Origin: a virus
DNA length: 22,150 nt
Virus record (IMG/VR): IMGVR_UViG_3300020152_000058
Location: 1-22,150 of that record
Direction: 5' to 3' (one strand)
Under the pieces are notes generated by a model. It ran no database searches. It was not told the origin of the DNA and worked only from the letters and a program-made list of their open reading frames with translations. The position numbers were made by a program, and so were the translations under genes. Below, piece by piece: positions 1 to 22,150 of this stretch (the first letter of the stretch is position 1; the number at the start of each line of letters is the position of its first letter).

Positions 1-6
1 GGTCCG

Positions 7-186
7 TCACGCCACCTCGCTGAGCAGATCAGTCGCGCTGTGGATGCCGTCGGTGACCGTGGCCACGCCGTCGACAGTGATGCGACCGTTGCGGTACTCG
101 ATGCAGACGCCGCTGGCGACGTGCTCCAGCTTGGCGGATTCGAGAATCCACTCGGTGGTGGCGGAATCGTTCTCGTAGTGGGTCAC
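7..186 (-). CDS. Small hypothetical protein, 59 aa
   Basis: Short leftward reading frame starting at GTG (186-184) whose first bases overlap the stop of the upstream leftward gene (GTGA, 186-183), the usual sign of translational coupling. A longer frame reaching position 297 exists, but its extra N-terminus is arginine-rich and looks like antisense of the neighbouring gene. The protein is acidic and soluble, with a predicted beta stretch (ECIEYRNGRITVDG-like region near residues 19-31). I recognise no family. It is the last gene seen in the leftward transcript that begins at the operator pair near 375-423, so it is probably an early phage accessory gene under repressor control; that link is inference. 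Confidence 0.55.
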   Translation of the reverse strand: MTHYENDSATTEWILESAKLEHVASGVCIEYRNGRITVDGVATVTDGIHSATDLLSEVA

Positions 187-374
187 GGCTGCTTCCTCGC
201 TGGCTCGTTGCGGAGCTCGGCCACGAACGCCCTGCCTGCTTCGACGGCGAGGTGAGCGCAACCGATGGCGCCCTCCAGGCCGTTCTCTTTCAGGCACTGC
301 TTCCAGGCGAGCAGAGCGGCTTCCTGCAGAAGCTTCTGCTCGGTGTTCTTCTGTTGTCGGTTGGTGGCTGGCAT
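183..374 (-). CDS. Small hypothetical protein, 63 aa
   Basis: Leftward frame, mostly helical and charged (Q/K/E-rich N-terminus, then alanine-rich helices), no recognised family. Two starts are possible: ATG at 392 (69 aa) or ATG at 374 (63 aa). I prefer 374 because the 392 start would put the palindrome 375-390 inside the coding region and has no proper ribosome site, while GGGGAA sits about ten bases before 374. It is the first gene of a two-gene leftward unit (overlap GTGA with the next gene) reading away from the operator pair 375-423. Function unknown. Confidence 0.5.
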   Translation of the reverse strand: MPATNRQQKNTEQKLLQEAALLAWKQCLKENGLEGAIGCAHLAVEAGRAFVAELRNEPARKQP

Positions 375-390
375 GGGGAAAGTATTCCCC
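375..390. promoter_or_regulatory. Operator-like palindrome 1, GGGGAA-N4-TTCCCC
   Basis: Perfect 6-bp inverted arms GGGGAA/TTCCCC separated by four bases, directly before the leftward gene ending at 183. It matches three more sites in the window (410-423, 2020-2033, 2043-2057). Two of these lie between a repressor gene and a divergent Cro-sized gene, so binding by that repressor is a strong inference. Confidence 0.6.
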
Positions 391-409
391 ATCCTAAAAA
401 GGAACGCAA

Positions 410-423
410 GGAAAATTTTCCCC
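410..423. promoter_or_regulatory. Operator-like palindrome 2
   Basis: GGAAAATTTTCC is a perfect 12-bp palindrome (410-421), extended by CC to give GGGGAAAATTTTCC on the minus strand. Its centre lies 33 bp from that of the first palindrome, about three helical turns. The pair sits between a leftward two-gene unit and the rightward P63C gene, so it could control both directions. Confidence 0.65.
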
Positions 424-500
424 GCTCTGTGCAGAGCTGCGGAAAACCACGGGGCGTGGGTTTGCTTAGGGGTAAAAGCCTAAGTGCGACCGCAGGCTCA

Positions 501-577
501 GCAAGCAGGAGGTATCGTTATGCTTGCTTACGTGTCCTGTGCATGCTGAAATGCAAGCTTCACAGCATCAGGTGCTT
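501..577 (+). promoter_or_regulatory. Structured leader of the P63C gene with competing hairpins
   Basis: GCAAGCA (501-507) is the exact complement of TGCTTGC (521-527); their loop carries an ideal Shine-Dalgarno AGGAGG (507-512) before a 9-codon frame at 520. GCAAGC (553-558) can pair with the same middle segment (522-527), so two stems are mutually exclusive. Further on, AGCA (564-567) can pair with TGCT (573-576), placing most of the weak AGGTG site of the P63C gene (570-574) in its loop and stem. The layout resembles translational attenuation; the regulatory role is inference. A separate CTTAGG/CCTAAG inverted repeat lies just upstream (465-470 and 479-484). Confidence 0.4.
520..549 (+). 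CDS. Possible leader peptide, 9 aa (MLAYVSCAC)
   Basis: ATG at 520 lies seven bases after a perfect AGGAGG, the best ribosome binding site in this part of the window, yet the frame ends after nine codons at TGA 547-549. Thirty bases later the P63C gene starts behind a much weaker site. A strong site on a tiny frame within competing stems is what a leader peptide would look like. No composition bias (such as repeated codons of one amino acid) points to a particular signal; two of nine residues are cysteine. Confidence 0.35.
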   Translation: MLAYVSCAC

Positions 578-579
578 AC

Positions 580-1602
580 ATGGCTAACAATTCGATTTCG
601 GGGCGGGCTCGTGGGGGATTGGAGCGCGCGCGCAAGTTATCTCCCGAGCGCAGAAGCGAAATTGCACGTCTTGCGGCCTTCGCTCGCAAGGAGACGAGAA
701 AGTCATTGCCGAGAGCAATCAAGTCTGGCCAGCTCCGGATCGGCAGCCTGACTATTCCATGCTGCGTCCTCGATGACGGGAGGCGAATCCTGTCGGAGCG
801 GGGTATCACCAATGCGTTCTTCCCGACTCGTCCCAACGGCAGGCAGTTCGATCTCGCAGCTGGCGCCGAATTGCCTGTTTTCGTGGCTCAAAATGAGATT
901 AGGCCATTGATTAACATGGATTATTGGGGTGGCGCCGGATCACCGATTCATTATGTTGATGAGGACAGAGAGTTCGTTGGATTCGAAGCATCTGTGTTGC
1001 CGGCAGCATGCGAGGTGTGGCTGAAGGCCAGAGATCAGGGATTGCTTATTGGCCGACAAGGAAGTCGAGCAATCCAAGCTGAAATAGTGATGCGCGCACT
1101 GGCGCAGATTGGCATCGTTGCTCTCGTCGACGAAGCAACCGGCTACCAAGAGATACGGCCGCAGGACGCACTACAGCAGTACCTTGAGGCCATCATCAGC
1201 AAAGAACTTGCAGTGTGGGTCAAGAAGTTCCCTGATGAATTTTATGAAAACATCTACAAGTTGCGTGGTTGGAAGTGGACCGGAATGAGCAAGAATCGTT
1301 ACAGCGTGGTTGCTCACTACACGCGGGACCTCGTTTACGAACGCATGGCGCCAGGCTTACTCAAGGAGCTCGAGCAAAAGAGCCCAAGGGATGAGAACGG
1401 CCAGCGCAATAACAAGCTGCACCAGTGGCTGACGGGCGACATCGGAGATCCGATGCTGGCGAGTCACCTACAATCCATCTTGACCTTGCAGCGTCTGGCG
1501 ATCGCCAACGCCTGGGGCTGGCAGAAATTCATGAGCATGGTTGACAAGGTGATGAAAAAGAAGGGCGATTCGCTTGATCTTCCCTTCCAGTTCGCTGACT
1601 AA
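580..1602 (+). CDS. P63C-domain phage protein, 340 aa
   Basis: The N-terminus (about 1-45) is basic and typical of this family (GRARGGLERA, then SPERRSEIARLAAFARKE). The region about 215-310 (FYENIYKLRGWKW, then HYTRDLVYERMAPGLLKELE, then LHQWLTGDIGDPMLASHLQS) matches my recollection of the P63C domain, which is found in phage and prophage proteins of unknown biochemical role. ATG at 580 follows AGGTG at 570-574. Its 3' end overlaps the convergent repressor gene by four bases. Codon use and AT content are a little higher than in the replication and head genes, fitting an accessory gene. It lies between two operator pairs, so repression in the lysogen or a role in establishing lysogeny or host control is plausible. 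Family call fairly firm; function unknown. Confidence 0.85.
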   Translation: MANNSISGRARGGLERARKLSPERRSEIARLAAFARKETRKSLPRAIKSGQLRIGSLTIPCCVLDDGRRILSERGITNAFFPTRPNGRQFDLAAGAELPVFVAQNEIRPLINMDYWGGAGSPIHYVDEDREFVGFEASVLPAACEVWLKARDQGLLIGRQGSRAIQAEIVMRALAQIGIVALVDEATGYQEIRPQDALQQYLEAIISKELAVWVKKFPDEFYENIYKLRGWKWTGMSKNRYSVVAHYTRDLVYERMAPGLLKELEQKSPRDENGQRNNKLHQWLTGDIGDPMLASHLQSILTLQRLAIANAWGWQKFMSMVDKVMKKKGDSLDLPFQFAD

Positions 1603-1994
1603 CCTCGTCCGTTCGGCTTAGCTTTCGCGGCAAAGGCCGAAGCCATGCTCTCGACGTGGTGACGGCCCTCGTCGTCGCATTGGAGATAGGCCTCGACCAT
1701 CTTGACCAGGCGCTCTCTGTAGGGGCTGTCGAGGTCCTTCTCCTTCTTGCCTACCAAGAACATGACCCACAGCGGGCAGTCCAGGGCAGCCGCTATCGCC
1801 TCCAGGGTGTTGATCTTGGGGTTATGCCTGCCACTGAGGGCATTGTTAACGGTCTTTCGGTCGATCCCCCGAACCACGTCAGCCAACTGTGAATGGCTGT
1901 CGATCTTGCGGAGCTTCATCAGGACGCGGACTGCGCTACTGAAAGCTGCCAGTCCCTCCGCAACATGATCTGGTGGTGATGTGTGTCTCGGCAT
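1599..1994 (-). CDS. XRE-family phage repressor, CI-like, 131 aa
   Basis: Helix-turn-helix of the XRE type at about residues 33-75 (SQLADVVRGIDRKTVNNALSG, then INTLEAIAAALDCPLWVMFL). The C-terminal half is a short helical tail with no S24 peptidase (LexA/CI autocleavage) domain, so RecA-stimulated self-cleavage is unlikely. ATG at 1994 is chosen over a start at 2114, which would run through both operators and the divergent gene; the ribosome site before 1994 is weak. It is transcribed leftward, divergent from the Cro-sized gene at 2069, with two GGGGAAnnTTTTCC-type sites between them. It is therefore the best candidate for the lysogeny repressor, probably autoregulated. Confidence 0.8.
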   Translation of the reverse strand: MPRHTSPPDHVAEGLAAFSSAVRVLMKLRKIDSHSQLADVVRGIDRKTVNNALSGRHNPKINTLEAIAAALDCPLWVMFLVGKKEKDLDSPYRERLVKMVEAYLQCDDEGRHHVESMASAFAAKAKPNGRG

Positions 1995-2019
1995 GCGATG
2001 CCATTGTCGCAGGATCCTT

Positions 2020-2033
2020 GGGGAAGATTTTCC
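2020..2033. promoter_or_regulatory. Operator-like palindrome 3
   Basis: GGGGAAGATTTTCC, one mismatch from the perfect site at 410-423, in the divergent intergenic region between the repressor (start 1994) and the Cro-sized gene (start 2069). The next site begins 23 bp downstream. Both sites are flanked on the left by TT. Confidence 0.65.
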
Positions 2034-2042
2034 TTGAAGATT

Positions 2043-2057
2043 GGGGAAAATTTTGCC
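2043..2057. promoter_or_regulatory. Operator-like palindrome 4
   Basis: GGGGAAAATTTTGCC, the same motif with one extra base in the right arm, ending 11 bp before the start codon of the Cro-sized gene. Protein bound here would cover its likely promoter or ribosome site. No convincing -35/-10 pair can be read beside it. Confidence 0.6.
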
Positions 2058-2068
2058 AGACTCGGGCA

Positions 2069-2269
2069 ATGGACCTGCTGCAACGTACATATGAATTGGT
2101 CGATCTTTCGCCACTCAGCCAGCGCCAGATCGCGGCCGGGGCCGGAGTTGAACGGGACTGGTTTCGTAAATTCGCGAAGCGGCGCATCCCATCGCCCGGT
2201 GTTCAGAAAGTACAGGCAGTTCACGACTTCCTGTCGAACGCCAAACGCGAGACCAACCATGCTGCTTAA
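2069..2269 (+). CDS. Cro-like small HTH protein, 66 aa
   Basis: Starts at ATG 2069, just right of the operator pair, and diverges from the repressor gene. Residues about 17-56 form a helix-turn-helix (SQRQIAAGAGVERDWFRKFA, then VQKVQAVHDFL), and size and position fit a Cro-type repressor acting on the same operators. The longer frame from 1973 would include the operators as coding sequence and is rejected. Downstream, CCCCCG (2271-2276) can pair with CGGGGG (2288-2293), but no T-run follows, so it is only a weak terminator candidate. Function rests mainly on context. Confidence 0.7.
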   Translation: MDLLQRTYELVDLSPLSQRQIAAGAGVERDWFRKFAKRRIPSPGVQKVQAVHDFLSNAKRETNHAA

Positions 2270-2397
2270 CCCCCCGACATAACGTTGCGGGGGCAACACT
2301 GCACCTTCTTAGGGCTGCTGTGCAAACCTGAAGACTGAATTCGTGATGTTCATCTTTCTGTGACGCGCTTCGATTGAATCTTCCTTCAGCGATCTTC

Positions 2398-2592
2398 ATG
2401 GCCTCACACCCTCACATCATGGTTGACCCCCGGAAGTGCGATGAAACATTCATCAGCGCATCCCTTATCCCGAACTCTGTAAGCGCATCGCTTAATCAAT
2501 TCGCTGATGCCAGTTTCCACGGCTCAGCTTCCACAGGCATCCACAACACCGCTGGCGCTGCCAATGTTCCTTCGCTGGGCCGACTGAAATGA
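2398..2592 (+). CDS. Doubtful small protein, 64 aa, between Cro-like and CII-like genes
   Basis: The 319 bases between the two regulators hold one open frame in the right direction. It ends at TGA 2590-2592, overlapping the next start as ATGA, which favours it being real. Against it, none of the possible starts (TTG 2374, ATG 2398, ATG 2419) has a ribosome site, and the serine/alanine-rich sequence has no recognisable domain. Nothing else stands out in this stretch except the hairpin at 2271-2293 and a recurrent AGCGCATC(C/G)CTTA(A/T) pair near 2455-2495. Confidence 0.35.
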   Translation: MASHPHIMVDPRKCDETFISASLIPNSVSASLNQFADASFHGSASTGIHNTAGAANVPSLGRLK

Positions 2593-3014
2593 GGAACGCT
2601 GTGGAAGGCCAAAATGCTTTGTTTTACGAGTGCATAGAAGATGCGATAAAGGATGACATCGCTGCACTCGGCGGTCCGAAGAAAGCTGCACAGATCTTTT
2701 TTCGCGACAAGACCATGGATCAAGGCGCGGCGTATTTGCGAGCGTGGGCGTTGGCCGATCGCGCCGAGCGTCCCACGCCGAGCCAATACATCCTGCTCAA
2801 GAAACTGGCGGAGGAAGCTGGCTCGCGTGCCTGCTGGACCTACGAAGAACAGGAACTGAGCGTCAAGGTCGTACACGTCGAGCCCGAAGACGAACTCACT
2901 GCTCTGCTGCGCGAATGGAAGGCCGACCAGGAGCGTGGCGCCAAACGCGACCAGCGCATCGCTGCGGCGATCGAGAAGGCAGAAGCGCGGTCCCAGCTGA
3001 GGGCCGTCAAATGA
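2589..3014 (+). CDS. CII-like (CP76-type) phage regulator, 141 aa
   Basis: The segment at about residues 24-80 (IAALGGPKKAAQIFFRDKT, then AYLRAWALADRAERPTPSQY, then LLKKLAEEAG) follows the pattern of the CII/CP76-type phage regulators: an early helix-turn-helix built on ALGGxKKxA, with a later helical segment. The tail (about 90-141) is highly charged and helical, with a probable coiled coil. It follows the Cro-sized gene in the order repressor, cro, cII known from lambdoid phages, and would be expected to activate lysogenic promoters. Start overlaps the previous frame (ATGA) and its stop overlaps the next start (ATGA 3011-3014). Family assignment is from pattern recognition only. Confidence 0.65.
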   Translation: MRNAVEGQNALFYECIEDAIKDDIAALGGPKKAAQIFFRDKTMDQGAAYLRAWALADRAERPTPSQYILLKKLAEEAGSRACWTYEEQELSVKVVHVEPEDELTALLREWKADQERGAKRDQRIAAAIEKAEARSQLRAVK

Positions 3015-3127
3015 TTTGCTTTTCCTACCTTCAGTTTGCAGCGTTCATCGTCGGCCAGATCCTCGTTGGCGTGGCCTTGCACGTCATTGAGAAGGTTCGC
3101 GCGGACCGCCGGAAGGCAGGTCAATGA
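3011..3127 (+). CDS. Single-pass small membrane protein, 38 aa
   Basis: Starts with ATGA overlapping the stop of the regulator before it. Residues about 5-24 form one hydrophobic segment (LQFAAFIVGQILVGVALHV) followed by a basic cytoplasmic-type tail (EKVRADRRKAGQ). The core VGVALHVIEK resembles AGIAMHVCKK in the membrane protein encoded on the opposite strand at 3084-3428, whose 3' end overlaps this gene by 44 bases. Function unknown; an inner-membrane superinfection or lysis-related role is possible but unsupported. Confidence 0.5.
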   Translation: MICFSYLQFAAFIVGQILVGVALHVIEKVRADRRKAGQ

Positions 3128-3428
3128 TGCGCTTCAGTGACAAGAGCGCTTGCATGATGGCGCTAAAGACGATTGTCGTTGCCGTGGCCATCGACAGGAC
3201 CATGGCAAATATCAGATCGATCTTCGCAAGCGGATCGTCTCGCCACAGCAAAACAGTCGAGAAGGCGGCCATCATCGCCAAGCACAGCCATGGCGCACCT
3301 TTGTACGCAAGCCGGCTCATCAATTGCGACCGGTTGGGCCAATGCTCATCAATCAGCTTTTTGCAAACGTGCATCGCGATTCCAGCGACGAATAGCCCTG
3401 CCGCAGCGAGCACAGATTCCGTATTCAA
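3084..3428 (-). CDS. Multi-pass small membrane protein on the opposite strand, 114 aa
   Basis: Leftward gene in an otherwise rightward region. TTG at 3428 is the best start because GGAGG lies eight bases upstream; a longer frame to ATG 3470 or 3596 adds proline/arginine-rich sequence with no ribosome site. Three hydrophobic segments are visible: about residues 5-20 (VLAAAGLFVAGIAMHV), 45-62 (LCLAMMAAFSTVLLW) and 68-95 (LIFAMVLSMATATTIVFSAI). The rightward frame across this stretch reads like antisense. The first segment with its charged end resembles the 38-aa protein of 3011-3127, suggesting two related membrane proteins facing each other. Its opposite orientation suggests it is expressed separately from the early genes, perhaps in the lysogen. 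Confidence 0.6.
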   Translation of the reverse strand: MNTESVLAAAGLFVAGIAMHVCKKLIDEHWPNRSQLMSRLAYKGAPWLCLAMMAAFSTVLLWRDDPLAKIDLIFAMVLSMATATTIVFSAIMQALLSLKRIIDLPSGGPREPSQ

Positions 3429-3536
3429 TGTCCGTTCCTCCGGTGGTGGGGTGGGGTCTAGCAACGCCATCGTACCCCGGAGCGAGCGGGCGCCCCAGTC
3501 CCCAACTTGCCCCAAGGTCCCCCTGGGACGGGCTCT

Positions 3537-3566
3537 GCCGCTCGTGCCGATGGCGAGCGGCTTTTT
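3537..3566 (+). terminator. Rho-independent terminator
   Basis: GCCGCTCG (3537-3544) and CGAGCGGC (3554-3561) form a perfect 8-bp stem with a 9-base loop, followed by TTTTT (3562-3566). It ends rightward transcription from the regulator operon before the gene at 3595. Since no other terminator occurs before the early operon, it may be a site of antitermination, as tR1 is in lambda (inference). Confidence 0.85.
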
Positions 3567-3594
3567 CCTTATCTCATATTGGATAGGTGAGTCC

Positions 3595-3822
3595 ATGAGC
3601 TGCCAGCACGCTACTCAGAACGAACGCCTGCTCGCTTACTTCAAACGGCGTCGGCGCGTCACGATGCGCGAGATCTTCGCCGATCTCGACATCAACAATC
3701 CCTGGGCCAGGATCTCGGAGCTTCGCCAGCATCACCGCATCACCGATAGCTTCGTGACCACGAAGGGCGGTGCTCGCATCAAGGTGTACCGGCTGGTCGA
3801 AGGACGGCGGCGCGCTGCGTGA
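3595..3822 (+). CDS. Small winged-helix DNA-binding protein, 75 aa
   Basis: Start at ATG 3595 behind AGGTGAG (3585-3590); an in-frame extension back to 3124 is antisense to the leftward membrane gene and is rejected. The sequence (QNERLLAYFKRRRRVTMREI, then DLDINNPWARISELRQHH, then GGARIKVYRL) matches the short phage helix-turn-helix proteins in which a turn of two helices (MREIFADLDI, ARISELRQ) is followed by a beta wing. It lies just after the terminator at 3537-3566 and begins the run toward the replication genes. It probably binds DNA; target unknown. Confidence 0.75.
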   Translation: MSCQHATQNERLLAYFKRRRRVTMREIFADLDINNPWARISELRQHHRITDSFVTTKGGARIKVYRLVEGRRRAA

Positions 3823-3939
3823 GTTACGGCGGGGCACGGCAAAGTGAATTACCAGGCGTCTAGGTTAGCTACCGAAGAGGCGGTTTTCCGTCCCGCCCTG
3901 ACGCCGTGGTCTATCGACGGTGCTTTCACGGAGAAGCGG

Positions 3940-4419
3940 ATGAAACCAGACAAGTGCAAATCGTGCGAAGGGGCTCAATCGGAGCTGCGCAAGCGACTGC
4001 TCGGCAATGGGTCGATGCAGATCGTCTACCAGTGCCTAACCTGCGGCCGGTCAGCGTCCAACCCTTTGCCGAAAGCATCCGTACCGAACTACATCGGCCT
4101 GCCTTCATGGGATGAGGGACTTGCTGCCCGATACGACCAACGGCGAGATCAGGAACGGCAGGAAAAGCGCAGCGAGTGGTTCGAAGAGCACGACGCTTAC
4201 CTGCGCACGGACAAATGGCGCCGGAAGCGTGCAGCAGTCATGCAGCGCTGCGACGGCCTTTGCGAAGGGTGCCGCGCTGCGCCTGCCACTCAGGTCCATC
4301 ACCTTACATACGAACACTGGCAAGACGAATTGCTGTGGGAGTTGGTTGGAGTCTGCGATGACTGCCACGAACGCGCCCATGCAGAGCGCAAACCGATCGT
4401 CATCGGCAAGCCTGTTTAG
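3940..4419 (+). CDS. HNH-family protein with N-terminal zinc finger, 159 aa
   Basis: Two zinc-type Cys pairs at the N-terminus (C6-x2-C9 and C32-x2-C35) are followed by a charged helix (60-100) and an HNH module at about 97-147: C108-x2-C111, H120-H121, C139-x2-C142-H143, H147. This is the cysteine-supported HNH nuclease fold. ATG at 3940 has a good ribosome site (ACGGAGAAGCGG). A GTG at 3844 would add 32 residues without clear homology. It lies at the head of the replication operon rather than beside the terminase, so a role in replication, recombination or homing is as likely as packaging. Confidence 0.7.
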   Translation: MKPDKCKSCEGAQSELRKRLLGNGSMQIVYQCLTCGRSASNPLPKASVPNYIGLPSWDEGLAARYDQRRDQERQEKRSEWFEEHDAYLRTDKWRRKRAAVMQRCDGLCEGCRAAPATQVHHLTYEHWQDELLWELVGVCDDCHERAHAERKPIVIGKPV

Positions 4420-4423
4420 TCGC

Positions 4424-5134
4424 ATGAAGCTCGACGCTCTAGATCATCCGAAGACTTTCGACTTCGCCTCTCGTCTCGGCGTCGAGCTGCCGACTGCGCT
4501 TGGACATTTGGAATTGCTGTGGGCCTTCACAGGCAAGCAGGCCGCACAGGGAAACATCGGGAAGTGGCCGGATGGCGCCATCTCCCGAGCTTGCTACTGG
4601 ATGGGACGACCTGAACTGTTCATTCAGGCGCTGCTCGAAGCTGGCTTCATCGAAGCCAATGACGAGCACCGGTTCACTGTCCACGACTGGCGCGAACACG
4701 CACCAGGATGGGTCCGGGCCAAGCTGAAAAAGCTCGGTCTCGACTTCATTCCTTCTGCAGCCAGCACACTAGAGCCGTCTAGTGAGCCTTCTAGTGAGCC
4801 TTCTAGTGAGCCGTCACTAGAGCCTTCTACTAAGGGAAGGGAAGGGAAGAGTAGTGAAGAGAAGCCAAGGGAAGAGTCCGCGCCTGCCGGCTTGGACTCG
4901 ACCGCTTGGGCGAACTGGGTTGATTACCGCGTGAAGATTCGCAAGCCGTTGAAGCAGGTCTCGATGCCTGCCGCCCAGCAACAGCTGGCCGCATTCGGGA
5001 GCGATCAAGTCGCCGTCGTTCAGCAGTCAATTGCGAACGGCTGGCAAGGGCTTTTTCCACTGAAACATAACGGCCACGACCATGCAAAACCCGCAACGTC
5101 GAGATTCGACAAGCTACGCGGACAACGCCAGTAA
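4424..5134 (+). CDS. Phage replication initiator, lambda O-like, 236 aa
   Basis: The N-terminal domain (about 1-110: LDHPKTFDFASRLG, ALGHLELLWAFTGK, GAISRACYWMGRPELFIQAL, FTVHDWREHAP) has the winged-helix layout of phage replisome organisers. A low-complexity linker (115-152) is encoded by tandem DNA repeats. The C-terminal domain (about 160-213: STAWANWVDYRVKIRKPLKQ, SIANGWQGLFPL) resembles the C-terminal part of DnaT-like and O-like primosome proteins. Start ATG 4424 lies four bases after the HNH stop; a longer frame from 4112 is antisense-like. It overlaps the P-like gene by 53 bases. Together they would open the origin and load host DnaB. Confidence 0.75.
   Translation: MKLDALDHPKTFDFASRLGVELPTALGHLELLWAFTGKQAAQGNIGKWPDGAISRACYWMGRPELFIQALLEAGFIEANDEHRFTVHDWREHAPGWVRAKLKKLGLDFIPSAASTLEPSSEPSSEPSSEPSLEPSTKGREGKSSEEKPREESAPAGLDSTAWANWVDYRVKIRKPLKQVSMPAAQQQLAAFGSDQVAVVQQSIANGWQGLFPLKHNGHDHAKPATSRFDKLRGQRQ
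4767..4826 (+). repeat. Five 12-bp tandem repeats inside the O-like gene, candidate replication origin
   Basis: Units begin at 4767, 4779, 4791, 4803 and 4815. Each consists of CTAGTG or its complement CACTAG, followed by AGCCGT or AGCCTT. The first and last units are inverted relative to the middle three, which gives CACTAG/CTAGTG dyads at both ends of the array. A purine-rich tract with repeated AAGGG and GAAGAG follows on the same strand (about 4830-4877). Lambda has its iterons and origin in the same place, inside gene O between the DNA-binding and protein-binding domains. In the protein the repeats give a PSSE linker. Confidence 0.7.
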
Positions 5135-5642
5135 GCGCCTCTGGGATCGCTTCGCCGACATGTTCGGCGCGCGGTTCTACGACCAGTACGGCAGCGAACC
5201 GTCTGAGGCGTGGATCGAAGCCGTTGGCGAAGTCCGGGGCGACCAGATCAAGTCGGCGCTGACGAAGATTCGCAATTCTGGCGCGCAGTATCCGCCGTCG
5301 CTGCCTGAGTTCCTGGCGCTCGCAAGAAGCCAGCGACAGCCGCAACAGTCGCCGATCGACGCACAGCACTTCGATCACTTCGACCGGTTTGGAAATCTCC
5401 AGTTCTTCAAGTTCCTGCGCTTGTACGACACGACGCCGGAACAATTGCCGGCGCTGCTTGAGCGTAAGCGCGACATCATCGACGCCGCTCGAAGCGATCC
5501 CGAGATGCAGCTTGGCGGCGACGCAACCGCTCAGGGTGCCGAGCTTGGGGAAATCCTGTTCACCGCCTGGCGCAAGGTGATCGGCGCGACAGAGCTGCCG
5601 CGAGTTTGCTCGGACGGATTCGTCCGTGTCGGTGCCGTATGA
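5082..5642 (+). CDS. Replication protein P-like (helicase loader), 186 aa
   Basis: The region at about 19-82 (RLWDRFADMFGARFYDQYG, AWIEAVGEVRGDQIKSALTK, YPPSLPEFLALAR) fits the lambda P-type pattern: a helical segment ending in a P-x-L-x-E-F motif. The rest is helical and charged. It begins 53 bases inside the O-like gene, and its stop overlaps the next start (ATGA 5639-5642). P-type proteins bring host DnaB helicase to the initiator at the origin. Ribosome site before 5082 is weak, so coupling to the O-like gene is likely. Family call from motif and position. Confidence 0.65.
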   Translation: MQNPQRRDSTSYADNASKRLWDRFADMFGARFYDQYGSEPSEAWIEAVGEVRGDQIKSALTKIRNSGAQYPPSLPEFLALARSQRQPQQSPIDAQHFDHFDRFGNLQFFKFLRLYDTTPEQLPALLERKRDIIDAARSDPEMQLGGDATAQGAELGEILFTAWRKVIGATELPRVCSDGFVRVGAV

Positions 5643-5812
5643 GCGGCGTTCGCGTTGATATCGATCGGCTTCGCGAGTTGTGCGCGAAGAATCTCAACGC
5701 GCCCCAGATCGCGGGGCGCCTGGGAGTTTCAAAGGACGCTGTGTGGGCGGCATGCAAGAGGCACGGCATCGCTCTTGCTGCGGCTCCTCGCAGCGGAGGG
5801 CGGGCGTCATGA
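5639..5812 (+). CDS. Small HTH protein, 57 aa
   Basis: Begins with ATGA overlap on the P-like gene and ends with ATGA overlap on the next gene. Residues about 8-45 (IDRLRELCAKNLNAPQIAGR, LGVSKDAVWAACKRHGI) form a resolvase/homeodomain-type helix-turn-helix, with a short glycine/arginine tail. The next gene product has a similar HTH (VVAGDLGVTHTTVCRALRRH), so the two may be related. Probable DNA-binding protein, target unknown. Confidence 0.65.
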   Translation: MSGVRVDIDRLRELCAKNLNAPQIAGRLGVSKDAVWAACKRHGIALAAAPRSGGRAS

Positions 5813-6090
5813 TTCTCGTCACCTACACCTGCGAAGAATGCGTTCAGCCCTTTGACAGGCGCCCCAAAAAGAAGGGCTACCGATTCTGCTCGCCGAAGTG
5901 CGCCAACGCCCGGCAAACCAAGCTGACCGCTGAGAGTCTTCGGCCGTACGCGGAGAAGGGCTCGCGCACAAAGGTGGTTGCCGGCGATCTGGGCGTGACT
6001 CACACGACTGTCTGTCGTGCCCTTCGGAGGCATGGCCTGCATCGGCTCTGGTCATTGCGCAGGTTCAAGAAATGTGCGGTGGCGGCGTGA
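5809..6090 (+). CDS. Zinc-finger plus HTH small protein, 93 aa
   Basis: An N-terminal zinc site is visible: C8-x2-C11, then C27-x3-C31 in an FCSPKC context, followed by a helix-turn-helix at about 45-78 (YAEKGSRTKVVAGDLGVTHT, CRALRRHGLHRLW). Start ATG 5809 has GGAGGG upstream and overlaps the previous stop by ATGA; a frame from 5680 is antisense-like. Probable DNA-binding phage protein. Its two-module build differs from the preceding gene only by the added zinc finger. Confidence 0.65.
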   Translation: MILVTYTCEECVQPFDRRPKKKGYRFCSPKCANARQTKLTAESLRPYAEKGSRTKVVAGDLGVTHTTVCRALRRHGLHRLWSLRRFKKCAVAA

Positions 6091-6221
6091 AGCCTCGTTG
6101 GTGCTGGGATTGGAAGTGCAACTGGGCGTATCGCAGCACCGTCAACGCATTTGAGATTTGGATGCCGCCGCATTGTTTGATCCGTGCCGAGCGTGAACTG
6201 AGACACAGAGGTTTCACATGA
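6087..6221 (+). CDS. Tiny Trp/Cys-rich protein, 44 aa
   Basis: Starts at GTG 6087 overlapping the previous stop (GTGA), and ends at TGA 6219-6221 overlapping the next start (ATGA). An in-frame ATG at 6072 with AGG eight bases upstream is the alternative (49 aa). The N-terminus PRWCWDWKCNWAYR has four tryptophans and two cysteines; the rest is basic and helical. The coupled position on both sides supports it being translated. No family recognised. Confidence 0.5.
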   Translation: MKPRWCWDWKCNWAYRSTVNAFEIWMPPHCLIRAERELRHRGFT

Positions 6222-6403
6222 AACATTTGCGCAGTAGCAGGGCGTCGTTCCTCACGAAGAAATATTCGGGCGCGCGGTACGTCGAACGATCTGGAATCGG
6301 CACGCGGTTGCTTTCGCAAGAAGAGATCGAACGATTGCAGGCCGGCGTCGAGCAGGCGCGACAAGGTCCGCCGCAGCCAATCAGGCTTGAGGTTCCGGCA
6401 TGA
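6218..6403 (+). CDS. Small basic protein, 61 aa
   Basis: ATG 6218 follows AGAGG by six bases and overlaps the previous stop; its own stop overlaps the next start (ATGA 6400-6403). The protein is basic at its N-terminus and has one helix (LSQEEIERLQAGVEQARQG, about 32-50). No family recognised. Confidence 0.6.
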   Translation: MKHLRSSRASFLTKKYSGARYVERSGIGTRLLSQEEIERLQAGVEQARQGPPQPIRLEVPA

Positions 6404-6615
6404 CCTTTCAAATCGGCGACCACTGCACGCTCAGGTACAGCGCTCGCTATCCGCAGTACTCGTTTCTTCCCTGCGTCGTTACTGGCGGGCTGGAAGAGCG
6501 CGACATCTACGACGACTACGGCGAGTGGATCGGGAAGCGTTTGGGATATCAAGTCAGCGCGAACGGCGAGCAAGTGTGTGCACCGCCTGAAATGCTGGTG
6601 CCGAGGGGTTACTGA
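6400..6615 (+). CDS. Small hypothetical protein, 71 aa
   Basis: Coupled by ATGA to the gene before it and by TGATG to the next. The sequence is aromatic- and beta-rich (FQIGDHCTLRYSARYPQYSF, IYDDYGEWIGKRLGYQVSAN), suggesting a small beta-barrel of SH3-like type. No family recognised and no catalytic motif visible. Confidence 0.6.
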   Translation: MTFQIGDHCTLRYSARYPQYSFLPCVVTGGLEERDIYDDYGEWIGKRLGYQVSANGEQVCAPPEMLVPRGY

Positions 6616-6734
6616 TGAGCGCGCAGGGCACGACAAAGGAGTATGACATTTGGCTTTGTGGAGCCATCGGCCTCTATGTGTTCAACCTCGTCGGCTGGCT
6701 TGGTTACTTCATCTGGAAGGTTGTCTATGGCTGA
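6615..6734 (+). CDS. Single-pass small membrane protein, 39 aa
   Basis: ATG 6615 shares a base with the previous stop (TGATG). A short polar head (MSAQGTTKEYD) is followed by one hydrophobic segment (about 12-35: IWLCGAIGLYVFNLVGWLGY). It overlaps the next gene by eight bases. A holin is possible by shape, but its place in the early operon makes this doubtful; role unknown. Confidence 0.5.
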   Translation: MSAQGTTKEYDIWLCGAIGLYVFNLVGWLGYFIWKVVYG

Positions 6735-7029
6735 GCAGGGTTTCAGTCCATTGGTGCGATGGGTGAAGTCCTCCCCCGAGGTCACTCGTTGGTATCTGCG
6801 CGAGACGCTGAAGGTCGATACGTCAGAACTCATCTGGGCACGGATGGAGGCAGCTAGGGTATCGAAAGCGGAGCTTGCAAAGCGCCTTGGTTGCAGCAAG
6901 GCGCATGTCACGCAGCTCCTGAACGGGTCGCGCAACATGACGTTGCAAACACTTCAGGACATCGCGATCGCGCTTGGATGTCGCGCCGATGTGCGACTGG
7001 TGAAACTCCCAAGAAAGGGAAGGCAATGA
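6727..7029 (+). CDS. XRE-family HTH protein, 100 aa
   Basis: A clear XRE helix-turn-helix lies at about 45-70 (VSKAELAKRLGCSKAHVTQL, then NGSRNMTLQTLQDIA). A distinct N-terminal helix (about 8-40) precedes it. This build resembles antitoxins of the HigA type and orphan phage regulators. No toxin frame lies beside it. ATG 6727 is preferred over a longer frame from 6643 that duplicates the coding of the membrane gene. Probable transcription regulator. Confidence 0.75.
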   Translation: MAEQGFSPLVRWVKSSPEVTRWYLRETLKVDTSELIWARMEAARVSKAELAKRLGCSKAHVTQLLNGSRNMTLQTLQDIAIALGCRADVRLVKLPRKGRQ

Positions 7030-7220
7030 GCGACGATCGCGTTGTATATCTGGCTTTCAAAAACGACAACGTGCAACCGGATGGAATCACCGTTCAGTCA
7101 TGTACGTGGTGCCAGAACAAGACTTTTGTTGTCGTCTGCCAGGGGGAGGGATTCCCTATGCTGAAATGCTCGGTCTGTGGGAACAACATCGGCAAGTTTG
7201 GATGGGCGCATGATGAGTGA
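7026..7220 (+). CDS. Zinc-ribbon small protein, 64 aa
   Basis: ATGA overlap with the previous stop. Two Cys pairs (C26-x2-C29 and C48-x2-C51) separated by beta-type sequence give a zinc ribbon. Such small ribbons are common in phage early regions and often bind nucleic acid or a partner protein. No specific function recognised. Confidence 0.6.
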   Translation: MSDDRVVYLAFKNDNVQPDGITVQSCTWCQNKTFVVVCQGEGFPMLKCSVCGNNIGKFGWAHDE

Positions 7221-7434
7221 TCAACTCCCGTCGAAGGAGCGAATCAAAGCCATCCTGACCGAATGGCGCCGATACGGGCTGAGCGACGAGTGGCTGACGA
7301 ATCGGCTAGTCGATGTGGCGCAGGATGAAAACAAGCTGGCCGGATGTCAGTGCAAGGGCCATCCCACGAACTGCTACAACCATCCGCACGACTGTGGATG
7401 TACAGCGCAACCTCCGGGAGATGGGCAGGGATGA
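7213..7434 (+). CDS. Small Cys/His-rich protein, 73 aa
   Basis: Two adjacent starts are possible (ATG 7210 or 7213), overlapping the previous gene. An N-terminal helical half (KERIKAILTEWRRYGLSDEW) is followed by a dense metal-type cluster: C45, C47, H50, C54, H57, H59, C61, C63. This could hold one or two zinc ions. No family recognised. The stop overlaps the nuclease start (ATGA 7431-7434). Confidence 0.55.
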   Translation: MSDQLPSKERIKAILTEWRRYGLSDEWLTNRLVDVAQDENKLAGCQCKGHPTNCYNHPHDCGCTAQPPGDGQG

Positions 7435-7739
7435 GCAACCTTGCCGACACGCTCTCCTTGCAGCTGCGCGCCGCGAAGATCCCACACATTCGTGAGCCTC
7501 AGTTGGTGCCGGGCCGGAAGTTCCAGACGGACATATTCATCCCTCCGCATCTGGTGATCGAGTGCGATGGCGGAACCTGGAGCGGTGGTCGTCACGTGCG
7601 CGGCCAGGGCGTCGAGGATGACTGCACGAAGCAGAACATGCTCGTAACGCTGGGCTACCGCCCCATGCGAGTAACGAGCAAGCAGATCAAAGACGGCCGG
7701 GCATTGCAGTGGATCGAGCAGGCGATGAGGGTTGCATGA
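7431..7739 (+). CDS. PD-(D/E)XK nuclease-like (VSR/DUF559-type) protein, 102 aa
   Basis: The core motif is seen at D34 (KFQTDIF) and E44-C-D46 (LVIECDGGTW), followed by SGGRHVRGQG and the C-terminal ALQWIEQAM helix. This pattern is shared by VSR- and DUF559-like single-domain nucleases and by small phage proteins often annotated as endonucleases. At about 100 aa it is a single catalytic domain with no DNA-recognition domain. Coupled on both sides by ATGA overlaps. A role in recombination, DNA degradation or resolution is possible; no direct evidence for one. Confidence 0.7.
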   Translation: MSNLADTLSLQLRAAKIPHIREPQLVPGRKFQTDIFIPPHLVIECDGGTWSGGRHVRGQGVEDDCTKQNMLVTLGYRPMRVTSKQIKDGRALQWIEQAMRVA

Positions 7740-8191
7740 ACGCAGTAGCAGCTACGGACTATGACTGGCGTGTTGTCGACTCCATGCTGTGGCAGTGGGG
7801 GCACTGGATCGAGAACCATGCCGAGCAGGCCAGCTATCCAAGCCGGGCTGCAATCGCCGGTGTGATCGACGTGCAAAACCAGTTCAGCTGGTTTCGGGTG
7901 AGGCAGTTCACGGCGAAGGGACACGGCAATCTGATCTTCGGCGGTCACCGCATCTTGTGCCAGGACATGCCCGAGCGGGTCCGGGCAACGAACCTCATGG
8001 TCAATAGGCTATCGGATGAGCAATACGATGCCGTGTTGGCTCAGTATGGGTTGGTGCTGCGACCTGATGGCTTGAGGTTCACCAAAGAGCAAAAGGCCAA
8101 CGCATTGGATATTTCGGTGGAGGCGTTCGAAAGGCGCCTGCGTCGAGCTCGTGAACGCCTGGTAGAAATACTTGCGAATGCGGCGGGCTAG
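7736..8191 (+). CDS. Q-like late-gene regulator candidate, 151 aa
   Basis: Start overlaps the nuclease stop (ATGA 7736-7739). The N-terminal part (10-60) is tryptophan-rich (DYDWRVVDSMLWQWGHWIEN). The C-terminal part (90-150: RLSDEQYDAVLAQYGLVL, FTKEQKANALDISVEAFERR, LRRARERLVEILA) is a sigma-region-4-like helix-turn-helix. This fits some small phage antitermination proteins of the Q type. It is the last early gene, and a promoter candidate and terminator lie immediately downstream, as in lambda pR'-tR'. A plain late activator is the alternative. Confidence 0.6.
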   Translation: MNAVAATDYDWRVVDSMLWQWGHWIENHAEQASYPSRAAIAGVIDVQNQFSWFRVRQFTAKGHGNLIFGGHRILCQDMPERVRATNLMVNRLSDEQYDAVLAQYGLVLRPDGLRFTKEQKANALDISVEAFERRLRRARERLVEILANAAG

Positions 8192-8200
8192 GTATATGTT
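8172..8200 (+). promoter_or_regulatory. Candidate late promoter (pR'-like)
   Basis: TTGCGA (8172-8177) and TATGTT (8195-8200) are spaced by 17 bases, four of six matches each to sigma-70 consensus. The promoter overlaps the end of the Q-like gene. Transcripts would start near 8207 and meet the terminator at 8228-8256 within about 25-50 bases. Not proven. Confidence 0.4.
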
Positions 8201-8227
8201 TTAGAGCACTGGTCAAAGTTATCCCCG

Positions 8228-8256
8228 AACCCCGCCCCCGAGCGGGGTTTTTGTTT
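8228..8256 (+). terminator. Rho-independent terminator before the late genes
   Basis: AACCCCGC (8228-8235) and GCGGGGTT (8242-8249) form an 8-bp stem with a 6-base loop, followed by a T-rich run (8248-8256). It separates the early operon from all rightward late genes. Readthrough would be needed unless another promoter exists in 8257-8342; none is clear there. Confidence 0.9.
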
Positions 8257-8342
8257 TCTGGCCGCTCCCGCCCGTCACTACGACACACGTTGCACATTGA
8301 GTTGCACGAGGCGGACATAGCGGCCGCCCTATTCGGAGCGTT

Positions 8343-8915
8343 ATGCGTAACCCAATCAACCGCGGTGTGATGGTGGTAGGGCTGTGCATGATTGTTGCTG
8401 CCGTGACGATGGCGGCCGAGTCCAATGTTTATTGGCGCGCCGACCTGCATCAGGGCACATCGATCATTGCCTATGGCCAGGGCGCCACGGCTGAAGCAGC
8501 TCTGCAGGACTGCTACCGGCTCCAGGCGATCACCCGGGCGATGACTGCCGCCGAGACTCGCAAGAATGCTGTTGCCGCAGTTACGACGAGCGCCGTTCGC
8601 TGGTGTAACAACGAGAGACGGTATGCAACGGTCAAGCCGGATCCGCCGGATCCGATCAGGGAGGCGGTTCTCTCGTGGACGCCGCCGACCACGAACACGG
8701 ACGACACGTTGCTGACCAACTTGGCGGGCTTCCGCATCAGCTACGGTGCGAGCGCAACGGCGCTGACGCAGACCATCCAGGTGGCCAACCCTGGCGCCAG
8801 TTCATACACCGTGCCGAATCTCGCGCCAGGCACATGGCATTTCACGGTTCGCGCGTACACGAGCAACGGCACGGAGAGCGCGCAGTCGAACGTAGCTTCG
8901 AAGGTCGTGATGTGA
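8343..8915 (+). CDS. Exported fibronectin type III protein, 190 aa
   Basis: N-terminal Sec-type signal: basic start (MRNPINR), hydrophobic core (VMVVGLCMIVAAVTMA), likely cleavage after residue 24 or 25 (MAA). A mature region with two cysteines (C57, C88), possibly a disulfide, is followed by a proline hinge (99-103) and a fibronectin III-like domain at about 107-190 (LSWTPPTTNTDD, FRISYGAS, YTVPNLAPGTWHFTVRAYTS). First gene of the late run; GGAG lies close before ATG 8343. It overlaps the next start as GTGA. Probably acts in the periplasm or at the cell or virion surface. Confidence 0.7.
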   Translation: MRNPINRGVMVVGLCMIVAAVTMAAESNVYWRADLHQGTSIIAYGQGATAEAALQDCYRLQAITRAMTAAETRKNAVAAVTTSAVRWCNNERRYATVKPDPPDPIREAVLSWTPPTTNTDDTLLTNLAGFRISYGASATALTQTIQVANPGASSYTVPNLAPGTWHFTVRAYTSNGTESAQSNVASKVVM

Positions 8916-9187
8916 CGGGCCAGCCCGGCAGACTCCTGACTGCCGAGCAGTCGGTGAGGCTCGCGATGGTGGACAGCATCGAGCGCGAGAAGATGATTGC
9001 GCTCATCGTTGCTGGACTCCAGGACACGGCCAGATTTGGTCACGGCCGTCCTGGTGGCGCCTGTCCGTATGCGTACTACTCGCAGCCGATTCAGCCGGCC
9101 AAGCGCGTACCCACAAACGCCAGCGCCATGACGCCCACGAGGGCGACGCTCCAGGGCTTGAGCGACGCCGGTGGCAGTCGTTTCTGA
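8912..9187 (+). CDS. Hypothetical protein, 91 aa, overlapping the acyltransferase 3' end
   Basis: GTG 8912 overlaps the previous stop (GTGA). The N-terminal half is helical (LLTAEQSVRLAMVDSIEREK, MIALIVAGLQDTARFGHG) and looks like a real protein. The last about 32 residues are antisense to the end of the acyltransferase gene (9091-9187) and look less natural. One explanation is that insertion of the acyltransferase gene replaced the original end of this frame. No family recognised. Confidence 0.45.
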   Translation: MTGQPGRLLTAEQSVRLAMVDSIEREKMIALIVAGLQDTARFGHGRPGGACPYAYYSQPIQPAKRVPTNASAMTPTRATLQGLSDAGGSRF

Positions 9188-10146
9188 TAGCGAGCCCGGA
9201 TCCAGTCTATTGACGGCGTTTCGGCGAGACGGTGCAGGCCATAGGCCAGCAGAATGCTTCCGGTCGCCGCGATCAGAACCGCAGTGACAGCGTGCACCCC
9301 GGCGCTCTCGGCGCGGATCATGAACGTGTACGACAGGTACTCGTGCAGCAGGTATAGCGGGTAGCTGATCGCCCCGAGCCATACAACCGGCTTGGACGCG
9401 AGCGGCCGGAATGATCCGGTAGCACCGACCCACATGATTCCGAGCACGGCGACCGCCCAGAGGACGTGCAGCGTGCCTTCGTCGATGGCGATATCGGCGA
9501 TAGAGAGCGCGGCGATTGCCGGCCACCATCGATGGTCCTCTAGCTTGTTGACGGCAACGTAGACGGCGATCCCGAGCCCGAACCAGGGAATGAAGCTGAG
9601 CAGGCCGAGCTGAGTAACGACCCAGGGAGTTGGCAGAAACTTCGACGCGACGCTCACGAGCAGCCAGGCGCCCAGCACGAGGAACGGCCGGCGCAGCAGG
9701 CCCAAGGTCCACGCAAGAAACATCAGGACGTAGAAGATCAGCTCGACCTTGAGGCTCCAGTAGGCGCCGTTGACGGACTCGACGCGGAACAGTTCGTGGA
9801 ACATCGCGAAGTTCCACAGGACCTGTTTCAGGCTGACCTCGTGGCCCTTGAGAGGCACGAGCGCCAGGATCAGAGCTGTGAGGAGCATCGCGCACCAGTA
9901 CGTCGGATACAGCCGGCTGAACCGGCCGACGACGAAATCGAGCGGCGCCTTGAGATTTCGGAGCGTCAACAAGATCACGAAGCCGCTGATGGCGAAAAAC
10001 AGCTGCACGCCCAGGCCCCCGAAAGGAAGGCTGATCGGCAGTTCGCTGGTATGGCCATAGAGCTGGTCGTAACGCGTCGTGAGGTGAAAGGACATCACGA
10101 GCAGTGCGGCAATGCCGCGCAGTCCATCGATCTGCGTTATTCGCAT
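9091..10146 (-). CDS. Acyltransferase family 3 membrane protein (O-antigen/envelope acylation), 351 aa
   Basis: Signature of the acyltransferase-3 (OafA/YrhL) family: DGLRGIAALLVMSFH at residues 7-21 with the key histidine H21, GGLGVQLFFAISGFVIL at 43-59, and GRFSRLYPTYW at 74-84. About ten hydrophobic segments run through the protein, as expected for an inner-membrane enzyme passing acyl (usually acetyl) groups to surface polysaccharide. The length of 351 aa fits the membrane domain alone, without the SGNH domain of larger members. It is leftward inside a rightward late block, with AAGGA upstream of ATG 10146, and so is likely a moron expressed in the lysogen that changes O-antigen and blocks superinfection. 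Confidence 0.9.
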   Translation of the reverse strand: MRITQIDGLRGIAALLVMSFHLTTRYDQLYGHTSELPISLPFGGLGVQLFFAISGFVILLTLRNLKAPLDFVVGRFSRLYPTYWCAMLLTALILALVPLKGHEVSLKQVLWNFAMFHELFRVESVNGAYWSLKVELIFYVLMFLAWTLGLLRRPFLVLGAWLLVSVASKFLPTPWVVTQLGLLSFIPWFGLGIAVYVAVNKLEDHRWWPAIAALSIADIAIDEGTLHVLWAVAVLGIMWVGATGSFRPLASKPVVWLGAISYPLYLLHEYLSYTFMIRAESAGVHAVTAVLIAATGSILLAYGLHRLAETPSIDWIRARYQKRLPPASLKPWSVALVGVMALAFVGTRLAG

Positions 10147-10193
10147 GGTTATTTGTTTCCTTGTTCCCTGTTACAGGACTTCCCCGCAAGCCG

Positions 10194-10199
10194 ATATTA
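10194..10199 (-). promoter_or_regulatory. Possible -10 box of the acyltransferase promoter
   Basis: TAATAT on the minus strand, about 48 bases before the acyltransferase start, in the 78-base divergent gap 10147-10224. No good -35 is seen at the normal distance, although the T-rich stretch near 10208-10215 could serve. CTGTAACAG, a small palindrome (10169-10177), lies between it and the gene. Confidence 0.3.
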
Positions 10200-10224
10200 G
10201 CCCGGCACCAAACAAAAAATTGAG

Positions 10225-11415
10225 ATGAAGTTCCATAAAACCGCTGTTTTTCTGCTGTCGATATTTCTAACAGCGGCGGCTTGTGCGGGCGTCGTTCTCA
10301 CGACCGGGACGACTTCGTCGGTCGATGCGGTTCCCAACGCGTTCACGTTCACCGATCAGTCCGACGTTGCGACCTCAAGCACGATCACGAGCGCCGCCGT
10401 CACGATCAGCGGCATCGCGACCTCGATTACCTGCTCGGCGACGGGCGGGACGATCGACAAGAACAGCGGCGGCAGCTTTGCGAGCTCGCAGTCCGTCGCA
10501 AACAACGACACGATTCGGGCGCAGCACACCTCCAGCGCTTCGAACTCGACCGCGGTCAATACCGTCGTCGACTGCAACGGCGTCAGCGACACGTTCACGT
10601 CCACCACCGAGGCGGGCGGTGCGTCGGGTGTGTTCTTCGAGCCGGACGTGGATGCAGCGGCCACGATCCTGTCCATGTTCGATGGCTGGAACGGCGATGG
10701 CCTTGCGCCAACGCTCGTTACCGATGTCGCTCGCCCAGGTCACACCCAATCGATCCGGCTGACGTACACAGCCGATGAGGATGGCTATGACCTCATTCTG
10801 GAAGGGGAGAGCATCGGCGGGCAGATGCCTGCGACAACCTCCTTGTTTGTTCGGAGTTACGAGCGATTCGAGGGGCCATGGGAGGGCAACTGGCCTCAGG
10901 GTCTGAAGACCCTACGAATCTTTTCATCAGCAAACCTGATCGGCTGTCAGGACGCGCCGAACAACTACGCATATGTCTCGGAAAAGATCATCTATCCGGG
11001 CTACGACACTTCGCCCGATCCGCGGCTAGAGGACTACGTCACCTCGGGCAGTTGGGCGTATTGCGATCCGGTTGGTGGCCGGCCCGAGATCGAAGCGACC
11101 TACACAGCCGGCCAAGTCTTTGACAACTCGCTGCCGTACATCCGCACGGGTCATTGGTACAAGTGGGAACGCTGGTACGTAATGAACTCCGCGCCAGGCG
11201 CGGCGGATGGGGTGATGCAAATCTGGATCGATGACGAACTGGTCTTGAATCGTACCAACGTCGTTTATCGGTCGAGCTCGCCGAGCATCGTAGGCACGCA
11301 TTGGCAGAGCATGTGGTGGGGTGGGAATTTCTCGAACACGGGCACATTCAACGCGCCCTCGACGCTATATCGATACATCTCCGATCCGTACGCATCGACG
11401 ACGCTGGACCGCTAA
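10225..11415 (+). CDS. Exported Ig-like plus concanavalin-like (lectin/lyase-fold) protein, 396 aa
   Basis: Signal peptide at about 1-22 (MKFHK, then AVFLLSIFLTAAACA). The region about 25-128 is a Ser/Thr-rich Ig-like fold (FTFTDQSD, VTISGIATSITCSATGG, NNDTIRAQHTS). A GG hinge precedes a C-terminal domain (about 135-396) with the look of a concanavalin-like jelly roll: SIRLTYTADEDGY, HWYKWERWYVMN, VMQIWIDDELVLNRTNVVYR, HWQSMWWGGNF. Such folds occur in polysaccharide lyases and carbohydrate-binding proteins; no catalytic set is evident. Divergent from the acyltransferase, with the stop sharing a base with the next start (TAATG). Likely binds or trims surface glycan. Confidence 0.65.
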   Translation: MKFHKTAVFLLSIFLTAAACAGVVLTTGTTSSVDAVPNAFTFTDQSDVATSSTITSAAVTISGIATSITCSATGGTIDKNSGGSFASSQSVANNDTIRAQHTSSASNSTAVNTVVDCNGVSDTFTSTTEAGGASGVFFEPDVDAAATILSMFDGWNGDGLAPTLVTDVARPGHTQSIRLTYTADEDGYDLILEGESIGGQMPATTSLFVRSYERFEGPWEGNWPQGLKTLRIFSSANLIGCQDAPNNYAYVSEKIIYPGYDTSPDPRLEDYVTSGSWAYCDPVGGRPEIEATYTAGQVFDNSLPYIRTGHWYKWERWYVMNSAPGAADGVMQIWIDDELVLNRTNVVYRSSSPSIVGTHWQSMWWGGNFSNTGTFNAPSTLYRYISDPYASTTLDR

Positions 11416-12104
11416 TGCAGTACTTCAAACAGATCGCCGCGGCACTGGTGCTCTCGCTGATTGTCTGCGCGAGCGCCAGTGCGACGACGGCAACCGGCGA
11501 GTTTGCTTTCAACTTTGCCACGCAAGGTAACGAGAACCCGTTCGTCGATGCGAGTTTCACGGATCGGCTGGCAAGCGATGCGCAGATCAGTGGTGGCTTG
11601 CTGACTCAGGTGGGCTTCGCGCATTACCTCGTCGCATACACCGGCGGCACATACGACGGCGGGTCAATCACCGCATCCGTAGAGGTGGATGCAACCGCGG
11701 TGGACGATGAGGTTCTGGTCGGTGCGCTGGACGAGAACGGCGATGGCTTCATGCTGGAGATCAGCCCGACAGCCGTCTTTGTGCTGGTCTACACCGCGTA
11801 CGCCGTTGTCGATAGCGTCGGCACCGCATCGATCACATTCACTGCGGACGACTTGTTTGAATTCACCCTAACCAAGGGCTCGCCGAACACGTACAGCGCC
11901 ACTCAGAACGGCACGCCCATCACGCTATCGCAGTCCAGTGAGGCTAAAACGCTGGGCACGATGGAGGCGGTGTGGGGTTTCAATGTCGGCAACGCGGGGC
12001 TCGGCACGATCCAGTCGCTGGCCGTGGTGGATGGGTTGAGTGTCGGCGGTGGCGGCGGTTCGGCTGCCGCTCGCGCTGTGCATCACAAACGGCTGAGGAA
12101 TTGA
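11415..12104 (+). CDS. Exported hypothetical beta-rich protein, 229 aa
   Basis: ATG 11415 overlaps the previous stop (TAATG). Signal peptide at about 1-23 (QIAAALVLSLIVCASASA). The mature part is beta-rich and low in lysine (TATGEFAFNFATQG, SITASVEVDATAVDDEVLVG, FTADDLFEFTLTKGSP, AVWGFNVGN), with the look of a jelly-roll or laminin-G-like domain. It ends in a glycine run and a basic tail (AAARAVHHKRLRN). Similarity in layout to the lectin-like protein upstream suggests a surface or virion-surface role. No named family. Confidence 0.6.
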   Translation: MQYFKQIAAALVLSLIVCASASATTATGEFAFNFATQGNENPFVDASFTDRLASDAQISGGLLTQVGFAHYLVAYTGGTYDGGSITASVEVDATAVDDEVLVGALDENGDGFMLEISPTAVFVLVYTAYAVVDSVGTASITFTADDLFEFTLTKGSPNTYSATQNGTPITLSQSSEAKTLGTMEAVWGFNVGNAGLGTIQSLAVVDGLSVGGGGGSAAARAVHHKRLRN

Positions 12105-12105
12105 G

Positions 12106-12903
12106 ATGATCCGAAAGAATAGCGTTCTTCGCCGGCCGTTCTATCGTGCCCAATGGGCCGTCCTCTGCCTGCTGTCGCTACTCGCTGCGGTACCGACACA
12201 TGCAGATTGCGTGCTCCGTCAGAGCGATGCAGTCGAGCTTCCTCTGGGTCAATTCGTCGACGCGACGGACGGAGTCACCGCCGAAACGGGATTGACCATC
12301 AGTCAGGCGGATGTTCAGTTGAAGAAATGCGCCGCCGCTGGCGATTGCGGGGCGATGGCTCAAAAGAGCGATACGAGCGCCTGCGCCCACGATGCGCTAG
12401 GCGTGTATGAGTGCGACCTCAACGCCACCGATACCGACACGGTCGGAACATTGTTCATCTACGTCAACGAATCCGGCGCACTCACCGAGCGCGCGGTGTG
12501 CCAGGTTGTCGAGGAGGCTGTCTTCGATGCGTGCTGTGCTGGCAGTTCCGCGCCGCTGACGGCTGCGGGTGTGTGGTCGAACGGCACGCGCTCGCTAACC
12601 GAGCTCGACGAAGACAATACGACTATCGACATCAATGGCACGGCCACGGGTGCTGCGGCCTCTGTTGCGGGCACGGTCAATGGCCTGACAGCAACGGCTC
12701 AAGGGAACGTTCGGGATGCGCTCGGCATGAGTGCGGCAAACCTCGATACGCAGCTGTCTGGCCTGGATACGCTGCTCGACACCATCGCGGCGTACATCGA
12801 CACCGAAATTCAGACGCTGCTGAACGGCGTCGACATTGAGAGCATCAACGATGTGGCCATCACCGGAGATGGCTCTGGCACGCCGTTCACCGTCTCGCCC
12901 TAA
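12106..12903 (+). CDS. Exported virion-type protein, 265 aa
   Basis: N-terminal signal about 1-33 (basic MIRKNSVLRRPFYR, core WAVLCLLSLLAAVPTHA). The mature part starts with a beta domain (LRQSDAVELPLGQFVDATDG, LTISQADVQLKKCAAAGDCG, ALGVYECDLNATDTD, VGTLFIYVNESGAL) like those in tail or neck proteins of siphophages that bind near LPLG-type segments. A C-terminal helical segment follows (DTQLSGLDTLLDTIAAYIDT). Cysteines are frequent (eight or more), fitting disulfides in the periplasm. Stop abuts the next start. A signal peptide on such a domain is unusual. Confidence 0.6.
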   Translation: MIRKNSVLRRPFYRAQWAVLCLLSLLAAVPTHADCVLRQSDAVELPLGQFVDATDGVTAETGLTISQADVQLKKCAAAGDCGAMAQKSDTSACAHDALGVYECDLNATDTDTVGTLFIYVNESGALTERAVCQVVEEAVFDACCAGSSAPLTAAGVWSNGTRSLTELDEDNTTIDINGTATGAAASVAGTVNGLTATAQGNVRDALGMSAANLDTQLSGLDTLLDTIAAYIDTEIQTLLNGVDIESINDVAITGDGSGTPFTVSP

Positions 12904-13302
12904 ATGAAACTTCGTCTCGGAGCGCTTACTTTCCTGGCGCTCTACATTCCAACAGCGAATGCCAGTCTCGAGGAAGACGGCGTATGGGCTGCTGGTGTGT
13001 GGGCGACAACCGTCTGGGCTGACGGGGTATGGCTAGAGGGCGAAGTCTCAGCAGTCTCGGTGCCGGATCTTGCTGGCATGACTGAGGTGGAAGCAGATGC
13101 GGCACTTGAAGGCGTGGGTCTGGACACCGGGACTGTATCGACGGTGTGTTCAGCGGCGACGGCCGGCGATGTGGTGAGCCAGGCTCCGCCGGCAGGCGCA
13201 GCGGTCGCACCCGGATCGCTCGTCAATATCGCGTTGAGCAGCGGCACTCCCTGTGTTGGCGCTGGCGGCAAACTGAAACTCAGACTGGACTTGAGGCTAT
13301 AG
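12904..13302 (+). CDS. Exported PASTA-domain protein, 132 aa
   Basis: Signal about 1-20 (LRLGALTFLALYIPTANA). Residues 27-44 repeat GVWAAGVWATTVWADGVW, a Trp-rich motif. A PASTA domain follows at about 51-114: VSVPDLAGMTEVEADAALEG, then VGLDTGTVSTVCSAA, then VVSQAPPAGAAVAPGSLVNI. The VPDL-G-MT-EA, Q-P-AG and PGS-VNI motifs are all present. PASTA domains often bind peptidoglycan. A cysteine pair (C82, C117) could form a disulfide. It is coupled directly to the preceding gene. Likely acts at the cell wall; exact role unknown. Confidence 0.75.
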   Translation: MKLRLGALTFLALYIPTANASLEEDGVWAAGVWATTVWADGVWLEGEVSAVSVPDLAGMTEVEADAALEGVGLDTGTVSTVCSAATAGDVVSQAPPAGAAVAPGSLVNIALSSGTPCVGAGGKLKLRLDLRL

Positions 13303-13304
13303 CC

Positions 13305-13688
13305 ATGCGGTTGAAAGCATTGCTGATCGGGCTGCTCCTGTGTGTCACCGCGGGGGCAGCCGTCGAAGATTCGGGTACACACGTCCGTTACTACGGCACC
13401 GGTGCCAATGACAATGACGTGCTGTTCACGACCGGGGACATCTCCCGGTACGACGCATGCACCATCATGTCAACGGATGGCGCGGTCGACGTATTCGTGA
13501 GCCTGGACGGCACGAACTACGCCACATCCGCGCTGAGTCTGCAGGACATGGGCGCGACTGCGACAGATCCGGTGCTGGTGACGGCTGCCGATCGCGTTTA
13601 TGGCTTCGTGGTGAAGGCCCGACGCATTCGAGTGCTTCAGAACGGCGCGACCGCCGCATCGGCTTCGATGCTGTGCTGGAAGCTGTAG
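13305..13688 (+). CDS. Exported small beta protein, 127 aa
   Basis: ATG 13305 follows the previous stop by two bases. Signal about 1-19 (MRLKALLIGLLLCVTAGA). The mature part is beta-rich (THVRYYGTGANDNDVLFTTG, ACTIMSTDGAVDVFVSLDGT, DPVLVTAADRVYGFVVKARR, IRVLQNGATA) and resembles small phage decoration or head-fibre type folds. Two cysteines may pair. No family recognised with certainty. Confidence 0.55.
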   Translation: MRLKALLIGLLLCVTAGAAVEDSGTHVRYYGTGANDNDVLFTTGDISRYDACTIMSTDGAVDVFVSLDGTNYATSALSLQDMGATATDPVLVTAADRVYGFVVKARRIRVLQNGATAASASMLCWKL

Positions 13689-13690
13689 CC

Positions 13691-13903
13691 ATGAAGCTGA
13701 CCGTGACACTTGATGATGGGAGCAGCGATCCCGTCACCTACGCAGTGGAAGCACCAGTCGGAACCGATTGGAAAACCATGCTGGACATGGTCGAGGGGGT
13801 GCTTAGGTTGCGAGGACACATCGAGGCTCCGGTGATTTACTCATCCGGGCAGGGGTTCCGGCCCGGTGAAATTGTGTGGCTGAAGGAAGCCGCAGAGGGG
13901 TAA
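13691..13903 (+). CDS. Small hypothetical protein, 70 aa
   Basis: ATG 13691 lies two bases after the previous stop; its stop shares a base with the next start (TAATG 13901-13905). Beta-rich at the N-terminus (KLTVTLDDGSSDPVTYAVEA), with an aromatic centre. It lacks a signal peptide. No family recognised; coupling to the small terminase suggests a late structural role. Confidence 0.6.
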   Translation: MKLTVTLDDGSSDPVTYAVEAPVGTDWKTMLDMVEGVLRLRGHIEAPVIYSSGQGFRPGEIVWLKEAAEG

Positions 13904-14439
13904 TGGTTGTGAGCAACGAGGCCCAGGAGACTCGGCCGAATGAGGGCGGCAGACCGAGCGGGTATTCCCAGGAGCTTGCTGACCGCATCTGTTCAGAGCT
14001 TGCTGAGGGGAAGTCACTGCGGACTGTGTGCAAGGGCGAAGGGATGCCAAGCACACAGACGGTGTTCCGCTGGCTCAGGACTCACGAAGGGTTCTGTGAC
14101 CAATACGCGCGGGCAAAGGAAGAATCAGCCGACGCGATGGTCGATGAGATCCTGGATATCGCTGACGACGCTGCGAACGACTGGATGGAGGTCCACGATA
14201 AGGACAATCCGGGCTATCGGCTGAACGGTGAGGCCATCAATCGTTCGCGGCTGCGAGTCGACGCGCGGAAATGGATCGCATCGAAGCTCAAGCCGAAGAA
14301 GTACGGCGAGAAGGTGGCCGTTGGCGGTGCAGACGATCTGCCACCGGTTCAGACCGCCGACATGACCGAGGTGGAAGTGGCGCGCCGGATAGCGTTCGCA
14401 CTCCAGAAGGGCGCACAGGCGCAGGAGAAGACGCACTGA
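13903..14439 (+). CDS. terS: Terminase small subunit, Sf6-like, 178 aa
   Basis: The segment at about residues 17-85 (GRPSGYSQELADRICSELAE, GKSLRTVCKGEGMPSTQTVF, RWLRTHEGFCDQYARAKEES) has the GKSLxxVC...P...T...RWL pattern of the Sf6-type terminase small subunit, including its helix-turn-helix DNA-binding region. A helical oligomerisation region (ADAMVDEILDIADDAANDWM) follows. The C-terminus (after 130) is a charged linker probably meeting the large subunit. Start at ATG 13903 with AGAGGGG upstream. It recognises the packaging site on phage DNA and directs the motor. Large subunit is at 15273. Confidence 0.85.
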   Translation: MVVSNEAQETRPNEGGRPSGYSQELADRICSELAEGKSLRTVCKGEGMPSTQTVFRWLRTHEGFCDQYARAKEESADAMVDEILDIADDAANDWMEVHDKDNPGYRLNGEAINRSRLRVDARKWIASKLKPKKYGEKVAVGGADDLPPVQTADMTEVEVARRIAFALQKGAQAQEKTH

Positions 14440-14507
14440 TGGCGACCGGCTACGACGATCACGTGCTCCGGCGTAAGAAGCCGCAGCCGAATCCCAAGCC
14501 ACGCTGA
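14439..14507 (+). CDS. Possible basic micro-protein, 22 aa
   Basis: ATG 14439 shares a base with the small terminase stop (TGATG). The 22 residues end in an alternating Pro/basic stretch (RRKKPQPNPKPR). It could be coupled to the terminase, or be a chance frame. No family. Confidence 0.3.
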   Translation: MATGYDDHVLRRKKPQPNPKPR

Positions 14508-14524
14508 CAGGACCGTGCTCCCCG

Positions 14525-14570
14525 GGCTCGCTGCCGACTAGCTACGGCGGGAGATACAGAAAGGCGAGCC
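14525..14570. other. Structured element in the terminase intergenic gap
   Basis: The gap 14508-14675 has no gene. It contains GGCTCGC (14525-14531) paired with GCGAGCC (14564-14570), a perfect 7-bp outer stem, enclosing a GCCG/CGGC hairpin (14533-14536 and 14545-14548) with an ACTAGCTA loop and a purine-rich asymmetric bulge. It lacks a T-run, so it is not a simple terminator. A packaging-site, mRNA-processing or RNA role is possible. The rest of the gap shows nothing else; a GAGG ribosome site lies before ATG 14676. Confidence 0.35.
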
Positions 14571-14675
14571 TACGAATTAGCCACGACGCGGCCGATAGCG
14601 TCGACAGCAGCCAGCACGGACCTGGCGCAAGCAGAGTTCCTAACTCACAAGCAGTTTCACTACTGAGGATTTGCC

Positions 14676-15269
14676 ATGCCCATTCCTGACATCTTGCGAT
14701 CTATCGAAGGCCGACTGTTTGGCTTGGACAATGCGCACCGCCTCGTTGGCGGCGGCAATCAGAACCGCGGTGTGGCTCCGCTGGTCGTGTACACCAATAC
14801 GGCCGCATCGACTGCGATCAGCAACACGACCGACGAGGCGCTTTTCGATACGCAGTACTCGATTCCCGCCAACAGCCTACGCCCGGGCCAGCTGATCAAG
14901 ATCCGCTATCAGGGCATTGCGACTGCGACCAACTCAACGGACACGCTGACGATTGTGTTGCGTATCGGCGGGCTGGCAGGCACTGCACTATTGACTCACG
15001 CAGCGACCGACGTTGCGAACAACAACGTATTCTCGGGTGAATACGAGCTGATCATCCGCACGGTCGGCGCGACCGGAACGATGGTTGGCTGTGGCACCAA
15101 GAAGAACGTGCCGGCAGCGGAAGGCACGGCGACCTATGCCGATGACATCCTCGCGTCGACGACGATCGACACGACAGCGGCGCAGATAATCGGCGTCACT
15201 GCAGACTGGTCAGTTGCCAGCGCGTCGAACAGCGTTCGTCTCGACTTCCTGCGGATCGAGATCGCGTAA
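14676..15269 (+). CDS. Phage structural protein, head or tail fibre-like, 197 aa
   Basis: GAGG lies nine bases before ATG 14676. After a short N-terminal helical part (PDILRSIEGRLFGLDNA) the sequence is beta-rich with little lysine (PLVVYTNTAASTAISNT, YSIPANSLRPGQLIKIRY, TDTLTIVLRIGGLAG, SGEYELIIRTVGATG, RLDFLRIEIA), with a jelly-roll look found in small head- or tail-surface proteins. It lies between the small and large terminase. Exact location in the virion unknown. Confidence 0.6.
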   Translation: MPIPDILRSIEGRLFGLDNAHRLVGGGNQNRGVAPLVVYTNTAASTAISNTTDEALFDTQYSIPANSLRPGQLIKIRYQGIATATNSTDTLTIVLRIGGLAGTALLTHAATDVANNNVFSGEYELIIRTVGATGTMVGCGTKKNVPAAEGTATYADDILASTTIDTTAAQIIGVTADWSVASASNSVRLDFLRIEIA

Positions 15270-15272
15270 TCG

Positions 15273-16868
15273 ATGACGCAATTGCTTGACGACATCCTCG
15301 GCCGGCTGAATTCGCTGCCGGCTAAGGAGCGTCAACAAGTCACACAGGATGCATTGGATGCAACCAAGGACCTGCGATGGATTCCTAATCCGGGTCCACA
15401 GACCGATGCCTACTTCAGCGAGGCTGACGTGCTGCTGTTTGGCGGTGAGCCGGGCGGCGGCAAGAGCCAACTTGTGCTTGGGCTCGCGTTCAACTGCCAT
15501 GAGCGCGCACTCATCATGCGCCGGCAGTACACGGACTTGGATGCGCTCACGGAGGAGGCCATCAAGATCAACGGCGGCCGTGATGGATTCAACGGCTCGC
15601 CGCCGCCGAGTCTCAAGCATCCGAAGGGCCGAATCGATTTTGGCGCTGCCGCTCGCCCCGGTGACGAGCAGCACTGGATGGGGCGTCCGCACGATTTGAT
15701 TGCGTTCGACGAGGCGACGCAGTTCTCAGCCAAGCAGATTCGATTTCTTCGTGGCTGGCTGCGCACAACGACTCCCGGCCAGCGAACTCGGACGATCCTC
15801 GCGACGAACCCGCCACTTTCGGCCGAGGGGCTGTGGGTGTTCGAGATGTTCGCGCCTTGGCTGAACCCGCAGCATCCGAATCCGGCCAAGCCGGGCGAGC
15901 TGCGATGGTTCGTTGTGGATGAGCACGACAAGGACATCGAGGTCGACGGGCCGGGTACGCATGTCGTCAACGGCAAGGCGTACGAGGCTGAGTCGCGAAC
16001 GTTCATTCCGTCGAAGATGACGGACAACCCGCAACTGGATCACAAGGACTATCAGAAGCGCCTCGACGCGCTGCCTGCCGAGATCCGCGAGATTCTGATG
16101 GGCGGATTCCGTGCTTCGTTCAAGGATCAGGAGCGGCAGGTCATCCCGACCGCCTGGGTCAAGGCTGCTCAGGACCGGTGGACGACGAAGCCGCAGCACA
16201 ACGTTCCCATGTGCGCGATGGGCGTCGATGCGTCTGGAGGGGGCAACGATCCGATGGTGATCGCGTCTCGTTATGACGGCTGGTATGCACCGATCGTTAG
16301 AGTCGAGGGCAAGGACATTCCTGTCGAGCGGATCGGCAAGCATTGCGCCGGTATCGTGGTTTCACACCGGCTGCACAACGCAAAGGTCATCGTCGATATG
16401 GGTGGCGGCTATGGCGGCCCGCTCTACGAACAGCTGATTGAGAACATCGGCGGCGAAAGCGTCGCAGGCTACAAGGGCGCCGAAGCTTCGACGCGCAGGA
16501 CAAAGGACCAAAAGCTCGGCTTCTGGAACAAACGAAGCCAAGCCCTCTGGCAATTCCGTGAGGCGCTCGATCCCTCGCAGGAAGGCGGCAGTCCGATTGC
16601 GCTCCCGCCGAGCAACACGCTGCTCGCGGATCTGACTGCGCCGACGTTCGAGGTGACTCCTCGCGGCATCCGTGTGGAGTCGAAGGAAGACGTGACTGAG
16701 CGCCTTGGTCGCTCGACCGACGAAGGCGATGCGGTCGTGATGGCCTGGTACGACGGCGCTCGAGCAATGACACACGCAGGCATCTGGACGAAAGAGATGG
16801 GGCGGGCTGGCCGCACCCCGAGTGTGAGCTACGGCCCGAGGCGGCCCAAGGGCATGAGGAGACATTGA
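15273..16868 (+). CDS. terL: Terminase large subunit, 531 aa
   Basis: An ATP-powered packaging motor and nuclease. Walker A is seen as GGEPGGGKS (57-65), Walker B as DLIAFDE (141-147), and the coupling motif as LATNPP (176-181). The C-terminal RNase H-like nuclease domain begins near residue 314 (MGVDASGGG with D319) and continues with VIVDMGGG (D375) and STDEGDAVVMAWY (D486), the three likely metal-binding acids. The length of 531 aa is normal. It starts two codons after the structural gene's stop and ends as TGATG with the next gene. Cuts the concatemer and translocates DNA into the prohead through the portal. Confidence 0.93.
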   Translation: MTQLLDDILGRLNSLPAKERQQVTQDALDATKDLRWIPNPGPQTDAYFSEADVLLFGGEPGGGKSQLVLGLAFNCHERALIMRRQYTDLDALTEEAIKINGGRDGFNGSPPPSLKHPKGRIDFGAAARPGDEQHWMGRPHDLIAFDEATQFSAKQIRFLRGWLRTTTPGQRTRTILATNPPLSAEGLWVFEMFAPWLNPQHPNPAKPGELRWFVVDEHDKDIEVDGPGTHVVNGKAYEAESRTFIPSKMTDNPQLDHKDYQKRLDALPAEIREILMGGFRASFKDQERQVIPTAWVKAAQDRWTTKPQHNVPMCAMGVDASGGGNDPMVIASRYDGWYAPIVRVEGKDIPVERIGKHCAGIVVSHRLHNAKVIVDMGGGYGGPLYEQLIENIGGESVAGYKGAEASTRRTKDQKLGFWNKRSQALWQFREALDPSQEGGSPIALPPSNTLLADLTAPTFEVTPRGIRVESKEDVTERLGRSTDEGDAVVMAWYDGARAMTHAGIWTKEMGRAGRTPSVSYGPRRPKGMRRH

Positions 16869-17134
16869 TGGGTGGTCTGCATAAGTCGATCAAGAAAGTG
16901 ATTCCAAAGGAGATGCGCTCCCCGCTCGACAAGAAGATCGGCGAGGAGAACATCAAGACGCATGAGAGCCTGAATCGTCGGATGAATCCGGAGCTTCCCG
17001 AAGAAGAGGCGCCGATCCCGATGGCGGACGAGGAAGAGATCAAGCGCAACAAGCGCCGCGGTCAGTCGGCTCGCGGCGGCGGCCGGGCATCGACGATCCT
17101 CACGGGCGGCGATCAGGAAGCCCTCGGCGGATGA
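16868..17134 (+). CDS. Small connector-associated phage protein, 88 aa
   Basis: ATG 16868 shares a base with the terminase stop. The protein is highly charged (SIKKVIPKEMRSPLDKKIGE, then PELPEEEAPIPMADEEEIKR) with a C-terminal motif RGGGRASTILTGG that I recall from short proteins encoded between terminase and portal in podophages. The stop overlaps the portal start (ATGA 17131-17134). Probably virion- or assembly-related; mechanism unknown. Confidence 0.6.
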   Translation: MGGLHKSIKKVIPKEMRSPLDKKIGEENIKTHESLNRRMNPELPEEEAPIPMADEEEIKRNKRRGQSARGGGRASTILTGGDQEALGG

Positions 17135-18756
17135 TCGACATCAAGAAGCTGGTGGCCCAGGGCGATCAGCTTTTTTCAAGCCGCGGTACGCTGATGATGC
17201 TGTGGCAGGAGATCGCCGAGAACTTCTATCCGGAGCGCGCGGACTTCACCGTCAAGCGCGAGATCGGCGACGACTATGCCGGCAATCTGACGACCAGCTA
17301 TCCTTTGCTCGTGCGTCGTGAGCTCGGCGACTCCATCTCGTCGATGCTTCGGCCACGTGGTCAGGAGTGGTTTGCGATCTCCATCGAGGACGAGACTGGC
17401 TTGGACAACTCCGGCCGTCAGTGGCTGGAATGGGCGACCGGCGTCCAGAAGCGCGCGATGTACGACCGCATGTCGCAGTTCGTGCGCGCCACCAAAGAGG
17501 GTGATCACGATTTCGCTGCCTTCGGCCAGCCGGTGATTTCCGTCGAGATCGATTGGTCGACCACGAGCCTGCTCTATCGCAACTGGCACCTTCGCGACGT
17601 TGCATGGTGCGAGCGATACAACGGCATGATCGGCGACATCCACCGGAACTGGTGCCCGGATGTTCGAACGCTGGCAAAGATCTTCGGCAAGGACAAGCTG
17701 CACGCCAACGTCACCAAACTCGTCGACAAAGAGCCCTACCGCAAGATCAAGTGCCGGCACATCGTGTTGCCGACCGAGCAGTACGACGGCGACCAGCGCT
17801 ATCGCACGCCGTACGTGTCGATCTACGTCGACCTGGAGAACAACCACCTGATCAGCGAGGTTGCTTCTTGGTCGCAGATCTATTGCATCCCCCGGTGGCA
17901 GACGGTGTCGGGCTCGCAGTACGCGTATTCGCCGGCCGCGGTTGCCGGCCTGCCTGATGCGCGGCTGTTGCAGGCCATGACGCTGACGTTGCTTGAGGCC
18001 GGTGAAATGGCGGTGCGCCCGCCGATGATCGCGACCAAGGAAGCAATCCGCGGTGACGTTGCGCTGTATGCCGGCGGTATCACGTGGGCTGATGCGCAAT
18101 ATGACGAGCGGCTTGGTGAGGTGTTGCGCCCGCTCAATCAGGACAAATCCGGTCTGCCGTTTGGCCTGGAGGTCAGCGAAGAGAAGAAGCAGATGCTGGC
18201 GCAGGCGTTCTACCTCAACAAGCTGAGCCTGCCGCCCGCCGGCGAAGGTGAGATGACGGCGTACGAGACGAGCCAGCGGATTCAGGAATACATCCGCAAT
18301 GCGCTGCCGCTCTTTGAGCCCATGGAGGTCGAGTACAACGGCGCGCTGTGCGAGATGACCTTCGATGCGTTGATGCGCGTTGGCGCCTTCGGCCCGATGG
18401 ATGAGTTTCCGCAGTCACTGCGCGGCGAGAATGTGCGCTTCAAGTTCGAATCGCCGCTTCATCAGGCGATCGAGCGCCAGAAGGGTCAGAAGTTCATCGA
18501 GGCGAAAGGTCTACTACGTGAGGCCGCAGAGCTCGACGGTTCGGCGACGGCTGTCGTCGACGCTCGACTGGCATTGCGTGAGGCGCTATCTGGCATCGGT
18601 GTGCCGGCCAAGTGGATGCGCTCCGAGGATGACGTTGAGGCATACGCCCAGCAGCAGGCTCAGCAGCAGAAGGCGCAGGAAGCGTTGGCGCTGGCGCAGC
18701 AGGGCGCGGACGTGGCGAAGACGGCGAGCGAGGCGAACATGGATGAGGCGGCATGA
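17131..18756 (+). CDS. Portal (head-to-tail connector) protein, 541 aa
   Basis: Length and pattern are those of the podovirus head-tail connector family: LWQEIAENFYPERADFTV near residue 25, later TSYPLLVRRELGDSISSMLR, then QEWFAISIEDE, and in the C-terminal half the wing/stem region (AYETSQRIQEYIRNALPLFE) with a Gln/Ala-rich tail (AYAQQQAQQQKAQEALALAQ). It forms the dodecameric ring at the portal vertex through which DNA is packaged. It overlaps both neighbours by ATGA, so expression is coupled with the small protein before it and the Bbp19-like gene after it. Confidence 0.88.
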   Translation: MIDIKKLVAQGDQLFSSRGTLMMLWQEIAENFYPERADFTVKREIGDDYAGNLTTSYPLLVRRELGDSISSMLRPRGQEWFAISIEDETGLDNSGRQWLEWATGVQKRAMYDRMSQFVRATKEGDHDFAAFGQPVISVEIDWSTTSLLYRNWHLRDVAWCERYNGMIGDIHRNWCPDVRTLAKIFGKDKLHANVTKLVDKEPYRKIKCRHIVLPTEQYDGDQRYRTPYVSIYVDLENNHLISEVASWSQIYCIPRWQTVSGSQYAYSPAAVAGLPDARLLQAMTLTLLEAGEMAVRPPMIATKEAIRGDVALYAGGITWADAQYDERLGEVLRPLNQDKSGLPFGLEVSEEKKQMLAQAFYLNKLSLPPAGEGEMTAYETSQRIQEYIRNALPLFEPMEVEYNGALCEMTFDALMRVGAFGPMDEFPQSLRGENVRFKFESPLHQAIERQKGQKFIEAKGLLREAAELDGSATAVVDARLALREALSGIGVPAKWMRSEDDVEAYAQQQAQQQKAQEALALAQQGADVAKTASEANMDEAA

Positions 18757-19052
18757 GCAAGGCAAAGCTACCAGATGCAAATCCCGTTCGGCCCGCTGAT
18801 TGGGAAGTTGCCGATGCGGCGGCTATCCAGGCGCTTGCCCGTGGAGATGCATCTCCGGATCAACAGCGCCGCGCGCTCGATTTCATCATGTATGAGATCG
18901 CAGGAACTCGCGACCTCAGCTTTCGTCTTGGCGGTGAGGATGGCCGAAGAGCGACAGACTTCGCAGATGGCAAGCGCTTTGTCGGCTTGCAGATTGCCAA
19001 GCTTAGAACCGTAAATCTCGCTGCCATCCGGCAGGCGAAAGAGCAGAAGTAA
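18753..19052 (+). CDS. Bbp19-like phage protein, 99 aa
   Basis: ATGA overlap with the portal stop. The core (ADAAAIQALARGDASPDQQR, RALDFIMYEIAGTRDLSFR, GEDGRRATDFADGKRFVGLQ, IAKL) matches what I recall of the small Bbp19-type protein of Bordetella phage BPP-1-like viruses, found next to portal genes. Helical, soluble. Function unknown, probably head or connector assembly. It ends eight bases before the tRNA-like element. Confidence 0.65.
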   Translation: MSKAKLPDANPVRPADWEVADAAAIQALARGDASPDQQRRALDFIMYEIAGTRDLSFRLGGEDGRRATDFADGKRFVGLQIAKLRTVNLAAIRQAKEQK

Positions 19053-19059
19053 TCCCAAT

Positions 19060-19128
19060 GCCGATTGGTAGCTCAGCCTGGTAGAGCGCTCGACGGAGAG
19101 GTCGCCGGTTCAAATCCGGCCCAACGGC
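19060..19128 (+). ncRNA. tRNA-like element lacking an anticodon loop
   Basis: Canonical parts: positions 8-9 as TA (19069-19070), D stem GCTC/GAGC (19071-19074 and 19084-19087) with loop AGCCTGGTA holding the conserved GG, variable loop AGGTC (19099-19103), T stem GCCGG/CCGGC (19104-19108 and 19116-19120) and T loop TTCAAAT. The acceptor stem is eight base pairs, GCCG+TTGG against CCAACGGC, with one bulged A (19064), against seven in normal tRNA. Between base 26 (19088) and the variable loop only ten bases remain (CTCGACGGAG) instead of 17: a 3-bp stem CTC/GAG with GACG loop. No anticodon exists, so it cannot decode. No CCA is encoded. It lies between the Bbp19-like and scaffold genes. Confidence 0.8.
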
Positions 19129-19154
19129 AAACCCATCAACACTGGAGACAGGCA

Positions 19155-20129
19155 ATGCCCGACCCGAATCCGAATCCAAACCCGACGCCAGATCCGAGCG
19201 CGAATCCGAATCCCGGCAATCCGAATCCCGCGCCGGCCACTTGGTACAGCGGTATCGACTTCGGCGACGCAAAGGACACCGCGTCGAAGGCGCTGGAGGT
19301 CTACAAGACCCCGGCCGATCTTCTTGGCGCGCTTGACTGGCGCAAGCAAATATCGGGCGGCGACGAAAAGACGCTGAAGGCATTCGAGCGATTCAGCACC
19401 ATCGGCGACGTGGGCAAATCGTTCCTGGAGGCGCAGGCCAAGATCCGCTCCGGCGAGCTCGCCAAGCCGCTGCCAAAGGACGCGACGGCCGAGCAGGTAG
19501 CCGAATGGCGCAAGGGCAACGGTATCCCGGAGAAGCCCGAGGATTACTTCAACGGCCTGCCGAACGGCCTGGTCATTGGCGCCGACGACAAACCGATGTT
19601 CGATGCCGTCGCGACCAAGCTGCACGAGCTGAATGCCAAGCCGGAAGTCATCCATGCGCTGGCCGACTGGTATTACGGCATGCAGGACGAGCAGGTCGAG
19701 GCGCAGAAGGTCGCCGACACTGAGGGCAAGACGAAGCTGACCGGCGCGCTCAAGACTGCCTGGGGCAACGACTTCGCGGCGAACAGCAATGTTTACGCCA
19801 GCTACATCGCATCGGCCCCGAAGGAAGTGCAGGAGTTCCTGACGCAGGCTCGTGGGCCGGATGGAAGTTTCCTGCTCTACAACCCGGCGATCGTTTCCTG
19901 GCTCACAGCTCAGGCGCGCGAGATCAATCCGGCAGGGCATATCGTGCCGAGCGCTGGCGCTGACGGTGGATTGCAGTCGATCACTACCGAGATCGCAACG
20001 CTCAAGGGGCTGATGGCCAACGAGTCGTCCGAATACTGGAAGGGCCCGAAGGCCGAGGCCAACCAGGCGCGATATCGCCAGTTGGTGGAAGCACAGGCGC
20101 GATTGCAGGAGCGCGGCAGGGCGGCCTGA
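19155..20129 (+). CDS. Scaffold-like protein, 324 aa
   Basis: Start at ATG 19155 behind GGAGACAGG. An in-frame start at 19065 would translate through the tRNA-like element and is rejected. The N-terminus is a Pro/Asn repeat (DPNPNPNPTPDPSANPNP, about 2-30). The rest is helical, charged and cysteine-free (ALDWRKQISGGDEKTLKAFE, AEWRKGNGIPEKPEDYFNG, ATLKGLMANESSEYWKGPKA), with the C-terminal basic helix (RYRQLVEAQARLQERGR) typical of scaffolds that bind coat. Its place directly before the coat gene (with the antitoxin between) supports the call. Catalytic protease residues are not seen. Confidence 0.75.
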   Translation: MPDPNPNPNPTPDPSANPNPGNPNPAPATWYSGIDFGDAKDTASKALEVYKTPADLLGALDWRKQISGGDEKTLKAFERFSTIGDVGKSFLEAQAKIRSGELAKPLPKDATAEQVAEWRKGNGIPEKPEDYFNGLPNGLVIGADDKPMFDAVATKLHELNAKPEVIHALADWYYGMQDEQVEAQKVADTEGKTKLTGALKTAWGNDFAANSNVYASYIASAPKEVQEFLTQARGPDGSFLLYNPAIVSWLTAQAREINPAGHIVPSAGADGGLQSITTEIATLKGLMANESSEYWKGPKAEANQARYRQLVEAQARLQERGRAA

Positions 20130-20332
20130 TGCGCGTCAAGGTTGAATCGTTGCGTGCGGAGCTTGCAGATGTTCTCCGGGGCGTCGCGCAGCAACCGGTG
20201 ACGGTCACTCGCTATGGGGAGGCCGTCGCCGTGATCGTTTCACCACAGGACTTCGCAGAGCTGACTCGGCTGCGAGGTCTGTACAGGAAACGTTCCGTCG
20301 AAAGGAGAAACGTACTAGCTTCATGTGCGTGA
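20129..20332 (+). CDS. Phd/YefM-type antitoxin, 67 aa, without a toxin
   Basis: ATG 20129 shares a base with the scaffold stop (TGATG). The sequence VESLRAELADVLRGVAQQPV, then VTRYGEAVAVIVSPQDFAEL has the Phd/YefM layout: N-terminal dimer/DNA-binding domain with the xTRxGxxVAVIVSxxxFxxL motif. Phd-type antitoxins are commonly about 70-85 aa; the C-terminal toxin-binding part here (LRGLYRKRSVERRNVLASCA) is short. No toxin gene lies within reach: the next frame is the coat gene. A standalone antitoxin could neutralise a host toxin during infection, or regulate transcription; both are inference. Confidence 0.75.
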   Translation: MRVKVESLRAELADVLRGVAQQPVTVTRYGEAVAVIVSPQDFAELTRLRGLYRKRSVERRNVLASCA

Positions 20333-20495
20333 TCGGCTAACCCGAAAGGCCCCGGTCACTGAATGTCTCTTTTGCTGTAGCAAGGCCCCGCCCTTGTCGA
20401 TCGCAGGCCCGGCGCAACGCCGCTAACCCTGCGCAGACTTTTCAGCGGCCAACCCGAGCGAAGGCTTCAAACCCTTTACTTTGGAGTTGGCATCA
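20333..20495. other. Structured non-coding gap before the coat gene
   Basis: No gene is seen in these 163 bases. Two copies of AAGGCCCCG occur at 20346-20354 and 20382-20390. GCCGCT (20419-20424) pairs with AGCGGC (20444-20449) around a T-rich loop, and GGCG-CAA-CGCC (20411-20421) can form a competing hairpin. No classic T-tailed terminator is visible. TTTGGAG lies before ATG 20496. The gap may adjust coat mRNA stability, so that coat is made in excess over upstream proteins (inference). Confidence 0.4.
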
Positions 20496-21341
20496 ATGGC
20501 GGATACCGCATTTCAAGTTCAGTACCGCGATGAGTTCATCGCAAAGTTCGAGCAGCGCCAGTCTCTGCTGCGCAGCTCGGTCACGACCGAAGCGGTCATC
20601 AAGGGCAACCAGGCAACGTTCCTGACCGCTGGCAGCGGTTCGGCAACTGCCGTGACTCGCGGCGTCAATGGCCTCATCCCGGCGCGCGCAGACGATCTCA
20701 CCCAGTCCACGGCGACGCTGGTCGAGTGGCACGATCTGTCGCGAGCCACGAACTTCAACATCTTCGCGAGCCAGGGCAATCGGCGCGCGATCATGCAGAA
20801 CACAACCCAGGCTGTCATCAATCGCAAGATTGATAGCGACATTCTGACCACGCTGGCCACTGGCACTGTCACGACTGGTGCGGCGGTGACGGCAAGCGTG
20901 GGCCTCGTGGCCAAGGCGAAGACGAAGCTCGGCAACGCCGGTGTGCCGTGGGATTCGAACATCACGGCGGTCATCTCGCCGGCCTTCGAAGGCTACCTGA
21001 TGCAGACCAAGGAATTCGCCTCGCGCGAGTACGTTGGTAAGCCGCCTTCGGATGGTGCCGACGCCGCGTGGCGCGATCAGCCTCGTGCGTTCTTCTGGTA
21101 TGGCGTCATGTGGATCGTTCATCCGAACGTCTCTGGCGTGGGGACGGCTTCCGAGTCGTGCTTCATGTACCACAAGTCGGCGATCGGTCACGCGATCAAC
21201 ACTGCCGGGCTGGACTCTCTCGTCGGCTACGACGGCGAACAGAACTACACCTGGGCGCGCTGCTCGGTCGATATGGGATCGGTCCTGCTGCAGAACAGCG
21301 GCGTGGTCGAGATGGTCCATGACGGCTCGGCGCTGGCTTAA
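20496..21341 (+). CDS. Major capsid (coat) protein, 281 aa
   Basis: Start at ATG 20496 with TTTGGAG upstream (a TTG at 20481 is possible). The sequence fits a short HK97-fold-type coat: N-terminal FQVQYRDEFIAKFEQRQSLL, mid RATNFNIFASQGNRRAIMQN, then VINRKIDSDILTTLATGTVT, and C-terminal FFWYGVMWIVHPNVSG, HKSAIGHAINTAGLDS, YTWARCSVDMGSVLLQNSGV. The RKIDSDIL helix and the strand-rich C-terminal domain with a W-I-V-H-P segment are typical of BPP-1-like coats. It comes after the scaffold and before a small head protein, the usual order. Confidence 0.88.
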   Translation: MADTAFQVQYRDEFIAKFEQRQSLLRSSVTTEAVIKGNQATFLTAGSGSATAVTRGVNGLIPARADDLTQSTATLVEWHDLSRATNFNIFASQGNRRAIMQNTTQAVINRKIDSDILTTLATGTVTTGAAVTASVGLVAKAKTKLGNAGVPWDSNITAVISPAFEGYLMQTKEFASREYVGKPPSDGADAAWRDQPRAFFWYGVMWIVHPNVSGVGTASESCFMYHKSAIGHAINTAGLDSLVGYDGEQNYTWARCSVDMGSVLLQNSGVVEMVHDGSALA

Positions 21342-21357
21342 TCGGAGGTAAACGACC

Positions 21358-21621
21358 ATGGCTTATGCAACGACGAATCCTCCGGTGTGCGTCATCCCGC
21401 GCATTGGCGACCATCAGGCAGTGTGGCTGTACAAGTCCGAGGACGTTCACACCGACGTGGATGCCGCGGATTACTTCTCCAACGGCAGCGCACTTGGCAT
21501 GAAGGTGAACGACGTGGTGATCGTCACCAAGACGACTGCAACGATCGGCTCAACCATGCACACGGTGACGGCGGTTACAGCCGGCGGCGCGGCGACGGTG
21601 GCTGCGGCGATCCTGGCTTAA
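21358..21621 (+). CDS. Small head protein, decoration or cement-like, 87 aa
   Basis: ATG 21358 lies behind a strong site (CGGAGG at 21344-21349). It is beta-rich and follows the coat gene by 16 bases (AYATTNPPVCVIPRIGDHQA, VWLYKSEDVHTDVDAADYF, LGMKVNDVVIVTKTTATIG). Small proteins in this place in BPP-1-like phages are usually head-stabilising (recall, not checked). A terminator lies directly after it. Same transcript as coat, so probably a high-copy virion protein. Confidence 0.65.
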   Translation: MAYATTNPPVCVIPRIGDHQAVWLYKSEDVHTDVDAADYFSNGSALGMKVNDVVIVTKTTATIGSTMHTVTAVTAGGAATVAAAILA

Positions 21622-21646
21622 TCATCACTGAAACCTCGACCGAAAG

Positions 21647-21669
21647 GGGCGCCCTTGTGGCGCCCTTTT
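21647..21669 (+). terminator. Rho-independent terminator after the coat and cement genes
   Basis: GGGCGCC (21647-21653) and GGCGCCC (21659-21665) form a perfect 7-bp stem with a 5-base loop, followed by TTTT (21666-21669). It would reduce transcription into downstream genes. A TTG frame start at 21655 falls within it and is rejected in favour of GTG 21697. Confidence 0.75.
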
Positions 21670-21696
21670 CATTTCATCAACACAGGAGACTGGCAA

Positions 21697-22137
21697 GTGA
21701 CTCAACTAGCGACATATCGATTTCAACTGAATAAATCCGGCTTCGTTACGAACGAATGGGTTGCGGATCCGGAAAGCAAAACGCCGTTCGACGCCGTGCT
21801 AGAGCCTCAGTTCTGGGCGCATGTCTCAGCCAAGCTACGACCATACGACGAAGTCATCGTGCGGGCTGAAGACGGCAGCTACTACGCGCGTCTCCTGGTG
21901 CAGGACGCTGGCCGGCTCTTTGCGAAGGTTGCCGTACTCGAGAAGTACGATCTCGCGGCGGTCGAAGTGGGCGGTGCAGATGCAATTCCGTCCGGGTACG
22001 AGATCAAGCACGCCGGCCCACATGCCAAATGGCGCGTCGTCCGGCTTTCCGATCGCGCGCCAGTCAAGGACAAGTTCGAGACCAAGGGCCAGGCGCAACA
22101 GTGGCTGACTGAACACCTGAAGGGGTTGGCAGCATAA
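21697..22137 (+). CDS. Phage structural-region protein, 146 aa
   Basis: GTG at 21697 has AGGAGAC eight bases upstream. The N-terminus (TQLATYRFQLNKSGFVTNEW) is followed by a mixed beta/helical body (DEVIVRAEDGSYYARLLVQD, RLFAKVAVLEKYDLAAVEVG) and a charged C-terminal region ending in TKGQAQQWLTEHLKGLA, which looks like the fold of a short phage minor head or assembly protein. Not recognised firmly. The stop abuts the next start. Confidence 0.6.
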   Translation: MTQLATYRFQLNKSGFVTNEWVADPESKTPFDAVLEPQFWAHVSAKLRPYDEVIVRAEDGSYYARLLVQDAGRLFAKVAVLEKYDLAAVEVGGADAIPSGYEIKHAGPHAKWRVVRLSDRAPVKDKFETKGQAQQWLTEHLKGLAA

Positions 22138-22150
22138 ATGGCCTCCAAGC
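22138..22150 (+). CDS. Start of a further gene, cut by the window end
   Basis: ATG at 22138 directly follows the stop TAA (22135-22137) of the preceding gene, reading M-A-S-K. Only four codons are visible, so no product can be given; the abutted position fits the same late operon. Confidence 0.4.

Follow-up and report, generated by a model that had tools for sequence, protein, structure and literature searches.

Why would a tailed phage equip a run of neighbouring, apparently late genes with signal peptides? Tailed phages are thought to assemble in the cytoplasm, exporting only lysis proteins and the products of single conversion genes, and are not known to export a whole late gene block. The question is raised by the stretch of DNA analysed here, the window, which is the whole of IMG/VR virus record IMGVR_UViG_3300020152_000058 (22,150 bases), and for which a sequence-only reading had described six phage late genes in one block, each beginning with a Sec-type signal peptide. 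According to our analysis, the phage opens its late operon with a run of small, signal-bearing proteins of sugar-binding type, and thus seems to export some of its late products from the cytoplasm ahead of lysis. The reading that we favour, to which we give slightly better than an even chance, is that the block (10225-13688 together with the gene at 8343) is a late cassette whose products would be exported through Sec, oxidised in the periplasm, and released at lysis, acting on envelope or matrix glycans. The literature searched, in full text and with partial coverage, contained no account of a whole block of this kind with a correlated exported or non-exported state across relatives; this absence is weak evidence.

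Phage type and packaging genes

The window contains a repressor, replication genes of the O/P type, a Q-like gene, a terminase, a T7-like head-tail adaptor, and a major head protein, and stops short of any lysis genes. In our reading, it is part of a temperate phage whose packaging genes are BPP-1-like. The terminase small subunit (TerS, 13876-14439, plus strand) is of the Sf6 type (PF20901, 154 bits), and the large subunit (TerL, 15273-16868, plus strand) is BPP-1-like, being about 40% identical to TerL of Bordetella phage BPP-1, Acidovorax AP1, and Limnohabitans DC33. Since not only TerL, but also the T7-like head-tail adaptor or portal and the major head protein are of the type found in these phages, the window belongs with the BPP-1-like podoviruses. 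In contrast to the window, however, no comparable signal-bearing block is visible 5' of the terminases of BPP-1, AP1, and DC33.

A host search with TerL in genome contigs returned four distant relatives, two of which, from Chelativorans (L023) and from a betaproteobacterial MAG (L025), were examined closely and showed no clear block. The search of 369 genomes (the class of G001) with a profile of the protein encoded at 13305 gave no match and, lacking a positive control, is uninformative. The TerL of L025 (L025:8108-10774, 888 aa) lies in a prophage-like region, and its insert after GGEPGGGKG resembles an intein.

Architecture of the block

Genes are named here by the position at which they begin. 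Genes 10225 (10225-11415), 11415 (11415-12104), 12106 (12106-12903), 12904 (12904-13302), and 13305 (13305-13688), all on the plus strand, are tightly packed from stop to start, whereas gene 8343 (8343-8915, plus strand) is parted from them by an acyltransferase gene on the opposite strand (9091-10146). The clean run therefore comprises five genes, with 8343 standing apart from it. Between the block and the terminase, gene layout and signal scoring place a small gene without a signal (13691-13903, plus strand).

Of the domains proposed initially, fibronectin type III (FN3) in 8343 (PF00041, 29.3 bits, cut-off 25) and PASTA in 12904 (PF03793, 47.3 bits, cut-off 23.2) were recovered, whereas the supposed lectin-like domain corresponds to a match to Polysacc_lyase_14 (PL14) in 10225 that stays below threshold (24.4 bits, cut-off 27). 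The 10225 protein is described here as an Ig-like N-terminal domain followed by a polysaccharide-lyase-like C-terminal domain. Gene 12106 encodes an Ig-like, Cys-rich N-terminal domain followed by a coil, and 13305 encodes an XepA/YomS-like jelly-roll domain with Cys52 and Cys124. The 11415 protein, which looks rich in beta structure, is unclassified: the family scan matched it to no family, and BLASTP gave a weak match to L026:5546 (E 4e-4). As for the envelope acyltransferase that had been seen as embedded in the block, it is indeed an O-acetyltransferase of the acyltransferase 3 type (PF01757, 93.9 bits, cut-off 31; phrog_3333). However, it lies on the opposite strand and is probably an independent conversion gene.

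Family scans returned no toxin or Bor match, and the scan for tail and baseplate families gave only weak local matches, to the FN3 domain of 8343 (E 0.03-0.04). No Pfam family matched 13305 at E values up to 1. Among known phages, there was no match to 13305, to 10225, or to the signal-less homologue in L004, and the only match to 12106 came from a Microcystis phage. A pattern search of viral contigs for close relatives of 10225 found none, and none were found for the PASTA gene 12904. The gene just 5' of the 13305-type gene ends in a motif that is alike in the window (13261-13302, GAGGKLKLRLDLRL) and in L107:3300 (GAGGRLRLWLRVGL), and a similar stretch, GEGRLKLRLDLRI, is present near the end of L105:3544.

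Signal peptides

The six N-termini were scored with a home-made von Heijne-type weight matrix combined with rules for the n- and h-regions, calibrated on a likewise self-compiled set of 42 known E. coli signal peptides. The resulting scores (16.7 for 8343, with the cut after residue 24; 13.3 for 10225; 14.4 for 11415; 14.5 for 12106; 10.0 for 12904; and 12.2 for 13305) all fall inside the range of the 42 known signal peptides, 9.5-21.5, and all six proteins display the hallmarks of Sec/SPI substrates: a basic n-region, a hydrophobic core, and an A-x-A-type cleavage site. The claim of Sec-type signal peptides on the six proteins is thereby confirmed. The remaining window proteins scored together with them reached 1.2 at most, and in a fuller gene list this value was exceeded only by the polytopic acyltransferase (9.3) and by a small minus-strand gene at 3084-3470 (6.5). 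No transmembrane segment was counted in the mature part of five of the six proteins, the sixth, 11415, having one borderline hydrophobic stretch that the filter did count.

In related phages, 3 of the 832 called genes downstream of TerL score as signal-bearing; with alternative starts permitted, the count is 11 of 719. These background rates rule out a chance origin of the six signals. Mis-called starts were likewise discarded, as the signals of the window hold with the called starts and, among the relatives, only L105:3544 and L107:649 needed an upstream one. Neither do the proteins look like lipoproteins: no clear lipobox was recognised by eye, the sequence ...LTAAAC of 10225 being a poor one. 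The scorer is nonetheless imperfect, since several lone matches upstream of TerL in relatives (single ones in L023, L030, L062, L063, L068, L070, L071, and L082) resemble false positives.

Genomic position and timing

Upstream of the block lies a gene for a Q-like late regulator (7736-8191, plus strand), which has a weak match to the phrog_79 antitermination family (E 0.008, with the longer ORF 7709-8191) and homologues in L007 and L026, where they also precede the corresponding region. It is followed by a hairpin with a T run (8227-8250, plus strand) that resembles an intrinsic terminator; L007 and L026 have similar hairpins behind their Q-like genes, and L004 has one in the corresponding position. 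The order is therefore Q-like gene, terminator, block, and small terminase gene. We take the arrangement of Q-like gene and terminator to be the lambda pR'-tR' layout of late lytic genes, and because of it late lytic expression would be the natural conclusion; it is from this gene order that we infer the timing of the block.

This position bears on the proposal that the block and the O-acetyltransferase constitute a lysogenic-conversion kit, decorating or remodelling the surface of the lysogen for adhesion, biofilm formation, or superinfection exclusion. The export signals, the adhesion-type domains, and the acyltransferase gene lying among these genes would fit such a role, and so would the position of the lambda conversion gene bor, which is near this genomic place. 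However, 10225-13688 run head-to-tail in a late operon behind the Q-like gene and the terminator, the only sigma-70-like match within 7900-14000 is one of 9/12 at 8970-8997 (shuffles give 1.7), and neither an outer-membrane anchor nor a clear lipobox was seen. Mainly because of the late-operon position, display by the lysogen seems distinctly unlikely to us. Of the surface-remodelling or adhesion set that had been suggested from the sequence, the export and the adhesion- or glycan-type domains thus find support here, and display by the lysogen less so.

Lambdoid phages encode exported proteins in the interval from Q to the lysis or terminase genes, the examples being the Shiga toxin subunits of Stx phages and Bor of lambda. 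The block resembles them in genome place and in its Sec signals. The Stx subunits are in addition under late control, contain disulfides, and are released by lysis, all of which is proposed here for the block as well. Contrary to these systems of one or two genes, the block consists of five to six adhesion- or glycan-type proteins, and its families have signal-less homologues in sister phages.

Fold of the 13305 protein

The 13305 protein was modelled with AlphaFold2 as a monomer, from an alignment of 22 sequences, with a mean pLDDT of 87.5 and low confidence in the first 20 residues, which contain the signal. The model, confident only from about residue 19-20, consists of one domain with strands between residues 19 and 125, arranged in an antiparallel beta-sandwich of the type of the XepA C-domain. 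In VIA-align comparisons, it matched XepA with a Z of 12.1 (99 residues, 2.4 A, 8% identity) and YomS with 11.9, the next rows being at 8.6, so that structure prediction and fold search, the check proposed for the block proteins, assign 13305 to the XepA/YomS fold (Z 12). For 12106, only the N-terminal beta-sandwich of the model is usable, and its matches are generic Ig-like folds.

XepA (PBSX) and YomS (SPbeta), which have this fold in common with 13305, come from prophages of Bacillus subtilis (PDB 6i56, 6i5o; PMC6834076). XepA is a phage late protein found outside the cell (PMC6834076, PMC1266369), as the 13305 protein would be if its late timing and export hold. It is reported to be exported during phage development and to be absent from mature particles, and has been proposed to support lysis through membrane depolarisation (PMC6834076). 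However, XepA is listed among the extracellular proteins without a classical signal, that is, as non-classically secreted (PMC1266369), and has two linked beta-sandwich domains, whereas the single-domain 13305 protein, with its possible Cys pair, begins with a classical Sec signal. Gene 13305 belongs to a signal-bearing block just 5' of TerS, and not to a lytic or tail cassette or its vicinity, as would be expected of an XepA/YomS gene; a pentameric disc would be expected of this type as well, the model of 13305 being that of a monomer.

The fold of the 13305 domain might thus suggest that the block is a set of lysis helpers, acting by membrane depolarisation as proposed for XepA, and the place after Q, which is the lysis position in lambdoid phages, would agree with this. 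Contrary to this suggestion, 13305 has a single domain like YomS, which alone was not cytotoxic, while the cytotoxicity of XepA needs both of its domains (PMC6834076). Furthermore, the near-complete L031 phage, which has a comparable signal-bearing block, encodes its endolysin-like, holin-like, and Rz-like genes elsewhere. A helper function in lysis is therefore highly unlikely in our judgement, and the possibility that the block is the lysis cassette itself was rejected on account of the location of these genes. The L031 phage also encodes, after the lysis-like genes, a protein with a strong signal peptide (L129:5192-5605, score 19).

Homologues with and without a signal

Comparison of the same region in related phages, which have counterparts of 13305 a short way 5' of TerS, revealed block homologues both with and without a signal. 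In the 13305 family, a signal is present in the window, L021, L105, and L107, placed exactly N-terminal to the conserved domain, and absent from L003, L004, L005, L041, L106, L108, L113, and others. The N-terminal domain of 12106 is preceded by a signal in the window, L007, and L105, and lacks it in Microcystis phage L015 and in L091. Other pairs of signal-bearing and signal-less homologues are L031:7640 and L005:2485, and the FN3 protein 8343 and L004:2398; the N-terminal domain of 10225 has a signal-less homologue in L026:7677, and L031:6053 is a phrog_644 protein preceded by a signal.

Judging from these sequences, the signal state tends to be common across a block and to vary within homologous families. 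Neighbouring genes have a signal in 9 of 12 cases at signal-bearing 13305-type anchors, compared with 4 of 57 at signal-less ones (Fisher p 2e-6, which ignores relatedness and overstates the evidence, since the signal-bearing 13305 homologues are possibly of one origin). All block genes are signal-bearing in L031 (4/4) and L007 (3/3). The L026 block is mixed, with a signal only on its first, FN3-type gene, as if this gene moved on its own, and the neighbour gene in L021 (421) has none.

The cysteines vary along with the signal. The mature proteins contain two in 8343, four or five in 10225 (depending on the cut), none in 11415, eight in 12106, and two each in 12904 and 13305, so the statement that several of the proteins are cysteine-rich applies mainly to 12106. 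In the column of C52 of 13305, Cys is present in 3/4 signal-bearing homologues versus 0/18 signal-less ones (p 0.003, common descent being ignored and the evidence overstated for the same reason as above), whereas its possible partner C124, the older Cys, is found in 4/4 and 8/18, respectively. L105 and L107 additionally possess a pair of N-terminal Cys that none of the 18 signal-less homologues has. Counting against this line of evidence, the L107 protein has three Cys, and 11415 lacks them altogether. The N-terminal domain of 12106 has 4-8 Cys in its signal-bearing members and 0-1 in the aligned signal-less L015 and L091; between 12106 and its L007 counterpart, the mature domain is 84% identical and the signal peptide is different. 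Proteins that reside in an oxidising periplasm would be expected to gain pairable Cys along with a signal, and the location of the signal exactly before the domain, plus the gain of Cys in the exported versions, provides evolutionary evidence that the export is real. Several block proteins may accordingly carry disulfides, for which these Cys are candidates.

The main rival to the release of the proteins as such is that they serve as appendages of the virion or decorations of the capsid; having matured in the periplasm, they would bind to the particles only once lysis brings the two compartments together. The existence of signal-less homologues at the corresponding locus of related phages implies a function compatible with cytoplasmic assembly, and keeps virion joining after export in play, given that these homologues are presumably cytoplasmic. 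The signal state is, in addition, correlated across the block, as if its products cooperated, and one signal-less block protein locally matches a "major tail protein" profile. The 13305 fold is also similar to the HFTV1 turret, though with a Z of 7.9 that lies inside the background, as many unrelated chains score alike. However, mature particles reportedly lack XepA (PMC6834076), the closest match by fold, no virion-protein profile confidently matched the signal-bearing proteins of the window, and the L031 phage has tail-fibre-like as well as lysis-like genes outside its block. We regard attachment to the virion as a serious possibility, albeit on balance a doubtful one. A broader version would see in these blocks a recurrent class among tailed phages, in which proteins of structural type take the Sec route together, acquire periplasmic disulfides, and join the particles during lysis, with whole blocks swapping between the cytoplasmic and the exported state in evolution. 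This joint reading, in which virion-type proteins would mature outside the cytoplasm, seems rather unlikely.

In the TerL tree, signal-bearing blocks occur in three places, and well-supported branches force at least two changes of state; L007, outside this terminase set, also has a signal-bearing block. The 13305 tree, on the other hand, does not reject a single signal-bearing clade (p-AU 0.34), and this compatibility makes cassette exchange and repeated gain indistinguishable.

Proposed mechanism and related systems

In the late-cassette reading that we prefer, antitermination by the Q-like protein past the terminator at 8227-8250 would turn the block on together with the other late genes, after induction or infection. 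Each block protein would then pass through the host Sec translocon and be cut by signal peptidase I, and the Cys of several of them would pair in the oxidising periplasm. Until phage lysis freed them, the FN3, Ig-like, polysaccharide-lyase-like, PASTA, and XepA/YomS-like proteins would build up there. Outside the cell, they would most likely bind or loosen envelope or matrix glycans, helping the progeny to escape and to reach new cells, a role suggested by the domain types, with the PL14 match being sub-threshold. The signal peptides, the operon layout, the 13305 fold, and the gain of signal and Cys relative to signal-less homologues are read directly from sequences and model; actual export, the disulfides, release at lysis, and the glycan role are what we infer from them.

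The nearest known systems are XepA/YomS, for fold and export, and the exported genes beside Q in lambdoid phages. The block provides a context for other late proteins that are exported, among them XepA, a protein of unsettled function. Together with the families of sister phages that lack the signal and the partner Cys, it also forms a natural contrast in which to ask how a phage benefits from exporting late proteins before lysis.

Runs of signal-bearing genes in L007, L011, and L012 indicate that the phenomenon is wider than the window. Such runs of signal-peptide genes were also seen in L009, and some of these phages have "LTELDEDNTTIDLNGT"-type stretches like that of 12106. In L012, the signal-peptide genes adjoin a cell-wall-hydrolase-like gene. 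Finally, two different phages have, at L008:3031-4379 and L009:9766-11071, a patatin-like gene immediately downstream of a small gene whose product has a signal-like N-terminus.

Follow-up and report, generated by a model that had tools for sequence, protein, structure and literature searches.

A tRNA-like element without an anticodon loop in the late head operon of an IMG/VR virus, and similar elements in other phages

Introduction

Codon usage, or the replacement of cleaved host tRNAs, is the usual explanation for the tRNA genes of phages. Neither role suits a tRNA body from which the decoding arm is missing, and such a body was found between two head genes of IMG/VR virus record IMGVR_UViG_3300020152_000058, in the stretch of 22,150 nucleotides (positions 1 to 22,150 of the record) that is called the window below. 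What an element of this kind is doing in a late operon is the question addressed here. Non-decoding phage tRNA mimics would need another explanation and would point to a partner among the enzymes that process tRNA or the defences that target it. Phages appear to keep such look-alikes, and their role is probably to attract tRNA-handling enzymes. One is carried by the cultured phage OLIVR1, where the idea is directly testable.

Element structure and detection

The element occupies positions 19059-19129 on the plus strand, as recognized by the Rfam tRNA model (RF00005), by model R1, which was built solely from armless phage elements, and by direct reading. Direct reading and the minimum free energy (MFE) fold agree on the acceptor stem, in which the 5' strand TGCCG(A)TTGG (19059-19068) is paired with the 3' strand CCAACGGCA (19121-19129), the latter being followed by AA. 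Direct reading gives nine pairs (4+5) with A19064 bulged. The original prediction had counted eight pairs and a bulged A, which is correct from 19060 and 19128 inward but leaves out the ninth pair, T19059-A19129. A linker of T19069 and A19070 (direct reading) leads to the D arm, GCTC-AGCCTGGTA-GAGC (19071-19087), with the stem at 19071-19074/19084-19087 and GG present in the loop. The variable region is AGGTC (19099-19103; Rfam alignment), and the T arm, GCCGG-TTCAAAT-CCGGC (19104-19120), consists of five perfect pairs (19104-19108/19116-19120) and a loop (19109-19115) that fits the canonical TTCRANT. Both the D arm and the T arm are supported by the Rfam alignment and the MFE fold. At the 3' end CGGC is followed by AAACCC, with no encoded CCA and no C74.

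Between the D arm and the variable region lie the single base G19088 and the vestigial anticodon arm CTCGACGGAG (19089-19098; direct reading), so that ten bases are indeed all that is left for this arm, as predicted. They can form at most three pairs and a tetraloop (CTC-GACG-GAG) and hold no anticodon loop. In the MFE fold this stub is absent, another local pairing (GAC/GUC) being preferred there. The stub was initially described as an exact loss of seven nucleotides; the arithmetic is right, but it does not point to a special design, since the remnants in similar elements vary in length. The minihairpin was likewise discarded as independent evidence: a 3-bp stub is expected from loop loss and does not appear in the MFE fold.

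Folding without a tRNA model predicted the acceptor, D and T arms together. Since shuffled sequences are only about 1 sd worse in fold energy, the case for the element rests on the tRNA-specific pattern. RF00005 scored 36.3 bits against a cut-off of 29 (E = 2e-4 in the window) and was the only Rfam model to exceed its cut-off on the element. Model R1 gave 39.9 bits (E = 4.9e-13), a score comparable to that of the OLIVR1 element (44.3 bits) and below that of the Vibrio phage K476 element (62.5 bits). Together with the canonical D arm, variable loop and T arm, these scores establish that the tRNA-like sequence is real. Because R1 also matches normal tRNAs, its match indicates a tRNA body and not class membership alone; what places the element in the armless class, defined in this analysis as a tRNA body with no more than 12 nt between the D stem and GGTC, is that the arm and the CCA are missing and the acceptor is lengthened. 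In the window element this distance is 12 nt and the acceptor has nine pairs. Of the features of a canonical tRNA it has the D arm with GG, the 5-bp T arm and the covariance score, and it lacks the 5-bp anticodon stem with 7-nt loop, the 7-bp acceptor and the CCA/C74 end.

ARAGORN reported neither a tRNA nor a tmRNA in the element. Identity with tmRNA was rejected on this result and on the absence of a tag reading frame or long insert, and identity with YrlA (RF02553) on a score of 21.1 bits (cut-off 69).

Genomic setting and lineage history

The predicted location in the head gene cassette was borne out by PHROGs, which identified TerL (15273-16868) and the portal gene (phrog_332; 17131-18756) upstream of the element and the major capsid gene (phrog_3437; 20481-21341) downstream. 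The element lies in a gap of 102 nt between a 99-aa gene (18753-19052, plus strand), conserved in relatives at the same place, and a 324-aa gene (19155-20129, plus strand; phrog_3742). These had been called Bbp19-like and scaffold genes. Their positions stand, but Pfam and PHROGs gave no functional name to either, the 99-aa gene having no match at all in the two collections. The stop codon of the 99-aa gene ends 6 nt 5' of the element, and 25 nt separate the element from the ATG of the 324-aa gene, whose likely ribosome-binding site is GGAGA (19144-19148, plus strand). No promoter or terminator match was found near the element. Given this and the short distances to the stop codon and the ATG, the element is probably part of the late operon mRNA. 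A remnant of an attachment site, also considered originally, appears unlikely for a complete D, T and acceptor body in mid-operon; the ORFs scanned, a part of those on this fragmentary record, yielded no integrase.

Two other genes of the window were recorded. The scaffold-position gene is followed, before the major capsid gene, by a 67-aa ORF (20129-20332, plus strand) with a match to the Phd/YefM antitoxin family (PF02604; 31.2 bits, exceeding the cut-off), and the location is odd for an antitoxin-like gene. At 9091-10146 on the minus strand, amid plus-strand genes, lies a member of the Acyltransferase-3 family (PF01757), a possible surface-modification moron.

A motif search covered 122 relatives, 42 loci from portal relatives and 80 from capsid relatives. 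None (0/122) carries a tRNA-like element, and at the spot where an intact tRNA was looked for the relatives have nothing. Rfam found no tRNA-like element in 14 relatives, and model R1 gave 0 matches at E <= 0.05 in 96 relatives (747 kb). The two closest relatives, L001 (portal 91% identical) and L411, have the same gap and leader, including the GGAGA, without the element: the empty site reads TAATCCCGTCAACACAGGAGAC in L001 and TAGACCCCCATCAATACTGGAGAC in L411, and the window has TAATCCCAA, the element and AACCCATCAACACTGGAGAC. By this comparison of filled and empty sites, the element is new in this lineage, where about 75 nt were inserted cleanly 5' of the scaffold-position gene. CCCA is present on both sides of the insertion (19054-19057 and 19132-19135), a possible target duplication. 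The element is thus a single copy, with no conservation among the 122 relatives.

Armless tRNA-like elements in phages

Scans of IMG/VR yielded about 55 distinct tRNA-like elements in which the anticodon arm is only a linker of 2-7 nt. Of two complete pattern scans, one that required a strict D arm and a linker of 3-13 nt returned 39 stretches; the other, which allowed a loose D arm and a linker of 2-7 nt, returned 116, a set that includes false matches without a D arm. Forms with a short arm (8-13 nt; 12 nt) also occur, at least in the numbers counted among the matches listed. Across the class the linkers range from 2 to 14 nt, the arm often being replaced by CTTG, CTTTG, CATAG, CTTTGG and the like. 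Among the matches listed, OLIVR1 and further unrelated phages also have a 10-nt stub like that of the window element, on bodies that are intact.

Many of the elements lie in loci without an ARAGORN tRNA, commonly with a terminase, portal or endolysin gene nearby. Most are in roomy intergenic regions and some adjoin tRNA genes. A sense start codon with a ribosome site followed within 160 nt in 6/45 cases, against 5/42 in the antisense control, which does not support position in a gene leader as a rule for the class. In 84,980 bacterial and archaeal genomes 19 stretches were matched, many with masked bases; matches with N in the arm are masked sequence and were discarded. Armless elements turned up in a single genome in each of two further sets, 151 genomes from one genus and 201 from one family, and by these scans the class appears close to absent from bacterial genomes. 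A phage BLAST with the family-A and L210 regions gave no match, and a literature search limited to open-licence PMC papers found no description of the class.

Agrobacterium phage OLIVR1 (MT234338) was found by BLAST with the window element. Its element (3068-3139; Rfam 52.3 bits) shares the 10-nt stub (TGTGC GCACA; TGTGCGCACA), the extended acceptor and an intergenic location, and differs in lying in the early gene region and in having a 10-bp acceptor without a bulge. ARAGORN misses many armless elements, which therefore go unannotated even in this cultured phage, whose record does not annotate the element as an RNA. The annotated start codon of OLIVR1 gp10 (L162, position 3135) falls inside the 3' acceptor strand of the element and is either misannotated or masked by the stem. 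The armless pattern was also matched by seven Vibrio phages. The element of K476, likewise an isolate, is 60 nt long, has an encoded ACCA end, lies in a tRNA cluster and is annotated as a tRNA without isotype.

Several unusual arrangements were also noted. Locus L184 (3740-4160, minus strand) holds three units in tandem: an armless element, a tRNA-Ile-like sequence whose D loop is larger by about 50 nt, and a further odd tRNA. Greatly enlarged middle regions occur in phage tRNA-like matches at L489 (1492-1603), L204 (135-259) and L176 (5128-5299), the last two sharing a contig with an armless element; the middle of the tRNA-like body may be able to expand as well as to disappear. In L210 (9559-9824, minus strand) a Pseudomonadales-1 RNA (RF03046, 119.3 bits) is followed about 50 nt on by an armless element. 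Erythrobacter phage ZS04 (L163, 2996-3072) has an unannotated intact tRNA-Met(CAT) between its terminase and portal genes.

Integrity and covariation

Whether armless elements are decayed tRNAs was judged from all elements with a canonical D arm, the acceptor being unfiltered and counted as intact with at least 6 of 7 pairs. Acceptors were intact in 53/56 elements with a 2-7 nt linker and in 77/84 full-size tRNAs from the same loci, so the armless forms are as intact as working tRNAs. With 13-14 nt (16/30) and 15-18 nt (50/73) at the arm position, decay is visible.

In an alignment of 45 armless elements, preselected for at least 6 of 7 acceptor pairs, 89.4% of the cells are paired and 250 double-sided changes were counted, a level reached by 0/500 shuffles. 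As proof of selection this class-wide covariation is weakened, since diverse tRNA ancestors would produce the same and may account for part of it; the argument is therefore carried by the integrity counts and by changes within one family. That family comprises ten homologous contigs with the linker CATAG or AGTTTCTCA and the same lysis gene 30-60 nt downstream. Identity is 85% in the element and 31% in the flank upstream of it, and compensatory changes lead from A-U via G-U to G-C in the acceptor and from A-U to U-A in the T stem.

After deduplication, acceptors of at least 9 bp were found in 10/42 armless elements and 2/70 full tRNAs (p = 0.0009), an encoded CCA in 5/42 and 28/70 (p = 0.0014), and C74 in 25/42 and 68/70. 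Acceptor sequences vary across the class and reach 14 bp. The longer acceptors and fewer CCA ends argue against charging. Judged from these comparisons, the armless class retains the body and is relaxed in the decoding arm and at the charging end.

Interpretation

That the element is kept for something other than decoding, as proposed originally, is plausible in view of the recurrence of intact armless RNAs in many unrelated phages, the compensation within one family and the near absence from bacterial genomes, although this copy may still be a fossil. For the class as a whole there is a reasonable, somewhat better than even case that phages hold widespread, unnamed tRNA-body RNAs, with the arm removed or stubbed and often a longer acceptor, selected to engage tRNA-body-binding machinery such as processing enzymes or defence factors, the window element included.

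For the window element the favoured, tentative reading is a non-decoding mimic of the tRNA body that RNase P and/or RNase Z would recognize in the late mRNA. Among the roles suggested beforehand, cutting by these enzymes fits best because the parts kept are the elbow and the acceptor stack, and the location inside an operon favours it further. In this scheme the acceptor, D and T parts with a 10-nt stub, inserted in the leader of the scaffold-position gene, would be transcribed with the operon. RNase P, RNase Z or both would read the elbow and the stacked acceptor/T helix and cleave the polycistronic transcript there, parting the upstream gene from the scaffold and capsid genes. The cut would alter the relative stability or expression of the flanking genes, with an RNA of about 70 nt as by-product. 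Two other suggested roles fall away: there is no anticodon loop for anticodon-cutting enzymes to be decoyed by, and an aminoacylated mimic is contradicted by the missing CCA and C74 and by the depletion of CCA in the class. Against processing, the bulged A and the stem of more than 7 bp may hinder RNase P, and the absence of C74/CCA removes one of its contacts. The single copy, a class not tied to leaders and a stub no different from the expected remnant of a loop deletion also count against it.

The main rival for this copy, somewhat unlikely yet weighty, is a fossil: a tRNA gene that was inserted, lost its anticodon loop by deletion and is too recent to have decayed. A 5-bp arm that has lost its 7-nt loop amounts to exactly a 10-nt stub, and the element is unique among the relatives, with the site empty in L001 and L411. 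The bulge, the missing CCA and the modest fold energy agree with such an origin, as does the frequent decay of elements with 13-18 nt at the arm position. Yet three arms are nearly perfect and the acceptor has been lengthened, not eroded; the equal stubs with intact bodies among the matches listed, and a class integrity equal to that of working tRNAs, also speak against a fossil. A free RNA, excised and acting in trans by occupying a host protein that binds tRNA bodies, is plausible for many class members and would suit elements that are mostly intergenic, sometimes beside tRNA genes and not tied to a downstream start, as well as the K476 copy with its ACCA in a tRNA cluster. Candidate targets are, for example, a tRNA defence nuclease or nucleotidyltransferase, a tRNA-modifying enzyme, or PNPase as with YrlA, which offers a precedent with modification enzymes and PNPase (PMC8394870); phage tRNAs are reported to counter defence (PMC11555353). 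For the window copy this is doubtful and considerably less likely than processing: no target is known, and the copy sits in a 102-nt operon gap with no promoter or terminator match. Least probable is a static structure, in which the long acceptor helix shields downstream mRNA from decay with no tRNA enzyme involved. Extended acceptors are enriched in the class (10 bp in OLIVR1, up to 14 elsewhere) and the tRNA end signals are relaxed, but a plain hairpin would suffice, and the tRNA letters in the D loop, T loop and variable region are left unexplained.

Comparison with known systems

The window element shares the D arm, T arm, variable region and acceptor stack with canonical phage tRNAs (RF00005), and differs in having no anticodon loop, no CCA and a bulged acceptor of nine pairs. 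tmRNA has a tRNA-like end without an anticodon arm and resembles the element in that absence. The Bacillus cereus pseudo-tRNA tRNA-Other is described as tRNA-like, non-translational and adjoining mobile DNA (PMC3399842); it is chromosomal and flanks a genomic island, unlike the window element. YrlA, a bacterial Y RNA, mimics the D, T and acceptor parts, is a substrate of tRNA-modifying enzymes and binds PNPase (PMC8394870), but has a different architecture with a long Ro-binding stem. mascRNA and menRNA (from MALAT1 and MEN-beta) belong to eukaryotic lncRNAs and have a small D arm and a longer anticodon-equivalent stem (PMC11693755); processing is proven for mascRNA, whereas cleavage of the window element is proposed from its sequence. 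Like the element, they are tRNA-like domains in a long transcript with no conserved anticodon loop, and in mascRNA, which is not aminoacylated, RNase P and RNase Z recognize the elbow without that loop (PMC11693755).

Follow-up and report, generated by a model that had tools for sequence, protein, structure and literature searches.

A gene of the Phd/YefM antitoxin family is located between the scaffold-like and major capsid protein genes of the window analysed here, a viral record of 22,150 bases that is classed as linear and is therefore probably a fragment. No recognisable toxin gene accompanies it, its N-terminal part is constrained while its tail is not, and a TGTACA palindrome is retained within it. 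The reading we prefer, and to which we give about an even chance, is that the gene encodes a stand-alone DNA-binding protein of the Phd/YefM fold, a toxinless entrant to the scaffold-capsid gap that would act as a TGTACA-binding modulator of transcription.

A Phd/YefM-family gene in the scaffold-capsid gap

The gene and its neighbours are as follows.

19155..20129, + strand: scaffold-like head gene upstream of the Phd gene (phrog_3742, E 5e-29; the label reflects position and resemblance, and phrog_3742 carries no function annotation)
20129..20332, + strand: solitary Phd/YefM-family gene (PF02604 and TIGR01552 above curated cut-offs; same-position homologues)
Phd protein, residues 1-48: predicted DNA-binding/dimerisation module, from the family match
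Phd protein, residues 46-67: short basic tail, from the tail comparison
20496..21341, + strand: major capsid protein gene, downstream (phrog_3437, E 2e-58; Phage_capsid_2, E 7e-22)

The open reading frame at 20129-20332 (+) begins with ATG and encodes a 67-residue protein, MRVKVESLRAELADVLRGVAQQPVTVTRYGEAVAVIVSPQDFAELTRLRGLYRKRSVERRNVLASCA. PF02604 (PhdYeFM_antitox) matches residues 5-48 at 31.2 bits (curated cut-off 29.8) and TIGR01552 (phd_fam, NCBIfam) matches at 28.4 (cut-off 20.8), which bears out the family assignment made in the original prediction; the homologues in two other loci, L002 and L008, likewise score above both cut-offs. In the PDB, a profile built from the three genes matches P1 Phd (E 1e-4, residues 3-45). 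The protein is predicted to adopt the Phd fold of a helix, two strands and a helix: the structural model, of low confidence (pLDDT 59), places helices at residues 5-20 and 39-53 and strands at 25-29 and 32-36, and its top Foldseek matches are RelJ and YefM, all with E > 3, so that the fold assignment depends on sequence. The same-place homologues, together with a coding-type pattern of substitution between the window and L002 (6, 1 and 25 changes at codon positions 1, 2 and 3 of the first 53 codons), indicate that this is a real gene and not a chance reading frame.

The L002 gene (83% identity) is the only close homologue recovered by a protein scan of viral contigs. The L008 homologue (48% identity) was found by searching all frames of 80 loci obtained from a capsid-protein scan of the viral contigs, and it lies in a 51 kb record that carries an integrase, so that this phage may be temperate. 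No further copies are present in 31 additional loci from a scaffold-protein scan, there is no close homologue among 50,697 phage records, and a profile scan of genome_contigs gave one weak match only, in a Hellea genome (29% identity over 51 residues); the known homologous genes number three in all. In all three carriers the gene occupies the same position, between scaffold and capsid, and none of the approximately 75 other loci in which both of these genes are visible has a copy. The gap instead contains an HNH (AP2-type) endonuclease gene in L009 (5287-5796), small genes in many loci, L003, L004 and L010 among them, and no gene in L005 and L115; because of this variety the Phd gene is best regarded, on comparative grounds, as cargo in a variable gap. 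In many relatives the gap encodes small basic proteins. Two of the small open reading frames (L020 5608-5802 and L004 2646-2861) have very weak antitoxin-family matches (BrnA, E 0.15; HI1420-type addiction antidote, E 0.08) that could be due to chance.

The stop codon of the scaffold gene (TGA, 20127-20129) and the start codon of the Phd gene (ATG, 20129-20131) have one base in common, forming UGAUG. The junction in L002 is identical, and that in L008 is an ATGA overlap. Termination-reinitiation, by which the translation of neighbouring genes can be coupled, has been linked to stop-start overlaps of this type (PMC6728339), and the earlier suggestion that the gene is coupled to the scaffold stop agrees with a one-base overlap typical of coupled translation and with the presence of an overlap in all three carriers. 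Such coupling would give the bulk late expression that was also proposed.

The original prediction described the gene as solitary, with no toxin alongside, and this is upheld by the searches performed. RelE/ParE, YoeB, Doc/Fic and PIN toxins were sought in all six frames of the window, the 51-kb L008 record, L002 and the L115 record, and none was found, although control genomes gave signal in the same searches. Pfam scans of the window and L008 genome open reading frames revealed no toxin, and a PADLOC scan of the L008 open reading frames reported nothing. The cognate toxin gene expected of a type II toxin-antitoxin system was not recognised in the four records, either near the gene or elsewhere, and the same-position homologues in L002 and L008 are also without a recognisable toxin. 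For the window this result covers 22,150 bases of a fragment, and a distant toxin could lie outside them.

Several other features of the window are noted. Just ahead of the scaffold gene there is a tRNA-like element (19062-19127) whose anticodon arm is shrunken; it reaches 36.3 bits with Rfam RF00005, for which the gathering score is 29. ARAGORN reports no tRNA here, and the element is absent from all fetched relatives, including L002. A leftwards gene at 9091-10146 (-) encodes a probable membrane acyltransferase (Acyl_transf_3, E 1e-26, matched to the open reading frame by sequence) that is possibly cell-surface-modifying cargo. The run of open reading frames at 10225-13302 is probably the source of the Polysacc_lyase_14 and PASTA matches among the window open reading frames; PASTA is unusual for a phage.

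Selection on the DNA-binding part and the tail

The two parts of the Phd gene show different patterns of change. Over the first 53 codons the window and L002 proteins are 91% identical, with dN 0.054 and dS 1.16, whereas the last 14 shared codons have 5, 6 and 7 changes at codon positions 1, 2 and 3 and only 43% amino acid identity; the contrast gives Fisher p values of 0.0004 for amino acid identity and 0.013 for codon position. For comparison, the scaffold genes of the same pair have dN 0.28 and dS 0.94, and both dS values are near saturation. By this pattern the DNA-binding part is under strong purifying selection and the tail is apparently unconstrained. Against L008 the N-terminal part is 51% identical (dN 0.40) and the scaffold protein 66% identical, and because the Phd gene is here the more diverged of the two, a past exchange at this site is possible.

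These data bear on whether the gene is a neutral or decaying passenger, the remaining front half of a toxin-antitoxin module once imported, now stranded in the cargo gap without a function. The variability of the gap fits such an origin, as do the loss of family features from the tail and the continuation of the L002 frame into the capsid leader. However, between the window and L002 the first 53 codons are under stronger purifying selection than the scaffold gene, three intact copies are present at one site, and the stop-start overlap is kept in all three, and we regard a passenger as rather doubtful.

The tail itself is unlike those of the antitoxins with which it was compared, namely P1 Phd and 30 cellular loci, many of which have an adjoining toxin-like open reading frame. 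Past the conserved core there are 22 residues in the window protein, 26 in P1 Phd and at least 34 in the 30 cellular members; the tails of the window, L002 and L008 proteins are 22, 33 and 22 residues long, as against 26-57 in the 31 comparison antitoxins. The original description of the C-terminal toxin-binding part as short therefore holds relative to the cellular proteins but applies only slightly beside P1 Phd, whose stretch past the core is four residues longer. Net charge is +6, +7 and +4 in the window, L002 and L008 tails, and averages -0.7 in the 31 comparators (sd 2.5, range -7 to +5). The YefM-type comparators share a conserved tail motif that the phage proteins do not have, and the conserved C-terminal toxin-binding segment of a type II module is not seen in a tail that is short, basic and divergent.

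Toxinless phage antitoxins are usually taken as counter-defence tools, and the original prediction proposed accordingly that this one counters host Doc- or RelE-like toxins. The protein would then be a functional antitoxin, produced late and neutralising YoeB-, RelE- or Doc-type host toxins freed during infection. It belongs to the right family, its tail past the core is close in length to that of P1 Phd, and there are precedents, both in toxinless phage antitoxins with that proposed role, such as those described for cyanophage S-CREM1 (PMC9964418), and in the phage protein Dmd, which works as an antitoxin (PMC7354431). Nonetheless the basic tail differs among the three homologues and is apparently unconstrained between the window and L002, the YefM-type motif is missing, and head-gene timing would probably be late against early toxin action. 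We consider a functional antitoxin unlikely, and neutralising a toxin is probably not the job of this protein. The alternative that had been mentioned in passing, a protein acting only as a DNA-binding regulator, appears the better fit to the pattern of constraint. More generally, comparing the constraint on the DNA-binding part with that on the toxin-binding tail offers a way to tell regulatory from counter-toxin use.

The capsid leader RNA and a TGTACA palindrome

The 165 bases from the Phd stop codon to the capsid start constitute an RNA element.

20331..20495, + strand: conserved structured RNA leader of the capsid gene, from the covariance model and hairpin covariation
L002 4869-5028, L008 5839-6000, L005 5834-6000 and about 25 further loci: copies of the leader

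With a covariance model, a copy is detected immediately before the capsid gene in about 28 of the 62 loci searched (E < 0.01), a total that includes the five leaders from which the model was built. The first hairpin (20331-20357) begins within the Phd stop codon and has a six-pair stem, a CYAAC/CC internal loop and a short inner stem. In an alignment of 17 sequences, trimmed by eye, 92.8% of its pairs are kept and there are 38 double-change cells against 10.5 in shuffles (none of 500 shuffles was as high); all slid controls collapse. The hairpin motif is GATCGG-CTAAC-CC..GG-CC-CCGGTC, and there is a copy with a mirrored internal loop, GCAGG-CC..CTAAC-CCTGC. Folding of the single leader sequence is only slightly better than that of shuffles (z -1.45), so the support for the leader comes from covariation. 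A comparison with Rfam gave no matching family, even with E values up to 1 allowed, and this capsid-gene element may merit separate study. The variable cargo gap that precedes it is a useful annotation landmark in this group of phages.

We considered the leader as part of the Phd gene and rejected this, since the leader is present where the gene is missing. A related proposal is that the small basic protein acts not on DNA but in the virion or on the capsid leader RNA, with a role in head assembly or at the mRNA. Its location between scaffold and capsid in the head cassette, the overlap of its stop codon with the first leader hairpin, and the small basic proteins that many relatives encode in the gap would all be in keeping with this. 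The leader nevertheless occurs without the Phd gene in L005, L115, L009 and many more loci, so the protein is not required for it, and Phd domains are known to bind DNA; a head or mRNA role is in our estimation improbable.

Towards the 3' end of the Phd gene there is a short palindrome.

20280..20285, no strand: TGTACA core, candidate operator, within the 8-bp palindrome CTGTACAG (20279-20286) in the 3' part of the gene

TGTACA occupies the same codons in the window, L002 and L008 genes, and the 8-bp palindrome is CTGTACAG in the window and L002 and GTGTACAC in L008, the flanks covarying such that the palindrome is kept. Besides one contiguous 8-base stretch, TGTACA is the sole in-register hexamer common to the window and L008. 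TGTACA is the operator core of YefM and Axe (PMC7730913, PMC4803016), and in the 150 bp preceding each of 30 cellular PhdYefM genes we observe a total of 10 occurrences where 0.41 are expected, mainly at genes of the yefM-yoeB type. The 51-kb L008 genome contains only two TGTACA palindromes extended to 10 bp, which lie less than 400 bp apart, one at the end of the scaffold gene and the other in the Phd gene. The palindrome was chosen after being noticed, so that the comparison is post hoc and concerns three related genes, and chance retention is made likelier by the invariance of its tyrosine codon. In the whole window there are four TGTACA sites against 1.5 expected, which is not a significant enrichment; inspection revealed no paired palindromes with the 12-bp spacing of the YefM operator, and no sigma-70-like promoter was found near the palindrome on the + strand. 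These observations are at most suggestive of an operator. In the L005 region 5801-5817, which is without a Phd gene, a perfect 14-bp palindrome (TGAACGATCGTTCA) lies just past the scaffold stop and is also a possible operator.

For the stand-alone regulator that we prefer, a plausible scenario is that the Phd gene entered the variable gap of this phage lineage with no toxin accompanying it, and that its product is probably translated alongside the head proteins by stop-start coupling off the scaffold gene. The protein would most likely dimerise, and the dimer most likely bind palindromes with a TGTACA core, one of them in the 3' end of its own gene, thereby modulating local transcription of its own operon, host toxin-antitoxin operators with the same core, or both. 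A narrower version, which we advance tentatively, is that an antitoxin has been cut to its DNA-binding half and serves as a late regulator at the head-cassette TGTACA or at host yefM-yoeB-type operators, repressing there or mixing with host autoregulation and leaving the toxin itself alone. If true, this would be an example of a phage that took from a toxin-antitoxin system just the half that reads the operator.

Comparison with known systems

P1 Phd of phd-doc belongs to the same domain family and is the best PDB sequence match, with 73 residues compared with 67 here. It is paired with Doc and its tail has a charge of -1, whereas the window gene lies in a head cassette without Doc and has a tail of charge +6 that is not conserved; outside P1-like phages, P1 phd itself was found in a single Salmonella record only. 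YefM (yefM-yoeB) and Axe (axe-txe) share the Pfam family and likewise have a TGTACA core in or near the gene, but the window gene has no YoeB or Txe partner, nor the tail motif shared by YefM-type comparators. The YefM operator moreover consists of two palindromes 12 bp apart in the promoter (PMC7730913), in contrast to the single palindrome inside the window gene. The nearest parallel for an antitoxin without a toxin is cyanophage S-CREM1, for which YefM, TacA and MazE are reported solely as antitoxins and a counter-toxin use has been proposed (PMC9964418); the comparison is by description only, and the portion of that account which deals with these proteins does not describe a head-cassette location or an unconstrained tail, both of which are features of the gene reported here.
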